A DNA stretch of 64,000 bases from Streptomyces sp. YIM 121038 (GTDB taxonomy: Bacteria > Actinomycetota > Actinomycetes > Streptomycetales > Streptomycetaceae): positions 7,562,001 through 7,626,000 of the forward strand of contig NZ_CP030771.1 of the NCBI RefSeq assembly GCF_006088715.1, given 5' to 3'. Positions 1-64,000 of this stretch are shown here, in pieces; the stretch's first letter is position 1, and every line of letters starts with the position of its first letter. A program made the translations under genes and the position numbers. The notes under the pieces are model-generated. The model was given only the letters and a program-made list of their open reading frames with translations. It was not told the DNA's origin and searched no databases.

Positions 1-722
1 CGTTGCGCGCGCATCTGGAGGACCTGGACTGGCTGTCGGAGACGGCCCGCGCCCACCAGCACGTCATCGGCGCGCTCACCGCCGTGACCTGCCCGCTGCC
101 GCTGCGGCTCGCGACGGTGTTCCGGGACGACAGCGGCGTGCGCGCCATGCTGGAGGGCGAGAGCGCGCGCCTGGGCCGGATCCTCGACCGCATCGAAGGT
201 CACGTCGAGTGGGGGGTCAAGGTGTGGCTGCACCCCGACGCGGGCGGCGTCGCCTCCGCCGGGTCGTCGCGGCCGCGCGGCGCTCCCGCCTCCGGGCGCG
301 ACTATCTGCGCCGGCGCAGGGAGCAGCGCACGGCGAGCGAGGAGACCACCGCGCGGGCCGAGGTGTTCGCGCGGCGGCTGCACGCCGAGCTCGCGCGGTC
401 CGCCGCGGCGTCCCGGCAGCACCCGCCGCAGAGCCCGGCCCTCGCCGCCCCGGGCTCCGGCCTGAACGTCCTCAACGCGGCCTATCTGGTGCCCCGTTCG
501 TACGCCGAGGAGTTCCTGGAGCTGATCGCCCGCACCGAGGGCAGCCAGCCGGGCCTGCGGGTGGAGGTGACGGGCCCTTGGGCGGCGTACTCCTTCACGG
601 ACGACGCGGACGACGCGGACGACACCGGGATGACCGAGACGACCGGGACGGTCGGGACGACCGGGGTGACCGGGGTGACCGGGGTGACCGGGACCACGAG
701 GAAGGACACCGAGACCGGATGA
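1..722 (+). CDS. gvpL: Gas vesicle protein GvpL (GvpL/GvpF family), 5' end cut by window
   Basis: GvpL/GvpF proteins are minor shell or assembly proteins of gas vesicles. The frame is open from the first bases, so the true start lies upstream. The visible 239 residues carry the family pattern of a mixed alpha/beta domain (HQHVIGALTAVTCPLPLRLATVF), a central VEWGVKVWL strand, and a second half ending in LRVEVTGPWAAYSF, the usual closing motif. After it comes an unusual tail of about 40 residues: an acidic DD-A stretch followed by GVT triplets coded by 9-bp repeats. It overlaps gvpS by ATGA, and gvpK follows, matching the gvpL-S-K order of Streptomyces gas vesicle clusters. Family assignment is firm; L rather than F rests on gene order. 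Confidence 0.88.
   Translation, partial: LRAHLEDLDWLSETARAHQHVIGALTAVTCPLPLRLATVFRDDSGVRAMLEGESARLGRILDRIEGHVEWGVKVWLHPDAGGVASAGSSRPRGAPASGRDYLRRRREQRTASEETTARAEVFARRLHAELARSAAASRQHPPQSPALAAPGSGLNVLNAAYLVPRSYAEEFLELIARTEGSQPGLRVEVTGPWAAYSFTDDADDADDTGMTETTGTVGTTGVTGVTGVTGTTRKDTETG
663..689. repeat. Three 9-bp tandem repeats in gvpL
   Basis: Three exact copies of GGGGTGACC lie head to tail, in frame, and encode Gly-Val-Thr three times in the C-terminal tail of GvpL. Related imperfect units extend on both sides from about 630 to 700. Confidence 0.9.
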
Positions 723-946
723 CGGCGATCGAGCCCCTGTACGGCCGGGAGATCGCGCTGGTCGACCTCCTCGACCGGCTGCTCGCGGGCGGTGTGGTCA
801 TCGCGGGTGACCTCACCCTGCGCATCGCGGACGTGGACCTCGTCCGCATCGACCTGAAGGCGCTGATCAGCACGGTCGGCGCGGCGGTGCCGTCGCCCTG
901 GCCGGAGTACCCCGAGCGCGGAACCGCCGTGCGCGGGCCGAGCTGA
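719..946 (+). CDS. gvpS: Gas vesicle protein GvpS (GvpA/GvpJ family)
   Basis: This 75-residue protein belongs to the GvpA/GvpJ/GvpM structural family. It shows the signature LVDLLDRLLAGGVVIAGDL, then an Ile/Val-rich strand segment (LRIADVDLVRIDLKALI) that builds the ribbed shell or its tips. It is longer than a minimal GvpA motif and lacks GvpA's conserved C-terminus, which suits the accessory GvpS/GvpJ type. Its ATG overlaps the gvpL stop as ATGA, so translation is probably coupled. gvpK starts 12 nt downstream. The product should act in gas vesicle assembly in the cytoplasm. Confidence 0.88.
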   Translation: MTAIEPLYGREIALVDLLDRLLAGGVVIAGDLTLRIADVDLVRIDLKALISTVGAAVPSPWPEYPERGTAVRGPS

Positions 947-958
947 CGGGAGCCCGCC

Positions 959-1222
959 GTGGACCTCGACCCCCAGACCGTGGAGCGCGACCTCGTCGCG
1001 CTCGTCCTCACCGTCGTGGAGCTGCTGCGCCAGCTCATGGAGCGCCAGGCGCTGCGCCGCTTCGACACCGGTGAGTTGACGGAGGACCAGGAGGAGCGGA
1101 TCGGGCTCACGCTGATGCTCCTGGAGGAGCGGATGGGCGAGCTGCGCGAGCGCTACGGACTGCGGCCCGAGGACCTGAACCTGGACCTCGGGCCGCTGGG
1201 GCCGCTGCTGCCGAGGGAGTGA
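959..1222 (+). CDS. gvpK: Gas vesicle protein GvpK
   Basis: GvpK is a small helical accessory protein required for gas vesicle formation. The 87 residues contain the family pattern VERDLVALVLTVVELLRQLMERQALRR followed by an Asp/Glu-rich helix and the conserved LRPEDLNLDLGPLGPLL ending. GTG at 959 is chosen because a GGGAG SD site lies just upstream and the N-terminus MDLDPQTVERDL matches the family. It appears to be the last gene of the gas vesicle operon, because the next genes run on the other strand. Confidence 0.9.
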   Translation: MDLDPQTVERDLVALVLTVVELLRQLMERQALRRFDTGELTEDQEERIGLTLMLLEERMGELRERYGLRPEDLNLDLGPLGPLLPRE

Positions 1223-1255
1223 CGGGCCCTCGGGGCGGCCGCTGTCGCCGGGCCG

Positions 1256-1363
1256 CTACCAGCGGTACCAGTGCGGCCGCGTCCCGGACGCGCCGGGGCC
1301 CGTGCCGCGCGGCAGGAAGGCGAGCAACAGCAAGAGCAGCAGGACCAGAAGAAGGAAAACCAT
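1256..1363 (-). CDS. Small hydrophobic protein, 35 residues, unknown
   Basis: This short ORF is preceded by a near-perfect SD (AGGAGG) eight bases before its ATG, the best ribosome site in the area. The predicted peptide begins MVFLLLVLLLLLLLAFL, a single membrane helix, and ends in a short polar tail with HWYRW. It lies on the reverse strand between gvpK and the methyltransferase gene, downstream of the latter, so it could be the distal gene of that transcript. I do not recognise a family. A chance ORF is possible, but the combination of SD, immediate transmembrane helix and clean stop argues for a real gene. Confidence 0.5.
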   Translation of the reverse strand: MVFLLLVLLLLLLLAFLPRGTGPGASGTRPHWYRW

Positions 1364-1417
1364 GGCGTGCACCTCCTGCCGTCCGGGTATCCCCGACGGG
1401 CCCGGACACACCCCCGG

Positions 1418-2293
1418 TCACCGGCGGCAGAGCACCTCCCCGTGCAGCACCGCGAACCACCCGTCCGGCGCGCGCCCCCACTCCCGCCAGGCCTCGGCGA
1501 CGGCCGAGAGCCGCTCGGCGTCGGCGTGCCCGCTCTCGACCGCGCGGTCCGCGTACGAGGACGCCACCGTCCGGTCCGCCCACAGCCCCGACCACCAGGC
1601 GCGCTCCTCGGGCGTGCTGTAGCACCAGGTGCCCGCCCCCGCGGTGACGTCGGTGAAACCGGCCGCGAGGGCCCAGGACTTGAGGAGGCGGCCCGCGTCC
1701 GGCTCCCCGCCGTTGGCGCGGGCCACGCGCCGGTACAGGTCGAGCCAGTCGTCCAGGCCGGGGGTGCGCGGGTGCCACGTCATGGCCGCGTAGTCGCTGT
1801 CGCGGGCGGCGACGATGCCGCCGGGCGCGCAGACGCGGCGCATCTCGCGCAGCGCGCGCACCGGGTCGCCCACGTGCTGGAGCACCTGATGGGCGTGGAC
1901 GACGTCGAAGGAGCCGTCCGGGTAGTCCAGGGCGTGGACGTCCCCGACGGTGAACTCCACGTTCGCCAGGCCCCGTTCGGCCGCCGTCGTCCGCGCCAGG
2001 TCCAGGATCTCCGGGGCCCGGTCGAGGCCCGTGACGTGCCCGTCCGGGACGAGCGCCGCGAGGTCGGCGGTGATGGTTCCCGGCCCGCAGCCGATGTCGA
2101 GCACCTTCATGTGCGCCCGGAGCGAACCGACGAGGTACGCGGCGGAGTTGGCGGCGGTGCGCCAGGTGTGGGACCGCAGGACCGACTCGTGGTGGCCGTG
2201 TGTGTAGACGGCCGTGTCGGAAGGGCCGGCGGCGTCGGCCGTGCCGCTGCGCGGCCCGTCCGCCGGGGCGTGCTGAGGCATGCGCTGTGTCAT
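1418..2293 (-). CDS. Class I SAM-dependent methyltransferase (UbiE-like)
   Basis: A 291-residue class I methyltransferase. Motif I is VLDIGCGPGTITADL, followed by an acidic residue in VTGLDRAPEIL that would bind the SAM ribose. VGDVHALDYPDGSFDVVHAHQVLQHVGDP gives motifs II and III, and LREMRRVCAPGGIVAARD matches the post-motif region of the Methyltransf_11/UbiE group. The C-terminal third (WYSTPEERAWWSGLW region) resembles putative Streptomyces methyltransferases of unknown substrate. The ATG at 2293 has no clear SD; a perfect 7-bp inverted repeat lies 7-25 nt upstream. It stands alone between two terminator or intergenic regions. The substrate cannot be predicted. Confidence 0.85.
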   Translation of the reverse strand: MTQRMPQHAPADGPRSGTADAAGPSDTAVYTHGHHESVLRSHTWRTAANSAAYLVGSLRAHMKVLDIGCGPGTITADLAALVPDGHVTGLDRAPEILDLARTTAAERGLANVEFTVGDVHALDYPDGSFDVVHAHQVLQHVGDPVRALREMRRVCAPGGIVAARDSDYAAMTWHPRTPGLDDWLDLYRRVARANGGEPDAGRLLKSWALAAGFTDVTAGAGTWCYSTPEERAWWSGLWADRTVASSYADRAVESGHADAERLSAVAEAWREWGRAPDGWFAVLHGEVLCRR

Positions 2294-2300
2294 GTCCGAA

Positions 2301-2319
2301 CGGTACGCCGAACGTACCG
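2301..2319. promoter_or_regulatory. Perfect inverted repeat upstream of the methyltransferase gene
   Basis: CGGTACG-N5-CGTACCG, with 7-bp arms and a 5-bp spacer, sits directly before the start codon at 2293. A repressor bound here would block the promoter or ribosome access. The regulator is unknown. Confidence 0.45.
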
Positions 2320-2347
2320 GATCATGAGACCCCCGTATCAGGATGTG

Positions 2348-2384
2348 GACCCCCGCGGGTGCGGGGAAGCAGCCCGCGGGGGTC
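2348..2384 (-). terminator. Stem-loop terminator after the DAG kinase gene
   Basis: Perfect 12-bp arms (GACCCCCGCGGG and its complement) are separated by 13 nt. The stem begins 4 nt past the TGA of the reverse-strand lipid kinase gene. There is no U-tract, which is common for Streptomyces terminators. Confidence 0.7.
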
Positions 2385-2388
2385 CCGC

Positions 2389-3876
2389 TCACGCCAGCGG
2401 CGAGGGGCGGTACACCGTCAGCGCCTCCGGCAGCTTCTCGATCAGCAACTCGCCCTCGACCGGCGTGATCTCGCCGTCGTACGCGACCACGGTGCCGGGC
2501 GCGAGACCCGCCACGCGCAGCGTCCGGCGGCGGATCGCGGTCTGCACGGGGGAGCGCTCCACCGGCGAGGTCAGGGCGGCCGCGAGCAGCCGGGCGCCGG
2601 GCTTGCGGCCGCCGTGCACGACGCGCACGTCCAGGAGCCCGTCGGCCAGGTCGAACCGGCGCGCGGGCGCGAGGCCCAGGCGGTTGTACACGCAGTTCCC
2701 GGCGAACAGCAGCCACAGCGCCCGCTCGGTGCCCTGGAACTCGGCCCGCAGCGGCTGCCGGTCCGCGCGCAGCACGTGGGCGGCCGCGAGGACCCCGGCG
2801 GGCCAGCCGCCGACCTTGGGCGACCACCGCTCGCGCTCGCGCACGAGCTCGGGGTAGACGCCGAGGCTGAAGGTGTTGAGGAAGTAGCCGTCGCCCCGGG
2901 CCGCGCTGAACCGGCCCACGTCCACCGCGACCGCGTTCCCCGCCTCGATCGCGGCGGCCACCTCGCGCGGGTCCTCGGCGCCCAGGTCCTGCGCGAAGTG
3001 GTTGAGGGTGCCGCCCGGCACCACCACGAGCGGGACGTCGTGGCGCAGGGCGGCGGCCGCCGCCGTGTTGACGGTGCCGTCGCCGCCGCACACGCCGAGC
3101 ACCCGGGCGCGCTCCGCCGCCTTGTCGAGCTCGGCGGCCACCTCGTCCGGGGAGCACCGCACGACCTCGGCGTGCGGCAGCGCGTCGAGCAGCGGGCGCA
3201 CCCGTTCGGGGCTCCGCGCGCCCTCGTTCACGACCACCACCAGGCCGCGCCCGCCGGGCAGGGCCGGGGCGTCCACGCGCGGGCGGCCCGGCGGCGGCAG
3301 CTGGGACCGGGTCGGCACCAGGCCGCGCACGGCGTAGGCCGCGCCCACGCCGAGGGCGGCGCCCGCGAGCACGTCGCTCGGGAAGTGCACCCCCGTGTAC
3401 ACCCGCGACAGGGCGACGGCACCGGCGAGCGGCGCGACGGCCGCGCCGAGGCCCCGCGACTCCAGGGCCACGCCCGTGGCGAAGGCGGCGGCGGACGCGG
3501 CGTGGCCCGAGGGGAACGACGTGGTGAAGGGCTGGCGCTTGAGCCGCCGTATCAAGGGCACGTCGTCGAGGAGCGGCCGCGCCCGCCGCACGGAGCGCTT
3601 GCCGAGGGTGTTGATGGTCGCGGACGCGAGCGCGAGCGAGGCCGCCCCGCGCACGGCGGCGCGCCGGGCCCGGGGGTGCCGCGTGGCCGCGAGCGCGGCG
3701 CCCGTGGCGAACCACAGCACGCCGTGGTTCGCCGCCCGGCTCAGCCGCGGCAGGACCTGGTCGGCCCCGGGCCAGTGCCGGGACGCCACGGCGGTGAAGA
3801 CCCGGCAGTCCAGTGAGGTGAGACGGGCCTTGGGCCCACGGGCGGGGGGCAGGGGGAGCACGGCGTCAGGACTCAT
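2389..3876 (-). CDS. PAP2 phosphatase / diacylglycerol kinase fusion
   Basis: A 495-residue two-domain lipid enzyme. The N-terminal half is a PAP2 phosphatase with all three signature blocks: KRSVRRARP, SFPSGHAAS and SRVYTGVHFPSD. From about residue 205 a diacylglycerol/sphingosine kinase-like catalytic domain follows, with the nucleotide-binding GGDGTVN near residue 262 and the PGGTLNHFAQDLG loop. The PAP2 part is likely membrane-embedded. Such fusions are known in actinobacteria and could dephosphorylate and rephosphorylate lipid intermediates, but the substrate is unknown. ATG at 3876 is the most plausible start. It is divergent from the ABC-F gene across 151 bp, and a strong terminator follows. 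Confidence 0.88.
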   Translation of the reverse strand: MSPDAVLPLPPARGPKARLTSLDCRVFTAVASRHWPGADQVLPRLSRAANHGVLWFATGAALAATRHPRARRAAVRGAASLALASATINTLGKRSVRRARPLLDDVPLIRRLKRQPFTTSFPSGHAASAAAFATGVALESRGLGAAVAPLAGAVALSRVYTGVHFPSDVLAGAALGVGAAYAVRGLVPTRSQLPPPGRPRVDAPALPGGRGLVVVVNEGARSPERVRPLLDALPHAEVVRCSPDEVAAELDKAAERARVLGVCGGDGTVNTAAAAALRHDVPLVVVPGGTLNHFAQDLGAEDPREVAAAIEAGNAVAVDVGRFSAARGDGYFLNTFSLGVYPELVRERERWSPKVGGWPAGVLAAAHVLRADRQPLRAEFQGTERALWLLFAGNCVYNRLGLAPARRFDLADGLLDVRVVHGGRKPGARLLAAALTSPVERSPVQTAIRRRTLRVAGLAPGTVVAYDGEITPVEGELLIEKLPEALTVYRPSPLA

Positions 3877-4027
3877 GGAATCCCGGGTACCCGGGGAACG
3901 CCGCGGCCAACGGCCGAGTGATCGACCCCACCCCCGGCCCCCGAAGAGCGGGCCGCCCCGCGGGCCTCCGCCGGGCCGGGCCGTAAACCGTTTGCCGCCC
4001 GCGAGCCCGCCCACGGACAATCGCCCC

Positions 4028-5656
4028 ATGGGACATCTAGAGGCCGCACACATCGAGTACTACCTCCCGGACGGCCGGGCGCTGCTCGGAGATGTCTCCT
4101 TCCGCGTCGCCGAGGGCACGTCGGCCGCGCTCGTCGGGCCGAACGGCGCGGGCAAGACCACCCTCCTCAAGCTCATCGCGGGCGAGCTGCGCCCGCACGG
4201 CGGCACGGTCACGGTCAGCGGCGGCCTCGGCGTCATGCCCCAGTTCGTCGGGTCCGTACGGGACGACACGACGGTGCGCGACCTGCTCGTCTCGGTGGCG
4301 CACCCCCGCATCCGCGAGGCCGCCCGAGCCGTCGACACGGCCGAGCACGCCATCCTGACCGTCGACGACGAGGCGGCCCAGCTCCAGTACGCGCAGTCGC
4401 TCGCCGACTGGGCGGAGGCCCGCGGGTACGAGGCGGAGACGCTCTGGGACATCTGCACCACGGCCGCGCTCGGCGTTCCGTACGAGAAGGCGCAGTGGCG
4501 CGAGGTCCGCACGCTCTCCGGCGGCGAGCAGAAGCGCCTGGTCCTGGAGGCGCTGCTGCGCGGCACCGACGAGGTCCTGCTCCTCGACGAGCCGGACAAC
4601 TACCTGGACGTCCCCGGCAAGCGCTGGCTGGAGGAGCGCCTGAAGGAGACCCGCAAGACCGTCCTGTTCGTCAGCCACGACCGCGAGCTCCTGGCCCGCG
4701 CCGCCGACCGGATCGTCAGCGTGGAGCCCAGCCCCGCGGGCTCGGACGTGTGGGTGCACGGCAGTGGCTTCGCCACGTACCACGACGCGCGCCAGGAGCG
4801 CTTCGCGCGCTTCGAGGAGCTGCGCCGCCGCTGGGACGAGAAGCACGCGCAGCTCAAGAAGCTCGTGCTCGACATGCAGCAGTACGCCTCGCGCAGCGAC
4901 GAGATGGCCTCGCGCTACCAGGCGGCCAAGACGCGCCTGAGGAAGTTCGAGGAGGCCGGGCCGCCGCCCGAGCCGCCCCGCAAGCAGGACATCACCATGC
5001 GCCTGCACGGCGGCCGCACCGGCGTGCGCGCCGTGACCTGCAAGGACCTGGAGCTCACCGGCCTGATGAACGCCTTCGACCTGGAGGTGTTCTACGGCGA
5101 GCGCGTCGCCGTGCTCGGGTCGAACGGCTCGGGCAAGTCCCACTTCCTGCGCCTCCTGGCGGGCGACCCGGAAAGCCCCGTCGCGCACACCGGCCAGTGG
5201 CGGCTCGGCGCCCGCGTCGTGCCGGGACACTTCGCGCAGACGCACGCCCACCCCGAGCTGGAGGGCCGCACCCTCCTCGACATCCTGTGGCGGGAGCACG
5301 CCAAGGACCGGGGCGCGGCCATGTCCCGGCTGCGCCGCTACGAGCTGACCGGGCAGGCCGAGCAGCGCTTCGAGAAGCTGTCCGGCGGCCAGCAGGCCCG
5401 CTTCCAGATCCTCCTCCTCGAACTCCAGGGCTCCACCGCCCTGCTGCTCGACGAGCCCACGGACAACCTGGACCTGGAGTCCGCCGAGGCGCTCCAGGAA
5501 GGCCTGGAGGCGTACGAGGGCACGGTGCTCGCGGTCACCCACGACCGCTGGTTCGCCCGCTCCTTCGACCGCTTCCTCGTCTTCGGCTCCGACGGCCGGG
5601 TCCGCGAGACCTCCGAGCCCGTCTGGGACGAGCGCAGGGTCGAGCGCGCGCGGTAG
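4028..5656 (+). CDS. ABC-F family ATPase (ribosome-associated type)
   Basis: 542 residues with two ABC ATPase domains and no transmembrane segment, the ABC-F layout. Domain 1 has Walker A GPNGAGKT (residues 37-44), signature LSGGEQKR and Walker B LLLDEP near 183. Domain 2 has Walker A GSNGSGKS near 363, signature LSGGQQAR and Walker B LLLDEPTDNLDL near 471. The charged linker (about residues 255-320) matches the P-site tRNA-interaction motif region. ABC-F proteins act on the ribosome, either as translation factors or in antibiotic resistance. This one lacks the features that would assign it to a named resistance class. The ATG has a weak SD. An AraC gene follows 52 nt downstream. Confidence 0.9.
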   Translation: MGHLEAAHIEYYLPDGRALLGDVSFRVAEGTSAALVGPNGAGKTTLLKLIAGELRPHGGTVTVSGGLGVMPQFVGSVRDDTTVRDLLVSVAHPRIREAARAVDTAEHAILTVDDEAAQLQYAQSLADWAEARGYEAETLWDICTTAALGVPYEKAQWREVRTLSGGEQKRLVLEALLRGTDEVLLLDEPDNYLDVPGKRWLEERLKETRKTVLFVSHDRELLARAADRIVSVEPSPAGSDVWVHGSGFATYHDARQERFARFEELRRRWDEKHAQLKKLVLDMQQYASRSDEMASRYQAAKTRLRKFEEAGPPPEPPRKQDITMRLHGGRTGVRAVTCKDLELTGLMNAFDLEVFYGERVAVLGSNGSGKSHFLRLLAGDPESPVAHTGQWRLGARVVPGHFAQTHAHPELEGRTLLDILWREHAKDRGAAMSRLRRYELTGQAEQRFEKLSGGQQARFQILLLELQGSTALLLDEPTDNLDLESAEALQEGLEAYEGTVLAVTHDRWFARSFDRFLVFGSDGRVRETSEPVWDERRVERAR

Positions 5657-5708
5657 CGTGGCCGGCAGCGCAGGGCAATCCGTCGTACGCTGCGCGGTTG
5701 GAGACACC

Positions 5709-6671
5709 GTGTCCGTGAGGACGTCCTTCAGGACGGGCGACGTCGACGAGGCAAGGCAGCTCATCGAGGCCACGTACTACAGCAACTTCATGGACGTGTG
5801 CGAAGACCCGCGGCCCTTCAGCGCGCGGTACGACATCGGGAAGCTGGGGGCGCTCACCGTCGGCGACATGCGCTGCGGGGCCGACGTCCGCATGCGCTTC
5901 GGCGAGCTGGGGGCCTACCACGTCAACATCCCGCTCAGCGGGCACGTCTCCTGGCGGCAGGGGGCCGCGCCCGCCACCGCGGCGGGCGTCGGCAGCGCGG
6001 CGGTCTACCAGCCGGTGGGCGACACCGTCCTGGACCGCTGGACCGGCGACTGCCGCCTGCTCGCCGTGAAGGTGGACCGCGCCGCCCTCGAAGGGCGCCT
6101 GGAGCGGCTCATCGGCAGGCCGGTGCCCTCCCCGGTGACCTTCGGCCCGGTCTTCGACACGCGGCGGGGCGCCGGGCGCGGCTGGGCACGCCTCGTCCGG
6201 ACCGTCGTGGCCGACCTGCGCGAGGACGACGGCGTCCTGACCCACCCCCTGGTCGCCGAGCCGCTGCAGGAGGCCCTCCTCAACGGCCTGCTGCTCGCCG
6301 CGGACCACCGCTACCGCGACCGGCTCACCGACCCCGTGCACCAGCTGCGCCCCGCCCCCGTCAAACGCGTGACGGACGCCGTCCACGCGCGCCCCGAGCA
6401 CCCGTTCACCACCGCGGCCCTCGCCGCCGAGGGCCGCGTCGGCGTGCGCTGGCTCCAGGAGGCCTTCCGCCGTTACGTGGGCATGTCCCCGATGGCGTAC
6501 GTACGGGACGTGCGCCTCGGGCGGGTCCGCGAGGAGCTGCTCGCGTCGGGTTCCTGCGAGCGGTCCGTGAGCGAGGTCGCCCACCGCTGGGGCTTCACCC
6601 ACCTCGGCCGGTTCGCCGAGCAGTACCGGGCGCGGTTCGGGGAGCTGCCGTCGCAGACGCTGCGGCGCTGA
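5709..6671 (+). CDS. AraC-family transcription regulator
   Basis: A 320-residue activator of the AraC_binding_2 type. The N-terminal half is a ligand-sensing cupin-like domain (ARYDIGKLGALTVGDM, YHVNIPLSGHV). The C-terminal 100 residues form the double helix-turn-helix, clearest in the second motif (RSVSEVAHRWGFTHLGRFAEQYRARFGELPSQTLR). The first helix-turn-helix (LAAEGRVGVRWLQEAFRRYVGMSPMAYVR) is shortened compared with typical members. GTG at 5709 is preferred over an upstream GTG at 5658 because a GGAG SD lies 6 nt before it and the N-terminus fits. A tandem 15-bp direct repeat in the downstream gap may be its operator; ligand unknown. Confidence 0.85.
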   Translation: MSVRTSFRTGDVDEARQLIEATYYSNFMDVCEDPRPFSARYDIGKLGALTVGDMRCGADVRMRFGELGAYHVNIPLSGHVSWRQGAAPATAAGVGSAAVYQPVGDTVLDRWTGDCRLLAVKVDRAALEGRLERLIGRPVPSPVTFGPVFDTRRGAGRGWARLVRTVVADLREDDGVLTHPLVAEPLQEALLNGLLLAADHRYRDRLTDPVHQLRPAPVKRVTDAVHARPEHPFTTAALAAEGRVGVRWLQEAFRRYVGMSPMAYVRDVRLGRVREELLASGSCERSVSEVAHRWGFTHLGRFAEQYRARFGELPSQTLRR

Positions 6672-7080
6672 CAGGGGCGGCGACCGGGGCCCGCGACGGG
6701 GGCCGCGGCCGGGGCGCGTGCGCTATCCGGACGCGGTGCGCTATCCGGACAGGCCGTGCGCACAGCGGATCGTCGGCGCCGGAGCCCGCGCCTAACGTGG
6801 CTCTGTCGCCGGGTGGACCGGTCGCGTCGCGGGGGGCCCAGCCTTCTCCCGGGGCGGACCGTGGACGGAACCCCGGCACCTCCGGCCCGGCTCTGGTGAG
6901 CGCCGGGCCGGCTTCGGACCGGCGGGCCCGGTCGTTCCCCCTGGCATTCCCCCGTGTGCCATCGGGCCCGCCACTCCGCACGCCGTCGGGGCCCCAGCGG
7001 CCCCCTCCCGGTGGTTCGCGCCGCGCGTCGCGGTCAGACTCGACAGCACGCGGCCCGCGCACCGACCGACGGGAGACGGC
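6672..7080 (+). other. 409-bp gap between AraC and DinB-like genes
   Basis: No gene was found here. The first 80 bp hold a tandem 15-bp direct repeat. Near 6793 the sequence GCCTAACGTGGC contains a possible -10 (TAACGT) for the next gene. The remaining 280 bp or so up to the start codon show no ORF with a plausible start and no strong hairpin, so they may be a long untranslated leader. Confidence 0.5.
6718..6750. promoter_or_regulatory. Tandem 15-bp direct repeat, possible AraC operator
   Basis: Two exact copies of GTGCGCTATCCGGAC start at 6718 and 6736, an 18-bp period. They lie between the araC-type gene and the gene at 7081, just before a possible -10. Direct repeats at about two helical turns are typical AraC-family binding sites. 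The link to this regulator is inference. Confidence 0.45.
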
Positions 7081-7665
7081 ATGAGCACCGGCGACGACCA
7101 GCGGACCCTGGAGCGGCACGGCCAGGCCGTCGAGCAGTTCACCGACCGGGTGCACGCGGTCCGGCAGGACCAGTGGGACGCCCCGACGCCCTGCGCGCGC
7201 TGGACGGTCCGCGACCTCGTCCACCACCTCGTGTCCGAGCAGCTGTGGGTGGAGCCGCTCGTCCGTGACCGCGCCACCGTCGAGGAGGTCGGCGACCGCT
7301 TCGACGGCGATCTGCTCGGGCCCGACCCCGTCGCCTCCTGGGACACCGCGGCCGCGGCGTCCCGGGCCGCGCTCGGCGCGCCGGGCGCGCTCACGGGCAC
7401 CGTCCACCTCAGCTACGGCGAGAGCCCCGCGCGCGCCTACTGCGCCCAGATGACCACCGACCTGGTGGTGCACACCTGGGACCTGGCCCGCGCCATCGGC
7501 GCCGACGAGCGCCTGCCCGACGCCCTGGTCGCCGCGGCCGCGCGCGAAGTCGCCCCGTACGCGGCCGACCTGGCGCAGAGCGGCCTGTTCGCCGCGCCGG
7601 TGGAGCCGCCCCCGGGAGCGGACGCGCAGACCGAGCTCCTGTGCCTGCTCGGCCGCACCCCCTGA
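7081..7665 (+). CDS. TIGR03086-type metal-binding DinB-like protein
   Basis: A 194-residue member of the mycothiol-dependent maleylpyruvate isomerase N-terminal/DinB-like superfamily. The N-terminal four-helix bundle has the pattern PCARWTVRDLVHHLVSEQLW, where the HH pair supplies metal ligands. A second His is in DLVVHTWDLARAIG, the family's third ligand region. These proteins are small metal-binding enzymes related to mycothiol-dependent transferases; most have unknown substrates. The ATG follows a GACGGGAGACGGC ribosome site. It sits downstream of the AraC regulator and may be its target. Assignment to the family is good, function open. Confidence 0.82.
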   Translation: MSTGDDQRTLERHGQAVEQFTDRVHAVRQDQWDAPTPCARWTVRDLVHHLVSEQLWVEPLVRDRATVEEVGDRFDGDLLGPDPVASWDTAAAASRAALGAPGALTGTVHLSYGESPARAYCAQMTTDLVVHTWDLARAIGADERLPDALVAAAAREVAPYAADLAQSGLFAAPVEPPPGADAQTELLCLLGRTP

Positions 7666-7687
7666 ACCGCCGCGCCGACGCGCCTCC

Positions 7688-8125
7688 TCACCGGGGCGGG
7701 CCCGCGCCGCCGTCCGGTGCGGCGCGGCTGATGTCGGCGAGCGCGGACGCCGGGTCCTGCTCGATCGCCAGATCGCCCAGGCTCACCATGCCCACCGGCC
7801 GCCCGTCCTCCACGACCGGCAGCCTGCGCACCGCGTGGTCGCGCATCAGGCCGACCGCCGCGGCCACTTCGTCGTCGGGGCTCACCACCACCGGGTTCGG
7901 GGTGCACACGGCCTGCGCGCTGACCGTCAGCGGGTCGGCGCCCTCGGCCACGGCCCGCAGCGTGATGTCCCGGTCGGTGAGCACCCCGACCACCTGGTCG
8001 CCGTTGGCCACGACGACGTCACCGATGTCCTGGGCGCGCATCAGCTGCGCCGCCTCGACCAGGGAGGCGTCGGGCCTGACCGCGACGACTCCCGGTGTCA
8101 TGACCTGCCTCACGTACTCCGCCAT
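7688..8125 (-). CDS. Tandem CBS-domain protein
   Basis: 145 residues forming two CBS motifs back to back: VRQVMTPGVVAVRPDASLVEAAQLM with VGVLTDRDI, then AQAVCTPNPVVVSPDDEVAAAVGLM with VGMVSLGDLA. CBS pairs (Bateman modules) bind adenosine nucleotides and usually regulate partner proteins; this one has no fused effector domain. An excellent SD (GGAGG) precedes the ATG at 8125, and a SigB-like promoter lies about 48-72 bp upstream, suggesting induction by general stress. The next reverse-strand gene upstream (8212-10017) encodes a TPP enzyme, and a SigB-family sigma gene is nearby. Confidence 0.88.
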   Translation of the reverse strand: MAEYVRQVMTPGVVAVRPDASLVEAAQLMRAQDIGDVVVANGDQVVGVLTDRDITLRAVAEGADPLTVSAQAVCTPNPVVVSPDDEVAAAVGLMRDHAVRRLPVVEDGRPVGMVSLGDLAIEQDPASALADISRAAPDGGAGPPR

Positions 8126-8172
8126 GTCCGCAGAGACCTCCTTCGTCCGTCGGCGATGCGACCCCGCCCGCA

Positions 8173-8197
8173 GTACCCCTGTACGGGCCACCCATGC
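8173..8197 (-). promoter_or_regulatory. SigB-like promoter for the CBS gene
   Basis: Read on the reverse strand the sequence is GCAT-N15-GGGTAC. This fits the Streptomyces SigB consensus GNNT-N14-16-GGGTAC/T exactly. It lies 48 bp before the CBS start codon. Confidence 0.6.
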
Positions 8198-8211
8198 CGC
8201 CCGGCCCGGCG

Positions 8212-10017
8212 CTACCGGCGCTTGCCGCCGCCCGGCAGGAAGTCCTGGACCTTCGCCTTCAGGCCCTGCTTCACCACCGCGCCCCGGTCGGCGTCGCCCT
8301 TGAGCAGGGCCGTCGCCGTCGACTCCAGCTGCTCCCAGGAGGCGTGCGGCGGAATCGGCGGCACCGCGGGGTCGGTCAGGAACTCGACGACGGCGGGGCC
8401 CTCCGCGTCGAGGGCCGCGCGCCAGCCCGCGGTCACGTCCTCGGGCTTGTCCACACGGATCCCCGTGAGCCCGATCGAGCGCGCGAAGTCCGCGTACGGC
8501 ACGTCCGGCAGGGACTGCGAGGGCTCGAACGACGGGGCGCCGCCCATCGCCCGCAGCTCCCACGTCACCTGGTTGAGGTCGCGGTTGTTCCACACCCCGA
8601 CGACGAGCCGCGGATCGTCCCAGCGGTGCCGGTACTTGGCCGCGGTGATCAGCTCGGCCATGCCGTTCATCTGCATCGCGCCGTCCCCGACGAGCGCGAT
8701 CACCGGCCGGTTGGGGTGCGCGAACTTCGCGCCGATCGCGTACGGCACGCCGCAGCCCATCGTCGCGAGCGTGCCGGACAGCGAGGCCCGCATGTCGCCG
8801 CGCAGCGTCAGATGGCGTGCGAACCAGTTGGCCGTGGAGCCCGAGTCGGAGGTGATGATCGCGTCGGCGGGCAGGAGCGGGTCCAGGGCCCGGGCCACGT
8901 ACTCCGGGTTGACGGGGTCGGCGGCCAGCTGCGCGCGGCGGTCGAGGACGCCGTGCCACCGCTCCACGTTCGCCCGCACCGCGGCGTGCCACTCGCGCCC
9001 GGCCGCCGCGCGCTCCTCGGAGACCAGCGGGATCAGCCGGCGCAGGGTGGCGCGCGCGTCGCCCACCAGGTTCACCTCGTAGGGGTAGCGCATGCCGATC
9101 ATGTGCGGGTCGATGTCGATCTGCACCGCGCGGACCTTGCCGTACTCCGGCAGGAACTGCGCGTACGGGAAGCTGGAGCCGATCGTCAGGAGCGTGTCGC
9201 AGTCGCGCATCAGCTCGTACGAGGGGCGGGTGCCGAGCAGCCCGATCGCGCCCGTGACGTACGGCAGTTCGTCGCTCAGGGCGTCCTTGCCGAGCAGCGC
9301 CTTGGCGACGCCCGCGCCGAGCAGCTCCGCGAGCTCCTCGACCTCGGCCCGCGCGCCCGCCGCGCCCTGCCCGATCAGGACCGCCGCCCTGGTGCCGGAG
9401 TTCAGCACGTCCGCGGCCCGCTCCAGGGCGGTCGGCGAGGGCAGCGCCGTCCAGGCGCTGCGGTCCAGGCTGGAGGGCACCATCTTGAACGCGTGCGGCG
9501 GCGGGCGGTAGTCGAGCTCCTGGACGTCACCGGGGACGATCACGGCGGTGGGGCAGCGGCGCGCGTACGCGGTGCGGATGGCGCGGTCCAGGACGTTCGG
9601 GAGCTGCTCGGGCACCGTCACGGTCTCCACGAAGTCGGAGGCCACGTCCTTGAACAGCGTGTGCAGGTCGACCTCCTGCTGGTACGAGCCGCCCATCGCC
9701 GAGCGGTGCGTCTGGCCGACCAGGGCGAGCACCGGCACGTGGTCCAGCTTCGCGTCGTACAGGCCGTTCAGGAGGTGGATGGCGCCGGGCCCCGAGGTCG
9801 CCGCGCACACCCCGAGCCGCCGGCCGAACTTGGCATAGCCGACCGCTTCGAACGCGGCCATCTCCTCGTGCCGGGACTGGAGGAAACGCGGCCGGTCGTC
9901 GGCGCGGCCCCAGGCCGCGAGGAGGCCGTTGATGCCGTCCCCGGGGTAGCCGAAGACGCAGTCGACGTCCCAGGCCCGCAGGCGCTGCAGAATGTGATCG
10001 GCGACCTTCGTGCTCAT
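8212..10017 (-). CDS. TPP-dependent pyruvate oxidase/acetolactate synthase-like enzyme
   Basis: 601 residues with the three-domain TPP enzyme fold. The N-terminal PYR domain has the catalytic Glu in RHEEMAAFEAVGYAKF and the CAATSGPGAIHLLNG loop. A central domain covers about residues 190-330. The C-terminal PP domain has the TPP/Mg motif GDGAMQMN...NNRDLNQV. The GYPGDGINGL start and SGTLATMGCGVPYAIGAK match the PoxB-like pyruvate dehydrogenase (quinone)/pyruvate oxidase group rather than anabolic acetolactate synthase. The likely reaction is oxidative decarboxylation of pyruvate to acetate, possibly in stationary phase or stress. ATG at 10017 has a GGAAGGA ribosome site. Confidence 0.85.
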   Translation of the reverse strand: MSTKVADHILQRLRAWDVDCVFGYPGDGINGLLAAWGRADDRPRFLQSRHEEMAAFEAVGYAKFGRRLGVCAATSGPGAIHLLNGLYDAKLDHVPVLALVGQTHRSAMGGSYQQEVDLHTLFKDVASDFVETVTVPEQLPNVLDRAIRTAYARRCPTAVIVPGDVQELDYRPPPHAFKMVPSSLDRSAWTALPSPTALERAADVLNSGTRAAVLIGQGAAGARAEVEELAELLGAGVAKALLGKDALSDELPYVTGAIGLLGTRPSYELMRDCDTLLTIGSSFPYAQFLPEYGKVRAVQIDIDPHMIGMRYPYEVNLVGDARATLRRLIPLVSEERAAAGREWHAAVRANVERWHGVLDRRAQLAADPVNPEYVARALDPLLPADAIITSDSGSTANWFARHLTLRGDMRASLSGTLATMGCGVPYAIGAKFAHPNRPVIALVGDGAMQMNGMAELITAAKYRHRWDDPRLVVGVWNNRDLNQVTWELRAMGGAPSFEPSQSLPDVPYADFARSIGLTGIRVDKPEDVTAGWRAALDAEGPAVVEFLTDPAVPPIPPHASWEQLESTATALLKGDADRGAVVKQGLKAKVQDFLPGGGKRR

Positions 10018-10270
10018 GACGGTGTCCTTCCGGTGCCGGGCGCGGAATGCGTCCCGGCCGGGTGTCCGCCGGAGCCCCGGGAAAACCCGCGCCCGCCGAC
10101 GTGGCGTTTGGTGCGCGGAGCGAGGGGCAGGCGGAAGGCAGTGCTTCGGAACGGAGGCACGTCCGTGGGAGAGGCTTCACTCGCCCCGGGTGTGCCCTGA
10201 CGCGGCACGTGCCCGCACTCCCACGGTGACCGTGCGACCCAAAGCACAGGCAAGGGAGTTGTGACGCACC

Positions 10271-11287
10271 ATGCCAAAGGACGCAGCACGTCCCGAGGAA
10301 GCTGCGGCGGTCCCCGACGACACCTCGTCGGGCACGACCACGCGCCGCGAGCGCCCGCACCACGGCCGAGCCACCCCGCACACCCCGCACGCGCAGCGCG
10401 CGGCGGCACCGACACGCCTGTCCGGCAGGCAGTCCCCGGCGCGGCGGCAGCGCGCCTCCCGGCACCCCCACGACGACGCCCCGGACACCGCCGCTGCCTT
10501 CGGCAGGCTGTGCGGACTCCCGCACGGGCCCGAGCGGGACGCCCTCAGGGAGGAGATCGTGCGGGCCTGGCTGCCGATGGCCGAACGGCTCGCGGGCCGG
10601 TTCCGCAACCGCGGCGAGTCCCTGGAGGACCTGCGCCAGGTCGCCGCCCTCGGCCTGGTGAAGGCCGTCGACCGCTACGACCCCGAGCGCGGCAACGCCT
10701 TCGAGAGCTACGCCGTGCCCACCGTCACCGGCGAGATCAAGCGCCACTTCCGCGACCACATGTGGACCCTGCACGTGCCCCGGCGCGTCCAGGACCTGCG
10801 CAACCGCGTGCGGTTCGCCTGCCAGGACCTCTCCCAGACCGTGTCCGGGCGCGCCCCGACCATCGCCGAGATCGCCGAGCGGGCCGGGATGAGCGAGGAG
10901 GACGCGGCCACCGGCATGGAGGCCCTCGACAGCTTCACCGCGCTGTCCCTGGACGCCGAACTGCCCGGCAGCGACGACGGCTACGCGCTGCGCGACACCC
11001 TGGGCGGCCCCGACCCGGCGCTCGACGTCGTCGTGGACCGCGAGGCCGTCAAGCCGCGCCTCGCGGCGCTGCCCGAGCGCGAACGGGCCATCCTCTACAT
11101 GCGGTTCTTCGGCGACATGACGCAGAGCCGCATCGCCGAGCACCTGGGGATCTCCCAGATGCACGTGTCCCGCCTGATCAGCCGCTGCTGCGGGCGGCTG
11201 CGGGACGAGATCACCCGTGATCTGGCGCGGCACCCGGCCCGCCCGCACCCCGTCGCGTCCGCCGAGATCACCCGGGACGCCGCATAG
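10271..11287 (+). CDS. SigB/SigF/SigG-family RNA polymerase sigma factor
   Basis: A 338-residue stress-type sigma factor. After a basic, low-complexity leader of about 75 residues, region 2 is clear (SLEDLRQVAALGLVKAVDRYDPERG, FESYAVPTVTGEIKRHFRD, MWTLHVPRRVQDLR). Region 3 (PTIAEIAERAGMSEED) and region 4 follow (LPERERAILYMRFFGDMTQSRIAEHLGISQMHVSRLISR). This matches the SigB/F/G subfamily of Streptomyces, normally controlled by anti-sigma/anti-anti-sigma partners, none of which is adjacent. The extended N-terminus is longer than the usual 260-280 residues. The last 20 nt overlap the end of the convergent PAS-GAF gene. A neighbouring gene (7688-8125) has a SigB-type promoter. Confidence 0.92.
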   Translation: MPKDAARPEEAAAVPDDTSSGTTTRRERPHHGRATPHTPHAQRAAAPTRLSGRQSPARRQRASRHPHDDAPDTAAAFGRLCGLPHGPERDALREEIVRAWLPMAERLAGRFRNRGESLEDLRQVAALGLVKAVDRYDPERGNAFESYAVPTVTGEIKRHFRDHMWTLHVPRRVQDLRNRVRFACQDLSQTVSGRAPTIAEIAERAGMSEEDAATGMEALDSFTALSLDAELPGSDDGYALRDTLGGPDPALDVVVDREAVKPRLAALPERERAILYMRFFGDMTQSRIAEHLGISQMHVSRLISRCCGRLRDEITRDLARHPARPHPVASAEITRDAA

Positions 11288-12407
11288 CCAGCGCGATATG
11301 ACGGGACATCACATCCACGGCGCGCGCCTCGGCCATCGAGAAGGCGAGGCGCGCGCCGGTCCTGAACAGGCTGAGCACCCCCTCGGGCGGGCCGCCCGCC
11401 TCCGTGGTCAGCGCCACGCACAGCAGGGACGTCACCTGCGCCCGTACGAGCACCGGCGCGCCGGACGCGTCCCGGCCGAAGCCGTCCTCGGGGTGCGGCC
11501 GCACCTGGAGGGCGGGCGCCCCGCAGCGCACCGCCTCCATGACCAGCGGGCAGTCGGTGGGGTCGAGCGCGCGGACGTCCGCCACCGGCCCGCCCGGGGG
11601 CCCCAGGACCGCGGTGCGGCGCGGCCGCGCCCCGCCCTCGTCGGCGATCACCCAGTCCGCGAACGTGCCGTGCAGCACCTCGGCGGCGCGCCGCAGCACC
11701 CCGGCCGGATCGCCCGGCGGGGCCGTGAGCAGCGCCGCCGTCATCGTGTCCGACAGTTCGAGGAGCTCGGCGTGGCGGGTCGCCTCGGTCAGGTCGGGCA
11801 CCTGGCCCCGCAGCGGGCCGAAGGAGCCGTGCCCGGCGGCGCGGAGTTCGCCCGCCCCCGCGGGCTGCAGGACGGCGAGGACGACCGTACGGGGCTCCGT
11901 GCCGGGCCGCAGCGCGGTCAGCGTCGCCCGCAGCGGCTGCTCGGGGCGCGGCTGGAGGCGCACCGTCAGGCTCCGGTCGCCCTCGCCGCGGGCGACCGCC
12001 GCGGCCTGCGAGCGGAACGCGATGCCGTCCGACGGCGTGAGGAACCCGGACAGCGGGCGCCCCGTCGCGTATCCGCCGCGCACCCCCGTCAGGCCCGTCG
12101 CCGCGACGTTCATGCGCCGCACCACGGTCTCGCCGTCGACGAGCACCACGGGAAGGGGGAAGCGCTGGAACACCGCGCGCAGCAGCCGCTGCTCGTCGCG
12201 GTCCGAGGAGGCGGCCGCCGCCCCGCCGTCCACCGCGAGCCGCTCGAACCCCGGCCACAACCGCGCGGCCGCGTGGTCCAGTTCGAACAGGGCCGCGTCG
12301 AGCATGGTGCCGAGGTCTCCGGCCGGCACGGCACGGGACGCCTTCAACTCCGCGACGCGGCGCACGAAGTCCGCGAGCTCCTCACCGAACTCATCCGTCT
12401 GCCCCAT
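11268..12407 (-). CDS. PAS-GAF sensor protein without catalytic domain
   Basis: 379 residues. A helical N-terminus (about 1-75) precedes a PAS-like domain (LLRAVFQRFPLPVVLVDGETVVRRMNVAATGLTGV, then GRPLSGFLTPSDG). From about residue 220 a GAF-like domain follows (ELSDTMTAALLTAPPGDPAGVLRRAAEVLHGTFADWVIAD, then SLLCVALTTEAGGPPEGVLSLFRTG). No kinase, phosphatase or DNA-binding domain is visible, so it probably signals through a partner. The divergent neighbour encodes a GAF-ANTAR antiterminator. The ATG at 12407 has no SD; a TACGTT box ends 6 nt before it, compatible with a leaderless transcript. Its 3' end overlaps the sigma factor gene. Confidence 0.75.
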   Translation of the reverse strand: MGQTDEFGEELADFVRRVAELKASRAVPAGDLGTMLDAALFELDHAAARLWPGFERLAVDGGAAAASSDRDEQRLLRAVFQRFPLPVVLVDGETVVRRMNVAATGLTGVRGGYATGRPLSGFLTPSDGIAFRSQAAAVARGEGDRSLTVRLQPRPEQPLRATLTALRPGTEPRTVVLAVLQPAGAGELRAAGHGSFGPLRGQVPDLTEATRHAELLELSDTMTAALLTAPPGDPAGVLRRAAEVLHGTFADWVIADEGGARPRRTAVLGPPGGPVADVRALDPTDCPLVMEAVRCGAPALQVRPHPEDGFGRDASGAPVLVRAQVTSLLCVALTTEAGGPPEGVLSLFRTGARLAFSMAEARAVDVMSRHIALAMRRPG

Positions 12408-12441
12408 GCGTCGAACGTAGCCGCTGCGCCCGTTTTCCGGA

Positions 12442-12458
12442 GGCTTCCGGGGGAAGCC
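12442..12458. promoter_or_regulatory. Inverted repeat between divergent PAS-GAF and ANTAR genes
   Basis: GGCTTCC-GGG-GGAAGCC, with perfect 7-bp arms, lies midway in the 81-bp gap between the two divergent regulators. It is placed to control both. The bound protein is unknown. Confidence 0.4.
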
Positions 12459-12488
12459 GCACAGGTGGGAAGCAAGGAGGAGAGCGCC

Positions 12489-13205
12489 ATGCCGATGCCG
12501 ATCGGACCGGAAGGATCGGAATCCACGCTGCCGCAGCGCAGGCTGTCCGAACTCGCCGAACAGGCCGTCCGGTGCACCGCCGCGTGCTGCGGCGCCGGCA
12601 CCACGGTCACCGACGGCGGCGACGAGCTGCCCACCGCCGTCACCCACCCCGACCTCGCCGGGCTCGTCTCCGTCCAGCTGCGCTCCGGAGAGGGGCCCAT
12701 CCCGGCCGCGCAGGAGCGCGGCGCGCCGGTGGACGCGGGCGACCTGCTGCGCGACGAACGCTGGCCCGAATACCGTGCCCTCGCCCTCGCATCCGGTGTC
12801 CGCGCCAGCGTGACGCTGCCGTTCCGGCGCTCCGGCCTCACGCTCACCCTCAGCCTGTTCAGCTTCCGGCCGCGCAGCCTGGACGACGTGAGCTGCGGCC
12901 CCGCGCAGGCGCTCGGCGCCCTCGCCACGACCGGCCTGGTCCGCGACCGCCACTACCGCGCGGCCCTCACCGAGCTGGACCACCTGGGCGAGGCGCTGCG
13001 CACCCGGCCCGTGGTCGACCAGGCGCGCGGCATCATCATGCACGTCCTGAGCTGCGACGCGGACCAGGCCTTCGCCCTGCTGCGGCGCATCTCCCAGACC
13101 ACGAACCGCAAGCTCTCCGAGGTGTCGGCCGCCCTGGTGGACTCCCGCGGCCGCGGCCTGGAACGGGAACTGACCTCCCTGGCGCGCGAGGCCCGCACCG
13201 GCTGA
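12489..13205 (+). CDS. GAF-ANTAR RNA-binding antiterminator regulator
   Basis: 238 residues. The N-terminal part is a GAF-like sensor (LSELAEQAVRCTAACCGAG, VTLPFRRSGLTLTLSLFSF). The C-terminal 60 residues are an ANTAR domain (LGEALRTRPVVDQARGIIMHVLSCDADQAFALLRRISQTTNRKLSEVSAALV), which binds paired stem-loops in nascent RNA and prevents termination. The ANTAR pattern A-R-G-I-I-M and the closing helix are conserved. The ATG at 12489 follows an AAGGAGGAG SD. It diverges from the PAS-GAF gene with an inverted repeat between them. The target RNA is not obvious in this window. Confidence 0.85.
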   Translation: MPMPIGPEGSESTLPQRRLSELAEQAVRCTAACCGAGTTVTDGGDELPTAVTHPDLAGLVSVQLRSGEGPIPAAQERGAPVDAGDLLRDERWPEYRALALASGVRASVTLPFRRSGLTLTLSLFSFRPRSLDDVSCGPAQALGALATTGLVRDRHYRAALTELDHLGEALRTRPVVDQARGIIMHVLSCDADQAFALLRRISQTTNRKLSEVSAALVDSRGRGLERELTSLAREARTG

Positions 13206-13231
13206 CGGCACCGTCCCGCGCGCCGGGGGTT

Positions 13232-13260
13232 AGCCCGTCCGGCGCGGGAGGACGAGCGCG
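13232..13260. repeat. Degenerate Streptomyces intergenic repeat
   Basis: AGCCCGTCCGGCG followed by GGAGGACGAGCGCG matches the dispersed Streptomyces repeat seen more intact at 62196 and 62242, with the central TTTGA replaced. It fills most of the 83-bp gap after the ANTAR gene. Confidence 0.5.
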
Positions 13261-13288
13261 CGGCGCGGTCAGCGGCTCGAATGAGTGC

Positions 13289-13930
13289 ATGCGCACTTCC
13301 GTCCCCCTGACCCTCGCCCTCCCGCTGGCCCTGTACCCCCTGCTCGCCGTCGTGCCGCCCGCCCACGCGGAGGGCGGCACGGCCGCCGAGGTCACCCCGG
13401 CGCGCGCCGCGCCCGGTGAGCAGGTCACCGTCTCCGTCGCCTGCCCGGCCACCGGCACCGCGCCCCCGCAGACGATGGAGGCCGCCTCCCGGGCCTTCGA
13501 GCGGGGCAGCGCCACGCTCCAGCGCGTACCGGACCACCAGAACCGGAGCCCCGGCGCCATCGGCTACCAGGGCACCGCCCGCATCGCCCCCACCCCGGGC
13601 GCCGCGGGCGGCGGCCCGGAGGTCGGGGGCCCGGCGTCGGAGTGGTCCGAGGACGGCGGCCCGGACGTCGCGGGCCCGGCGTCGGAGTGGTTCGTGGACG
13701 GCGTGTGCCCCGACGACGGGCCGTGGCAGGCCACCTTCACCGTCACCCGGGCCGCACCGGGCCCCTCGCCCACCGCGCATGCTCCCGCCGCGCCGCACGG
13801 CGTCCACGCGGGCGGGGGCGGCGCCTTCACCGACTCACCCGCGGCCCTCGCCGCGGGCGGCGTCCTGGTGGCGGGCGCGTGCGCCGCCGCCGTCCACCGG
13901 CTGCGCCGCGACCGCGCCGCCGGGCGCTGA
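13289..13930 (+). CDS. Secreted, membrane-anchored protein of unknown function
   Basis: 213 residues. A Sec signal peptide (RTSVPLTLALPLALYPLLAVVPP, cleavage after AHA) is followed by a short Ig-like segment (VTPARAAPGEQVTVSVACP). Next comes a Gly/Pro-rich middle containing a 15-residue duplication (GPxVxGPASEW). Near the end a hydrophobic stretch, AALAAGGVLVAGACAAAV, precedes Arg-rich residues, forming a C-terminal membrane anchor without an LPXTG motif. The ATG at 13289 gives the best signal peptide, although its SD is weak. It is probably exposed on the outer face of the membrane. No known family was recognised beyond the Streptomyces hypothetical surface protein type. Confidence 0.7.
   Translation: MRTSVPLTLALPLALYPLLAVVPPAHAEGGTAAEVTPARAAPGEQVTVSVACPATGTAPPQTMEAASRAFERGSATLQRVPDHQNRSPGAIGYQGTARIAPTPGAAGGGPEVGGPASEWSEDGGPDVAGPASEWFVDGVCPDDGPWQATFTVTRAAPGPSPTAHAPAAPHGVHAGGGGAFTDSPAALAAGGVLVAGACAAAVHRLRRDRAAGR
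13610..13699. repeat. 45-bp in-frame tandem duplication
   Basis: Two consecutive 45-bp units at 13610-13654 and 13655-13699, differing at a few positions, encode GGPEVGGPASEWSED and GGPDVAGPASEWFVD in the secreted protein. Confidence 0.9.
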
Positions 13931-14059
13931 CCGCCGTACGGAGTAAACCTGACGGACCACCACCCACCCGACGATGGAGCGGCGCCGCCGTGGGTACGCA
14001 CAGACCCGACGGCACGCGGACGGTCACACGGGTGGCCAGGCGAGCGCACGGAGGTGCCC

Positions 14060-15307
14060 ATGCGGCGGACGGACCACGCGGGGCGCGGCCGCGTCCGGTC
14101 GGGACCGCCCCTGCCGGAGCCGGGCCTGCCGGTCCTGCCGGAGCTCGCCGCCGTCGTCGCGGCCGCGGCGGGCCACAGCCACGCGCCCCCGCCCGGCGGC
14201 GACCCGGCGCTGCGCGCGGCGGCGAGCGGCTACTGGGAGCGCCGCGGCCTGCCCGTCGGGCCGGAGCAGGTGGCCGCCGCGCCCGGCGCCGGGCCGCTGC
14301 TGCTCGCCGTCGCCGCGGCCCTCGGCGGCGACGTCCTGCTGCCCCGGCCGTGCGCCGCCTGGTGGGAGCCCCAGGTGCGGCTCCTCGGCCGCTCCGTCTA
14401 CCACGTGCCGACACCGGCGGAGTGCGGTGGTGTCCCCGACGCGTACGCCCTCCTGGAGACCGTGCGCCGCGTCCGTGCCGAGGGCGGCGCGCCGCGGCTG
14501 CTCGTGCTCTCCGTCGCCGACGACCCGACCGCGACCGTGCCGCCGCCCGACGCCGTCCACGAGGCCGTCGAGGCCGCGGCGGGCGAGGGCCTGCACATCG
14601 TGAGCGACGAGACGTGGCGCGACACCCTGCACCACCCGCGCGACACCGTCCTGGTCGGCCCCGCGGCGATGGCCCCCGACCGGGTCACCGTCGTCAGCGA
14701 CCTCGCTGGGGCCTTCCTGCCGCCCGCGCTGCCCGCCGCCGTCGCCCGCTTCCCGGCGGACGGCGCGGGCGCCGCGCTGCGCGCCCGCGCCCTCGACGTC
14801 CTGACGGCCCTGGGCGCGACCCCGGCCGCGCCGGTCGCCGCCGCGGCCGCGTACGCGCTCGGCGAGCCCGACGAGATCACCGCGCGCCTGGCCGCCGCGA
14901 ACCGGCTGCACGCGCGCCTCGCCGCCGCGCTGCGCGAGGCCGTCGTCGGCGCGGGCGCGCTCGCCCGGCCGCCCGCCGCGGGGCGACACGTGTACGCCGA
15001 CCTCGGCCCGCTGCGCGCCGCGCTCGCCGCGCGCGGCGTCACGGACGCGCAGGAGCTGGAGGACCACCTCCAGGAGCGGCTCGGCCTGCCCGCACCCGGC
15101 GGCCACCGCTTCGGCGACGACATCGACGCGCTGCGCGTCCGGCTGTCCACCGGGCCGCTCCTGGGGCCGGACCCCGCGGAGCGCGGCCGTGCGCTCAGCG
15201 CCGCAGAGCCACTGGAATCGCCGTACGTGGAGCGGGAGTTGGCCGCGATCGCCGCGGCCTTCGACGAGCTCCGCGCAGAAGCACAGCGACGGGAGCCTCC
15301 TCGGTGA
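14060..15307 (+). CDS. Aminotransferase-fold (PLP class I/II) protein lacking any lysine
   Basis: 415 residues with the layout of a fold-type I aminotransferase. There is a GDPALRAAASGYWERRG start, a PGAGPLLLAVAAALGGDVLLPRPCAAWW segment, and HIVSDETWRDTL, whose Asp (about residue 183) normally contacts the PLP ring nitrogen. A C-terminal IDALRVRLSTGP matches the substrate-carboxylate Arg region. The catalytic lysine site reads VVSDLAGAF instead of S-x-x-K; Gly is at about residue 217, and the whole protein contains no lysine. It therefore cannot form the usual internal aldimine and may be a non-catalytic binder or structural relative. ATG at 14060 follows a GGAGGT SD. It overlaps the next gene by GTGA, so the two are probably coupled. 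Confidence 0.75.
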   Translation: MRRTDHAGRGRVRSGPPLPEPGLPVLPELAAVVAAAAGHSHAPPPGGDPALRAAASGYWERRGLPVGPEQVAAAPGAGPLLLAVAAALGGDVLLPRPCAAWWEPQVRLLGRSVYHVPTPAECGGVPDAYALLETVRRVRAEGGAPRLLVLSVADDPTATVPPPDAVHEAVEAAAGEGLHIVSDETWRDTLHHPRDTVLVGPAAMAPDRVTVVSDLAGAFLPPALPAAVARFPADGAGAALRARALDVLTALGATPAAPVAAAAAYALGEPDEITARLAAANRLHARLAAALREAVVGAGALARPPAAGRHVYADLGPLRAALAARGVTDAQELEDHLQERLGLPAPGGHRFGDDIDALRVRLSTGPLLGPDPAERGRALSAAEPLESPYVERELAAIAAAFDELRAEAQRREPPR

Positions 15308-16455
15308 CGCAGACACAGCAGCAGCCCCAGGGCACGGAGCAGGCACGACGGACGGCCGCGACGGCCAAGACGGCCGCGACGGCCAAGACGGCCGCGACGG
15401 CCGCGACGGCCACGGCGGACGGGCCGGACAGGGCGGCCGCCCCGGACGCCCCGGACGCGCGCGGCACCGCGACCGTCCGCCGCCCGCCCGCCCCGGTGTC
15501 CGTGCCCGGCTCGCCGCGCCTGTGGCCCAAGTCCTTCGCGGACCGGCTCACCGCGCCGCTGCCGGGCCTGCGCGCCTTCGCGCGGTTCGCCCGCGAGGGC
15601 GCGCTGCGGCCCGCCCCCGCGGGCCTCGCCGACATCCCCCGGCTGCCCTTCGCCCCGGGGCCGCTGCCCCGCGTCGACGCCCGTACCGTCGCGGTGACCT
15701 GGGCGGGCCACGCCAGCTGGGTCGTCAGGATCGGCGGCCTCACCGTCCTGACCGACCCGGTCTGGTCCCGGCGGATCCTCGGCACCCCCGCCCGGGTCAC
15801 CCCCGTCGGCGTGGCCTGGAGCGCCCTGCCGCGCGTCGACGCCGTCGTCATCAGCCACAACCACTACGACCACCTCGACGCGTCCACCCTCAAGCGGCTG
15901 CCGCGCGACACCCCGCTGTTCGTGCCCGCGGGGCTCGGGCGCTGGTTCGCCCGGCGGCGCTTCACGCGCGTCACCGAGCTCGACTGGTGGGAGAGCGCCG
16001 AACTCGACGGCGTCCGCCTCGGCTTCGTGCCCGCGCACCACTGGTCCAAGCGCGGCCTGCGGGACACCTGCCGGAGCCTGTGGGGCGGGTGGGTGCTCAC
16101 CGACGGGGAGGGGCAGCGGGTGTACTTCGCCGGGGACACCGGGTACGGGCACTGGTTCGCGCGCATCGGGGAGCGGTATCCCGGGATCGACCTGGCGCTG
16201 CTGCCCATCGGGGCGTACGAGCCGCGGTGGTGGCTGCGGGACGTGCACTGCGACCCGGAGGAGGCGGTGCGGGCGGCGCGCGACGTGGGGGCGCGACGGA
16301 TGGCCCCCATGCACTGGGGCACGTTCCTGCTCTCGGCCGAGCCCGTCCTCGAACCCGTGGAGCGGGTGCGGCGCGCCTGGGCGGCGGCGGGGCTCGCCGC
16401 GCGCGACCTCTGGGACCTGCCGGTGGGCGGTTCGCGGGTACTGGGGCCCGGCTAG
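15304..16455 (+). CDS. Metallo-beta-lactamase fold hydrolase (NAPE-PLD/UlaG-like)
   Basis: 383 residues. After an Ala/Thr/Lys low-complexity leader of about 50 residues coded by 18-bp repeats, the metal-binding core appears: WAGHASWVV, VISHNHYDHLD (the HxHxDH motif), VYFAGDTGYG and APMHWGTF. This is the Lactamase_B_2 group that includes NAPE-hydrolysing phospholipase D and UlaG, so a phospholipid or phosphodiester-type substrate is possible. GTG at 15304 overlaps the stop of the lysine-free PLP-fold gene. Its stop shares the bases CTAG with the convergent DedA gene. A second, shorter paralogue lies just beyond at 17090-17875. Confidence 0.85.
   Translation: MTQTQQQPQGTEQARRTAATAKTAATAKTAATAATATADGPDRAAAPDAPDARGTATVRRPPAPVSVPGSPRLWPKSFADRLTAPLPGLRAFARFAREGALRPAPAGLADIPRLPFAPGPLPRVDARTVAVTWAGHASWVVRIGGLTVLTDPVWSRRILGTPARVTPVGVAWSALPRVDAVVISHNHYDHLDASTLKRLPRDTPLFVPAGLGRWFARRRFTRVTELDWWESAELDGVRLGFVPAHHWSKRGLRDTCRSLWGGWVLTDGEGQRVYFAGDTGYGHWFARIGERYPGIDLALLPIGAYEPRWWLRDVHCDPEEAVRAARDVGARRMAPMHWGTFLLSAEPVLEPVERVRRAWAAAGLAARDLWDLPVGGSRVLGPG
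15351..15402. repeat. 18-bp tandem repeats at the 5' end of the hydrolase gene
   Basis: Two exact 18-bp units (GACGGCCGCGACGGCCAA) and a partial third encode repeated TAATAK in the N-terminal leader. Confidence 0.9.
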
Positions 16456-17093
16456 GAGGCCCGCTCCGACCGGGCGCCGCGCGGCCGCAGGCGGCGCCAC
16501 AGGGCCGGGGCCGTGCTGATGACGACGGTGAGGCCCACCGCCAGGGCGACGCCCTGCCAGGGTTCCCGGAAGAGGGAGCCGCCGAGGATGCCGATCAGCT
16601 GGTAGGTGACCGCCCAGGCGAGGCACGCGGGGAGGTTGCCGCGGGCGAAGCGGCGCAGCGGCATCCGGGCCAGGAGGCAGGCCAGCATGACCGGAAGGCG
16701 GCCCGCGGGGACGAGCCGGGACAGGACGAGGACCAGGACGCCGTGGTCCTGGAGCTTGTCCTGGGCGCGGGCGAGGCGCTCCTCGGGCGCGCGGTCGCGG
16801 ATCGCCTCCAGCCAGCGCGACCCGTTCTTCGAGCGCATGCCGCGCTGCCCGAGCCAGTACAGGGCGACGTCACCGGTGAACGCCGCGAGCGAGGCCACGC
16901 CGAACACGACGAGCAGCGCGAAGGGCGAGGTGTCGGTCTGGTGGAAGGCGACCACCGCGGCCGAGCTGACCAGCGCCCCCGTCGGCACCACCGGCACCAG
17001 CGCGCCGACCACCACCAGCAGGAAGAGCGACGGATAGCCGACCGCCTGCTGGGTGGAGTCCGGCGACACCTGGGCCGCGGCGGCCAGCATCAT
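16452..17093 (-). CDS. DedA-family membrane protein
   Basis: 213 residues of the DedA/VTT (SNARE-associated) family. The membrane segments are SLFLLVVVGALVPVVPTGALV, ALLVVFGVASLAAFTGDVALYWLG, a re-entrant region with LVLVLSRLVPAGRLPVMLACLLA carrying the conserved Arg-x-x-P-x-x-R-like pattern, and two C-terminal helices. DedA proteins help recycle undecaprenyl phosphate or other lipids across the membrane. The start is one of two consecutive ATG codons at 17093; the first overlaps the stop of the upstream hydrolase gene (ATGA), so translation should be coupled. Its stop shares CTAG with the convergent hydrolase gene. Confidence 0.85.
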   Translation of the reverse strand: MMLAAAAQVSPDSTQQAVGYPSLFLLVVVGALVPVVPTGALVSSAAVVAFHQTDTSPFALLVVFGVASLAAFTGDVALYWLGQRGMRSKNGSRWLEAIRDRAPEERLARAQDKLQDHGVLVLVLSRLVPAGRLPVMLACLLARMPLRRFARGNLPACLAWAVTYQLIGILGGSLFREPWQGVALAVGLTVVISTAPALWRRLRPRGARSERAS

Positions 17094-17875
17094 CGGGCGG
17101 CCTCCGGCCGGACGCTCTCGCCGTGCGCGAGGCGGTGCACCGCGACCTCCGGCGCCCGGCGCGCGGCCTGCCGCACGAACTCGTCGCCCGGCGTGTGGAA
17201 CTCGTGCGGCCGCACCGCGTCCATGCCGATCGGCCAGTACGTGCCGTAGTGCACCGGCACCGCGCTGCCCGGCGCGATCCGGGCCAGGGCCTCGGCGGCA
17301 CGGGCCGGGTCGAGATGACCGTGGCCCAGATAGGGGCCCCAGCCGCCGACCGGCAGGAGCGCCACGTCGACGGCCCCGACCTCGTCGGCCATCGCGTCGA
17401 ACAGGCCGGTGTCCCCGGCGAAGTACGTACGGGCCGCGCCCTCGACGACGTACCCGAGGGCGGGGGAGCGGTGCGGGCCCACCGGGAGGCGGCGCCCGTC
17501 GTGCAGGGCGGGCACCACCCGCACGACGACGCCGGCGTCGCCGACGGGCACCTCGTCCCCCGGCGCGACCTCCGTGAACCGCAGGTGGGACAGGCGGCGG
17601 AGCCCTGGCACCGAACGCGCGGCGCCGCGCGGGACCAGCGCCCGGGTGCCGGGCGCGAGGCGGGCGAGGGAGGGCACGTGCAGATGGTCGGCGTGCAGAT
17701 GGGAGAGCAGCACGACGTCGGCCACCGCCGCCTCGGGCGGCGGGAGGGCTCCCCGGCGGCGGCGCAAGTGCGCGAGCCTGCGCACGAAGAGAGGATCGGT
17801 CAGGACCCGCGTCCCGGAATCCTCGACCGTGCAGGTGGCATGGCCCCACCAAGTGACCGTGACGTCCGGCCGCAC
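17090..17875 (-). CDS. MBL-fold metal-dependent hydrolase (UlaG-like)
   Basis: 261 residues. Motifs of the metallo-beta-lactamase superfamily run in order: VTWWGHATCTVEDSG, LLSHLHADHLH (HxHxDH), ALGYVVEGAARTYFAGDTG and VPVHYGTYWPIG. It is compact and without signal peptide, so cytoplasmic. GTG at 17875 is supported by a GGAGG SD five bases upstream and by conservation starting at VTWWGHAT. It forms a two-gene operon with dedA, overlapping by ATGA, which suggests a shared role in membrane lipid or phosphoester metabolism; the substrate is unknown. Confidence 0.85.
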   Translation of the reverse strand: MRPDVTVTWWGHATCTVEDSGTRVLTDPLFVRRLAHLRRRRGALPPPEAAVADVVLLSHLHADHLHVPSLARLAPGTRALVPRGAARSVPGLRRLSHLRFTEVAPGDEVPVGDAGVVVRVVPALHDGRRLPVGPHRSPALGYVVEGAARTYFAGDTGLFDAMADEVGAVDVALLPVGGWGPYLGHGHLDPARAAEALARIAPGSAVPVHYGTYWPIGMDAVRPHEFHTPGDEFVRQAARRAPEVAVHRLAHGESVRPEAAR

Positions 17876-17957
17876 CCGTTCCTCCTTCGTGTGACTGTCT
17901 CCGAGCCTACGGCCAGGAGTAGTGTCGTCGGCTGACGCCAGAGGTGAGGGGCATGCC

Positions 17958-18386
17958 ATGGGAAACACCTGCGGGGGGCCGGCCCGCGCGGTGCGGGTCG
18001 CCGCCATCGCCAGCCTGACGCCTCTGGAGGAGCTGGACAGCGACCCGTTCCTCGTCGACTCGCGCAGCCAGCACGCCATGTGCGCGCGCTGGGCCGCCGC
18101 CCACGGCTACGTGGTGACCCGGGAGCTCGTCGTGCACGGCCTGCGCGCCGACCACGCCGTCTTCTGGAACGACGTGGACGCGGGCCTGGTCGACCTGTTC
18201 GTGGTCCCGTGCCGCCGGGTCCTGGAGCGGGCGCTGCGGTCCGCCGACGAGTTCACCGCGGAGTGCGCGCGGCGCGGCGTCCGCATCGAGACCGCGGGCT
18301 TCGAGGAACCCTGCTACGACTCCCGCATGAAGGCCCGCGTGCACCGCCGCCTCTCCATGCCGACGGCGGGCTACGACGGCTGCTGA
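17958..18386 (+). CDS. Small protein resembling a degenerate serine-resolvase domain
   Basis: 142 residues. The middle follows the resolvase N-terminal domain pattern: SRSQHAMCARWAAAHGYVVTREL, then WNDVDAGLVDLFVVPCRRVLERALRSADEFTAECARRGVRI, which parallels the Q..C..WA...G..V, v..g.vD.vvv...R..R and e.l...gv.l blocks. A Ser in VAAIASLT sits where the nucleophile would be, but the usual Arg two positions before it is missing. There is no C-terminal DNA-binding or zinc domain. It may be a regulator derived from a recombinase, or the similarity may be coincidental. ATG at 17958 follows GAGGTGAGGG. It is divergent from the UlaG-like gene. Confidence 0.55.
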   Translation: MGNTCGGPARAVRVAAIASLTPLEELDSDPFLVDSRSQHAMCARWAAAHGYVVTRELVVHGLRADHAVFWNDVDAGLVDLFVVPCRRVLERALRSADEFTAECARRGVRIETAGFEEPCYDSRMKARVHRRLSMPTAGYDGC

Positions 18387-18473
18387 GCCCCGCCCCGGGC
18401 GCCCTGCCGCCTGCGGGATCCCGCCCTGTGACAGGCTGAGGGCAAGGTCGGGACGTGAGGCAGGCGGAGCGCG

Positions 18474-20645
18474 GTGCGTGGTGGTCGGTGGCGGACGGTG
18501 GGGCGCGGCCTCGGGCGCGTGATCGTCGTCTGGGCGGTGAGCACGCTCACGATGCTGGTCCTCGCGGGCATCCTGCCGGACTTCAAGCTCAAGGCCGACG
18601 ACGGCGACAGCGCCACCCGCGTCGCCGTGACGGCGGCCCTCGGCGCGGGCGCCTTCGGCCTGCTGTCCGCCCTGGTGTGGCCGCTGCTCGTCCGGGCCTT
18701 GCTGCTCGTCCCCGCCCTGGTCATCGGGCTGCTCACCTTCTTCCTGAACGGCTCGCTGCTGCTGCTCGCGCTGCGGCTCATCCCCGACGGCCGCGGCGAC
18801 GCGAACGCCGAGACCGCCGTGGTCGTCGCGGCCGTGATGTCGGCGGTGGCGTCCGCGACGGGCGGCGCGCTCGCCGTCCGCGACGACGACGCCTACCGGC
18901 GGCGCCTGTACCGCCTCGCGGACCGAAGACGCCGCCGTGCCGCGGACCCGCACCGCCCCAGCACCCCGGGCACGGTCTTCCTCCAGCTCGACGGCGTCGG
19001 CCACGACGTCCTGTGCCGGGCGGCGCGCAAGGGCGTGACGCCCACGATCGCCCGCTGGCTCGGCGCCGACGAGGGGCCCGACGCGCGGGCCACGCACCGG
19101 CTCACGCCGTGGCGCACCGACTGGTCGAGCCAGACCGGCGCGAGCCAGCTCGGCATCCTGCACGGCAGCAACCACGACGTGCCCGCCTTCCGCTGGTACG
19201 AGAAGGACACCGGCGAGGTCATGGTGTCCAACCGGCCCGCGTCCGCCGCGGAGCTCCAGCGGCGCGCGATCGTCCGCACCGGCGACGGCGGACTGCTCAC
19301 CTACGACGGGGCCAGCCGCGGCAACCTCTTCAGCGGCGGCGCCGAGCAGCTGGCGCTCGTGCTCTCCATGGCCGCGCGGCGCGGCCGCGAGAACCGCTCG
19401 CGGGCCGGGTACTTCGCGTACTTCTCCGACCCGGCCAACGCCGTCCGCACCGCCCTGTCCTTCGTCGCCGAGGTCGGCCGGGAGATCGGCGAGTCGACCC
19501 GCGCCCGGATCCGCCGACGCCGCCCGCGGGTGAGCCGCGGCGGCCTGTACCCCTTCATCCGCGCCTTCGCCACCGTCGTGGAGCGCGACGTCGTGGTCGC
19601 CGCCGTCATCGGGGACATGCTCGCCGGGCGGGCCGCCGTCTACGCCGACCTCGTGGCGTACGACGAGGTCGCGCACCACTCCGGGCCCACGAGCGGCGAC
19701 GCCGAGCGGGTCCTCAGACGCCTCGACCGGTCCCTCGCGCTGCTCGCCCAGGTCGCCGAGCACGCGCCCCGGCCGTACCGCATCGTGCTCCTCTCCGACC
19801 ACGGCCAGAGCCCCGGCGAGACCTTCCGCGCCCGCTACGGCCTGACCCTCGGCGACCTGGTGCGCGCGGGCTGCGGCCTGCCCGTCCCCCGCCGGGCCCG
19901 CCGCACGCACAGCGGCGCCGAGGCCCGCTCGGCCGTCCGCGCCGCCCTGCGCAGGCCCGTGGAGGAGGGCACCGGCGAGCACCGGCCGCGCCGCCTCGCC
20001 GAGCCCATCGTGCTCGCCTCGGGGAACCTGGGGCTCGTCTCCTTCCCCGACGTGCCCCACCGCATGACGCGCGAGGAGATCGACCGGCGCCACCCGGCGC
20101 TCCTGCCGACGCTCGCCAACCACCCCGGCATCGGCTTCCTGCTGGTGCGCAGCGCGGACCGCGGGCCCCTCGTCCTGGGCGCGCGCGGCGCCGAGGTGCA
20201 TCTGGACGAGCTGCCCGCCGACGCGGGCCCCGCCGCCCTCGGGCCGCTCGCCGACTTCGGGCCCGGCGCCGCCGACGCCGTGCGGCGCACCGACGGCTTC
20301 CCGCACACCGCCGACATCATGGTCAACTCCGCGTACGACCCGCTGGACGGCGAAGTCCTCGCGTTCGAGGAGCAGATCGGCTCGCACGGCGGGCTCGGCG
20401 GCGCCCAGTCCCGGCCGTTCCTGCTGTCCCCGCTCGTCCTCTCGCCGCCCGTCGCCGAGGGCGCCGACGGCACCGCCGACCTCGTCGGCGCGGAGGCCGT
20501 GCACCAGGTCCTGCGGCGCTGGCTGCGCGAGGCGCACGGGCCGGAAGTGCCCCGCGTCACACCTGCGGATGATCGCCTTCCGGACCCTGCGGCACCGACA
20601 GCATTTCCCGCCGCCGACCAGGTCGTACAGGACAAAACGCAGTGA
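18474..20645 (+). CDS. Holin-like membrane domain fused to alkaline-phosphatase-superfamily phosphodiesterase
   Basis: 723 residues. The first 145 contain four membrane helices of the Phage_holin_4-like type (VIVVWAVSTLTMLVLAGILPDFKL, LSALVWPLLVRALLLVPALVIGLLTFFLN). After a basic linker a type I phosphodiesterase/nucleotide pyrophosphatase domain begins at VFLQLDGVGHDVL. It has metal ligands in DWSSQTGASQLGILHG, VAYDEVAHHSGP, LLSDHGQSPGETF and IGSHGGLGG. The catalytic part is probably cytoplasmic or extracellular depending on topology, acting on phosphodiesters or lipid headgroups. GTG at 18474 has a GGAG site. The C-terminal 25 residues after VTPADD look non-conserved. Such fusions are seen in actinobacteria; the substrate is unknown. 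Confidence 0.8.
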   Translation: MRGGRWRTVGRGLGRVIVVWAVSTLTMLVLAGILPDFKLKADDGDSATRVAVTAALGAGAFGLLSALVWPLLVRALLLVPALVIGLLTFFLNGSLLLLALRLIPDGRGDANAETAVVVAAVMSAVASATGGALAVRDDDAYRRRLYRLADRRRRRAADPHRPSTPGTVFLQLDGVGHDVLCRAARKGVTPTIARWLGADEGPDARATHRLTPWRTDWSSQTGASQLGILHGSNHDVPAFRWYEKDTGEVMVSNRPASAAELQRRAIVRTGDGGLLTYDGASRGNLFSGGAEQLALVLSMAARRGRENRSRAGYFAYFSDPANAVRTALSFVAEVGREIGESTRARIRRRRPRVSRGGLYPFIRAFATVVERDVVVAAVIGDMLAGRAAVYADLVAYDEVAHHSGPTSGDAERVLRRLDRSLALLAQVAEHAPRPYRIVLLSDHGQSPGETFRARYGLTLGDLVRAGCGLPVPRRARRTHSGAEARSAVRAALRRPVEEGTGEHRPRRLAEPIVLASGNLGLVSFPDVPHRMTREEIDRRHPALLPTLANHPGIGFLLVRSADRGPLVLGARGAEVHLDELPADAGPAALGPLADFGPGAADAVRRTDGFPHTADIMVNSAYDPLDGEVLAFEEQIGSHGGLGGAQSRPFLLSPLVLSPPVAEGADGTADLVGAEAVHQVLRRWLREAHGPEVPRVTPADDRLPDPAAPTAFPAADQVVQDKTQ

Positions 20646-20675
20646 TTTTGCGGCGTGCCCCCGGTGCCCGACCAT

Positions 20676-20702
20676 GGGCCCGCGCCCGGTGATCCCGGGC
20701 CC
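20676..20702. other. Stem-loop between phosphodiesterase and permease genes
   Basis: GGGCCCG and CGGGCCC arms, perfect over 7 bp, are separated by 13 nt in the 83-bp gap. It could be a terminator or attenuator for the permease gene; no U-tract follows. Confidence 0.3.
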
Positions 20703-20728
20703 CGGCACGACGAGAGGCGCACCACCCC

Positions 20729-22132
20729 ATGCACGACACCGGAACCGCACCACCGTCGGCTCCGGCCCTGAAGCAGGACGCGGAGACCGCCGCGCCGCAC
20801 GACGACGGCAAGCACGCGCGCCGCTTCGGACTCCCCACCGCCATCTGCCTGGTCATGGGCAACATCATCGGCGGCGGCATCTTCCTGCTCCCGGCCTCCG
20901 TCGCGCCCTTCGGCACGATCAGCCTCGTCGCCTTCGCCGTCCTGACCGCGGGGGCCATCGCGCTCGCCCTGGTCTTCGGCCGCCTCGCCGCGCGGGACCC
21001 GCGCACCGGCGGCCCGTACGTGTACGCGCGTGAGGCCTTCGGCGACTTCGCGGGCTTCCTCGCGGCCTGGTCGTACTGGATCACCACCTGGGTGTCGAAC
21101 GCGGCGCTCGCCGTCGCCGCCGTCGGCTACCTCGACGTCCTGATGCCCGTGACCGACCACCAGTGGACCGCCTGTCTGGCGGCGCTCGGGCTGCAGCTGC
21201 TCCCCGCGCTCGCCAACCTCGCCGGGACCCGGTACGTCGGCGCCGTACAGCTCGTCGCCACCGTGCTCAAGTTCCTGCCGCTGCTGCTCGTCGCCTTCGG
21301 CGGGCTCTTCTTCTTCGACCCGGCGAACCTCGGGCCGTTTCGCGCGAGCGGCGACGGGGCGCTCGGCGCGGTCTCCGCCTCCGCCGCCATCCTGCTCTTC
21401 TCCTACCTGGGCGTGGAGTCCGCCGCCGTCAGCGCGGGCGAGGTGCGCGACCCGCGGCGCAACGTCGGCCGCGCCACCGTCCTCGGCACGCTCGGCGCCG
21501 CCCTCGTCTATCTGCTCGGCACCCTCGCCGTCTTCGGCACCGTCGCGCACGACGAGCTCGTCGGCTCCACCGCGCCGTTCACCGACGCCGTGAACGCCAT
21601 GTTCGGCGGCTCCTGGGGCGGCACCGCCGTCGCCGTCGCCGCGCTCGTGTCCATGGTCGGCGCGCTCAACGGCTGGACGCTCCTGAGCGCCCAGACGCCG
21701 TACGCCGCCGCGAAGGACGGCCTGTTCCCGAGCGCCTTCGCCACCAAGCGGCGCGGCGTGCCCACCGTCGGCGTCCTCGTGACCGTGGTCCTCGCCTCGC
21801 TCCTGACCGTGTACAACTACACGGCGGGGCCCGCCGGGGTCTTCGAGGTCCTCGTGCTCGTCACGACGTTCACGGCCACCGTGCCCTATCTGCTCGCCAC
21901 CGCCGCGCAGCTCTACTTCCTGGCCTCGGGGCAGCGCGAGCGGGTGCGCCGCGGGCGCCTGGTGCGCGACGCCGTGCTCGCCTCGGCCGCGTTCGGCTTC
22001 TCGATGTGGCTGGTCGCGGGCGCCGGGTACGCGGCCGTCTACCAGGGCGTCCTGTTCCTCTTCGCGGGCGTCCCCGTGTACGCGTGGATGGCGGCCCGCA
22101 AGAAGCGGGCCGCCCACCGCTCTCCCTCCTAG
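20729..22132 (+). CDS. APC-family amino acid permease
   Basis: 467 residues with twelve predicted membrane helices. The first helix carries the APC motif VMGNIIGGGIFLLPASVAPFG, where the GG-GIF segment forms the substrate-binding break. SYLGVESAAVSAGEVRDPRRN is the conserved helix-6 region. Overall it is closest to the arginine/agmatine or basic amino acid antiporter branch (AdiC/ArcD-like), but specificity cannot be assigned from sequence alone. A hydrophilic N-terminal tail of about 30 residues precedes helix 1. ATG at 20729 gives the family-length protein. It may be cotranscribed with the upstream phosphodiesterase gene 83 bp away. Confidence 0.88.
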   Translation: MHDTGTAPPSAPALKQDAETAAPHDDGKHARRFGLPTAICLVMGNIIGGGIFLLPASVAPFGTISLVAFAVLTAGAIALALVFGRLAARDPRTGGPYVYAREAFGDFAGFLAAWSYWITTWVSNAALAVAAVGYLDVLMPVTDHQWTACLAALGLQLLPALANLAGTRYVGAVQLVATVLKFLPLLLVAFGGLFFFDPANLGPFRASGDGALGAVSASAAILLFSYLGVESAAVSAGEVRDPRRNVGRATVLGTLGAALVYLLGTLAVFGTVAHDELVGSTAPFTDAVNAMFGGSWGGTAVAVAALVSMVGALNGWTLLSAQTPYAAAKDGLFPSAFATKRRGVPTVGVLVTVVLASLLTVYNYTAGPAGVFEVLVLVTTFTATVPYLLATAAQLYFLASGQRERVRRGRLVRDAVLASAAFGFSMWLVAGAGYAAVYQGVLFLFAGVPVYAWMAARKKRAAHRSPS

Positions 22133-22151
22133 CGGGTCCTGCCCCGACGCG

Positions 22152-23789
22152 TCACCGCGCCAGCGGAGCCGTCACCCAGCGCCGGGTCCTGAAGCCGTCC
22201 TCGGGGCCGATCTCGATCAGCTTGCGGGCGGCGGGGTACGCCTCGTTGCCCACCACCTCGTAGCCCACGCGGAACGTGCCGGGCACGTCCCTGACCTCGG
22301 GCCGCCGCTCCCGCGCGACGGCCGCACCGTAGTCGCCGTCGTCGGCCGCGCCCCGCACCGCGAGGTCGGCGAGCAGCCGCTCCTGGGCGAGCGCGAGGGC
22401 CTCCCGCGGGTCGCGCGGGGCCGGTGCGTCGGCGGCCCGGGCGCCCTCGGCGGCGGGCGGTGCCACGCGGCTGCTGGGCTCGCGGGCCGTGCCGGTCGCC
22501 GTGCGCGTGGACAGCTGGGCCTGGACGACGGTGCCGTCGTTGTCGAGGCCGACCCGGATCACCCCGCGGTCCGGGCTGATGACGGGCACGCCGTCGAAGG
22601 CCTGGCGGAGGGTGACGTGCGTCTGCAGGCTCGTCGGGACGCCGGTCTCCGAGCCGTCCTTCGTGCCGGAGTTCTGCATCAGGTCGTGCACGCTGTCGAC
22701 GACCAGCTCGGCGCCCTGCGCGTGCTGCTCGGCGAAGGCCCGCGCCAGCTCCACCGCGCGCTCGGTGGGCAGCGGCGTGGTGTTGCGGTGGTTCGCCTCG
22801 GCGAGCCGCACCCAGCGCACCGCGTGCGGGCCCGTGGAGACCGTGCGGTCGCCGGACGCGGCGCTCAGCACGCCCTGCCGCTCGACCTGCACCTCTTCGA
22901 GGGCCGCCGCGGGGAACTCGGCGATGCGCCCGGCCGCGGTCAGCTCGGCGCTCGGGTCGCGCGGCGCCAGCTGGACGATCTGCGCGCCCTGCGGCGCCTC
23001 GCCCGACTCGTCGGCGAGCGAGGCGCGCGCGTAGTACCAGCGCCACGCGTACCAGTCGTCCGGCACGGCGTCGCGGAAGAAGTTGCGCTCGGTGTTGAGC
23101 CGGTTGACGGCCTCGGCCTGGGTGGCGCCGACCGCGCACACGGACGGGGCCTGGCCGTGGTAGATGTCCCAGCTGCCGTTCAGCCACGCGTCGCAGAACG
23201 TCTGCCCGGACCGCCACTTCTCCCAGAACTTCTTTCCGTAGTCCGGGTTGTCGATGCTGACGGTCTCGAAGCCGAAGAGCATCCGGAAGCCGAGGTTGGG
23301 CCCGCCCCAGGTGCGGATCGGGGAGTGCCCGTCGAGCACCCGGAGCGACAGACAGGTCGACCAGAAGACGTACTTCGCCTTCTCGTTGCCGAGCGCCATC
23401 CGGTTCGAGTACGCGCGGGTGCGGCCGTCCCAGGCCGCGCCGAGCGGCGCGATGAAGACGCCGCCGCCGTCCATGGTGCCGTGGCCCGAGTGGTACACGG
23501 CGCAGACGGCGTCCATGCCGTAGCGGTCCTGCCAGTTGTCGTACGTCTCCTCGTACGCCCACACCTGGACGCCGCCGTCGGCGAACCAGAAGTTGCGGTC
23601 GTAGAACTGCTGGAGGTACGCGAGGAAGCCGGTGGCGTCCTCGTGCGTGTACGACAGCGGCGAGGCGTCGGCGAACTTCTCGACGCTGAACGCGCCCCAC
23701 CAGCCGAACGTCGAGTCCCGGTCCCCGGCCGCGCCCGGCTTCTCCGGCTCCAGCGGAGACGGACCGCGGTCCGCGTAGTTCATGCGCAT
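22152..23789 (-). CDS. DUF6345-type protein with caspase-like His/Cys pair
   Basis: 545 residues without signal peptide. The N-terminal 250 match the DUF6345 type. They contain DAVCAVYHSGHGTMDGGG (His100 or His103) and, about 40 residues later, KYVFWSTCLSL (Cys146). A hydrophobic strand ending in H-G and a later hydrophobic strand ending in Cys is the hallmark order of clan CD cysteine peptidases such as caspases and gingipains. Downstream regions hold long charged linkers and a C-terminal half of two similar segments. Peptidase activity is inference. ATG at 23789 follows an AGGGGG site. It is single, downstream of an S8 peptidase gene but separated from it by a strong terminator. Confidence 0.72.
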   Translation of the reverse strand: MRMNYADRGPSPLEPEKPGAAGDRDSTFGWWGAFSVEKFADASPLSYTHEDATGFLAYLQQFYDRNFWFADGGVQVWAYEETYDNWQDRYGMDAVCAVYHSGHGTMDGGGVFIAPLGAAWDGRTRAYSNRMALGNEKAKYVFWSTCLSLRVLDGHSPIRTWGGPNLGFRMLFGFETVSIDNPDYGKKFWEKWRSGQTFCDAWLNGSWDIYHGQAPSVCAVGATQAEAVNRLNTERNFFRDAVPDDWYAWRWYYARASLADESGEAPQGAQIVQLAPRDPSAELTAAGRIAEFPAAALEEVQVERQGVLSAASGDRTVSTGPHAVRWVRLAEANHRNTTPLPTERAVELARAFAEQHAQGAELVVDSVHDLMQNSGTKDGSETGVPTSLQTHVTLRQAFDGVPVISPDRGVIRVGLDNDGTVVQAQLSTRTATGTAREPSSRVAPPAAEGARAADAPAPRDPREALALAQERLLADLAVRGAADDGDYGAAVARERRPEVRDVPGTFRVGYEVVGNEAYPAARKLIEIGPEDGFRTRRWVTAPLAR

Positions 23790-23988
23790 GGTCTTACCCC
23801 CTGGGTTCTCCCCGTCGCGTGGCTGAACCGCACGCGGTCGAGGGGGCCTAAAAGTGTCACTGCCGAAGGGCCTTGCCCAGGTGACATTCCGGCCATAGGG
23901 AACGCGCCACGGGGGTGCCGCGCCGCCCCTGTGGCCCCGCCGGCCAGGGCGTTCGCCGCCCCGGTGTTCGTATCGGCCGCGCGCACCA

Positions 23989-24023
23989 GCGCGGCCCCCT
24001 CGAACACGGTGAGGGGGCCGCGC
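23989..24023 (-). terminator. Strong stem-loop terminator after the S8 peptidase gene
   Basis: Perfect 13-bp arms (GCGCGGCCCCCTC and its complement) with a 9-nt loop lie 35 nt past the TAG of the reverse-strand subtilase gene. It should isolate the DUF6345 gene from read-through. Confidence 0.8.
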
Positions 24024-24057
24024 GGTTGGCGGAAAACGGAGGCTGTCTACTTGCCGT

Positions 24058-27000
24058 CTACCGGCCGAGGTAGGCGTCGAGAATCGTCACGCTCGACGCG
24101 TTGCCCTGCCGGTCGGTGACCTCGGCGCGGAAGGAGACGCCCTTGCCGCGGGCCGGGTTCGTCACCTCGGCCTTGCCGCCGGTGACCGTCAGATCGGTCC
24201 ACGTACGCCCCTTGTCGTAGCTGACGTACGCCTTCAGGGACGCGAGGTTGCCACCGGCCGCATGGCCCTGGACGGTGACCGGGACGGACTGTTTCACGCC
24301 TGCGGGGGCGCGGCTGTCCAGACCCGCCTTCGGCGTGAAACGCACCGTGGACACGGGCAGTTTCTCCTCCCCGTCCACGTGCCGGGAACGGAACGTCCAG
24401 CTCGCCTCCACGCGCGAGGACACCGCCGCGAGCTTCGGGGAGCGGGTCACGGAGGCCGTCAGCCGGTACTCCGCGTCGCCCGCCGGGACCTTGAAGGCCT
24501 CGGCGCCCGTCACCGCGTCCTTCTTCTCCGCGACCTTCACGCCGTCGCGGTACAGGACCGACTTCTCGGCGGTGTAGCGCGTCCAGCCGGGGTTCCCCCG
24601 GCCGTCGGCGACGACCGGGATCCGGCCGCGCAGCTCGTCGCCCTTGCGGAAGACGCCGGTGCCGGCGTCGAGGGCAGGGCCGAACACGCCGGTGTTGAAC
24701 GTCCTGGTGGACGTCGTCCCGGCCCGGAAGGCCCGCGGCGCCGTCTCGTAGGAGCCCTCCAGGACGCGGTCGCCCTCGGCGTCCTTGTCGCCGTACTGCT
24801 CGAAGCCGACGCCCCACCGCGCGCCGTCGCGCGCGGACACGTACGCCGTGGTCGTGCGCGGCAGCTTCTGCGGCGCCAGGATCGGCGAGATGCCGCCCGC
24901 CTCGGGGAGGTATCCGGCGACGGCCAGCGAGCCCCAGCGGCCGGGGGCCGACGCGCCGGAGCGGACCTTCAGGGTGGCGAAGTCGGCCTTCTGGAGGTGC
25001 CGGGTGTAGCCGGTCGCGAACTTGGTCACCCTGCCGCCGAGCATGACGTCGTAGCGCGTGTCCGCGCCCTTGCGCCAGGTCCCGAGCCACTGCTGGCCGA
25101 ACCCGGCGGCGACCGCGGGGCCGAGGTGCGCGGTGCGCAGGCTGGAGAACTTCGAGATGTTGAGGGCGCCCAGCTCGTTGCCCGCGTACGTGTACCGGGC
25201 GTCGAGGAAGACCAGCTTCGCGGTGCGGTCCGCGATGCTGATGTCGACCGGCTTCGCCTTGCGGGCGTCGAGCGTCACGGTCGTCTTCTTGGTCACCACG
25301 AGCCGGGGCCGGACCAGCCAGTCCGTGCCCTTGTCAGGGTCGCGGGGGTCGACGTAGACCGCCGTGTCCAGCAGGTACGTGCCCTTCGCCACACGGAGCC
25401 TGACGGTCCCGGAGGCGTCGTCCACCCAGTGGTTCTGGCCCTTGTCGCCGCCGGTGAGGCCCTGGAGCAGGGTCAGGTAGTGCGGCGCGGGCCGCCCGTC
25501 GCGGCCGACGGTCTTCAGCGTCACCTCGTGCCGCTCGATCTCGCGCTCCACGACGGCCGCCGTGCGCACGCTCTGCCCGCCGCCGGTCGCGGTCACGTAC
25601 GCCGCGTACGTGCCGTTGACCGAGCCGCCGGGCCGGGTGTCCGCGACCAGGTCGACCGCGGCGGTGCCGCCCGCGGGGACCGTCAGCTCGCGCTTGCTCA
25701 GGGAGAAGAGCCCCGCGGGCGCCGGGCGGCCCTTCGGGTCGGTCGCCGCCACCGCGAGGCCGAGCGTGACGTCCCGGTCGCCGAGGTTGCGGTACGTGAG
25801 CTTCTTCGTGACGGGCTTGTCGTCGGTGTGCGGCCACAGCCGCGTGCCGAAGTCGAGCGACGTCGGCCGGGCGATCACCGTCTGGTCGACGGCCTTGTCC
25901 ACGGCGATCCGGCCCGAGCCCTGCTCGAAGGGGCTGTACGCGCCGCCCCGCGCGGACGCCGTCAGGGCGCCCTTCAGCTCCGGCTGCTTCCAGGTCGGGT
26001 GCCGCTGCTTGAGCAGCGCGGCGGCGCCCGCGGCGTGCGGGGCCGCCATGGAGGTGCCGGAGATCGTCAGATAGCCCTCGGGGTTCTGCCCGACCTCCTT
26101 CTCGATCCGGCTGCCCGGGGCGGCGGCCGCGGTGATGTCCACGCCCGGCGCCGTCACGTCCGGCTTGATCGTGCCGCCGTCCCCGATCGGGCCCCGGCTG
26201 GAGAACGGCGCGAGCTTGTCCGCGTCGTCGACGGCGCCCACGGTCAGCGCGGCCTTCGCGCTGCCCGGGGAGCCGACGGTGCCGGGCCCGAACTCGCCTT
26301 CGTTGCCCGCCGAGACGGCGAACAGGACGCCCTTGGCGGCCGACAGCTCGTCGACCGCGGCCTCCAGCGGGTCGGTGCCCTCGGAGTCCCCGCCGCCCAG
26401 GCTCAGATTGACCACGTCGGCGCCCTGGGCCGCGGCCCACTCCATGCCCGCGACGATGCCGGAGTCGTCGCCGAAGCCCTCGTCGTCGAGCACCTTGCCG
26501 CTCAGGACCTTCGCGCCGGGCGCGACGCCCTTGAGCTTCCCGCCCGAGGCGGCGCCCGTGCCCGCCGCGATGGACGCCACGTGCGTGCCGTGCCCGAGGC
26601 GGTCCTCGACGTCGGCGGCCGAGCTGAAGTTCTTCTCGGCGACGACCTGGTCCTTGAGGTCGGGGTGCGCGGAGTCCACGCCCGAGTCCAGGACGGCGAT
26701 CTTCACGCCCTTGCCGTCGTACCCGGACCGCCAGACCGCCGGGGCGCCGATCTGCGGCACGCTCTTGTCCAGGCTCGCCTCGCGGACGCCGTCGAGCCAC
26801 ACCCGGCGCACCCCGGGGGCGTACCCGCGCGCGTCCGTGAGGGTGCGCCACAGCAGGGCCGCGTCCCGGCGCGGGGTGCGGAGGGCCTCCGCGTTCAGGG
26901 ACGGCAGGACGCGGCGGACCGCCGTGTCCCCGGCCGCCCGGACACCGGCCCGTGCGCCGCGGGCCGCGCCCGTGTAGCCGACGATCAGTTTCAGGCCCTT

Positions 27001-27438
27001 CTTCTGGGCCGTGCGGGTGGCCTTCCGGCTCAGCTCCGTGAGGTCGAACAGCCGCCGGTCGACGCGCCCTTCGGCGATGAGCCGCCGCGCGTCGTACGGC
27101 AGGACCAGCGTGTGGCCGCCGACCGTCTGGGTGCGCACGGGTATGTGCTCGCGGCCCTTCGCGGGCACGAAGCCCCGCACGCGGCCCTCGGCGTCGACGG
27201 CCACGCGGTCGCCGGTGACGAGGGTGAGCCGGTACGCGGCCGCGCCCTTCGACGACAGGGCGGGCCCGGCGGCGCCTCCGGAGGCCGCCCGGCCCCCCTC
27301 GGCCGCCGCAGGTCCTGTCAGGCCCGCCGTGAGCGCCGCGGCCACCGCTGTCGCGACGGTGACCGCGCCCACTCTCGCGCGACGGCTGCCGCGTCGACTT
27401 CCCTGGCGACTTCTGTGCTCATTTCGGTGATGGCGCAC
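24058..27438 (-). CDS. Secreted S8-family serine peptidase (subtilase)
   Basis: About 1126 residues. A twin-basic leader with a long hydrophobic stretch (GAVTVATAVAAALTAGLTG, cleavage near AAAEGG) signals export. A propeptide-like region follows (LTLVTGDRVAVDAEGRVRGF). The peptidase domain has the triad in order: VKIAVLDSGVD (Asp near 247), GHGTHVASIAAG (His near 283) and SGTSMAAPHAAG (Ser near 461), with oxyanion Asn in VSAGNEGEFG. The remaining 600 residues are beta-rich domains (LDFGTRLW and later blocks), typical of large Streptomyces subtilases. GTG at 27438 is chosen because a GGGGAA site lies just upstream and longer forms lack a leader. It is divergent from the OsmC gene. Confidence 0.9.
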   Translation of the reverse strand: MRHHRNEHRSRQGSRRGSRRARVGAVTVATAVAAALTAGLTGPAAAEGGRAASGGAAGPALSSKGAAAYRLTLVTGDRVAVDAEGRVRGFVPAKGREHIPVRTQTVGGHTLVLPYDARRLIAEGRVDRRLFDLTELSRKATRTAQKKGLKLIVGYTGAARGARAGVRAAGDTAVRRVLPSLNAEALRTPRRDAALLWRTLTDARGYAPGVRRVWLDGVREASLDKSVPQIGAPAVWRSGYDGKGVKIAVLDSGVDSAHPDLKDQVVAEKNFSSAADVEDRLGHGTHVASIAAGTGAASGGKLKGVAPGAKVLSGKVLDDEGFGDDSGIVAGMEWAAAQGADVVNLSLGGGDSEGTDPLEAAVDELSAAKGVLFAVSAGNEGEFGPGTVGSPGSAKAALTVGAVDDADKLAPFSSRGPIGDGGTIKPDVTAPGVDITAAAAPGSRIEKEVGQNPEGYLTISGTSMAAPHAAGAAALLKQRHPTWKQPELKGALTASARGGAYSPFEQGSGRIAVDKAVDQTVIARPTSLDFGTRLWPHTDDKPVTKKLTYRNLGDRDVTLGLAVAATDPKGRPAPAGLFSLSKRELTVPAGGTAAVDLVADTRPGGSVNGTYAAYVTATGGGQSVRTAAVVEREIERHEVTLKTVGRDGRPAPHYLTLLQGLTGGDKGQNHWVDDASGTVRLRVAKGTYLLDTAVYVDPRDPDKGTDWLVRPRLVVTKKTTVTLDARKAKPVDISIADRTAKLVFLDARYTYAGNELGALNISKFSSLRTAHLGPAVAAGFGQQWLGTWRKGADTRYDVMLGGRVTKFATGYTRHLQKADFATLKVRSGASAPGRWGSLAVAGYLPEAGGISPILAPQKLPRTTTAYVSARDGARWGVGFEQYGDKDAEGDRVLEGSYETAPRAFRAGTTSTRTFNTGVFGPALDAGTGVFRKGDELRGRIPVVADGRGNPGWTRYTAEKSVLYRDGVKVAEKKDAVTGAEAFKVPAGDAEYRLTASVTRSPKLAAVSSRVEASWTFRSRHVDGEEKLPVSTVRFTPKAGLDSRAPAGVKQSVPVTVQGHAAGGNLASLKAYVSYDKGRTWTDLTVTGGKAEVTNPARGKGVSFRAEVTDRQGNASSVTILDAYLGR

Positions 27439-27649
27439 ATTTCCCCAATCGAGTTCAACTTTGTTACGTAGACGATCAGTTGATGCCTCAGGTTCCTTGC
27501 GCGGCGGTGGCGCGCGCCCGTCGGGCGCCCGCGGGAACACCCTCCCGGGTGATCCTTCTTACGGCTCCGTACCGACCCCGTACGCCGCGATTTCCCCCGG
27601 AGTGTGATCGGATGGGGGTCACGGAACTTCACCGAAGGGATTTGGCATC

Positions 27650-28075
27650 GTGGCTACCACGCGCTCCGCACACACGGTCTGGGAAGGCAGCCTGACCGAG
27701 GGCTCCGGCACGGTGACCTTCGACTCCTCGGGCATCGGGCAGCAGGCCGTGTCCTGGCCGTCCCGCGCCGAGGAGGCGAACGGCAAGACGAGCCCCGAGG
27801 AGCTCATCGCCGCCGCGCACTCCAGCTGCTTCTCGATGGCGCTGTCCCACGGCCTGACGGGTGCGGGCACCCCGCCCACCAAGCTCGTCACGTCCGCCGA
27901 CGTGACCTTCCAGCCGGGCACCGGCATCACCGGCATCCACCTCACCGTCGAGGGCGAGGTGCCGGGCCTCGACGAGGCGGCCTTCACCGCCGCCGCCGAG
28001 AACGCCAAGGCCAACTGCCCGGTCAGCCAGGCGCTCACGGGCACCACCATCACGCTGTCGGCGAAGCTGGCCTGA
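27650..28075 (+). CDS. OsmC-family peroxiredoxin
   Basis: 141 residues of the OsmC/Ohr family, thiol-dependent enzymes that reduce organic hydroperoxides. The first reactive Cys is in LIAAAHSSCFSMALSHGL, the second in ENAKANCPVSQAL, and the N-terminal WEGSLTEGSGTV matches the OsmC subgroup rather than Ohr. It should protect cytoplasm from peroxides and osmotic or stationary-phase stress. GTG at 27650 follows AAGGGA at a good distance and begins the conserved region. It is a single-gene unit with a strong terminator 20 nt after the stop. Confidence 0.92.
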   Translation: MATTRSAHTVWEGSLTEGSGTVTFDSSGIGQQAVSWPSRAEEANGKTSPEELIAAAHSSCFSMALSHGLTGAGTPPTKLVTSADVTFQPGTGITGIHLTVEGEVPGLDEAAFTAAAENAKANCPVSQALTGTTITLSAKLA

Positions 28076-28095
28076 CCCGCGGCCCGCACCGCGGC

Positions 28096-28131
28096 GAAGC
28101 CGCCGACCCCGCACGCCGGGGCGGCGGCTTC
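28096..28131 (+). terminator. Stem-loop terminator after osmC-type gene
   Basis: GAAGCCGCCG and its exact complement CGGCGGCTTC enclose an inner CCCC/GGGG pairing. It starts 20 nt past the TGA of the OsmC gene. Confidence 0.8.
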
Positions 28132-28182
28132 GTCGTGTCCGGGCCCTCCCCGGGCCCGCACGGGCCCGGCCCCGTACGCGGC

Positions 28183-28203
28183 ATTGACAAGAGCCCGCTC
28201 AAG
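28183..28203 (+). promoter_or_regulatory. HAIR-like HspR operator overlapping the dnaK promoter
   Basis: ATTGACA-N7-GCTCAAG resembles the HspR operator CTTGAGT-N7-ACTCAAG: the TTGA/TCAA cores have the exact 15-bp spacing and the right half matches 6 of 7. TTGACA (28184-28189) also fits a -35 hexamer, so repressor binding would block RNA polymerase. A matching -10 is not clear. Confidence 0.5.
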
Positions 28204-28252
28204 TTTTGTGCTGGAGGGCGGAGTATCACCGCGTCGGAAGGGGTTGTTGGAC

Positions 28253-30157
<1,905 letters not shown>

Positions 30158-30193
30158 ACGGGCCCGGCCGCCCCCGCTCCTGGAAGTGCCCGG

Positions 30194-31051
30194 CTACCCC
30201 CGGTCCTGGAGGTACTTGACCGTCGCCGGGTCGGCGGGCAGCAGGGTCTCGACGGCCAGCTCGGCGACGGTCACGTCCATCGGCGTGTTGAACGTCGAGA
30301 TCGAGGAGATGAAGGACAGCACCCGGCCCTCGTGCTCGATCCTGAGGGGCAGCGCGAAGTGCGGCACCTGCCCGTCCGCCGCCGTGTCCTCGCCCGGGTC
30401 GAGGACCGGGTAGGCCGCCACCTCCTCGTACAGGGCGCGCAGCGCGCCCGACCGCTGGAGCGCGATCTGACGCTCCATCTGGTGCAGCAGATGCCCGCGC
30501 CACTCCCGCAGGTTGCGGATCTTCGAGGCAAGACCCTCGGGGTGCAGCACGATCCGCATCGCGTTCAGGGGCGGCGCGAGCAGGTGCTCCGGCAGGCCGT
30601 CCAGGAGCGAGGCGATGCCGCGGTTCGCGGCGACCACGTCGTACGTCGCGTCGACGACCAGGGCCGGATACGGCTCGTAGCCCTGGAGCAGCCGCTCCAG
30701 GCCCGCGCGCAGCGCGCCCATCGACGGGTCGTCGAGCGGGGTCTGCCGGAAGCGGGGCGCGTACCCGGCCGCGAGCAGCAGCGCGTTGCGCTCGCGCACG
30801 GGCACGTCCAGGTGCTCGGCGAGCTTCAGGACGAACTCCTCGCTCGGCTTGGAGCGGCCCGTCTCCACGAAGCTGATGTGCCGTGCCGAGGAATCCGCGC
30901 GCAGCGCCAGCTCCAGCTGGCTGACGCGCCGCTCCTGGCGCCAGCCGCGCAGCAGCGCGCCCACCTCGGAGGCCGTGCCCGCGTCGGAGGCCGTGCCCGC
31001 GCGCGGGCCACCGCCTTTGCCGTTGCGCTTGTCGGGAGCCAGAGTTGTCAT
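30194..31051 (-). CDS. XRE-family regulator with MmyB-like ligand domain
   Basis: 285 residues. A helix-turn-helix (RVSQLELALRADSSARHISFVETGRSKPSEEFVLKLAEHLDVP) at about residues 40-90 is followed by the MmyB-like PAS-type domain (YPALVVDATYDVVAANRGIASLLDGL, MRIVLHPEGLASKIRNLREWRGHLLHQMERQ), which is thought to bind a fatty-acid-like ligand. This is the common Streptomyces MmyB regulator layout. The N-terminal leader holds a duplicated AGTASD/E hexapeptide. The ATG at 31051 is only 28 nt from the divergent mini-ORF start at 31080, so its promoter must overlap the neighbouring coding region, favouring mutual or auto-control. Confidence 0.88.
   Translation of the reverse strand: MTTLAPDKRNGKGGGPRAGTASDAGTASEVGALLRGWRQERRVSQLELALRADSSARHISFVETGRSKPSEEFVLKLAEHLDVPVRERNALLLAAGYAPRFRQTPLDDPSMGALRAGLERLLQGYEPYPALVVDATYDVVAANRGIASLLDGLPEHLLAPPLNAMRIVLHPEGLASKIRNLREWRGHLLHQMERQIALQRSGALRALYEEVAAYPVLDPGEDTAADGQVPHFALPLRIEHEGRVLSFISSISTFNTPMDVTVAELAVETLLPADPATVKYLQDRG
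30965..31000. repeat. 18-bp tandem repeat in the XRE regulator gene
   Basis: Two 18-bp units (TCGGAGGCCGTGCCCGC preceded by C or G) stand head to tail and encode the repeated AGTAS-acid hexapeptide on the reverse strand. Confidence 0.85.
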
Positions 31052-31079
31052 ACCCCTGACGGTAATCGAGGAGCCCCGC

Positions 31080-31109
31080 ATGGCGAACGCGAAGAAGAGT
31101 GGCGCATGA
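31080..31109 (+). CDS. Nine-codon leader ORF upstream of the ADP-ribosylglycohydrolase gene
   Basis: ATG at 31080 has a strong SD (GAGGAG, about 6-7 nt upstream) and encodes MANAKKSGA before a TGA that overlaps the next ATG as ATGA. The main gene itself has only a weak ribosome site, so this mini-ORF may feed ribosomes to it by termination-reinitiation. It is too short to show conservation from one sequence. Confidence 0.4.
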   Translation: MANAKKSGA

Positions 31110-32182
31110 CCGGCATGAACGACCCGTGGGACCCGCTGTCGTGGGAGGCCGCCGCCGGCTACCGGGCGCGGGTGCGCGGCTGTCTGCTGGGCGGCGCGGT
31201 CGGGGACGCGCTCGGCTACGCCGTCGAGTTCGACTCGCTGGCGGCCATCCGCGCCGCCCACGGCCCGCGCGGCGTGACCGGCCCGCTCCCCGACGCCGAC
31301 GGCGTGTGGCGGATCAGCGACGACACCCAGATGACGCTGTTCACCGTCGAGGCCCTGGAGGCCGCCCACGCGCGCGAGCGCCGCAAGGGCATCGGCGGCG
31401 CGGCGCCCCGGCTCGTCCTGGAGGCGTATCTGCGCTGGCTGGACACGCAGCACCGGCCGGGCCCCGCGGCGGACGTGCGCGGCGGCCTCGCCGCCGAGGC
31501 CTGGCTCTACGCCCGGCGCGCGCCCGGCAACGCCTGCCTCAGCGGCCTGGCCCGCGCGCACGCGCCCGACCCGCGCGCCCCGCTCGGGCCGCCCGGGCCG
31601 GTCAACCCGGAGTCCAAGGGCTGTGGCACCGTCATGCGTTCCGCGCCCTTCGGGCTCACCCGCGCACCCGCCGGGCGGGCCTTCGAGCTCGCCGCGCGCT
31701 GCGCGCTGATCACGCACGGCCACCCCACCGGCTCCTATGCCGCGGGGGCGCTCGCCGCGATCGTGGCGCACCTGGTCGCGGGGGACTCGCTGGAGGGAGC
31801 GGTCCTGCGCACCCTGCGGCTGCTCGCCCGGTACCCCGGGCACGCGGAGACGTCCGCCGCGCTCGCCCGCGCCGTCGACCTGGCCGCTGAGGGGGAGCCG
31901 GACGCCGCCCGGGTGGAGTCCCTGGGCGCGGGCTGGATCGCCGAGGAGGCCCTCGCCGTCGCGGTGTACGCGGCCCTGGCCGCGCCCCGGGTGGAGGACG
32001 CCCTGGCCCTGGCCGTGAACCACTCGGGCGACAGCGACTCGACCGGCTCGGTCTGCGGCAATCTGCTGGGCGCGCTGCACGGCGACCACGGGCTGCCGGG
32101 GGACTGGCTCAGGGCCGTCGAGGGCCGGGCGGTGATCGCGGCGCTCGCGGACGACCTCGCGACGGAATGCGCGCGCCGCTGA
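31106..32182 (+). CDS. ADP-ribosylglycohydrolase (DraG-like)
   Basis: 358 residues of the ADP_ribosyl_GH family, which removes ADP-ribose from proteins or small molecules with two Mg ions. The first metal motif is CLLGGAVGDALGY with ISDDTQMTLFTVEAL, and the second is NHSGDSDSTGSVCGNLLGA; both Asp clusters are intact. The GCGTVMRSAPFGL and ITHGHPTGSYAAGALAAIVAHL segments are typical. It acts in the cytoplasm; the modified target is unknown. ATG at 31106 is favoured, as it overlaps the stop of the leader ORF. It is divergent from an MmyB-type regulator that may control it. Confidence 0.9.
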   Translation: MTGMNDPWDPLSWEAAAGYRARVRGCLLGGAVGDALGYAVEFDSLAAIRAAHGPRGVTGPLPDADGVWRISDDTQMTLFTVEALEAAHARERRKGIGGAAPRLVLEAYLRWLDTQHRPGPAADVRGGLAAEAWLYARRAPGNACLSGLARAHAPDPRAPLGPPGPVNPESKGCGTVMRSAPFGLTRAPAGRAFELAARCALITHGHPTGSYAAGALAAIVAHLVAGDSLEGAVLRTLRLLARYPGHAETSAALARAVDLAAEGEPDAARVESLGAGWIAEEALAVAVYAALAAPRVEDALALAVNHSGDSDSTGSVCGNLLGALHGDHGLPGDWLRAVEGRAVIAALADDLATECARR

Positions 32183-32199
32183 GTCCCGTGCCCGCGACG

Positions 32200-32213
32200 C
32201 GCTGTGGCAGGCT
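32200..32213 (+). promoter_or_regulatory. Possible promoter element CTGTGGCAGGCTGA
   Basis: The same 14-mer with one change, CTGTGACAGGCTGA, occurs at 18426-18439 upstream of the phosphodiesterase gene. CAGGCT is an acceptable Streptomyces -10 and each copy lies 35-40 bp before a start codon. No -35 is evident in either. Confidence 0.3.
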
Positions 32214-32250
32214 GACAGCGCACCCCCGACACCAAGGAAGGAGCGCGGCC

Positions 32251-32610
32251 ATGCCTCTCGAACCGCTGTCGCAGAAGGAGATCGAGGACCGGCTCGCCGA
32301 GCTGCCCGGCTGGTCCGTCACCGAGAACGCCGCGGGCACGGGCCGCTCCGAGAACGCCGGGAGCACGGGCCGCTCCGGGAGCGTCCTCACCCGCTCCTAC
32401 CGCCTCGGCTCGCACTACGCGGCCACCGCGCTCGTCGTCCACGTCTCCCAGGTGCAGCAGGAGCTCGACCACCACGCGGAGATCACCCTCGGCTACGACA
32501 CGGTGGCGCTCGCGGTGTGCACCCACAGCGCGGGCGGCGCCCTCACCGAGCGCGACTTCGAACTCGCCCGCAGGGTCGAGGAGCTGGCGCCCGGCCACGG
32601 TGCCGCGTGA
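32251..32610 (+). CDS. 4a-hydroxytetrahydrobiopterin dehydratase (pterin carbinolamine dehydratase)
   Basis: 119 residues. The PCD active-site block ELDHHAEITLGYDTVALAVCTHSAGGALTERDFELA carries the two adjacent catalytic His and the later His, as in the family. It dehydrates 4a-hydroxytetrahydropterin during pterin recycling and often serves aromatic amino acid hydroxylases. The family length is about 95-105; this one has an extra 18-residue loop made of a duplicated ENAxxTGRS motif coded by a 27-bp tandem repeat. An AAGGAAGGAG SD precedes the ATG. It overlaps the following methyltransferase gene by GTGA. Confidence 0.9.
   Translation: MPLEPLSQKEIEDRLAELPGWSVTENAAGTGRSENAGSTGRSGSVLTRSYRLGSHYAATALVVHVSQVQQELDHHAEITLGYDTVALAVCTHSAGGALTERDFELARRVEELAPGHGAA
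32323..32376. repeat. 27-bp in-frame tandem duplication in the pterin dehydratase gene
   Basis: Units at 32323-32349 and 32350-32376 differ at two bases and encode ENAAGTGRS and ENAGSTGRS. Confidence 0.93.
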
Positions 32611-33380
32611 CGACCGACGGGCCCCGGGGCGTGACGCTCGACTACGGCAAGGAGGCCGTCCGCTACGACGCCTCGCGCGGCGGCGAGCCCCGGGCCGCCG
32701 CCGCGGCCGCCGCGGTGCTCTCGCTGCTGGCGCCGGGCACCCGCACCCTGCTCGACGTGGCCTGCGGCACGGGCCTCGTCACCCGGCGGCTCGCCGCCCT
32801 GCCGGGCCTCGGCGTGACCGGGGTGGACGCGACGTACGCCATGGTCCGCATGGCCGCCGAGCGGGTCCCGGGCGCCGTCGTCCTGGGCGACAGCCGCCGA
32901 CTGCCGTTCCCCGACGGCGCGTTCGACGCGGTGGCCACGGTGTGGCTGCTGCACCTGTTCGCGGAACCCGCGGAGGCCGCGGCCGTGGTGGCGGAGTGCG
33001 CCCGGGTCCTCAGGCCCGGCGGCCGCTACGTCACCACCGTCGACAAGGCCGCGTCCCACGACGTGGGCAGCGACATCGACGCCGTCCTGGCGGGCCGCCC
33101 CGTCCGTGAGCCCGTGGACGGGGCCGACCGCGTCGAGGGCTACGCCGCGGCGTGCGGGCTGGCCCCCGCGGGCCGCGCCCGCTTCACCGGCCACGGCCAG
33201 GGCCGCAGCCCGCGCAGCACCACGGAGGACCTGTTCCGCGGCTGGTTCACCAGCATCCCGACGGACAGCGCGATGGCACGGGGGTACGCGGAGCGGCTCG
33301 CCCGGCTGCCGGACCAGGACGTGCGGCGGCCCGACCCGGAGTTCGCGCTGCGCGCCTTCACCAAGAGCGCCGCTGGGTGA
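32607..33380 (+). CDS. Class I SAM-dependent methyltransferase
   Basis: 257 residues. SAM-binding motif I is LLDVACGTGLVTRRLA, motif II-type acidic residue in VTGVDATYAMVRMA, then VVLGDSRRLPFPDGAFDAVATVWLLHLF and ARVLRPGGRYVTTVD. It belongs to the Methyltransf_11 group with unknown acceptor. GTG at 32607 overlaps the stop of the pterin dehydratase gene (GTGA), so the two are translated together. That linkage could mean a pterin-related role, but this is inference. The next gene, another methyltransferase, is 107 bp away and has its own regulatory-looking leader. Confidence 0.83.
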   Translation: MTTDGPRGVTLDYGKEAVRYDASRGGEPRAAAAAAAVLSLLAPGTRTLLDVACGTGLVTRRLAALPGLGVTGVDATYAMVRMAAERVPGAVVLGDSRRLPFPDGAFDAVATVWLLHLFAEPAEAAAVVAECARVLRPGGRYVTTVDKAASHDVGSDIDAVLAGRPVREPVDGADRVEGYAAACGLAPAGRARFTGHGQGRSPRSTTEDLFRGWFTSIPTDSAMARGYAERLARLPDQDVRRPDPEFALRAFTKSAAG

Positions 33381-33397
33381 CGGGCCCCGGACGCCGT

Positions 33398-33435
33398 TTG
33401 CCGAAACGGCAACGGAAGTGGCCGTTCGCGGAACG
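33398..33435. promoter_or_regulatory. Two inverted repeats upstream of the His-rich methyltransferase gene
   Basis: TTGCCG-AAA-CGGCAA (33398-33412) and CGTTC-GCG-GAACG (33423-33435) lie close together, and a third CGTTCGCG follows near 33453. They occupy the 107-bp gap before a gene whose product begins with a His-rich metal-binding-like tail, so metal-responsive control is a reasonable idea. Confidence 0.35.
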
Positions 33436-33487
33436 CCGACGCAAGCTGGCAGCGTTCGCGAAGACCAGGTGAGAGGGCGGCGGAACG

Positions 33488-34453
33488 ATGACGGCGTACG
33501 AGACCAAGGCCGGTGGCCACGACCACGACCACAGCTCCGGCCGCAGCTCAGGCCACGGCTCCGGGCACGGGCATGGCCACGGCCACGGCGACTACGACAT
33601 CGACTGGGCCGAGATGGCCCCCGTCCTGGAGCAGAACGCCGAGGTCACGGCCCCGCTGTACCGGCAGGTCGCCGCGTGGCTGCGGGGGCTGCGCACGGTG
33701 GCCGCCGAGCCGGCCCTGATCGTCGACGCGGGCAGCGGCCCGGGCGTCGTCACCAGCCTGCTCGCCCAGGCGTTCCCCGAGGCCGAGGTGGTCGCGGCGG
33801 ACCCGGAGCGGGCCCTGCTGGAGCGGGCCGAGGCGCGCGCCGCCCGGCTCGGCCTCGCGGACCGGGTGCGCGCGCACCGCGCGGAACTCCCCGACGGCCT
33901 GGGCGAGCTGCCGCCCGCCGGCCTGATCTGGGCGGCACGGTCCGTGCACCACGTGGGCGACCAGGTCGCCGCGCTCACCGCGCTCGGCGAGCGGCTCGCG
34001 CCGGGCGGCGCGCTCGCGGTCCTCGAAGGCGGTCTGCCGCCGCGCAGCCTGCCGCGCGACATCGGCGTGGGCCGCCCCGGCCTGCAGGCCCGCCTCGACG
34101 CGGCCAACGAGGAGTGGTTCGCGCGCATGCGCGCGTCCCTGCCCGGCGCCACCGGGGCCACGGAGGACTGGGCCGCGCTGCTCACGGCGGCGGGCCTGCG
34201 CCACACGGCGACCCGCACGTTCCTGCTCGACCTGCCCGCGCCCCTGGACGAGCGCGCGCGGGCGCACGTCATCGACACCTTCGAGCGCTACCGCGGCCTC
34301 GCGGCCGCCGAGGGGCCCGAGGCGCTCGCCGCGGACGACGTGACCGTCCTGAACCGCCTGCTCGACCCCGAGGACGAGCTGAGCCTGCACCGCCGCCGCG
34401 ACGTGTTCCTGCTCGTGGCGCACACGGTGCACGTGGCGGTGAAGGAGGGCTGA
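33488..34453 (+). CDS. SAM-dependent methyltransferase with histidine-rich N-terminus
   Basis: 321 residues. Residues 9-35 form a His/Gly/Asp/Ser-rich segment (HDHDHSS, then a run of HG pairs), typical of Zn, Ni or Co binding or storage sequences. A class I methyltransferase core follows: ALIVDAGSGPGVVTSLLAQAFP, VVAADPERALLERAEARA, LIWAARSVHHVGDQ and LAPGGALAVLEGGLPPRSLP. The C-terminus is helical. The GGCGGAACG sequence acts as a weak SD before the ATG. The acceptor is unknown; the metal-binding leader suggests a metal-linked role or metal-dependent assembly, which is inference. Confidence 0.8.
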   Translation: MTAYETKAGGHDHDHSSGRSSGHGSGHGHGHGHGDYDIDWAEMAPVLEQNAEVTAPLYRQVAAWLRGLRTVAAEPALIVDAGSGPGVVTSLLAQAFPEAEVVAADPERALLERAEARAARLGLADRVRAHRAELPDGLGELPPAGLIWAARSVHHVGDQVAALTALGERLAPGGALAVLEGGLPPRSLPRDIGVGRPGLQARLDAANEEWFARMRASLPGATGATEDWAALLTAAGLRHTATRTFLLDLPAPLDERARAHVIDTFERYRGLAAAEGPEALAADDVTVLNRLLDPEDELSLHRRRDVFLLVAHTVHVAVKEG

Positions 34454-34460
34454 CCCGGGA

Positions 34461-34477
34461 CCCCGGCCACCCCGGGG
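34461..34477. terminator. Possible bidirectional stem-loop between convergent genes
   Basis: CCCCGG-N5-CCGGGG lies 8 nt past the methyltransferase stop and before the convergent VOC gene end. The arms are only 6 bp. Confidence 0.35.
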
Positions 34478-34512
34478 CCCGCCGCCCGCCCTGCGCCCGT
34501 CCCGCGTCCGCC

Positions 34513-35223
34513 CTACGACCGCAGCTCGTCGAGCCGCGCCAGCGCGTCCCGCACGGCCTCCCGCTCGTCCTCATCGAGTGCGCCGAGCCCGATCCCGGCG
34601 GCCCGCTCCAGGAGGCGCTCCGCCAGTGCGTCGTCGCCCTGCCGCTGGGCGATGTCCCCGCGCAGCACGAGCAGCCGCAGGTGCTGCGCGGGCGTGGGCC
34701 GCTCGTCCTCCAGGGCGAGCGCCCGGTCGATGACCTTGGCGGCGCCCTCCAGGTCCTCCTTGGAGTCGACGAAGAGGTCGGCCATGTGCAGCGCCCGCGC
34801 GAAGGTCTCCTTCGGCGCGGGCCGGTGGCTCTGGTCCTCGTCGAGCTGCTGCCCGACGCGGATGCTGTTGCCCGCGGGGTCGGTCATCAGGAACTGCCGC
34901 ACGCCGTACGACATGTCCTTCAGCGGCCCGATCCTGGGCAGCCCCCGCCGCGGCACCTTCCCGTACGCGGCCTTGAGCCCGGCCCGGAACGCCGCGTACA
35001 GCGCGTCCACGTCGTCGGTGAGGACGTAGCACCCCGAGTACGACGCGGCGGGGTCGTACTGCTTCATGCCGAAGAACTGGAGCTCCACGGGGCCGCGTTC
35101 GACGACGGCGTACGCGTACGGGCTCTTCTGGAGGTAGGTCGTCTCGAAGCCGAGGGCGGTGTAGAAGTCGACGACCGGCTGGACGGACCGGCAGGGGAGC
35201 AGCGGGATGGTTTTGTCAGCCAT
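34513..35223 (-). CDS. VOC (glyoxalase/bleomycin-resistance fold) protein with TPR-like C-terminus
   Basis: 236 residues. The first 125 form a vicinal oxygen chelate domain: IPLLPCRSVQPVVDFYTALGFETTYL, VERGPVELQFFGMK, SGCYVLTDDVDALYAAF and FLMTDPAGNSIRVGQ. The last 100 residues are helical and repeat-like (ALHMADLFVDSKEDLEGAAKVIDRALALEDE; LLVLRGDIAQRQGDDALAERLLERAAGIG), resembling TPR units. VOC domains bind metals and small molecules or sequester antibiotics; the extra TPR-like half suggests protein contacts. It is divergent from the conflict-system operon with about 120 bp between them. Confidence 0.8.
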   Translation of the reverse strand: MADKTIPLLPCRSVQPVVDFYTALGFETTYLQKSPYAYAVVERGPVELQFFGMKQYDPAASYSGCYVLTDDVDALYAAFRAGLKAAYGKVPRRGLPRIGPLKDMSYGVRQFLMTDPAGNSIRVGQQLDEDQSHRPAPKETFARALHMADLFVDSKEDLEGAAKVIDRALALEDERPTPAQHLRLLVLRGDIAQRQGDDALAERLLERAAGIGLGALDEDEREAVRDALARLDELRS

Positions 35224-35344
35224 TCCGTCAGTCTAGTCAAACTTGAATAGGCGGGGGTAGGGGATGCGTATTCGTCTGCCGTGGTGGACGTAGATTTCGC
35301 CACTCCGCTGCTCCGGCAGGCCTGTTGCGTCTACGTTCTGCCGC

Positions 35345-35701
35345 ATGAGGGAGCTGATGCGCTGGGAGTCCGACGACGGGCCCGTCGTCGTGGAGATGGA
35401 CTCGCGGGACGTGGGCTACCGGTCCGTCTCGCGCCGGGACGACGACGGGGTCCGGGAGGTCGAGGGCCGCTTCGAGTCGGCCCTCGGCAATGTGCGCGGC
35501 GCCGCGCTCTCGGCGCTCCGCACGTTCCGGGAGCAGGCGCTCGACCCGGACGGGATCGAGCTGGAGTTCGGCGTGAAGCTGAGCGTCGCCGCGGGCGCCG
35601 TCATCGCGAAGACCGCGGCCGAGGGGCATCTGACGGTCAAGCTGACGTGGTCGAAAGGGGGCGCCCCAGGGGGCGCGGAAGGCGCGGCGCGGGGCGAATA
35701 A
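35345..35701 (+). CDS. Trypsin-co-occurring domain protein (Trypco1/CU044_2847 type)
   Basis: 118 residues: a small beta-rich domain starting RWESDDGPVVVEMDSRDVGYRSVSR and continuing AALSALRTFREQALDPDGIELEFGVKLSVAAGAVIAKTAAEGHLTVKLTW. This is the Trypco1 (CU044_2847-like) pattern, a domain named for its steady association with trypsin-like proteases in NTP-dependent conflict systems. It may act as a substrate, regulator or effector of the protease. The ATG lacks an SD; TACGTT ends 7 nt before it, so the message could be leaderless. The stop overlaps the protease ATG by one base (TAATG). Confidence 0.8.
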   Translation: MRELMRWESDDGPVVVEMDSRDVGYRSVSRRDDDGVREVEGRFESALGNVRGAALSALRTFREQALDPDGIELEFGVKLSVAAGAVIAKTAAEGHLTVKLTWSKGGAPGGAEGAARGE

Positions 35702-37425
35702 TGGCGGACATGCACTGGCGTGCCCGCATCCACGCGGTCGGCGGCGGCCCGCCGTTGGGAGCGGGCGTGCTGGTCGACGGCGAGCGGGTGATCACCTGCG
35801 CCCACGTCGTCGACGGCCACGCCGAGGTCCGCGTGGCGCTGCCCGGGGACGGCGGCGAGGAACCGGCGCGCGTCGTGTGGACGGGCGGCTGGCGCGCCCT
35901 CGGCGACCCCGGCGACATCGCGGTGCTCGCGCTCGACCGCCCGGTCCGCGCGGCGCCCTGCGCCCTCGCCCCCCTCGGCGCGCTGCGCCCGGACCGCGGC
36001 CGCCCCGCCCACGTGCTGCGCGCCCTCGGTTTCCCCGAGGGCCACGAGCGCGACGGCACGTACGTCACGGTGACCACCAGCGCCGACCGGCAACTGCACG
36101 GCGAATGGCTGGAGCTGGACGTCGACAAGGCCCATCTGCGCCGCCTCGACGAGGGGTTCAGCGGCGCCGGGGTGTACGACCCGGTGAGCGGCGAGGTCGT
36201 CGGCATCGTCACCGACGCGGAGCTCAGGGACGAGCGCGGCGGCACCCAGGGCCGCATGCTGCCCCTCGACGCCGTGCGCCGCCACTGGGAGGGCCTGGAC
36301 GACCTGCTGCCCCTCGACTGGATGGAGCCCGCCCCGCGCCGCGAGCTGCGGGCCGTCCTCGACGGCGGCGAACTGGCGCCCGCCGCCGTGGCGTTGGCGG
36401 TGCGCCAGGCCTTCCCGACGTTCCTGCGGGAGCTGCCCGCCTTCCGGTCGGCCTGGCACGCCGTGCGGTACGTCGCCGAGGAGCTGACCGGCGAGGGCCG
36501 CGTCGAACGGCTGCTGCGCGAGCTGCGGGACCACGCTCCCGGCGGCGTCGCCGCCCGCCTCACCGCCTGGACGCGGCGCTGGCAGCCGGACGACGCCGGG
36601 CGCGGCCCGGCCGCGGCGGCCGTGCGCACCGGGTCCCTCATGGTCCGGGTGGAGCCGATGACGAAGGCCAAGAGCCTGGACCTGTCCGTGTGCGCCCTCG
36701 TCGACGGGGTCCCGGTCGGCCGCGCGGGGCCCGTCCGCGTCCGTCCCCAGCAGCTGCGGACGAAGGTCGAGGCGCTGCTCGCCGCGCAGGTCGGCGCCGT
36801 CGCCGACTTCGACTGGATCGCGGAGTTCGTCGTGCCGCAGGGACTCATGGACGAGCCCTTCGAGGAGTGGCTGCTGCACGAGCCCGGCGCGGCCCGCCCC
36901 CGGGCGCTGCGCGCCGTGCCCGTCGTGGTCCGCCACACGGACCGCCTCAAACCCCTCATGGTCTGCCGCTTCACCCGCGAGCGCTGGGAGACCGTGCGCG
37001 CCCGCGGCGAGACCCGGCCCAAGCCCGTCGCCTGCTCCCTGACGTGGAACTACCAGGAGTTCTACGACTGGCTCGCCGGCCAGGAGCAGCTGTGCGCCCT
37101 CGCCTACGCGGCGACCCCCGGCGACGCCTGGCTGTCGGCGGCGCTCGACATCGGCATGCCCATCATGCTGTGGCGGCGGCGCGACTGCGGCGGCGGGGGC
37201 CACGCGGACTGTGCGTCCGCCGCCTTCCTCGACCGCCTCACCCGGGCGGTGTCCGGGCTCGACCCCGACCGGCTCCCGTACGAGGTCATGAAGTTGCGCA
37301 AGGAGGCCCGCTCCCCGGAGCGGGGCGGCGACGGCCACTGCGGACACCGCCTCGCGCTGTTCTGGGACGACCCGGAGCGCAGGCCCGACCCGCCGCTGGC
37401 CATGGGGAACAAGGAGAGGGGCTGA
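35701..37425 (+). CDS. Trypsin-like protease fused to VMAP (vWA-MoxR-associated protein) domains
   Basis: 574 residues. The N-terminal 190 are a trypsin-like peptidase with an intact triad: ITCAHVVDG (His35), GDIAVLALD (Asp72) and EGFSGAGVYD (Ser154, with GFSGAG replacing the usual GDSGG). There is no signal peptide, so it works in the cytoplasm. A helical middle region (about 220-290) and the VMAP C-terminal domain follow, the latter with VGAVADFDWIAEFVVPQGLMDEPFEEWLL, RAVPVVVRHTDRLK and DIGMPIMLWRRRDC. VMAPs are thought to link protease effectors to MoxR and vWA partners. It overlaps the genes before and after in a compact operon. Confidence 0.85.
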   Translation: MADMHWRARIHAVGGGPPLGAGVLVDGERVITCAHVVDGHAEVRVALPGDGGEEPARVVWTGGWRALGDPGDIAVLALDRPVRAAPCALAPLGALRPDRGRPAHVLRALGFPEGHERDGTYVTVTTSADRQLHGEWLELDVDKAHLRRLDEGFSGAGVYDPVSGEVVGIVTDAELRDERGGTQGRMLPLDAVRRHWEGLDDLLPLDWMEPAPRRELRAVLDGGELAPAAVALAVRQAFPTFLRELPAFRSAWHAVRYVAEELTGEGRVERLLRELRDHAPGGVAARLTAWTRRWQPDDAGRGPAAAAVRTGSLMVRVEPMTKAKSLDLSVCALVDGVPVGRAGPVRVRPQQLRTKVEALLAAQVGAVADFDWIAEFVVPQGLMDEPFEEWLLHEPGAARPRALRAVPVVVRHTDRLKPLMVCRFTRERWETVRARGETRPKPVACSLTWNYQEFYDWLAGQEQLCALAYAATPGDAWLSAALDIGMPIMLWRRRDCGGGGHADCASAAFLDRLTRAVSGLDPDRLPYEVMKLRKEARSPERGGDGHCGHRLALFWDDPERRPDPPLAMGNKERG

Positions 37426-37426
37426 G

Positions 37427-38473
37427 GTGACCGCACACCCGTCGCGCGCCTGGCACGTCTACACCGGCGGCCGCACCCCGCACGACCGCGTCGACCTGCT
37501 GCCCGACCCGCCGCCCTGGCGGCGCTTCACCGGCGGCCCGCCGCTGCCCGCCCCGCCCGGCGACAGCGGCAACCGGCACGCGGCCGTCAGCTACCGCCCC
37601 GGCGCCGACGCCGTCCGCCAGGTCAACGCCGCCCTCTATCTGCGCAGGCCGCTCCTGGTCACCGGCGCCCCCGGCACCGGCAAGTCGTCCCTCGCCTACG
37701 CCGTCGCCCACGAACTCGGCCTCGGCAAGGTCCTGCACTGGCCCATCACCAGCCGCGTCACCCTGCGCGAAGGGCTGTACGCGTACGACCCGCTGACGCG
37801 CCTGTACGCCGCCGGGCGCGCCCGCGACGGGGCGGCGGGCCCCGAGCGGGCCGACGACATCGGCGACTACCTGCGCCTCGGCCCGCTCGGCACCGCCCTG
37901 CTGCCCTACGCCCGCCCCCGCGTGCTGCTCGTCGACGAGATCGACAAGAGCGACATCGACCTGCCGAACGACCTCCTCACCATCTTCGAGAAGGGGTCGT
38001 ACGAACTCGTCGAGCTGGCCCGGCGCGCCGAGCCCACCGCCGAGGTGATGACGGCCGACAGCACCACGGAGCGGGTGGAGATCCGCGACGGCACCGTCAC
38101 CTGCCGGGCCTTCCCCTTCGTGGTCATGACCAGCAACGGCGAGCGCGAGTTCCCGCCCGCGTTCCTGCGCCGCTGCGTGACCGTCGACCTGAAGCAGCCC
38201 GCCACGGTCGAGGAGCTGACCGCGATCGTCGGCGAACACCTCGGCGGGGTCGTGGGCGACGCCTCGGGCGCCCTGCCCGAGGGCGCGCACGACGTCATCC
38301 GGCGCTTCTTCGACCGGCGCGGCGGCGGTCTGCTCGCCAACGACCAGCTTCTGAACGCCGTCTACATGTGCCACCACGCGGCCTTCAGCGAACCGCCCGG
38401 AAACGTGGCCGAGCTGGCCGACCAGGTCGCCCCGTACCTGAGCAGCGAGGCGACGGACCCCGATGACGCTTGA
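37427..38473 (+). CDS. MoxR-type AAA+ ATPase of the conflict operon
   Basis: 348 residues of a AAA+ ATPase. Walker A is TGAPGTGKSS (about 79-87), Walker B VLLVDEIDKSDIDLPNDLL (near 167), sensor 1 FVVMTSNGEREFPPAFLRRC with arginine-finger residues, and a C-terminal small domain (LTAIVGEHLGG to QLLNAVYMCHHAAF). It has the MoxR insertions around the helix-2 loop and probably forms a ring that remodels or activates its partners. GTG at 37427 sits one base after the protease stop, with AAGGAG upstream. Its 3' end overlaps the next gene by 11 nt. Confidence 0.88.
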   Translation: MTAHPSRAWHVYTGGRTPHDRVDLLPDPPPWRRFTGGPPLPAPPGDSGNRHAAVSYRPGADAVRQVNAALYLRRPLLVTGAPGTGKSSLAYAVAHELGLGKVLHWPITSRVTLREGLYAYDPLTRLYAAGRARDGAAGPERADDIGDYLRLGPLGTALLPYARPRVLLVDEIDKSDIDLPNDLLTIFEKGSYELVELARRAEPTAEVMTADSTTERVEIRDGTVTCRAFPFVVMTSNGEREFPPAFLRRCVTVDLKQPATVEELTAIVGEHLGGVVGDASGALPEGAHDVIRRFFDRRGGGLLANDQLLNAVYMCHHAAFSEPPGNVAELADQVAPYLSSEATDPDDA

Positions 38474-41400
38474 CCGGCTGCGCGCCACGCTGGAGGCCCT
38501 CGGCCCGCCGGTCACGCCCCTCGAACTCGCGGAGATGCTGTGGCTCGCCCGCACGCTGCCCGCGGCACCCGAGAGCCCCGAGAGCACGGACGGCCCCCGG
38601 CCGCGTCCGGGCGGGCCCCGCCTGTCGCCGGACGCGCCCGCGGCGGGCGGCGCGGACGGGCGGGCGCCCGGGCCGCGCCCTGGGCCGGAGCACCCCGAGG
38701 GGGCGCCCGCGGCCGGGGACGGCCCGGAGGCGGCGGCCGCGGAGCCCGGCGGGAGGCCCCTGCACCTGCCGCGCGGCCCCGCGGGGCCCGGCACGGACGC
38801 CGACGACGTGCTCGTGCCCGCCCCGCAGGCGCTGCGCCACGAACTCGCCCTCCAGCGCGCCCTGCGCCCCCTCAAGCGGCGCGTGCCCGACGCCCGCCAC
38901 CGCGTCCTGGACGAGGACGCCACCGCCGCCCGCGCGGCCGAGGACGCCACCGCGGCCCGCGCCGCCGGGCGCGCCGGGCGCCGCCCCTGGGTGCCCGTCC
39001 TGGTGCCCGCCGACTGCCGCCCGCTGCGCCTGGCCCTCGTCGTCGACACCGGCTCCGCGATGGCCGTGTGGCGGCCGCTGGCCGGGGAGTTGCGGGCCGC
39101 GCTCCAGCGCACGGGCGCCTTCCGCGACGTCCGCCTCTGGTACGTCGCCGACCTCGGCACCCGCGTCGGCCTGCGGCCCGCGCCCGGCCGCCCGGCCGTG
39201 CCCCCCGCCGCCGCGGTCGACCCCACGGGCCGTCAGCTCACCCTGGTCCTCAGCGACTGCTCCGGCCCCCACTGGTGGGCCGGGCGCGCCGGACAGGCCC
39301 TGTACGCCTGGGCGCGGCGCGGGCCCACAGCCGTCCTCCAGCCGCTGCCCGAACGCCTCTGGCGGCGCACCGCCGCGCCCACCGTGCCCGGCAGGGCGAC
39401 CGCCGCGCGGGCCCACGCCCCGAACACCGCGCTCCGCTTCACCCCGCACCACGGCCGCGCCCGCCGCCCCGCCGGGGCCCTGCCCGTGCCCGTGCTCGAA
39501 CTCGCGCCGGAGTGGCTCGCCGACTGGGCCGCCCTGGTCGCGGCGGTGGGCGACCGTCCCCGCGACACCGCCGTCACCTACGCGGCCGCCGCCCCGCCCG
39601 TCCTCGCCGAGCCCCTCGCGGAGGAGGGCGACCTGCCGATCGCCGAGCGCGTCCTGCGCTTCCAGCTCGCCGCGTCCCGCACGGCCGCCGACCTCGCCGC
39701 GCACGTGGCCCTCTCGGTGCCCGCGCTCCCCGTGATGCGCCTCATCCAGCAGCGCGTCACCCCCGGCTCCCGGCCGAGCGACCTCGCCGAGGTCCTGCTC
39801 AGCGGCCTCCTGGAACCCGTCGACCTGGAGCGCGGCCGCTACGACTTCGCCCCCGGCGCCCGCGCCGCCCTCATCGAGACCCTGCCGCGCCCCGAGTCCC
39901 TGGCCGTCACCGACCTCCTCACCCGCCTCGGCGAGGAGATCGAGTCCCGCGCGGGCTCGGCCGCCCGCTCCTTCCGCGCGGTGGTCCCCGTGGCGGACGG
40001 CCGGGGCACCCGTCACCTGGGCGCGGCGGAGCAGCCGTTCGCGCTGGTCAGCGAGGAGGCGCTGGAGGTGCTCCGGGGGGCGGCGATCCGGGTGGCCCAG
40101 CGGCCGGCGGCCCCTGCCCCGGTCATGAGCGTGCGCACCACGTCGCTGGAGATATACGACGAGGAAGTGACCGAGTGGTTCCTCGCGTCCGGCGGGGTGT
40201 CGGCTCCGCCGGGCCTGACCAATCTTCCTCCCGCGAAGCCGTTCGTGGGCCGGGCCGCGGCCCTCCAGCGCCTGGACGACGACCTGTTGGCTCCACGCCC
40301 GTGGACGGACGGCCCGCACGCGGTGGTCGTGTCGGGAATCGGAGGATCGGGCAAGTCGGCGCTGGCCGAGTGGTGGGGAGCGAGCGACGCCGTCCGCGCG
40401 GCACTGAACCCGGTGTGGTGGCTGCGCGCGTCCTCCCCGGCCGAGGGGCTCGCGGAGCTGGCCCGCGCCCTGCGGCCCGCGTCCTCGGACGTGACGCGGG
40501 AGGAGGCGAGCGAGTGGGCCGTCGGCTGGCTGGCCGCACACCACGACTGGCTGCTGATCCTCGACGACGCGGAGAACCCGGCCGACGTCCGTGCCCTGCT
40601 GGAGCGCCTGGGCACGGGCGGCCGGGTCCTGGTCACCAGCAGACGGGCCGACGGCTGGGAAGGCGTGGGGCCTGTTCTGGAGCTGACGGGCATGGAGCCC
40701 GCTGAGGCCGTCGAGCTGCTCCGCGCCCACCTGGGGGCGGACGTCCTGGAGGGCGACGCGCGGAGTGTCGCCGAGGCGGTCGGCCGCCTCCCGCTCGCCC
40801 TGGCGGTGGCCGTCCAGTACATGGTGAGGGAAGGAGTGTCCCCCGCCGAGTACCTGGTGTTCCTGGAGCGCACCCGGGCCGGGCGGAGCGAGGACCGCCC
40901 CGACGTCGCAGGTACCGTCCGCGCGGTCCTGCGTGTCGTGGACGAGACGACGGCACGCCGCGTCATGAGCGTCCTCGCCTGGCTGGCCCCCGAGCCGGTC
41001 CCGCTGAGCGTGCTGTCCGGCATCGGCGGTACCGCCGCGCTGAACCATGCCGCCGAAACATTGGCGTGGCTCGGCCTCATCGACCGTGACGGCGACACGC
41101 TGCGCATCCACCCGCTGGTGCACGAGGTCCTCAACGAGCCGGACGAGGACGGCTCGTGGAGCAGCCCCGCGGCCCTGCGGGCGGCACGGTCCGATGCCAC
41201 GGCCTGTCTCGACGGCGCGCTGCCGGGCGACGCCGAGGATCCCGCGACCTGGCCGCGCTGGCAGGCCCTGCTGCCGCACATCGACCACCTGGCGGAGTCG
41301 GTCGCGCCCGAGGACGACGACGTGGACTTCGCGCACGTCCTGGAGGCGGCGGCGGAGTTCGTCATCGGGCAGGGCCGGGCGGAGCGTGCCGTCGCCCTGC

Positions 41401-42914
41401 TGGAGCGCGCGGAGGCGGGCAGGGAGCGCGGCCCAGGGATCGGTTCGCCGGAGAGCCTGCGGACGACACGGCTGCTGGTGAACGCGCTGCGGCGGGCGGG
41501 CCGCCTGCCGGAAGCGCTGCGGCGGTGCGAGACCGCGCGCTGGCTGCCCGTCCCGAACGACCCCGGAGCCCTCCTGGACGTCCTCCTGCTGCGGGTCGAA
41601 CTCGCCTCGCTCAAGAACGAGGTGGGAGAGACGGGCGCGGCGAAGGAGCAGTTCGCGAAGTTGCGCACGTCGGCGTTCCGCGCCCTCGACAGGGAGGCGT
41701 CCCCCCACCTGGTCCTGCCCTGTGCGGCCATCGCGGACCTGGCGCTGAGCCTGGGGGACCCGCACGGGGCGGTGCGGCTGTACGAGACGACCCTGGCCGC
41801 CGCGCGCCGGGAGCTGGGGGAGGACCACCCGGACACCCTCGCCGTCCGGGGCCGCCTCGCCGCCGCCCTGTACGCGACGGGGGAGCGGGGCCGAGGATCC
41901 CGCGAGGGCACGCGCGTGCTCGTCGACCTCACCCGTGTCTTCGGTGCGGACCACCCCCGGGTGATCAGCGCCCTCAGCGACGTCGCCCACGCCCTGGAGG
42001 GTGCGGAGGAGACGCTGCCCGACGCCGTCAACGCGTACCGCGAGGCCCTGCGGCGCAGCCGGACGGCGCGCGGCGAGACGCACCCGGAGACCCAGCGCCT
42101 GTGGAGCCACCTGGTCGACGTCGAGGCGCGGGCGGGGAACCCGGAGAGCGCGGTCGAGGCGGCGAAGGAGTGGCGGTCCGTGGTGGTCGAGGCGCTCGGC
42201 CCCCGGCACCCCGCCACCCTGCGCGCGTCCGCGTGCCTGGCCCACGTGTACGGGGCGAACGGCGCGTGGAGCCTGGCCATTCCGCTGTACGAGCGCACGC
42301 TGGACCTCCAGCGCGAGGTGCTCGGCGAGGACGCCCCGGAGACCTGGGAGTCCTACGACCGCCTCGCCGCGCTCTTCGCGCAGGTGGGCGACGTGGACCG
42401 GGCGCTGCCTCTGTACGAACGGGCGCTGCGTGTACGGCGGGAGACCCTGGGGGACGAGCACGAGGAGACCCTGGCCGCGCTCGACCGCACGGCCATCGCG
42501 CTGCTCGGCGCCGGACGCCACGACAAGGCCCTCGCGCTGCTCGACCGGGCGCTGGCCCTGCGCCACCGGGCGCTCGGTGACGGGCACCCCGACGTGCTCA
42601 GGACGTACGGCTATCTGGGATACGCGCACCTGGAGGCGGGGGACCCCGCGCGGGCCGTCGCGACGTACCGCGCCGCGCTGCACGGCTGCGCCGAGCAGTT
42701 CGGGGCGGCGGACCCCCGCACCGTGGCGATGACCAGGAACCTCGTCGACGCGCAGCTCTCCGGAGGCGATCGCGCCGGGGCCGGCGAGGTCCTGGAACAC
42801 GCGGTGGCCGCCCTCGCGCCCGCGCTCGGCGCGGACCACCGCGACGTCCTCGCCCTCAAGGACGAACTGGCCCGTCTGCGCCCCCGGGGGAGAGGGGGCG
42901 CGGACGGGCCGTGA
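38463..42914 (+). CDS. SAV_2336-type vWA / NB-ARC ATPase / TPR giant protein (STAND-like sensor)
   Basis: 1483 residues in four parts. The start LDRLRATLEALGPPVTPLELAEMLWLARTLP matches the SAV_2336 N-terminal domain. After a Pro/Gly-rich linker and a 27-bp coding duplication, a vWA-like domain appears (LRLALVVDTGSAMAVW ... LTLVLSDCSGPHWW); its metal site is DTGSA rather than DxSxS. At about 620 an NB-ARC NTPase begins with FVGRAAALQRL, P-loop SGIGGSGKS and Walker B WLLILDDAE, then a winged helix. From about 960 to 1470 many TPR units follow (HPDTLAVRGRLAAALYATGE type). It looks like a target-sensing switch fused to the vWA partner of the MoxR. Confidence 0.85.
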   Translation: MTLDRLRATLEALGPPVTPLELAEMLWLARTLPAAPESPESTDGPRPRPGGPRLSPDAPAAGGADGRAPGPRPGPEHPEGAPAAGDGPEAAAAEPGGRPLHLPRGPAGPGTDADDVLVPAPQALRHELALQRALRPLKRRVPDARHRVLDEDATAARAAEDATAARAAGRAGRRPWVPVLVPADCRPLRLALVVDTGSAMAVWRPLAGELRAALQRTGAFRDVRLWYVADLGTRVGLRPAPGRPAVPPAAAVDPTGRQLTLVLSDCSGPHWWAGRAGQALYAWARRGPTAVLQPLPERLWRRTAAPTVPGRATAARAHAPNTALRFTPHHGRARRPAGALPVPVLELAPEWLADWAALVAAVGDRPRDTAVTYAAAAPPVLAEPLAEEGDLPIAERVLRFQLAASRTAADLAAHVALSVPALPVMRLIQQRVTPGSRPSDLAEVLLSGLLEPVDLERGRYDFAPGARAALIETLPRPESLAVTDLLTRLGEEIESRAGSAARSFRAVVPVADGRGTRHLGAAEQPFALVSEEALEVLRGAAIRVAQRPAAPAPVMSVRTTSLEIYDEEVTEWFLASGGVSAPPGLTNLPPAKPFVGRAAALQRLDDDLLAPRPWTDGPHAVVVSGIGGSGKSALAEWWGASDAVRAALNPVWWLRASSPAEGLAELARALRPASSDVTREEASEWAVGWLAAHHDWLLILDDAENPADVRALLERLGTGGRVLVTSRRADGWEGVGPVLELTGMEPAEAVELLRAHLGADVLEGDARSVAEAVGRLPLALAVAVQYMVREGVSPAEYLVFLERTRAGRSEDRPDVAGTVRAVLRVVDETTARRVMSVLAWLAPEPVPLSVLSGIGGTAALNHAAETLAWLGLIDRDGDTLRIHPLVHEVLNEPDEDGSWSSPAALRAARSDATACLDGALPGDAEDPATWPRWQALLPHIDHLAESVAPEDDDVDFAHVLEAAAEFVIGQGRAERAVALLERAEAGRERGPGIGSPESLRTTRLLVNALRRAGRLPEALRRCETARWLPVPNDPGALLDVLLLRVELASLKNEVGETGAAKEQFAKLRTSAFRALDREASPHLVLPCAAIADLALSLGDPHGAVRLYETTLAAARRELGEDHPDTLAVRGRLAAALYATGERGRGSREGTRVLVDLTRVFGADHPRVISALSDVAHALEGAEETLPDAVNAYREALRRSRTARGETHPETQRLWSHLVDVEARAGNPESAVEAAKEWRSVVVEALGPRHPATLRASACLAHVYGANGAWSLAIPLYERTLDLQREVLGEDAPETWESYDRLAALFAQVGDVDRALPLYERALRVRRETLGDEHEETLAALDRTAIALLGAGRHDKALALLDRALALRHRALGDGHPDVLRTYGYLGYAHLEAGDPARAVATYRAALHGCAEQFGAADPRTVAMTRNLVDAQLSGGDRAGAGEVLEHAVAALAPALGADHRDVLALKDELARLRPRGRGGADGP
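38913..38966. repeat. 27-bp in-frame duplication in the vWA/NB-ARC gene
   Basis: Units at 38913-38939 and 38940-38966 both encode EDATAARAA in the linker between the SAV_2336-type start and the vWA-like domain. Confidence 0.88.
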
Positions 42915-42929
42915 CGGGGCTCGCGCGCG

Positions 42930-43763
42930 TCAGGCGACGTGGAAGTCCGCCGGGTCGGGGCCGAGCCGCCGGTCCTCGTTCAGGGCGCTGATCGCCGCCA
43001 TGTCCTCCGGGTCGAGCTCGAAGTCGAACACCGCGATGTTCTCGGCGATGCGGGACGGGGTCACCGACTTGGGGATGACCACGTTGCCCAGCTGGAGGTG
43101 CCAGCGCAGGACGACCTGGGCCGGGGTGCGGCCGTGCTTCTGGGCGATCGCGACGATCGCCGGGACCTCCAGGAGGCCCTTGCCCTGGCCGAGCGGCGAC
43201 CAGGCCTCGGTGGCGATGCCCTGCTCCGCGTGGTACTCGCGGGCGGCGCGCTGCTGGAGGTGCGGGTGCAGCTCGATCTGGTTCACGGCCGGGATCACCG
43301 ACGTGGCGTCGATGAGGCGCTCCAGGTGCTCCGGCAGGAAGTTGGAGACGCCGATCGACTTGGCGCGGCCCTCCGCGTGGATCTTCTCGAAGGCCTTGTA
43401 CGTGTCGATGTACGTGTCCTTGTCCGGCATCGGCCAGTGGATCAGATACAGGTCCACGTAGTCGAGGCCGAGCTTGTCCAGGGACGCGTCGAACGCGCGG
43501 AGCGTCGCGTCGTGGCCCTGCGCGCTGTTCCAGAGCTTCGTCGTGACGAAGAGCTCCTCGCGGGCGACGCCCGAGGCCGCGATGGCCTTGCCGGTGCCCG
43601 TCTCGTTCTCGTAGACGGCCGCCGTGTCGATGCTGCGGTACCCGGATTCCAGGGCCGTCGCGACCGCCCGCTCCGCCTCGTCGTCCGGCACCTGCCAGAC
43701 GCCGAAGCCCAGTTGGGGCATCTCGATGCCGTTGTTCAGGATGATCGGGGGGACCTTGCTCAC
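42930..43763 (-). CDS. Aldo/keto reductase
   Basis: 277 residues of the aldo/keto reductase superfamily, NADPH-dependent carbonyl reduction in the cytoplasm. Signature blocks: GFGVWQVPDDEAERAVATALESGYRSIDTAAVYENETGTGKAI (catalytic Asp and Tyr), Lys in VTTKLWN, His in LYLIHWPMP, and the C-terminal NADPH-binding VIPKSVTPSRIAENIAVFDFEL. It is closest to the bacterial 2,5-diketo-gluconate reductase-like group (AKR5). GTG at 43763 begins the conserved region; its SD (GAGAG) is modest. A TTGACC box lies about 45 bp upstream. It is convergent with the conflict operon and divergent from pqqA. Confidence 0.92.
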   Translation of the reverse strand: MSKVPPIILNNGIEMPQLGFGVWQVPDDEAERAVATALESGYRSIDTAAVYENETGTGKAIAASGVAREELFVTTKLWNSAQGHDATLRAFDASLDKLGLDYVDLYLIHWPMPDKDTYIDTYKAFEKIHAEGRAKSIGVSNFLPEHLERLIDATSVIPAVNQIELHPHLQQRAAREYHAEQGIATEAWSPLGQGKGLLEVPAIVAIAQKHGRTPAQVVLRWHLQLGNVVIPKSVTPSRIAENIAVFDFELDPEDMAAISALNEDRRLGPDPADFHVA

Positions 43764-44069
43764 GAGCTCTCGATCCTTATGCGTCGTCGGGTGGTACGTC
43801 CATGGTCAACGATCAGGAGCCGTGCCGCATTCCTGGCGGGGGATCCGGGACGCACAGCGGCAGGTACGGGTCGTGGCGGCCTTTGGAGAATGGCCGGATA
43901 TAGCTCCGACCTCATCGGTCCGAACCATTGACCGCGTCCCGTCATGCCGCGACTCTGTTGCACGTCACTGAACGCAGGCCATCCATGTGAACACCCTACG
44001 CACACCGGTGATGGTGTATCCCAGTGGCTCCTGAATCCCCCACTTCTTCAGGAAAGGCAGGACACGCCC
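43764..44069. other. 306-bp intergenic region between aldo/keto reductase and pqqA
   Basis: No gene is seen. It must hold divergent promoters. On the reverse strand TTGACC (43804-43809 complement) precedes the reductase start. On the forward strand TTGACC at 43928 with GACTCT 17 bp later is a weak promoter candidate for pqqA. Short inverted repeats ACACC-N6-GGTGT and CCTGAA-N11-TTCAGG sit 20-70 bp before pqqA and could form leader hairpins. Confidence 0.4.
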
Positions 44070-44201
44070 ATGAACAGCCACGACACGCAGACGTCGGAGC
44101 TTCCCCCGGGCCCGGCCGACCGCACGGCCTGGCAGACTCCCGAGTACACGGTCGTCGAGACCTCGCTCGAGGTCACCGCGTACCGCCTCGCCGACCGGTA
44201 A
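44070..44201 (+). CDS. pqqA: PQQ precursor peptide PqqA
   Basis: 43 residues. The substrate motif Glu-Val-Thr-Ala-Tyr (Glu34 to Tyr38) near the C-terminus is the Glu/Tyr pair that PqqE crosslinks and that becomes pyrroloquinoline quinone. The peptide is longer than most PqqA (about 22-39 residues) because of a Ser/Pro-rich leader before WQTPEYTVVETSL. An AGGAAAGGCAGG ribosome site precedes the ATG. pqqB starts 9 nt after the stop, and pqqCDE follow in order. No pqqF-type peptidase gene is nearby, so the peptide must be trimmed by an enzyme encoded elsewhere. Confidence 0.93.
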   Translation: MNSHDTQTSELPPGPADRTAWQTPEYTVVETSLEVTAYRLADR

Positions 44202-44210
44202 GCACGGACC

Positions 44211-45125
44211 GTGCTGCTCCAGGTGCTCGGCACCGCGGCGGGCGGCGGGCTGCCCCAGTGGAACTGCGCGTGCCCCGGCTGTTCCGGGGCACGCGCCCAC
44301 CCCGAGCGCCGCCGCCGCCACGCGTCGCTCGCCGTCCGCGCCAGCCCGGGCCGCTGGTACCTCGTCAACGCCACCCCCGACATCGGCGAGCAGATCGAGG
44401 GGTGCCCCGATCTGCTGCCCGACCCCGCGGCCGACGTCCGCCGCTCCCCGCTCGCCGGAGTCCTGCTCACCGACGCGGAGCTCGACCACACCCTCGGCAT
44501 CGCCCGGCTGCGGGAGGCCCGCGATGGCGTGGCCGTGTGCGCCACCGCGCCGGTGCGGTACGCCGTCCGCGAGCGGCTCGGCCTCGACGCCGTGCTCGGC
44601 CCCTACACCACCGTCCGCTGGCGCGAGCTGACCGCCGCGGCCGTGCCCCTGGAGGAGGGGGCCGAGGTCGCCGTGAGCGCGGTGCCCGTTTCGGCCAAGC
44701 GCCCGCGCTACGCGGCCGGCGCCACCGGGCCCGGGGCCGAGGGGGACGCCTGGTCCGTCGCCCTGCTCCTGCGGGACACCGGGACCGGCGCCACCGCCCT
44801 GTACGCACCGGCCGTCGCCGCCTGGACCGACGCCTTCGAGGAGGCCGCCCGCGCGGCGGACCTCGTCCTCGTCGACGGCACCTTCTGGGACGACGAGGAG
44901 CCGCTGCGGGCCGGGTTCTCCCGCACCACCGCCACCGGGATGGGCCATCTGCCGATCACCGGTCCGGGTGGCACCGCGCACCGGCTCGCACGCCTGCCGG
45001 GCCGCTGTCTGTACACGCATCTGAACAATACGAACCCCCTCGGGGACCCCGGCGCCGAGCAGCACAAGCAGCTCGCGGAGCGGGGACTCGACGTCGCGGC
45101 GGAGCGGATGGTGATCGAGCTGTGA
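44211..45125 (+). CDS. pqqB: PQQ biosynthesis protein PqqB
   Basis: 304 residues of the PqqB metallo-beta-lactamase-like family, proposed to hydroxylate the tyrosine of the crosslinked intermediate. The start VLGTAAGGGLPQWNCACPGC carries the Cys-x-Cys-x-x-Cys zinc site typical of PqqB. ASPGRWYLVNATPDIGEQI, LLTDAELDHTLGIARLRE (the degenerate metal motif), GTFWDDEEP and GHLPITG are all family landmarks. GTG at 44211 gives the conserved N-terminus. It overlaps pqqC by GTGA. Confidence 0.93.
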   Translation: MLLQVLGTAAGGGLPQWNCACPGCSGARAHPERRRRHASLAVRASPGRWYLVNATPDIGEQIEGCPDLLPDPAADVRRSPLAGVLLTDAELDHTLGIARLREARDGVAVCATAPVRYAVRERLGLDAVLGPYTTVRWRELTAAAVPLEEGAEVAVSAVPVSAKRPRYAAGATGPGAEGDAWSVALLLRDTGTGATALYAPAVAAWTDAFEEAARAADLVLVDGTFWDDEEPLRAGFSRTTATGMGHLPITGPGGTAHRLARLPGRCLYTHLNNTNPLGDPGAEQHKQLAERGLDVAAERMVIEL

Positions 45126-45940
45126 GGACGGCCACCCAGGACGACACGAGGCCGGACGGCACGAGGCCGGACGGCACGAGGATGGATGGAACGAGGCCGG
45201 ACGGCGCGGTGCCCGACGGCACGCGGCCCGGTGAGCGGGAGCCGTGGACGCCCGACGAGCTCACCGAGCGGCTGCGGTCCGTCTCCGCCGAGCGCTACCA
45301 CGACCACCACCCCTTCAACGTCCGGATGCACGACGGCGACCTCAGCCCCGGCGAGCTGCGCCGCTGGATCGCCAACCGCTTCCACTACCAGCGCCACATC
45401 CCCGTCAAGGACGCCCTGATCCTGGCCAAGTTCGACGACCCGGCCGTGCGCCGCGGCTGGCTGCGCCGGATCCGGGACCACGACGGCGAGCGCCCCGGCG
45501 ACGGCGGCATCGAGCGCTGGCTGCGGCTCGGCGAGGCGGCGGGCCTCGGGCGCGACGAGCTTCAGGACGCGTCGCGGGTCCTGCCGGGGGTGCGGCTCGC
45601 CGTCGAGGGATACGTCAACTTCTGCCGTCTGCGGCCCGCCCTCGACGCCGTGGCCGCCTCGCTCACCGAGCTGTCCGCGCCGGACCTGATGCGCACCCGG
45701 ATCGCCGCGTTCGAGAAGCACTACCCGTGGATCGACGCCGACGGGCTCGCCTACTTCCGCGGCCGGGTGGAACAGGGCGGCCGCGACGGACAGGAAGCGC
45801 TCGGCCTGGTCCGCGCGTGGGCACGCACCCGGGAACAGCAGGAGCGGGCCGTGGCCGCGCTCGCCTTCAAGTGCGACGTGCTGTGGTCGCTGCTCGACGC
45901 CGTCGACCGCGGCCCCGCCGGGGCCCCCGCGAAGGAGTGA
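45122..45940 (+). CDS. pqqC: PQQ synthase PqqC
   Basis: 272 residues. PqqC catalyses the final eight-electron oxidation and ring closure to PQQ without a metal. The helical core starts SAERYHDHHPFNVRMHDGDLSPGELRRWIANRFHYQRHIPVKDALILAK, with active-site His and Tyr/Lys residues, and continues VEGYVNFCR and FEKHYPWIDADGLAYFRGR. Before it sits an atypical leader of about 40 residues built from six five-residue units (DGTRP type) coded by 15-bp repeats. The GTG at 45122 overlaps the pqqB stop; an internal ATG at 45182 would give a shorter product. Confidence 0.92.
   Translation: MRTATQDDTRPDGTRPDGTRMDGTRPDGAVPDGTRPGEREPWTPDELTERLRSVSAERYHDHHPFNVRMHDGDLSPGELRRWIANRFHYQRHIPVKDALILAKFDDPAVRRGWLRRIRDHDGERPGDGGIERWLRLGEAAGLGRDELQDASRVLPGVRLAVEGYVNFCRLRPALDAVAASLTELSAPDLMRTRIAAFEKHYPWIDADGLAYFRGRVEQGGRDGQEALGLVRAWARTREQQERAVAALAFKCDVLWSLLDAVDRGPAGAPAKE
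45140..45229. repeat. Six 15-bp tandem repeats at the 5' end of pqqC
   Basis: Six in-frame 15-bp units based on GACGGCACGAGGCCG follow one another from the eighth codon on and encode D-G-T-R-P with variations. One unit contains an in-frame ATG (45182). Confidence 0.93.
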
Positions 45941-45946
45941 GCCGCC

Positions 45947-46219
45947 GTGACCGATCTCGTACGACTCGACTGGCGGCCCGTGCTCGCCCGCTCGGTGCTG
46001 CTCCGCCACGACCGGGTGCGCGGCGTCGACCTGCTCGTCCTGCCCGAGCGGGTGGTGGTCCTGCGCGGGGCCGCCGGGAGCATCGTGGCGCTGTGCGACG
46101 GGGAGCGCGACGTGGAGGCGATCGTCGCGGAGCTGGCGCGGCGCCACCCGGCGGCGCCGGTCGCCGCCGAAGTGCCGGTCTTCCTCGAACAGTTGCGGGA
46201 CGAGGGGTGGCTGCGGTGA
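45947..46219 (+). CDS. pqqD: PQQ biosynthesis chaperone PqqD
   Basis: 90 residues with the RiPP recognition element fold: RPVLARSVLLRHDRVRGVDLLVLPERVVVLRGAAGSIVALCDGERDVEAIVAELARR, the family start and middle. PqqD binds PqqA and delivers it to the radical SAM enzyme PqqE. GTG at 45947 is 6 nt past the pqqC stop, with GGAG upstream. Its stop overlaps the pqqE start (GTGA), consistent with coordinated synthesis of the two partners. Confidence 0.92.
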   Translation: MTDLVRLDWRPVLARSVLLRHDRVRGVDLLVLPERVVVLRGAAGSIVALCDGERDVEAIVAELARRHPAAPVAAEVPVFLEQLRDEGWLR

Positions 46220-47403
46220 CGGCCGCCGCACCACAGTCCGCCCCGGCGCCACAGCCCGCCCCCGGGCCGCCCTCCGCGCCCGAGCCGCGCCCGGACTCCG
46301 TACCGCCTTCGCCCCCGCCCCCGGAGCCCCCCTGGGCCCTGCTCGCCGAGCTCACGCACGGCTGTCCGCTGCGCTGCTCCTACTGCTCCAACCCGACCAA
46401 ACTGGTTGGTCGGTCAGCGGAGCTGTCCGGTGCCGAGTGGGCCGACGTCTTCCGTCAGGCCGCTGACCTGGGCGTCGTCCAGACCCATCTGTCCGGCGGC
46501 GAGCCGCTGTTGCGCCGCGATCTGCCGGGCATCGTGGCCGCCGCCGACGGCGCGGGGATCCACACCCAGCTCGTCACGAGCGGCGTCGGTCTGCACGAGG
46601 CCCGGCTCGCCGCCCTCGTGGCCGCGGGCCTGCGCAGCGTGCAGCTGTCCGTGCAGCACACCGACCCGCGCGCCGCCCAGCGCATCGCCGGGGCCCGGGC
46701 GTCCGCCGCCAAGGAGCGGGCGGCCCGCGTCGTCCGCGACGCCGGACTGCCGCTCGGCCTGAACGTGGTCCTGCACCGCGCCAACCTGGACGCGCTCGAC
46801 GCCCTCGTCGAACTCGGCCTGGCCTGGGGCGCGGAGCGCGTCGAGCTCGCCAACACCCAGTTCTACGGCTGGGCCCTGCGCAACCGCGACGCGCTCCTGC
46901 CCCACCCCGAGCAGGTGGCCCGCGCCCGCCGCACCGTCGAGCGGTGGCGGGCCGACCTCGCCGGGCGCATGGAACTGGTGTGGGTGGCCCCCGACTACGT
47001 CGACGCGACCGCCAAGCCCTGCATGGGCGGCTGGGGCGCGGTGTCCCTGACCGTCGCGCCCGACGGCACGGTCCTGCCCTGCCCGGCCGCCGCCGAGCTG
47101 CTCGGCGCGGCCGCCCCCAGCGTGCGGGAGCGGCGGCTCGACTGGATCTGGCGGTCCTCGCCCGCCTTCACGCGTTACCGGGGCGAGGCCTGGATGCCCG
47201 AGCCCTGCCGCTCCTGCGAGCTGCGGACCGTCGACTTCGGCGGCTGCCGCTGCCAGGCGTACGCCCTGACGGGAGACGCCGCCCGCACGGACCCCGCCTG
47301 CCGGCGCTCGCCCGACCACGGAATCGTGCGGGCCCTCGTCGACGCCGCGCGCGGGCCCGCGCGGGCCGCGGGCGGCTACGCCTACCGCGAAGGAGGATCA
47401 TGA
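46216..47403 (+). CDS. pqqE: PqqA peptide cyclase PqqE (radical SAM)
   Basis: 395 residues. The radical SAM cluster motif CPLRCSYC is at Cys50, Cys54 and Cys57, preceded by ELTHGC. LSGGEPLLRRDLPGIV and NVVLHRANLD follow the family. The SPASM region near the end supplies auxiliary cluster cysteines (TAKPCMGGWG, VLPCPAAAE, PCRSCELRTVDFGGCRC). It forms the C-C bond between Glu and Tyr of PqqA. The first 38 residues are an unusual Pro/Ala-rich extension. It ends by overlapping the next gene, a secreted sugar hydrolase, as ATGA. Confidence 0.93.
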   Translation: MTAAAPQSAPAPQPAPGPPSAPEPRPDSVPPSPPPPEPPWALLAELTHGCPLRCSYCSNPTKLVGRSAELSGAEWADVFRQAADLGVVQTHLSGGEPLLRRDLPGIVAAADGAGIHTQLVTSGVGLHEARLAALVAAGLRSVQLSVQHTDPRAAQRIAGARASAAKERAARVVRDAGLPLGLNVVLHRANLDALDALVELGLAWGAERVELANTQFYGWALRNRDALLPHPEQVARARRTVERWRADLAGRMELVWVAPDYVDATAKPCMGGWGAVSLTVAPDGTVLPCPAAAELLGAAAPSVRERRLDWIWRSSPAFTRYRGEAWMPEPCRSCELRTVDFGGCRCQAYALTGDAARTDPACRRSPDHGIVRALVDAARGPARAAGGYAYREGGS

Positions 47404-48566
47404 AACGTTCCGCCCTGTCCGTGGCGGCGTGCGCCCTCGCCCTGGCGGGCCTGGTGGGGACCGCCCCCGCGGCCCCGGCCGCCGCCCCCCGGACGCGTGC
47501 CGCCGATGACTGGTCCGTGGCCCTCGTCGAGTCCACCACGGCCCGCCACACGCCGACGTCCATCGGCGGCTGGTCGTACCCCGTCGGGCTCTACCTCTAC
47601 GGCCAGTACCGCACGTACCTGCGCACCGGCGACGCGCGCTATCTGACGTACGTGAAGGCGTACGTCGACCGGTTCGTCGACCAGGACGGGAACACCGCGC
47701 AGAAGTTCAGCAGCCTCGACAGCATGCAGGCGGGGCGGCTCCTGGTGATCCTGCACCACGAGACGGGCGAGGACCGCTACCGGATCGCCGCGCGCAGGAT
47801 CCGGGAGCGTCTGACGTCCTATCCGCGCACGTCCGACGGCGGCTTCTGGCACGCCGACACCGCGAGCCGCGCCCACCAGCTCTGGTCGGACGGCGTCTAC
47901 ATGGTGACTCCGTTCCTCGTCGAGTACGGCGCGGAGTTCGACGACGAGGCGTACACCGACCGCGAGGCCGTCGAGCAGCTGAACACCTACGCCCGCCACC
48001 TCCAGGCGGACAACGGCCTGTTCCAGCACGCCTTCGACGAGTCGCGCACCGCCGCCTGGGCCGACAAGGAGACGGGGCGCGCCCCCGAGCAGTGGTGCCG
48101 GGCCGTCGGCTGGTACGCGATGGCCGCCGTCGACGTCCTCGACGCCACGCCCGAGGACGGGCCGGGCCGCGAGGAGCTCCTGCGCACCGTGCGGAAGCTC
48201 GCGGCGGGCATCGCGCGCGCCCAGGACCCGGCCACCGGCCGCTGGTTCCAGGTCGTCGACAAGGGCGGCCGGGAAGGGAACTGGACCGAGACGTCCTGCT
48301 CCAGCATGTTCACCTACGCCCTCTCGCGCGCCGCGGAGAAGGGCTACGTCTCCGCGTCGTACCGCGAGGCCGCCCGGCGCGGCTACCGGGGCGTCCTGGC
48401 GAAGATCTCGCGCGGCGCCGACGGTCTGACCCGTCTGACCGACATCTCCATCGGCACGAACGTCGGCGACTACGCCTTCTACGTCGCCCGGCCCCGCCAG
48501 ACCAACGACTTCCACGGGCTCGGCGCCTTCCTGCTGATGAACGAGCAACTGCGGAAGCAGGGGTGA
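47400..48566 (+). CDS. Secreted GH105/GH88-type unsaturated glycosyl hydrolase
   Basis: 388 residues. A Sec signal peptide (SALSVAACALALAGLVGTAPAAPA) leads to an alpha/alpha-barrel domain of the GH105/YteR family. Landmarks are IGGWSYPVGLYLYGQY, HADTASRAHQLWSDGVYMVTPFL (catalytic Asp near 163), WADKETGRAPEQWCRAVGWYAMAAVDVLD and WTETSCSSMFTYALSR. These enzymes hydrate unsaturated galacturonyl or glucuronyl residues left by polysaccharide lyases. ATG at 47400 overlaps the pqqE stop and has a GGAGG SD, making it part of the pqq operon. A lyase gene follows 7 nt later. Confidence 0.88.
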   Translation: MKRSALSVAACALALAGLVGTAPAAPAAAPRTRAADDWSVALVESTTARHTPTSIGGWSYPVGLYLYGQYRTYLRTGDARYLTYVKAYVDRFVDQDGNTAQKFSSLDSMQAGRLLVILHHETGEDRYRIAARRIRERLTSYPRTSDGGFWHADTASRAHQLWSDGVYMVTPFLVEYGAEFDDEAYTDREAVEQLNTYARHLQADNGLFQHAFDESRTAAWADKETGRAPEQWCRAVGWYAMAAVDVLDATPEDGPGREELLRTVRKLAAGIARAQDPATGRWFQVVDKGGREGNWTETSCSSMFTYALSRAAEKGYVSASYREAARRGYRGVLAKISRGADGLTRLTDISIGTNVGDYAFYVARPRQTNDFHGLGAFLLMNEQLRKQG

Positions 48567-48573
48567 GCCGGGC

Positions 48574-49368
48574 ATGACCCCGTCACGAAGGGCCTTACTG
48601 GGCGCGGCACTCGGCGCCGGCGCGGGCGCCGCCGCCACGGCCGCCGGAGCGCCGCCCGCCGGGGCGGCGGGCGCCGCCGCATGGCAGCTGCGCTGGGCGC
48701 CGTCCGCCCGCGAGGTCGGGACCCGCGCCTTCGAGACCCTGGAGGACGACCGCGCCGACTCGCACCCCGAGGCCGCGCCGCACATCTCCGCCGAGGGCGA
48801 CACCTTCCGCTTCGCCATCCACACCGTCGACCGCGACACCAGCACCGACCGCCAGCGCCAGGAGGTCACCGGCTGCCGCACCGGCGACACGTATCTGAAG
48901 TGGCGGCGGGGCGAGACCTGGCGGGTCACCTACCGCATGTTCCTGCCGAGTTCGCTGCGGGCGACCACGACGTTCACGCACATCATGCAGATGAAGCAGC
49001 CCGGCACGGGCAGCGCGCCGCTCGTCGTGCAGTCGCTGCGCCGCTCCGGCGGCGACCAGACCGTCGAGCTGAAGGTCTTCGGGCAGGACGTCCTCGTCGG
49101 CCGCACGGATCTGGAACCGCTGCACGACCGGTGGACCGACGTCGACTTCCGGATCACGATCGGCGACGGTTCGGCGGGCTCCGTGCGCTGGATCCTCACG
49201 AGCGGCGGTACGACGGTCATCGACCGGGAGGCGTCCGGCGTGGACACCTTCCTCGCCGACCGGGTGCGGCCCAAGTGGGGCATCTACCGCTCCCTCGGCG
49301 ACACCTCCGGCGCGATCCGGGACACCTATCTGCTCCTGTCCGACCTGCGCGCCTACCAGCTCGTCTGA
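48574..49368 (+). CDS. Secreted polysaccharide lyase (heparin-lyase-I-like family)
   Basis: 264 residues. A twin-arginine-type signal (PSRRALLGAALGAGAGAAATAAG) precedes a jelly-roll domain. RAFETLEDDRADSHPE, WRVTYRMFLPSSLRATTTFTHIMQMKQPG, HDRWTDVDFRITIGDGSAG and RPKWGIYRS resemble the heparin lyase I-like polysaccharide lyase family (PF14099). The product would leave unsaturated uronic acid ends, the substrate for the preceding GH105 enzyme. It is placed 7 nt after that gene and 48 nt before the PQQ-dependent dehydrogenase gene. Exact polysaccharide not predictable. Confidence 0.78.
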   Translation: MTPSRRALLGAALGAGAGAAATAAGAPPAGAAGAAAWQLRWAPSAREVGTRAFETLEDDRADSHPEAAPHISAEGDTFRFAIHTVDRDTSTDRQRQEVTGCRTGDTYLKWRRGETWRVTYRMFLPSSLRATTTFTHIMQMKQPGTGSAPLVVQSLRRSGGDQTVELKVFGQDVLVGRTDLEPLHDRWTDVDFRITIGDGSAGSVRWILTSGGTTVIDREASGVDTFLADRVRPKWGIYRSLGDTSGAIRDTYLLLSDLRAYQLV

Positions 49369-49416
49369 CGCGTCGCACCCGGCATCTCCCACCCCCCCGG
49401 CCCACAGGAGGCACCC

Positions 49417-50517
49417 ATGCACGGCACTAGCAGGCCGACCGCCCGGAGCGTGGCCCTGGCGGCCACCGCCGTCCTCACCGCGGGACTCGTGACCCACGCC
49501 CCCTCGGCGGTGGCCGCGCCGCCCGCCCCGGCCGGTGCGCCCACCGGCGTCAAGACCGTCTCCAGCGGCTGGACCATACCGTGGGGCACCTCCTGGCTCC
49601 CCGACGGCAAGTCCGCGCTCGTCACCGAGCGGGACGACTTCCGCGTCTGGTCGGTGTCGGCCGACGGCGCCACGAAGAAGCAGCTCGGCACGGTGCCGGA
49701 GGCGCAGACCACCGGCGGCGAGGGCGGCCTCATGGGCGTCGCCGTCGACCCGCAGTGGGCGTCCAACCACTACGTGTACGTCATGCACACCGCGGCCGAG
49801 GGCAACCGCATCGCCCGCATGACCTACGACGGCTCCTCGCTCGGCGGCTACACGGTCCTGGTCAAGGGCATCAAGAAGGCCAAGTACCACAACGGCGGCC
49901 GCCTCGCCTTCGGCCCCGACGGCTTCCTGTACGCCACCACGGGCGACGCCCAGGACCGCAACCTCGCCCAGGACAAGAACTCCCTCAACGGCAAGATCCT
50001 GCGCCTGACCCGGGACGGCGAGCCCGCCCCCGGCAACCCCTTCGGCACGCTCGTCCACAGCCTGGGCCACCGCAATCCGCAGGGCATCGCCTTCGACCCG
50101 CAGGGCCGCCTGTGGGAGGCCGAGCTCGGCGACGCCACCAGGGACGAGCTGAACCTCATCAAGCCCGGCAAGAACTACGGCTGGCCCACCTGCGAGGGCA
50201 CCTGCAACGTGTCCGGGATGACCAACCCCAAGCAGACCTGGGGCGTTGCCGAGGCCTCGCCGAGCGGCGTCGCCGTCGTGGACGGCGCGGTCTACATGGC
50301 GGCGCTCAAGGGCGAGCGCCTGTGGCGCATCCCCATCAACGCCGACAACGAGAACGTCGGCTCCGCCAAGGCGTTCTACGTCGGCCAGTACGGCCGCCTG
50401 CGGGCGGTGACGACCGTGCCCGGCGCGAAGGCGCTGTGGCTGTCCACGACCAACGCCGACAACAACGGCGGCGAGCCGGACGGCGCGGACAAGATCCTGC
50501 GCGTCTCGATCGGCTAG
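49417..50517 (+). CDS. Secreted PQQ-dependent sugar dehydrogenase (GSDH type)
   Basis: 366 residues. A Sec signal peptide (SVALAATAVLTAGLVTHAPSAVAA) is followed by a six-bladed propeller of the soluble glucose/sorbosone dehydrogenase family. Motifs are WTIPWGTSWLPDGKSALVTER, GEGGLMGVAVDP, HNGGRLAFGPDGFLYATTGDAQ (catalytic His), GHRNPQGIAFDPQGRLWEAELG, YGWPTCEG and YGRLRAV. It oxidises aldose sugars with PQQ and calcium outside the cytoplasm. An AGGAGG SD lies upstream. Its place behind pqqABCDE and two polysaccharide-degrading enzymes suggests it oxidises the sugars they release. Confidence 0.9.
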   Translation: MHGTSRPTARSVALAATAVLTAGLVTHAPSAVAAPPAPAGAPTGVKTVSSGWTIPWGTSWLPDGKSALVTERDDFRVWSVSADGATKKQLGTVPEAQTTGGEGGLMGVAVDPQWASNHYVYVMHTAAEGNRIARMTYDGSSLGGYTVLVKGIKKAKYHNGGRLAFGPDGFLYATTGDAQDRNLAQDKNSLNGKILRLTRDGEPAPGNPFGTLVHSLGHRNPQGIAFDPQGRLWEAELGDATRDELNLIKPGKNYGWPTCEGTCNVSGMTNPKQTWGVAEASPSGVAVVDGAVYMAALKGERLWRIPINADNENVGSAKAFYVGQYGRLRAVTTVPGAKALWLSTTNADNNGGEPDGADKILRVSIG

Positions 50518-50556
50518 CCCGCGAGCACCGGCGGGCCGTCAGGAGCACACCGGCCG

Positions 50557-52380
50557 TCAGGGGTACAGCGCCGCGACCTCGTTCGCGTACGCCTGCTCGA
50601 TGGCCTTGCGCTTCAGCTTGAGGGAGGGCGTGAGCAGGCCGTGCTCCTCGGTGAACTGGTGCGCCAGGATCCGGAACGTCCGGATGGACTCGGCCTGCGA
50701 GACCAGGGTGTTGGCGGCGACCACCGCGCGCCGCACCTCGGTCTCCAGGTCCGGTTCGCGCACCAGGTCGGCCAGGGCGAGCGGCGGCTTGTCGCGCAGG
50801 GCGAGCCAGTGGTCGACGGCCTCCGCGTCCAGGGTGACGAGCGCCGCGACGTACGGGCGGTCGTTGCCGACGACGATGCACTGCGCGACCAGCGGATGGT
50901 CGCGCACCCGCTCCTCCAGCTGGGCGGGGGACACGCTCTTGCCGCCGGAGGTCACCAGGATCTCCTTCTTGCGGCCGGTGATCGTGAGGTAGCCGTCCTC
51001 GTCGAGGGCGCCCAGGTCTCCGGTGGCGAGCCAGCCGTCGTGCAGGGCCGCGTCGGTGGCCTTGGGGTCGTTGAGGTAGCCCTGGAAGACGTGGGGGCCG
51101 CGCAGCCACACCTCGCCGTCGTCCGCGATGTGCACGGTCGTGCCCGGAACGGCCTGGCCGACCGTGCCGTAGCGGGTGCGCTCGGGCGGGTTGGCGGTCG
51201 CGGCGGCCGAGGACTCGGTGAGGCCGTAGCCCTCGAAGACGGTGACGCCCGCGCCCGCGAAGAACAGACCGAGGCGCCGGTCCATGCCCGAGCCGCCGGA
51301 CATCGCGTGCCGCACCCGGCCGCCCATCGCCTCGCGCACCTTGGCGTACACGAGCTTGTCGAAGAGCTGGTGCTGCATCCGCAGGCCCGCCGAGGGGCCG
51401 GGCCCGGTGCCGAAGGCCTTGGCCTCCATCGCGTCGGCGTACTTCACGGCCACCTCGACGGCCTTGTCGAACGGGCCCGCCCTGCCCTCCCGTTCGGCCT
51501 TGCGCCGGGCCGCGTTGAAGACCTTCTCGAAGACGTACGGCACGGCGAGGAAGAAGGTGGGCCGGAACGCGGCCAGGTCCGGGAGCAGCGCCGCCGCGGT
51601 CAGGCTCGGCTGGTGCCCGAGCTTGACCCGGCCGCGCACCGCCGCCACCTGCACCATGCGGCCGAAGACGTGCGCGAGCGGCAGGAACAGCAGCGTGGAC
51701 GGCTCGTCGCCGCGCTTGGAGTGGAACACCGGCTCCCAGCGCCGGATGACCGTGTCCACCTCGAACATGAAGTTCGCGTGGGTGAGCACACAGCCCTTGG
51801 GGCGGCCCGTGGTGCCGGAGGTGTAGATCACGGTGGCGACGGAGTCGGGCGTGACCGCGCGGCGGTGGCGGTGCACCACCTCGTCGTCCAGGTCGCGGCC
51901 CGCCTCGCCGAGCTCGCGCACCGCGTCCTCGTCGAGCTGCCACAGACAGCGGAGCAGCGGCAGGCGGTCCACGACCGAGCCGATCGTCATCGCGTGGTCC
52001 TCGTGCTCGACCATGGCCGCGGTGACCTGCGCGTCGTGCAGCATCCACAACACCTGCTCGGCCGACGACGTCGGGTAGACGGGGACGACCTGGGCGCCGA
52101 CCGTCCACAGGGCGAAGTCGAACAGCGTCCACTCGTAGCGGGTGCGGCACATGATGGCGACCCGGTCCCCGAAGCGCACACCCCGGGCGAGCAGGCCCTT
52201 GGCGAGCGCGAGGACCTCGTCGCGGAACTGTGCCGAGGTCACGTCCCGCCAGCCGCCGTCGGGGCCCTTGCGCCCGAGCACGACGCGGACCGGATCCTCC
52301 AGGGCATGGTCGAAGACGGAGTCGGCAAGGCCGCCCACCTTGGGAGCCGACGCCAGGGGAGGGTTCGTGAACTCGCGCAA
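50557..52380 (-). CDS. Long-chain acyl-CoA synthetase (AMP-binding)
   Basis: 607 residues of the adenylate-forming family. The P-loop-like motif is VATVIYTSGTTGRPKGCVLTHAN, then VFEGYGLTESSAAATANPP, WLATGDLGALDEDGYLTITGRKKEILVTSGGKSVSP (hinge and C-terminal domain), and the final Lys region SLKLKRKAIEQAYANE. It matches the FAA1/FadD15-like long-chain fatty acyl-CoA ligase group. The start is TTG at 52380: AAGGAG lies five bases upstream and conserved sequence begins LREFTNPPLASAP. It is convergent with the sugar dehydrogenase gene. A large stem-loop lies 42-75 bp upstream of the start. Confidence 0.9.
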   Translation of the reverse strand: MREFTNPPLASAPKVGGLADSVFDHALEDPVRVVLGRKGPDGGWRDVTSAQFRDEVLALAKGLLARGVRFGDRVAIMCRTRYEWTLFDFALWTVGAQVVPVYPTSSAEQVLWMLHDAQVTAAMVEHEDHAMTIGSVVDRLPLLRCLWQLDEDAVRELGEAGRDLDDEVVHRHRRAVTPDSVATVIYTSGTTGRPKGCVLTHANFMFEVDTVIRRWEPVFHSKRGDEPSTLLFLPLAHVFGRMVQVAAVRGRVKLGHQPSLTAAALLPDLAAFRPTFFLAVPYVFEKVFNAARRKAEREGRAGPFDKAVEVAVKYADAMEAKAFGTGPGPSAGLRMQHQLFDKLVYAKVREAMGGRVRHAMSGGSGMDRRLGLFFAGAGVTVFEGYGLTESSAAATANPPERTRYGTVGQAVPGTTVHIADDGEVWLRGPHVFQGYLNDPKATDAALHDGWLATGDLGALDEDGYLTITGRKKEILVTSGGKSVSPAQLEERVRDHPLVAQCIVVGNDRPYVAALVTLDAEAVDHWLALRDKPPLALADLVREPDLETEVRRAVVAANTLVSQAESIRTFRILAHQFTEEHGLLTPSLKLKRKAIEQAYANEVAALYP

Positions 52381-52421
52381 TGGTGCTCCTTGTGGCGCTC
52401 CGCACAGCGCCGGTGACGGTA

Positions 52422-52455
52422 CCCCACCCCAGTCCCTTCCGGGAGGGGGGTGGGG
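52422..52455. other. Large stem-loop upstream of the acyl-CoA synthetase gene
   Basis: CCCCACCCC pairs with GGGGTGGGG (9 bp) around a 16-nt loop that can itself pair partly. It lies in the leader of the synthetase gene and 130 nt past the MFS gene on the same strand. It may attenuate read-through or affect translation. Confidence 0.4.
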
Positions 52456-52546
52456 AACGGGCCCATGGGCACGATCGTCACAGGTCAGCTGGTGAAATGC
52501 GGCCACAAGGGGAAGGGCCGGACAGTTTCCTGACGGTTGAGTAAGT

Positions 52547-52570
52547 TTCGGTGGTGTGATCTCCACCGAA
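52547..52570 (-). terminator. Terminator after the MFS gene
   Basis: Perfect 8-bp arms TTCGGTGG and CCACCGAA with an 8-nt loop lie 15 nt past the stop of the reverse-strand MFS gene, followed on that strand by ACTTACTC. Confidence 0.6.
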
Positions 52571-52584
52571 TCTGTACGCGGAAG

Positions 52585-54090
52585 TTACGCCTGGAGCTGC
52601 TTCGCGGGCGCGCTCTCGACCGTGCGTTCGGCTCCGGCGGGTCCCTGACCTGCGTCGGCCGTCCGCTTGGTCCGGACCATCACGAGGACCGCGACACCCG
52701 CCACGAGGCCGGTGATCCCCGCCGTGAGCGAGGCGCCGTTGAGCCCGGAGGCGAACGCCGCGCGCACGCTGTGCTCGGAGAACGCGCCCCGGACGGCCGC
52801 CGCCCCGCCGCCCGCCACGGTGTGCGCCGCGTCGTGGCCGAGCGCGTCCTGCATCCGCGACGTCAGGACCGTGCCGAAGACGGCGACACCGAGGGCGTAG
52901 CCGAGCTGGCGGAAGGTGTTCACCGCGCCGCCCGCCATGCCCGCGTCGCGCGGCGGCACCGCCGCGAGCGCGGCCCCCGCCAGCCCCGGCGAGACCAGGC
53001 CGATGCCGACGCCCGCGAGCACCAGGCCCGGCACGAGCGCGCCCCAGGACGAGCCCGCGTCGAGCACCGCCATCGCCAGGCCGCCCGCGCCGATCAGCAG
53101 CAGCCCGACCCCGATGACGTACCGCCCCGGCACCCCGTGCAGCAGCCGCCCGCCGATCGCCGCCACCACGAACGACGTGGCCGACAGCGGCACCAGGACC
53201 AGGCTGCCGCGCACCGGGCTCATGCCGAGCACGGTCTGCAGCCAGATCGAGAGGTAGGGGATCACGCCGAACGCGGCCGCGTTGTAGCCGATCGCGCCGA
53301 TCAGGACCCCGGTGAACGCGGGCTTGCGCAGCAGCCGCAGATCGAGCAGCGGATACGCGGCGCGGCGCTCCACCACGACGAAGGCGAGCAGCGCGAGCGC
53401 CGCCACCGCGAGCGTCACACCGGTGCGCGCCGAGGCCCAGCCGACCGTCGACGCCCGCACCACGCCGAACGTGAGCGCGCCCGCGAACAGCGCGAACGTC
53501 GCCGTGCCCGCCCAGTCCACGCGCCGCTCCGCGCGCCCGCGCGACGGCGGCACCGCGCGCAGCGTCAGCCACACCGAGGCCACGCTCACCGGCAGGTTGA
53601 CGAAGAAGATCCAGCGCCAGCCGGGCCCCTCGGTGAGCAGCCCGCCGGCGATCGGCCCGAGCGCGGCGGCGGCACCGCTCACCGCGCCCCACAGGCCGAG
53701 CGCCACCGAGCGCTCCTTGCCCTGGTACGCGGCGCCGAGCAGCGGCAGCGTCGTGGCGAACATCGCGGCGGCCCCGAGCCCCTGCACGGCCCGCGCCGCC
53801 ACGAGCAGCTCCGCGTTCGCAGCGAGCCCGCAGCCGAGCGAGGCGAGCGCGAAGACGACGGTGCCCGCGAGCTGGACGCGCCGGTGGCCGACCACGTCGG
53901 CGGCGGCGCCGATGCCGAGCAGCAGCGCGGCGAGCGCGAGCGCGTAACCGTCGATGACCCACTGCAGATCGCTGAGCGAGGCGTCGAGCGCCCGCGCCAT
54001 GTCGGGCAGCGCCACGACCACGATCGTCACGTCGAGCAGCAGCATGAACGTGCCCAGGCACACCGCCGTCAGCGGCCCCCATGAGCGCAT
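52585..54090 (-). CDS. MFS drug-efflux transporter, 14 TM (DHA2)
   Basis: 501 residues with fourteen predicted membrane helices. MRSWGPLTAVCLGTFMLLLDVTIVVVALPDMARALDAS is the DHA2 start with its LDVTIVxVALP motif; QWVIDGYALALAALLLGIGAAADVVGHRR and GLGAAAMFATTLPLL follow the family. It likely exports drugs or metabolites using the proton gradient. The ATG at 54090 is preferred; it has a GTAGGA site. The divergent gene encodes a tandem AsnC regulator across 134 bp that contains an inverted repeat, so the pump may be regulated by it. A terminator follows the stop. Confidence 0.9.
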   Translation of the reverse strand: MRSWGPLTAVCLGTFMLLLDVTIVVVALPDMARALDASLSDLQWVIDGYALALAALLLGIGAAADVVGHRRVQLAGTVVFALASLGCGLAANAELLVAARAVQGLGAAAMFATTLPLLGAAYQGKERSVALGLWGAVSGAAAALGPIAGGLLTEGPGWRWIFFVNLPVSVASVWLTLRAVPPSRGRAERRVDWAGTATFALFAGALTFGVVRASTVGWASARTGVTLAVAALALLAFVVVERRAAYPLLDLRLLRKPAFTGVLIGAIGYNAAAFGVIPYLSIWLQTVLGMSPVRGSLVLVPLSATSFVVAAIGGRLLHGVPGRYVIGVGLLLIGAGGLAMAVLDAGSSWGALVPGLVLAGVGIGLVSPGLAGAALAAVPPRDAGMAGGAVNTFRQLGYALGVAVFGTVLTSRMQDALGHDAAHTVAGGGAAAVRGAFSEHSVRAAFASGLNGASLTAGITGLVAGVAVLVMVRTKRTADAGQGPAGAERTVESAPAKQLQA

Positions 54091-54118
54091 GGTCCTACCC
54101 CGTTCCCTGGTTCCGTAC

Positions 54119-54134
54119 GCCACCGGGCGGTGGC
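54119..54134. promoter_or_regulatory. Inverted repeat between MFS and AsnC-type genes
   Basis: GCCACC-GGGC-GGTGGC, with perfect 6-bp arms, lies in the divergent promoter region, 29 bp from the MFS start. It is a candidate site for the Lrp/AsnC regulator next to it. Confidence 0.4.
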
Positions 54135-54224
54135 TCCGATGCCGTACGATCCGTGGCGGCCGGACGATCGTGACGGCCGTGGGCAGCGCTGCGGCGGAAT
54201 CCGACATCTCAGGGGTGCACGGCG

Positions 54225-55196
54225 GTGGAATCCTCCACGCTCGACGTATTGGACCAGAAGCTGCTCCAGGCCCTGGAGACCGACGGACGCGCGCCGTTCA
54301 GCAAGATCGCGGAGGTGCTCGGCGTCTCGGACCAGACGATCGCGCGCCGCTTCCGCCGGCTCACCGCCACGGCCGGGCTCCGCGTCGTGGTGCTGCGCAA
54401 CGCCGAGCGGCTCGGCCAGGACCACTGGATGCTCCGGCTGCGCTGCGCCCCGGACGGCGCGCAGACCATCGCGCACGCCCTGGCCCGCCGCCCCGACACG
54501 TTCTGGGTGGGCCTGGCCGCCGGGGGCACGGAGGTCCTGTGCATGACCAAGCCCCGCACCCCCGACGACCACGACCTGCTGCTCGGCAAGCTGCCCCGCA
54601 CCCCGCACATCGTGGACATCCGCGCCCACCAGCTCCTGCACACCTTCTTCGGCGGGCCCCGCGGCTGGCTCGGCAAGCTCGCCCCGCTGAGCGCCGAACA
54701 GCTCGCCGCGCTGACCCCGCAGCTCCCGCCGCGGCCCTCGGCCCCGGCCCGCATCTCCCCGGAGGACGAACCCCTGGTGGCCGCGCTCGAAGCGGACGGC
54801 CGCGCCGGATACCCCGAACTCCAGCGCGTCACCGGTCTGTCGGAGTCCACGGTCAAGCGCCGCCTGGCCGCGCTCCTGGAGTCCCGGGCGATCTACGTCG
54901 ACATCGAGTACAGCGCCGAGGCCCTCGGCTACCGCTGCGGCGCCACCCTGTGGATCACGACGGCCCCCGCCGCCCTGCACTCCGTCGGCCAGGCCCTTGC
55001 CGAGCACGACCAGATCGCCTACGTCGCCGCGACGGCGGGCCCCTCCAATCTGGTGGCGACGGTGGTCACCCAGGACACCGCGGGCCTGTACGCCTACCTC
55101 AGCGGGGAGATCGGCGGCCTGGAGGGTGTGCAGCACGTGGAGACCACGCCGTATCTGCGCCGCGTCAAGCAACTCATCTACCGGCCCACGCGCTAG
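54225..55196 (+). CDS. Lrp/AsnC-family regulator with two AsnC modules
   Basis: 323 residues made of two AsnC modules in tandem. The first helix-turn-helix is LDVLDQKLLQALETDGRAPFSKIAEVLGVSDQTIARRFRRL, the second EPLVAALEADGRAGYPELQRVTGLSESTVKRRLAALLES. Each is followed by a Lrp-type ligand-binding (RAM) domain, the second being the more complete (YRCGATLWITTAPAALHSVG to VEHTTPYLRRVKQL-like end). Such double proteins may bind as single-chain dimers and respond to amino acids. GTG at 54225 has a GGCGGTG context and is the natural start. It diverges from an MFS exporter gene. Confidence 0.88.
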   Translation: MESSTLDVLDQKLLQALETDGRAPFSKIAEVLGVSDQTIARRFRRLTATAGLRVVVLRNAERLGQDHWMLRLRCAPDGAQTIAHALARRPDTFWVGLAAGGTEVLCMTKPRTPDDHDLLLGKLPRTPHIVDIRAHQLLHTFFGGPRGWLGKLAPLSAEQLAALTPQLPPRPSAPARISPEDEPLVAALEADGRAGYPELQRVTGLSESTVKRRLAALLESRAIYVDIEYSAEALGYRCGATLWITTAPAALHSVGQALAEHDQIAYVAATAGPSNLVATVVTQDTAGLYAYLSGEIGGLEGVQHVETTPYLRRVKQLIYRPTR

Positions 55197-55209
55197 CGCC
55201 CGCCCGGCC

Positions 55210-56088
55210 TCAGGGGCGCCCGCGCTGCAACCGGTCCCCGCCCGCCAGGATCGCCGCCGCCAGGGCGTCCGCCGCCGCGTGGGCGCCCGGTGCGGCCGGG
55301 CGCCGCTCGCCGTGCCGCAGGACGAAGTCCACCGCGCCCAGCTCCGGCAGGCCGAGCCGGTCGGAGACCCGCACCAGGCCGGGCGGGACCAGGCCGCGCG
55401 AGTGCGCCATCACGCCGAGCCCGGCGCGCGCCGCGGCCACCAGGCCGTTCAGGCTGCCGCTGGTGCAGGCGATCCGCCAGGGGCGGCCGCTGCCCTCCAG
55501 GGCCCGCAGCGCGAGCGCCCGGGTGATGCCCGGCGGCGGATACACGATGAGCGGCACCGGGCGGCCCGGGTCAAGGCGCAGCCGCGGCGCGCCGATCCAC
55601 ACCAGGTCGTCGTGCCAGACCAGTTCGCCGCGCGGGTCCTTCGGGCGCCGCTTGGCGAGGACGAGGTCGAGCTTGCCCGCGTCCAGGCGCTCGTGCAGCG
55701 TGCCGGACAGCTCGACCGTCAGCTCCAGGTCGACCTCCGGGTGCTCGCGCCGGAAGGACTGGAGGATGTCGGTGAGGCGGGTCAGGACGAAGTCCTCGGA
55801 CGCGCCGAAGCGCAGCCGCCCGCCGAGCCGGGCGCCCGTGAAGTGCGCCGTGGCCTGCTCGTGCACCTCCAGGATGCGGCGCGCGAAGCCGAGCATCGCC
55901 TCGCCGTCCTCGGTCAGCTCCACCCGGTGCGTGTCCCGCGCGAACAGCGGCCGCCCGGTCGCGTCCTCCAGGCGCCGCACGTGCTGGCTGACCGTCGACT
56001 GGCGCAGCCCGAGCCGCCGCGCGGCCTGCGTGAAGCTCAAGGTCTGGGCCACCGCGAGGAACGTACGCAGCTGAGCGGGGTCGTACAC
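55210..56088 (-). CDS. LysR-family regulator
   Basis: 292 residues. The N-terminal winged helix is QLRTFLAVAQTLSFTQAARRLGLRQSTVSQHVRRLEDATGRPLFARDTHRVELTEDGE, typical LysR. The effector domain follows (GGRLRFGASEDFVLTRLTDILQSFRREHPEVDLELTVELS). LysR proteins bind a T-N11-A site in the promoter and sense a small molecule. GTG at 56088 is the only fitting start. It is divergent from a transporter gene of the bile acid:sodium symporter-like family, its likely target, with a T-N11-A-type site 12-26 bp from its own start. Confidence 0.9.
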   Translation of the reverse strand: MYDPAQLRTFLAVAQTLSFTQAARRLGLRQSTVSQHVRRLEDATGRPLFARDTHRVELTEDGEAMLGFARRILEVHEQATAHFTGARLGGRLRFGASEDFVLTRLTDILQSFRREHPEVDLELTVELSGTLHERLDAGKLDLVLAKRRPKDPRGELVWHDDLVWIGAPRLRLDPGRPVPLIVYPPPGITRALALRALEGSGRPWRIACTSGSLNGLVAAARAGLGVMAHSRGLVPPGLVRVSDRLGLPELGAVDFVLRHGERRPAAPGAHAAADALAAAILAGGDRLQRGRP

Positions 56089-56099
56089 CCCGCAAGGTT

Positions 56100-56114
56100 A
56101 TCGCGGTACGTGAT
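56100..56114. promoter_or_regulatory. Candidate LysR box
   Basis: ATC-N9-GAT (T-N11-A core) lies 12 bp before the LysR start codon, in the gap shared with the divergent transporter gene. The position fits autoregulation by the adjacent LysR protein. Confidence 0.4.
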
Positions 56115-56237
56115 GACAGTCAGAGCGGTGTACGGGATTCCCGATCGCGCCGAGGAGGAGGACCATGGAAAGGGCACGTACCGGGTCCGGCCCGTGGACG
56201 GGCCCGAAGAACCGAGACCCCGAGAGCACGGAGCCCT

Positions 56238-57275
56238 GTGAAACGCCCGTCCTGGCCGTCGTGGATGCCGGTCGACCCCTTCATCGCGGTGCTGCTCGGC
56301 ACCGTCGGCCTCGCCGCGCTCCTGCCCGCCCGGGACACCGCGGCCGACGTCGCGTCCGGGGCCTCCACCACGGCCGTCGCGCTGCTGTTCTTCCTCTACG
56401 GCGCCCGCCTCTCCACCCGGGAGGCGCTGGACGGGCTGCGCCACTGGCGGCTGCACCTCACCGTGCTGCTCTGCACGTTCCTGGTGTTCCCGCTGCTCGG
56501 CCTCGCCGCCAAGGGGCTCGTGCCGCACGTCCTGACGCCCGCGCTCTACAGCGGCTTCCTGTTCCTGACCCTGGTGCCCTCGACGATCCAGTCGTCGATC
56601 GCCTTCACCTCGCTGGCGCGCGGCAACGTGCCCGCGGCGATCTGCGCGGGCACGTTCTCCTCGCTCGCCGGGGTGGTGCTCACCCCGCTGCTCGTGGCCT
56701 GGCTGCTCGCCGACACCGGCGGCGGCTTCTCCGCCGACGCGTTCGTGAAGATCGTGCTGCAGCTGCTCGTGCCCTTCCTCGCCGGACAGCTGCTGCGGCG
56801 CTGGATCGGCTGCTTCGTCGCGCGGCACAAGAAGGTCCTGAGCCTGATCGACCGGTGCTCGATCCTGCTCGTCGTCTACACCGCGTTCAGCCAGGGCATG
56901 GTGCGCGGCATCTGGAGCCAGGTCACCCCGGCCCGGCTCGCCGCGCTGCTCGGCGTCGAGGCGGCGCTGCTCGCCCTGATGCTCAGCCTGACCTGGTACG
57001 GCGCGAAGCGGCTCGGCTTCGACCGCGCCGACCGGGTCGCGATCCAGTTCGCGGGCTCGAAGAAGTCCCTGGCGGCCGGGCTGCCCATGGCCAGCGTCCT
57101 GTTCGGCGCGCAGGCCTCGCTCGCGGTCCTGCCCCTGATGCTCTTCCACCAGATGCAGCTGATGGTCTGCGCGGTGATCGCCAAGCGCCGCTCCCACGAC
57201 CTGGAGGAGTTCACTCCGGCCGGGACAGGCGCAGCGTCACGAACCGCGGCCGGTACAGCTCCACGTTCCGGTTGA
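56238..57275 (+). CDS. Bile acid:sodium symporter-like transporter (SBF-like)
   Basis: 345 residues with about ten membrane helices. It starts PVDPFIAVLLGTVGLAALLPARD and continues TTAVALLFFLYGARLSTREALDGLRHWRLHL, a pattern of the SBF-like (YfeH/Rv-type) bile acid:sodium symporter family. LVPSTIQSSIAFTSLARGN and FAGSKKSLAAGLPMASVLFG are the conserved crossing regions. The transported substrate is unknown. The GTG at 56238 has only a modest CGGAG site, while a far stronger SD followed by ATG at 56165 is in another frame. It is divergent from a LysR gene, and its end overlaps the convergent DUF4185-type gene by 65 nt. Confidence 0.86.
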   Translation: MKRPSWPSWMPVDPFIAVLLGTVGLAALLPARDTAADVASGASTTAVALLFFLYGARLSTREALDGLRHWRLHLTVLLCTFLVFPLLGLAAKGLVPHVLTPALYSGFLFLTLVPSTIQSSIAFTSLARGNVPAAICAGTFSSLAGVVLTPLLVAWLLADTGGGFSADAFVKIVLQLLVPFLAGQLLRRWIGCFVARHKKVLSLIDRCSILLVVYTAFSQGMVRGIWSQVTPARLAALLGVEAALLALMLSLTWYGAKRLGFDRADRVAIQFAGSKKSLAAGLPMASVLFGAQASLAVLPLMLFHQMQLMVCAVIAKRRSHDLEEFTPAGTGAASRTAAGTAPRSG

Positions 57276-58494
57276 CGTTCGCCTGCCCCGCCGCCGTCGC
57301 GGTGGCGTCCGGCGCGTTCACGTCGTAGCTCAGCACGAGACGGCCGCCGCCGCTCAGGGCGGGGTGCGCCTGCGGGTTGTACGCGGCCGAGTCCGCGGGC
57401 AGCGGCGGCGCGAAGCCCTTGCCGGGGCCGTACCAGGGCCCGCTCGGCGAGCACGCCCAGTACGACGTGACGGTGGTCAGGCCCCGCGCGCCCGCCGCCA
57501 TCGTGAACAGCACGTACGTGCCGCCGTCCCGGACCACGGTGAACGCGCTGCCGACCCCCTTCTGGTCGTCGTCGCCGAGCACCGAGCGCGGCTTCGCCCC
57601 GGCGCGCGACCAGGCGCGGCCGTCCCAGTAGCGCCAGGCCGAGGGGTCGCCGAGGCCGCCGTGCGGGACGCGGGCGACATAGGCGTGCGAGGAGGGGCGC
57701 GAGGCGGTCTGCGCGTCGTTGCCGCCGAAGACGTACGTCCACTCGCCGTCGTCGACCGTGGTGGTGCCGTACAGCACCCGCCGCTCGGGGTCGGCGACGC
57801 CGCGCTGGTCGGAGATCTGCGTGATGCCTTCGAGGGCGAGGTCGGGCAGGGTGAGCGTGGCGACCTCGGTGGCGGCGGGCACCCCGAAGATCCACGGCGC
57901 GGGGCCCGCGGCCCGGGTCCACAGCAGGACGCGCACGACCTGCTCGTCGCCGCCCGGCGTGCGCGGCTCGACCTTCGCGGCGACCGGCCAGCGCCACTGC
58001 CCGGGCGCGGGGTCGGCGAACAGGGGCGTGGGCAGGGTCCGCTCCAGGGCCCCGGAGGGGGACGTCACCACGCCGGAGTTGCGGACCATCGGGGCGCCGC
58101 CGTCGCGCCACTTGTGCGGCTTGCCCTGCTGGTTGGGCGGCGGGTGCACCCGGCCGAGGAAGGTGTCGGAGAACAGCCACAGGACGCGCCCGCCGGGCAG
58201 CTTCACCGAGTGGGTGCCGTCGCCGCCGCTCCAGTCGTCGTCGCGCGCCGCGTCGTCGCCGTACGCGGCGAACGCTCCGGTCAGGCCGGTCTCGGGGCGC
58301 CAGGATTCCACGCCGCGGGCCGTGCACGCCGCCGGTCCCTTCCGGTCGTCCTCGTCGTCCGGAAGGGCCGTCAGGAGCACGGCCGCGCAGGCGAGCACCG
58401 CCAGCAGGGCGACCCACAGCACGGGTGAGCCGGGGCCGCCCCGCTGCCGGTTCGCCGCCGTCGGACCGGTGAGCGGGCGTGTGGCTTGGGACAC
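57211..58494 (-). CDS. Membrane-anchored beta-propeller-like protein (DUF4185/DUF5005 type)
   Basis: 427 residues. One transmembrane segment near the N-terminus (VLWVALLAVLACAAVLLTAL) anchors a long extracellular domain. It begins DDDWSGGDGTHSVKLPGGRVLWLFSDTFLGRV, the mark of DUF4185/DUF5005 proteins, which adopt a five-bladed propeller similar to glycoside hydrolases. Later blocks are RVLYGTTTVDDGEWTYVFGG, WSRAGAKPRSVLGDDDQKGVGSAFTVVRDGG and a YDVNAPDA end. Activity is not established; a carbohydrate-active role is plausible because the upstream gene encodes a sialidase, 10 nt away in the same operon. Its end overlaps the transporter gene. Confidence 0.75.
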   Translation of the reverse strand: MSQATRPLTGPTAANRQRGGPGSPVLWVALLAVLACAAVLLTALPDDEDDRKGPAACTARGVESWRPETGLTGAFAAYGDDAARDDDWSGGDGTHSVKLPGGRVLWLFSDTFLGRVHPPPNQQGKPHKWRDGGAPMVRNSGVVTSPSGALERTLPTPLFADPAPGQWRWPVAAKVEPRTPGGDEQVVRVLLWTRAAGPAPWIFGVPAATEVATLTLPDLALEGITQISDQRGVADPERRVLYGTTTVDDGEWTYVFGGNDAQTASRPSSHAYVARVPHGGLGDPSAWRYWDGRAWSRAGAKPRSVLGDDDQKGVGSAFTVVRDGGTYVLFTMAAGARGLTTVTSYWACSPSGPWYGPGKGFAPPLPADSAAYNPQAHPALSGGGRLVLSYDVNAPDATATAAGQANVNRNVELYRPRFVTLRLSRPE

Positions 58495-58504
58495 GCCCGG
58501 GACG

Positions 58505-60475
58505 CTAGTTCCTCGGGCGCACGCGGTCCATGGGCAGCCAGGCGACGGTGTCCGGTGTCACAGCGGAGCGGCCGGCCCGCCGCCCGTCGGGGTCGGCCAC
58601 CGAGGCGAGTTCGTCCACCTCCGCGTCGGTCAGGGCGCGCTTGAAGACCCGTACCTCGTCGATGGCTCCGGCGAAGTGGGCCCGGCTGTCGACGCGCTGC
58701 CCGATGTGCACGCCGAACGGCGAGTTGCGGCTGACCGTGCCCGGCACGTCGGGCCGGGACAGCTCGGTGTCGTCCACGAACAGCGTGAGCTCCCCGTCGC
58801 CGCGCCGCAGCACGGCGTGGTGCCACGCGCCGTCGTTGTACGCGCCCTGGGTGCTCAAGGAGGCCGAGCGGGGCGGCGTACCGCCGTCACGGGTGGTGAT
58901 CAGGCCGGTGACGCGGCCCGCCGCGGGTTCGCCGCGCAGCCACACCTGGGGTTGGTTCGTGCCGACGCCGCCCATCCACAGCAGCGGCTGCTCCCCGCTG
59001 GTGGCGGAGTAGCGGAACCACAGGGACAGGGTGAAGTCGCCCGACCCCAAGGGGAGTTGGGGACGGAAGCGGAGGCGTACCGCGTCGTCGGTGCCGTCGA
59101 AGGCGAGCGCGTCGCCCGTGACGCCGTCGGTGGGGCGCGCGCCGCCGAGCACCGCGGCGCCGGGCGCGCCGGGAGCCCAGTCGCTCGTGTGCGGGTCGGG
59201 GCCGCGCCGCGGCTTCAGCCAGTCCTCGGTGAAGCGCGCGAAGCGGATCTCGTCGCGGGCGTCGACCGGGCCGCCCTCGTACATCAGGCCCACGTGGTCG
59301 GCGTCGGCGCGCACCATGTCCGAGTAGCCGGACCAGTCGGTGGTGACGACGGTGCCGCGGTCGAAGCTGTCCCAGGTGCGCCCGCCGTCGTAGGAGGACC
59401 GGACGGTCATGGTGCGGCGCCGGTCCGGGTCGCCCGGGCAGGCGAGCAGGAGCCGGTCGCCGAGCCGCAGCGTCGAGCCCTGCACCTGGGGCGTGTACAG
59501 GTCCGGCTGGGGGCGGAAGGGCGCGATGAAGCTGTCGCCGCCGTCGCGGCTGACGGTGTGGGAGCGGTGCCCGAGGTCGGTGCCGTCCTGTTCGCGCCCG
59601 CTGACGTAGATGGAGCCGTCCTGGCGCTCGGTGACGGTCATCTCCGACGGCTTCTGCCGGAACGTGCCGTCGGCGGCGTCGACGGGATACGAGTCGGTGG
59701 CGCCGACGCGCCACCGCTCGCCGCCGTCGTCGCTGACGATGAGCGCGGCGTGGTTGGCGGTGACCCGGCTGCCGTTCCACGTCTCGGCGTTCACGGTGAA
59801 GACGAGGCGGCCCTTGTGGCGGCCGCGGGTCAGCTGCAGGCCGTGCACGGGCCCGGTCGCGTACCAGGAGTTCCAGCTGGCGGGCAGGATCTCCTTGCTC
59901 AGGTCCCGCGGCGCCGACCAGGTCACGCCGTCGTCGTCGCTGTACTGGAGGTGCGGGGTGCGGTCGCACGGCACCTCGCAGTTCTTGCCGTCCGTGCGTC
60001 CCGTGTTGTACGTCTCCGCGAGGACGACGCGGCCCGTGTCCCGGTCCACGATCGGCGTCGGGTTGCCGTGGGTGTTCCCGGCGCCCTCGTTGATGACCTG
60101 CATGGGCCCCCAGGTGCGGCCGCCGTCGTGGGACCGCTTGAGGACGAGGTCGATGTCGCCCGCGTCGCTGCAGTCGTTGACGCGGCCCTCGGCGAAGGCG
60201 AGCAGCGTGCCCTTGGTCGTCTTCACCACGGCCGGTATACGGAAGCAGGTGTACCCGGGATCCTGGGAAGCCTTGAAGAGGACCTGCTGCTCGAAGGACG
60301 GCAGCGCCCGGTCACCGGCCGCGGCCGAGCCGCTCAGCGCCGACGGCAGGGCGAGCGCGGTGAGGGTGGCCGTGGTCAGCGCGGCGACGGCGCGCCGGGG
60401 CGGGCGGCGGCGGGCAGGGGGTGCGGCGAGGTCGAGCCGGGGAGGTCTGGGGCGTGCGCGGTGTCTCAGGGGCAT
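58505..60475 (-). CDS. Secreted sialidase with C-terminal LamG-like domain
   Basis: 656 residues. A signal peptide (AVAALTTATLTALALPSALSGSAAA) leads to the sialidase domain. The Arg-triad start is YTCFRIPAVVKT with FAEGRVNDCSD, then five Asp boxes (SHDGGRTW, SDDDGVTW, SDDGGERW, SRDGGDSF, SYDGGRTW), and YNTGRTDG and SEMTV regions. From about residue 460 a concanavalin/LamG-type domain follows (FTLSLWFRYS, AWHHAVLRRGDGELTLFVDD). It cleaves terminal sialic acids. ATG at 60475 is preferred over 60499 because GAAGGG lies 7 nt upstream. It overlies a palindromic operator region and is transcribed with the DUF4185-type gene. Confidence 0.92.
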   Translation of the reverse strand: MPLRHRARPRPPRLDLAAPPARRRPPRRAVAALTTATLTALALPSALSGSAAAGDRALPSFEQQVLFKASQDPGYTCFRIPAVVKTTKGTLLAFAEGRVNDCSDAGDIDLVLKRSHDGGRTWGPMQVINEGAGNTHGNPTPIVDRDTGRVVLAETYNTGRTDGKNCEVPCDRTPHLQYSDDDGVTWSAPRDLSKEILPASWNSWYATGPVHGLQLTRGRHKGRLVFTVNAETWNGSRVTANHAALIVSDDGGERWRVGATDSYPVDAADGTFRQKPSEMTVTERQDGSIYVSGREQDGTDLGHRSHTVSRDGGDSFIAPFRPQPDLYTPQVQGSTLRLGDRLLLACPGDPDRRRTMTVRSSYDGGRTWDSFDRGTVVTTDWSGYSDMVRADADHVGLMYEGGPVDARDEIRFARFTEDWLKPRRGPDPHTSDWAPGAPGAAVLGGARPTDGVTGDALAFDGTDDAVRLRFRPQLPLGSGDFTLSLWFRYSATSGEQPLLWMGGVGTNQPQVWLRGEPAAGRVTGLITTRDGGTPPRSASLSTQGAYNDGAWHHAVLRRGDGELTLFVDDTELSRPDVPGTVSRNSPFGVHIGQRVDSRAHFAGAIDEVRVFKRALTDAEVDELASVADPDGRRAGRSAVTPDTVAWLPMDRVRPRN

Positions 60476-60513
60476 ACGGCGGCCCTTCGTAGTGACCATA
60501 TCGACCGGACATA

Positions 60514-60530
60514 TGGACATCCCATGTCCA
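60514..60530. promoter_or_regulatory. Palindromic operator upstream of the sialidase gene
   Basis: TGGACAT-CCC-ATGTCCA has perfect 7-bp arms and is AT-rich against the local background. CATATG and CATATC elements lie beside it. It sits 39-55 bp upstream of the sialidase start, positioned like a repressor site. Confidence 0.5.
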
Positions 60531-60671
60531 AGGTGCGGGGCGCCGACGCTACTTGGGCCGCTGGGGCCGCACAAGAACCGTGCGTGTAGCTGAAGCCATA
60601 CGGGCGAGCGGGTCCGGAATCAACCCTCCTAACGGGTGAGAATGCCGCCGGAGCGACCACCCTGTTGGCCG

Positions 60672-61595
60672 CTACGGGACGAGGACGACCTTGCCGAGAT
60701 TGGCGCGGGACTCGATGGCCTCGTGCGCTTCGGCCGCCTTCTCCAGGGGGAACGCGGCGTGCACGGCGGGCCGCAGCGCGCCCGCCGCGAACAGCCGCCA
60801 CAGCTCCCGGCGCCACGCCTCGTAGGTGTCCGGACGGCCCCGGGCGATGAGCGCCATCTGAAATCCCGTCACGGACTTGGCGCCGACGAGCAGGTCGTAC
60901 GCCCGCACGGTGCCGCCGCCCGAGCTGTAGGCGACGAGGCGGCCGAAGGGGTTGAGCGCGGCCAGGGCCGGGGCGAGCAGGTCGCCGCCCACCGCGTCCA
61001 GGCAGTAGTCGACGGGCTCGCCCCAGCTCTCCCGGTCGTACGTGACCACTTCGGTGGCGCCCAGGGAGCGCACGAAGCCGGCCTTGGCGGGGTCCGACAC
61101 GGCGCCCACGACCCGCCCGGCGCCGCCGAGCGCGGCCAGCTGCACCGCCAGATGGCCCACGCCGCTGGCCGCCCCCGTGATCAGCGCGGCCTCGCCGGGC
61201 GCGGGCCGCGCCGCCTGGAGCGCGCCGTAGGCGACCAGGCCGCTGCGGACCAGGGCCACCGCGTCGGTCGCGCTCGCTCCGTCCGGCACGGGGGAGGCCA
61301 TGGCGGTGTGCAGCAGGGCGTAGTCGGCGTAGCCGTGCCCGAAGGTCAGGCCGGTGACGCGGTCGCCGGGCGCGAAGCCGGTGACGCCCGGGCCGAGCCC
61401 GGCCACCTCGCCCGCGATCTCGCCGCCGAGCGGTATCGGCTCGGGGGACTCGCGCACCTTGCGCACGACGGGCAGCGTCACGCCGGCCGCCGCGACGCGC
61501 ACGAGCAGCTCGCCGGGGCCCGGTGCGGGCACGGGCGCCTCTTCGAGCCGCAGGACGTCCGGGCCTCCGCTGTGGTCGTACCGAACGCGACGCAT
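60672..61595 (-). CDS. Zinc-independent quinone oxidoreductase (MDR family)
   Basis: 307 residues of the medium-chain dehydrogenase/reductase superfamily, quinone oxidoreductase branch. The start VRYDHSGGPDVLRLEEAPVPAPGPGELLVRVAAAGV and the NADPH-binding AALITGAASGVGHLAVQLAALGGA (with A-x-x-G-x-x-G-like turn) are clear, and the structural zinc cysteines are missing. It reduces quinones or enones with NADPH. ATG at 61595 has a GAGGAGG SD. It is divergent from a MarR-type gene, with two identical-architecture operators between them, so MarR likely represses it. Confidence 0.9.
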   Translation of the reverse strand: MRRVRYDHSGGPDVLRLEEAPVPAPGPGELLVRVAAAGVTLPVVRKVRESPEPIPLGGEIAGEVAGLGPGVTGFAPGDRVTGLTFGHGYADYALLHTAMASPVPDGASATDAVALVRSGLVAYGALQAARPAPGEAALITGAASGVGHLAVQLAALGGAGRVVGAVSDPAKAGFVRSLGATEVVTYDRESWGEPVDYCLDAVGGDLLAPALAALNPFGRLVAYSSGGGTVRAYDLLVGAKSVTGFQMALIARGRPDTYEAWRRELWRLFAAGALRPAVHAAFPLEKAAEAHEAIESRANLGKVVLVP

Positions 61596-61617
61596 GTGTG
61601 CCTCCTCGGGGCGGAAC

Positions 61618-61664
61618 CGTTGGTGGGTCCAACGATATCCCTCTTTTCGTTGGGAAGTCCAACG
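61618..61664. promoter_or_regulatory. Two MarR-type operators, CGTTGG-N5-CCAACG
   Basis: Perfect copies at 61618-61634 and 61648-61664, with centres 30 bp apart, lie in the 90-bp gap between the divergent oxidoreductase and MarR genes. The 17-bp palindrome and the three-turn spacing are typical of MarR-family sites. Confidence 0.75.
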
Positions 61665-61685
61665 GTTCTTCGGTACGCTCCTCCC

Positions 61686-62138
61686 ATGCCCGAGACCCCG
61701 CCCGCCCCCTCCACCATCCGCACCCTGCCCAGCTGGCTGCTCGGCCGCGCCGCCGCCCGCGGCCGCGCCCTGGTCGCCGACGCCCTCGCGGCCGAGGGCC
61801 TGCGGATGTGGCACCACGTGGTCCTGTCCGCCGTCGCCGACCTCGGCCCCGTCGCCCAGGCGGAGCTGGGCCGCAGCGTGTCGCTCGACCCCAAGGACAT
61901 GGTCGGCGTCCTCAACGACCTCCAGGACGCGGGCCTGGTCGACCGCACGCCCGACCCCAAGGACCGCCGCAAGAACGCCGTGACGATCACGGACGAGGGC
62001 CGCCGCACGGTCCAGCGCTGCGCCCGCGCGGCCCGACGGGCCAACGCCGACCTCCTGGCGCCCCTGTCGGAGGAGGAGCGCACGCGCTTCGCGGAGATGC
62101 TGACGCGGGTGGCGGCGGTGGACGCGCCGGACGCGTGA
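61686..62138 (+). CDS. MarR-family regulator
   Basis: 150 residues. The winged helix is MWHHVVLSAVADLGPVAQAELGRSVSLDPKDMVGVLNDLQDAGLVDRTPDPKDRRKNAVTITDEGRRTV, with the DxRxK wing of MarR proteins. Flanking helices form the dimer domain. It should bind the two CGTTGG-N5-CCAACG sites directly upstream and control itself and the divergent quinone oxidoreductase, perhaps in response to a phenolic or electrophile. ATG at 61686 is the clear start although the SD is weak (GCTCCTCCC is the best purine-poor context), so the message may be leaderless. Confidence 0.9.
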   Translation: MPETPPAPSTIRTLPSWLLGRAAARGRALVADALAAEGLRMWHHVVLSAVADLGPVAQAELGRSVSLDPKDMVGVLNDLQDAGLVDRTPDPKDRRKNAVTITDEGRRTVQRCARAARRANADLLAPLSEEERTRFAEMLTRVAAVDAPDA

Positions 62139-62161
62139 CGCCGAGCCGCGCAGCGGACGCA

Positions 62162-62270
62162 CCGGCGCGTGAGGGCGAGCGCGAACCGGCAGATGTCAAG
62201 CCCGTCCGGCGTTTGAGGACGAGCCGCGAAGCGGCAAGGGGTCAAGCCGGTCCGGCGTTTGAGGGCGAGC
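62162..62270. repeat. Array of the Streptomyces dispersed intergenic repeat
   Basis: Two good copies of a 29-bp unit (TCAAGCC-N3-CCGGCGTTTGAGG-CGAGC type) lie at 62196-62224 and 62242-62270, with a partial copy near 62162-62180. They occupy the gap between the MarR and fdhD genes. This sequence is widespread between genes in Streptomyces chromosomes. Confidence 0.75.
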
Positions 62271-62333
62271 GCGCGGCGCGATGGCCCCGCCGCGAGCGGG
62301 GCGAGGCCGGCCGGGGGGCGCCCCGGGCCCCGC

Positions 62334-63185
62334 CTAGCCCTGGTCGGCCATGGCCTGCAAGGCCACCCGGTGCTCGCCCGCGTACACGTTCATGGAGGCG
62401 CCGCGCAGGAAGCCCACCAGCGTGAGCCCCGTCTCGGCCGCGAGGTCGACGGCGAGCGCCGAGGGCGCCGAGACGGCCGCGAGCACGGGGATGCCCGCCA
62501 TCACGGCCTTCTGCGCCAGCTCGAAGGAGGCGCGGCCCGACACGAGCAGGACCGTGCGGGACAGCGGCAGGCGGCCGTTCTGCAGGGCCCGCCCCACCAG
62601 CTTGTCGACGGCGTTGTGGCGCCCCACGTCCTCGCGTACGTCGAGCAGCTCGCCGTCCTCGGAGAACAGCGCGGCCGCGTGCAGGCCGCCGGTCCGGTCG
62701 AAGACGCGCTGGGCCGCGCGCAGCCGTTCGGGCAGGCCCGCGAGCAGCGCGGGGGTGAGCCGCAGCGGGTCGGGGCCGTCGTCGACGGCCCAGCGGGCCG
62801 TCGTGCGGACCGCGTCCAGGCTGGCCTTGCCGCACAGGCCGCACGACGAGGTGGTGTACACGTTCCGTTCGAGGGTGATGTCCGGGATGACGACGCCGGG
62901 CGCGGTCGACACGTCCACCACGTTGTACGTGTTCGAGCCGTCCTGGGTGGCGCCCGCGCAGTACACGATGTTCCGCAGCTCGTCCGCCGCGCCGAGGACG
63001 CCCTCGCTGACGAGGAAGCCCGCGGCGAGCGCGAAGTCGTCGCCCGGCGTGCGCATGGTGATGGCGAGCGGCCTGCCGTTGAGGCGGATCTCCATCGGCT
63101 CCTCGGCGACGAGCGTGTCGGGCCGCTCGCTGACCGCGCCGTCGCGGATGCGGAGGACGCGGCGGCGCTCCGTGACTCGTCCCAT
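62334..63185 (-). CDS. fdhD: Formate dehydrogenase accessory sulfurtransferase FdhD
   Basis: 283 residues of the FdhD family, which passes sulfur from IscS-type desulfurases to the molybdenum cofactor of formate dehydrogenases. The reactive CxxC is in TTSSCGLCGKASLDAV. RTPGDDFALAAGFLVSEGVL, GGLHAAALFSEDGELLDVREDVGRHNAVDKLVGRAL, and SGRASFELAQKAVMAGIPVLAAVSAPSALAVDLAAETGLTLVGFLRG are conserved. ATG at 63185 is the start. Directly upstream lies a 37-codon remnant of the Fe-S protein that normally precedes it, so its enzyme partner must be encoded elsewhere or is lost. Confidence 0.93.
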   Translation of the reverse strand: MGRVTERRRVLRIRDGAVSERPDTLVAEEPMEIRLNGRPLAITMRTPGDDFALAAGFLVSEGVLGAADELRNIVYCAGATQDGSNTYNVVDVSTAPGVVIPDITLERNVYTTSSCGLCGKASLDAVRTTARWAVDDGPDPLRLTPALLAGLPERLRAAQRVFDRTGGLHAAALFSEDGELLDVREDVGRHNAVDKLVGRALQNGRLPLSRTVLLVSGRASFELAQKAVMAGIPVLAAVSAPSALAVDLAAETGLTLVGFLRGASMNVYAGEHRVALQAMADQG

Positions 63186-63190
63186 GTCGA

Positions 63191-63304
63191 TCAGTCCCGG
63201 TTCTGTCCGTGCTGGTGGCCGGAGCGGCCCTTGACGCAGAGGCTGCCGTGGGGCACCGGGCCGCCGTGCGGCGAGGTGACCTTCACGATCTCATTGTCCT
63301 GCAC
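63191..63304 (-). pseudogene. C-terminal remnant of a formate-dehydrogenase-type 2Fe-2S/4Fe-4S protein
   Basis: The frame encodes 37 residues beginning VQDNEIVKVTSPHGGPV and ending GHQHGQNRD. This is the conserved C-terminus of the NuoG/FdhA-like Fe-S protein found beside fdhD in Streptomyces (normally ...VQDNEIVKVTSPHDNPVTHGNLC, GRFGYQHVQNRD). The rest of the gene, with its Cys-rich cluster motifs, is gone. Stop to fdhD ATG is 5 nt. Substitutions (GG for DN, G for V) show drift. Its 5' neighbour frame matches another truncated gene. Confidence 0.65.
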
Positions 63305-63402
63305 GCGCGGCGTACGGCGGACCGCTCGACGGGGAGGTCCGGCTCGCGGCGGCGGCCGAGCGTCGCGCCGATCGCTCCGGCGCCCAGGACGGGGACTCTC
63401 AC
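63283..63402 (-). pseudogene. N-terminal remnant resembling ketopantoate reductase (PanE/ApbA)
   Basis: A GTG at 63402 opens a frame VRVPVLGAGAIGATLGRRR that matches the NAD(P)-binding start of ketopantoate reductase-like proteins (RxxVLGAGAIG). After about 18 residues the sequence becomes unrelated and stops at 63283. A GGAG site precedes it. It is probably a fragment joined to the Fe-S remnant by deletion. A chance resemblance to the Rossmann motif is possible. Confidence 0.45.
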
Positions 63403-63535
63403 GAGGGGCGCTCCGTTCGGTCGAATCGTTCCGAGGGCCTGTCGCGAAGGCCTCGGGGCCACGCGGCTTCGGACCCCGCGCTTCGGACCCCGCGCCTCGG
63501 GTCGCGCGGCCTCGGATCGCACGGCGGGGAGTGGA

Positions 63536-63551
63536 ATACTGTCTACAGTAT
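63536..63551. promoter_or_regulatory. Perfect palindrome ATACTGT-CT-ACAGTAT (GntR-type operator)
   Basis: A 16-bp perfect inverted repeat with 7-bp arms, AT-rich in a very GC-rich surrounding. The core GT-CT-AC matches FadR/FCD-type GntR sites. It lies about 100 bp upstream of the antiporter gene. Confidence 0.6.
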
Positions 63552-63653
63552 GGAAGTTAGGGCGGCAAGGGGCGCGCGCGACATCGCATACCGTCGACGA
63601 ATCCCGGCCCGCCCCCTTCCCAACGGCCCGCCGGATTCCTACCGTTCGGGATC

Positions 63654-64000
63654 ATGAGGCCCCCCGTCGCACCTCCCGGCTGGAGCCGGTGGCTCGTGCC
63701 GCCCGCCGCCCTGTCGGTGCACCTCTCCATCGGCCAGGCCTACGCCTGGAGCGTCTTCAAGCCGCCCCTGGAGTCCGCGCTCGACCTCAGCGGCACCCAG
63801 AGCGCGCTGCCCTTCCAGCTCGGCATCGTCATGCTGGGCCTGTCCGCCGCGTTCGGCGGCACGCTCGTGGAGCGCAACGGCCCGCGCTGGGCGATGTCCG
63901 TCGCGCTCGTCTGCTTCTCCTCCGGCTTCCTGCTCGCCGCGCTCGGCGCCGCGAGCAGGCAGTACTGGCTCGTCGTCCTCGGCTACGGCTTCGTCGGCGG
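63654..64000 (+). CDS. OFA-family MFS transporter (oxalate/formate antiporter type), 3' end cut
   Basis: About 115 residues visible. WSRWLVPPAALSVHLSIGQAYAWSVFKPPLESALDLSG is the classic OFA-family N-terminus with the first membrane helix and its GQAYAWSVF motif. A second helix (LGIVMLGLSAAFGG), an R-N-G-P-R loop between helices 2 and 3, and a third and fourth helix follow. It likely exchanges oxalate, formate or another monocarboxylate. ATG at 63654 is the start, without a strong SD. It is next to fdhD and a formate-related remnant and downstream of a GntR-type palindrome. Confidence 0.85.
   Translation, partial: MRPPVAPPGWSRWLVPPAALSVHLSIGQAYAWSVFKPPLESALDLSGTQSALPFQLGIVMLGLSAAFGGTLVERNGPRWAMSVALVCFSSGFLLAALGAASRQYWLVVLGYGFVG

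Follow-up and report, generated by a model that had tools for sequence, protein, structure and literature searches.

A predicted vWA-MoxR-VMAP ternary system of Streptomyces with a vWA protein joined to a divergent NB-ARC-TPR half

Ternary VMAP systems and the Streptomyces operon

Ternary systems made up of a VMAP protein, a MoxR-type ATPase and a vWA protein were predicted by Kaur et al. in 2020 (PMC7159879), the covered part of which sets out a strict gene order, VMAP-MoxR-vWA, a VMAP-C region together with a variable VMAP-M, the MoxR N-terminal motifs WxhapG and PsWRxa, a vWA domain with two metal-binding aspartates, a vWA N-terminal extension bearing [D/E]xxx[D/E]xxxa, and S, E and R residues conserved behind the vWA. 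The same text describes Trypco1 or Trypco2 as frequent beside trypsin-type VMAPs, and VMAP systems as concentrated in multicellular bacteria. The systems are widespread there, and two published models differ on which subunit senses and which kills: as far as the covered parts of the two papers go, one has VMAP-M as the sensor and the vWA C terminus as the effector (PMC7159879), the other the vWA protein as the sensor and the VMAP peptidase as the effector (PMC10907252). No experiment on any VMAP system was found in a literature search with a coverage that ended short of PMC8195603 and PMC9239279, both of which use the term.

The window, i.e. the whole stretch of 64,000 nucleotides analysed here, comes from Streptomyces sp. 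YIM 121038. Four of its genes, at 35345..42914 (Table 1), had been described in the initial annotation as a complete vWA-MoxR-VMAP operon running stop-on-start, and this description is borne out: by ORF inspection all four frames are open, on the + strand, in the order and at the coordinates first noted, with nearly gapless junctions. The Trypco1 TAA and the protease ATG have one base in common (TAATG, from 35699), one base separates the protease TGA (37423-37425) from the MoxR GTG (37427), and the MoxR stop (38473) and the gene 4 ATG (38463) give an 11-base overlap. The operon is bordered on one side by a divergent gene (34513-35223) and on the other by a convergent aldo/keto reductase-like (AKR) gene (42930-43763), with a pqqB-like gene beyond, the AKR and pqqB names being assigned from sequence rather than by family search. 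Simple scans for promoters and terminators gave no hits.

Table 1. Features of the four-gene operon, in window coordinates.
Feature	Coordinates	Strand	Matching models
Trypco1 small protein, 118 aa	35345..35701	+	PF19493, NF041216
Trypsin-VMAP protein (gene 2), 574 aa	35701..37425	+	PF13365, PF19969, PF20028
MoxR-type AAA+ ATPase (gene 3), 348 aa	37427..38473	+	PF00004, PF07728
Gene 4, residues 1-539: N-terminal extension, linker and vWA module	38463..40079	+	NF041121
Gene 4, residues 540-1483: linker and complete NB-ARC-TPR (NLR-like) protein	40080..42914	+	NF040586, TPR_12

Pfam and NCBIfam domains, gene order and MoxR motifs all agree, and on this basis the operon is almost certainly a VMAP ternary system. 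The profile matches anticipated for the first two products are present above cut-off, with Trypco1 scoring 86.3 bits against PF19493 (cut-off 24.6) and 74.2 bits against NF041216 (cut-off 23), and gene 2 containing a trypsin-like peptidase (Trypsin_2, 49.8 bits, residues 20-169, over cut-off), VMAP-M8 (74.6 bits, residues 200-294, cut-off 27) and VMAP-C (125.6 bits, residues 338-558, cut-off 27). Gene 3 matches AAA (27.9 bits) and AAA_5 (27.3 bits), both over cut-off, its best NCBIfam match, MadB, being far below cut-off (49.6 versus 475 bits). Its N-terminal motifs, WHVYTG and PPWRRF, agree with WxhapG and PsWRxa as published and recur in the orthologous locus L019, the other three orthologues (L018, L011 and L012) having WQIYSG and PPWRTF; these motifs, Walker A (GAPGTGKS) and Walker B (VLLVDE) are kept in the window and all four orthologues. 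Some match to the MoxR protein (E <= 0.001, weak matches included) occurs in 348/392 genus genomes, and two phage records, annotated ClpA, match it over 58% at 41%. In gene 4, SAV_2336_NTERM (NF041121) covers residues 20-496 with 389.5 bits, and two sequences that would supply MIDAS-type aspartates, VVDTG/VADTG and LSDCSG, are present in 5/5 copies; the extension contains ExxExxW (PLELAEMLWL), which is similar to the printed [D/E]xxx[D/E]xxxa but differs from it in spacing.

The triad H35/D72/S154, previously reported as intact, is invariant in 7/7 aligned proteins (window, four orthologues, two sister systems). In trypsin an aspartate lies six residues before the catalytic serine. The window protein has R148 at that position, so trypsin-type specificity should probably not be assumed. 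AlphaFold models based on alignments of three sequences were of poor quality (mean pLDDT 46.6 for trypsin-VMAP and 47.2 for Trypco1); confidence was partial in the VMAP-M8 stretch (about 211-290) alone, which is predicted to be all-helical. One viral contig matched gene 2, over residues 20-88 only.

The C-terminal half of gene 4 matches FxSxx_TPR (NF040586, 339.8 bits, cut-off 300) and TPR_12 (165.4 bits), with the Pfam NB-ARC model reaching 20.6 bits, below its cut-off of 23.5; a Pfam scan of this half found no recognised fused toxic domain. Orthologues aside, the best-scoring NB-ARC matches across 295 genus genomes are genes at other places; at 11 such loci the NB-ARC-TPR genes begin to align to gene 4 at residues 564-584, and the stretch fetched, which at 7/11 extends just 1.5 kb past the match, shows neither a MoxR nor a trypsin-VMAP match beside them. 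From the other side, homology to gene 4 stops at residues 505-547 in 18 sister loci, L013 and the own-genome L015, and no sister vWA gene aligns beyond residue 553. We therefore read gene 4 as a vWA module of the VMAP type fused to an entire NB-ARC-TPR protein.

The automatic name that follows from NF040586, 'FxSxx-COOH system TPR protein', is misleading and was rejected as the function of gene 4, since there is no mod_HExxH gene nearby: the sole mod_HExxH (TIGR04267) match of the genome is at 5.58 Mb, 2 Mb from the operon, and tblastn with its product gave no match in either the 64-kb window or the four orthologous loci. The genome's own 849-bit NF040586 match is also at 5.58 Mb, together with mod_HExxH, within a further VMAP system in which a single open frame has homology to vWA as well as to NB-ARC-TPR, a mod_HExxH gene adjoins, and EAD2 occurs both on a separate trypsin protein and on the VMAP; that system is close to the description in the covered part of Kaur et al. 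(PMC7159879). In all, the genome (11.1 Mb, 2 contigs) has five VMAP-C matches, four of them over cut-off.

Orthologues, sister systems and chromosomal address

VMAP-M8 was found by profile search in 4/295 genus genomes, the window's included and with at most 16 candidates scored per genome, and in 1/396 phylum-wide genomes, that one being the window's own; this rarity hinges on the cut-off, a sister protein (L052) scoring 24.7 bits against 27. Scanning species genomes for a gene 2 pattern, a procedure that detects close relatives only, added two further loci, in Streptomyces flavofungini JCM 4753 (L018) and Streptomyces sp. NRRL B-1347 (L019). Conservation of the neighbouring genes, proposed as a check in the initial annotation, is clear in that all four genes stay together, in the VMAP-MoxR-vWA order and with open frames, in the window and 4/4 orthologous loci (L011, L012, L018 and L019), all of which have a neighbourhood in common with the window, in which methyltransferase-like genes precede the operon and AKR and pqqB follow it. 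In the fourth VMAP-M8 genome (G217, L013) the system is a more remote sister, and those flanks are missing. Among seven pqqB loci from other genomes, AKR lies beside pqqB in two (L091 and L092), neither with the operon, and in the remaining five the stretch fetched contains no AKR and no operon. Given the shared flanks and the two AKR-pqqB loci without it, the operon is accessory, yet it occupies one address where found.

Sister loci were taken from the best MoxR matches outside the own genome and the orthologues (21/22, G242 being left out), a choice by MoxR similarity that biases the set to this clade. By tblastn, and with L013 treated separately, every sister locus (20/20) has Trypco1, the trypsin part and MoxR, and 19/20 have the VMAP-C part (L066 is unmatched), two of the 20 stopping before the vWA. 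Sister systems, e.g. L052, L062 and the own-genome L015, thus have Trypco1, trypsin-VMAP, MoxR (56-59% identical to the window's over the aligned part) and a vWA module as in the window. By contrast, their vWA C termini differ: kinase-like, SARP/BTAD and/or HAD domains take the place of NB-ARC-TPR in 6/6 scanned sister vWA proteins (in L052 BTAD only, 24.0 bits, cut-off 22.1), the L016 vWA protein, also scanned, has a kinase match just below cut-off, and tblastn found NB-ARC in the C terminus at none of the 20 loci with a vWA match. Judged by its domains, the window operon is an uncommon version of the ternary system, combining Trypco1/trypsin-VMAP with an NB-ARC-TPR-fused vWA and the rare VMAP-M8.

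Trypco1, the first gene, is 73-93% identical to the window copy in the four orthologues and at least as conserved as the protease. Its initial interpretation as substrate or inhibitor of the protease had position as its sole support and is not supported otherwise: of four Trypco1 genes found in the own genome, three adjoin trypsin-VMAPs, and the fourth has as neighbour no trypsin but a gene in which a caspase-like start occurs together with an NTPase region and WD40 repeats. The caspase-like start reaches 13.8 bits against Pfam C14, below the cut-off of 21.4, with H and C assigned by eye. That one Trypco1, a single case, sits beside a caspase-like gene favours an adaptor role over that of a trypsin-specific substrate or inhibitor; most likely Trypco1 is a structural adaptor of the protease complex.

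Divergence among the five syntenic copies

The NB-ARC-TPR half is the fastest-diverging part of the operon. Relative to the window, three orthologues (L018, L011 and L012) are 85-86% identical in the AAA part, 76-77% in the vWA core, 62-68% in the trypsin and VMAP-C segments and 56-64% in VMAP-M8; the NB-ARC core falls to 38-44%, the following segment to 35-37%, the first TPR part to 31-35% and the rest to 34-43%. The L012 gene 4 start is misplaced, making its first about 100-170 residues unusable in these figures. In the nearest copy, that of NRRL B-1347, the corresponding values are 94% (AAA part), 91% (vWA core), 89-91% (trypsin and VMAP-C segments) and 90% (VMAP-M8), with 71% in the NB-ARC core, 64% in the first TPR part and 79-82% in later TPRs. 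Gene 4 also has two divergent linkers, residues 41-170 and 501-590, the latter 48-56% identical in the three more distant copies; linker divergence counts against the sensor reading of NB-ARC-TPR set out below.

Synonymous change is raised as well. NB-ARC pS is above that of the three upstream genes in 10/10 pairs (Fisher p 3.8e-10 to 2.3e-4), the ten pairs being overlapping and non-independent. At fourfold sites of unchanged residues, which are least affected by misalignment and were compared in three pairs, the NB-ARC is more diverged than the core between the window and NRRL B-1347 (48/181, 0.265, versus 110/867, 0.127; p 1e-5) and between L011 and L012 (49/127, 0.386, versus 156/840, 0.186; p 1e-6), with a weaker excess between the window and L018 (0.484 versus 0.363, p 0.03). 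Later TPRs have no such excess between the window and NRRL B-1347 (p 0.56); between L011 and L012, outside NB-ARC-TPR, Trypco1 is mildly higher (p 0.04) and MoxR lower (p 0.008). The raised neutral divergence in the NB-ARC suggests that alleles already diverged were exchanged; a local effect on mutation rate is a possible alternative. In a tree of 29 rows (5 operon copies, 23 hand-picked genus NB-ARC and one long-branch NF040586-family row) the five operon copies form one clade (100/99), branching ((window, L019), (L018, (L011, L012))), so any donors would be of that same clade, and repeated replacement of NB-ARC-TPR from outside is unsupported.

pN/pS is 0.25-0.54 in the three upstream genes (10 pairs) and, when distant copies are compared, reaches about 1 in the first TPR part, where saturation may lie behind the value and no positive selection is claimed. 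Some orthologues have altered NB-ARC motifs, L018 lacking the GLPL-type motif and L019 having DG in Walker B, as might be expected of a decaying or non-functional operon; that reading is very improbable given the upstream pN/pS, the open frames in the window and four orthologues, and the retained triad and MoxR motifs.

A further possibility is that the operon serves a host programme rather than immunity, i.e. developmental cell death, a response to stress or allorecognition between hyphae, in which the NB-ARC-TPR alleles would mark self. The allelic style of NB-ARC-TPR divergence would fit, as would the single chromosomal neighbourhood of the five syntenic copies, the lack of any tblastn match to gene 2 in 72,556 plasmid records, and the published concentration of VMAP systems in multicellular bacteria (PMC7159879, covered part). 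We regard such a programme as unlikely, with the operon being accessory, as its absence at L091 and L092 shows, and VMAP-M8 present in so few genus genomes.

Sensor and effector roles, and comparison with known systems

In NLR biology, repeats sense and the NB-ARC oligomerises. The NB-ARC-TPR half of the vWA protein may be a ligand-sensing, ATP-gated sensor, which on recognition would change shape such that the vWA domain passes a peptide to the MoxR ring; the vWA-VMAP complex would then be remodelled via VMAP-C, driven by ATP hydrolysis, and the trypsin-like domain, freed from inhibition, would cleave cell proteins, with growth arrest or death of the infected hyphal compartment as the outcome. 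This combination of NB-ARC-TPR sensor, MoxR-vWA relay and protease executioner is tentatively proposed from sequence, at a strength a little short of probable. As NB-ARC-TPR has no recognised fused toxic domain, the protease is the sole recognised enzyme besides the NTPases. Tested precedents for a trypsin-like protease at work in a defence-type system, as given in the covered parts of the papers, are host lysis involving LypA and its NLR-like partner LypB (PMC13236601) and Hachiman/AVAST protease-nuclease pairs (PMC12799240). The roles first suggested for the two proteins, protease as effector and NB-ARC-TPR as sensor, are thus plausible and draw some support from the divergence pattern, while remaining an interpretation of it. 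The altered motifs in L018 and L019 imply that ATP gating may not be universal.

The opposite direction, after Kaur et al., has VMAP-M8 sensing the invader, MoxR-vWA restructuring the complex, and the trypsin domain cutting the vWA protein, so that a freed NB-ARC-TPR effector oligomerises. It is a published proposal (PMC7159879, covered part), and the divergent gene 4 linkers could be the sites cut. In 190 sister pairs from 20 systems, conservation of VMAP-M is below that of trypsin in 189 and below that of VMAP-C in 180, the latter keeping this view alive; the vWA C terminus is in turn less conserved than VMAP-M in 177. These pairs are non-independent and place mixed architectures in one alignment, with automatic start choice and segment borders that follow L052. 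Rapid divergence would be compatible, too, with an effector serving as a target in its own right (PMC7159879, covered part), which counts against reading NB-ARC-TPR as the sensor. Among the syntenic copies, however, VMAP-M8 is hardly more variable than trypsin and VMAP-C, and NB-ARC-TPR offers no recognised toxic domain to release. The Kaur direction is possible but rather doubtful, and that of PMC10907252, as far as its covered part goes, is favoured because the strongest divergence is in NB-ARC-TPR, not VMAP-M8, and because of the missing toxic domain.

The preferred assignment, with NB-ARC-TPR as the sensor, can be taken further, to an apoptosome-like two-protein switch in which recombination-diversified allelic NB-ARC-TPR at one address acts through the AAA+/vWA relay to unleash an intracellular serine protease. 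We consider this unlikely; if true, recognition in VMAP systems at large would fall to the vWA C terminus, and Trypco1 would serve serine- and cysteine-protease executioners alike as a general adaptor. The faster change of NB-ARC-TPR may reveal which piece recognises the threat, and five syntenic operons with a conserved protease/MoxR/vWA core and most difference in NB-ARC-TPR offer a clean test of whether specificity lies in that module.

With respect to known systems, this kind of system was already published in 2020, and its novelty was overrated at first. No PADLOC model exceeded 19.4 bits for the four products, the best being 19.3 for the protease (RT-Protease_XI), 19.4 for the ATPase (IetA) and 11.1 for gene 4, with none for Trypco1. 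Trypco1/trypsin together with a vWA-fused NB-ARC-TPR was not found described in the literature covered, and the supplementary tables of PMC7159879, which lie outside that coverage, may list it. The operon is like the classical ternary system of the covered part of PMC7159879 in gene order, VMAP-C, possession of a VMAP-M, MoxR motifs and Trypco1 beside trypsin-VMAP. That text describes a vWA-fused AP-ATPase-TPR where the system includes a peptide-processing unit (RxD or acidic peptide); no such unit was found near the window operon in a search for its zincin-like peptidase gene, mod_HExxH. LypABC/CARD-NLR (PMC13236601, covered part) combines a trypsin-like peptidase with an NLR-like ATPase and is alike in its workings; membership is not claimed, and in a term search of the main text VMAP, MoxR and vWA were absent.

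The first author of the paper on DGR-diversified VMAP systems is reportedly Doré. In the Thiohalocapsa systems described in the covered part of that paper (PMC10907252) the vWA subunit bears the diversified module and the trypsin is on the VMAP, as is likewise the case here; there the module is a C-type lectin altered by a retroelement, whereas in the window it is NB-ARC-TPR.

A further Trypco1 locus and a second VMAP system

Elsewhere in the genome of the same strain, at the locus L140, a Trypco1 gene (82.3 bits) adjoins the gene for a 1473-aa protein, which combines a caspase-like start (Pfam C14 at 13.8 bits, below the cut-off of 21.4, with the H and C assigned by eye), an NTPase region and WD40 repeats. 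The VMAP-C search of this genome gave no match in L140, and the locus may be a one-protein protease-NLR system.

At L014, a second VMAP system, EAD2 is present on two proteins, the trypsin protein and VMAP, and a single open frame has both vWA and NB-ARC-TPR homology; a mod_HExxH gene adjoins the system.

Loci elsewhere in the genome and genes flanking the operon
Feature	Location	Basis
Trypco1 gene and 1473-aa protein gene	L140 5072-9866, near 1.447 Mb in this genome	
Second VMAP system	L014, own genome, 5.572-5.592 Mb	
pqqA/pqqB-like genes	window 43944-45125	named by eye, sequence only
Methyltransferase-like protein	window 33488-34453	by eye

Operon flanks

Upstream, the methyltransferase-like protein has a histidine-rich start, HDHDHSSGRSSGHGSGHGHGHGHGD. 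Downstream, the pqqA/pqqB-like genes lie directly past the aldo/keto reductase-like gene that adjoins the operon.

Replicon ends

Because the same match resembling NF040586 (the FxSxx-COOH system TPR protein model) is mirrored about 9.3-11.5 kb in from each end of both the 10.1-Mb contig (C1) and C2, the chromosome and second replicon seem to have terminal inverted repeats in common.
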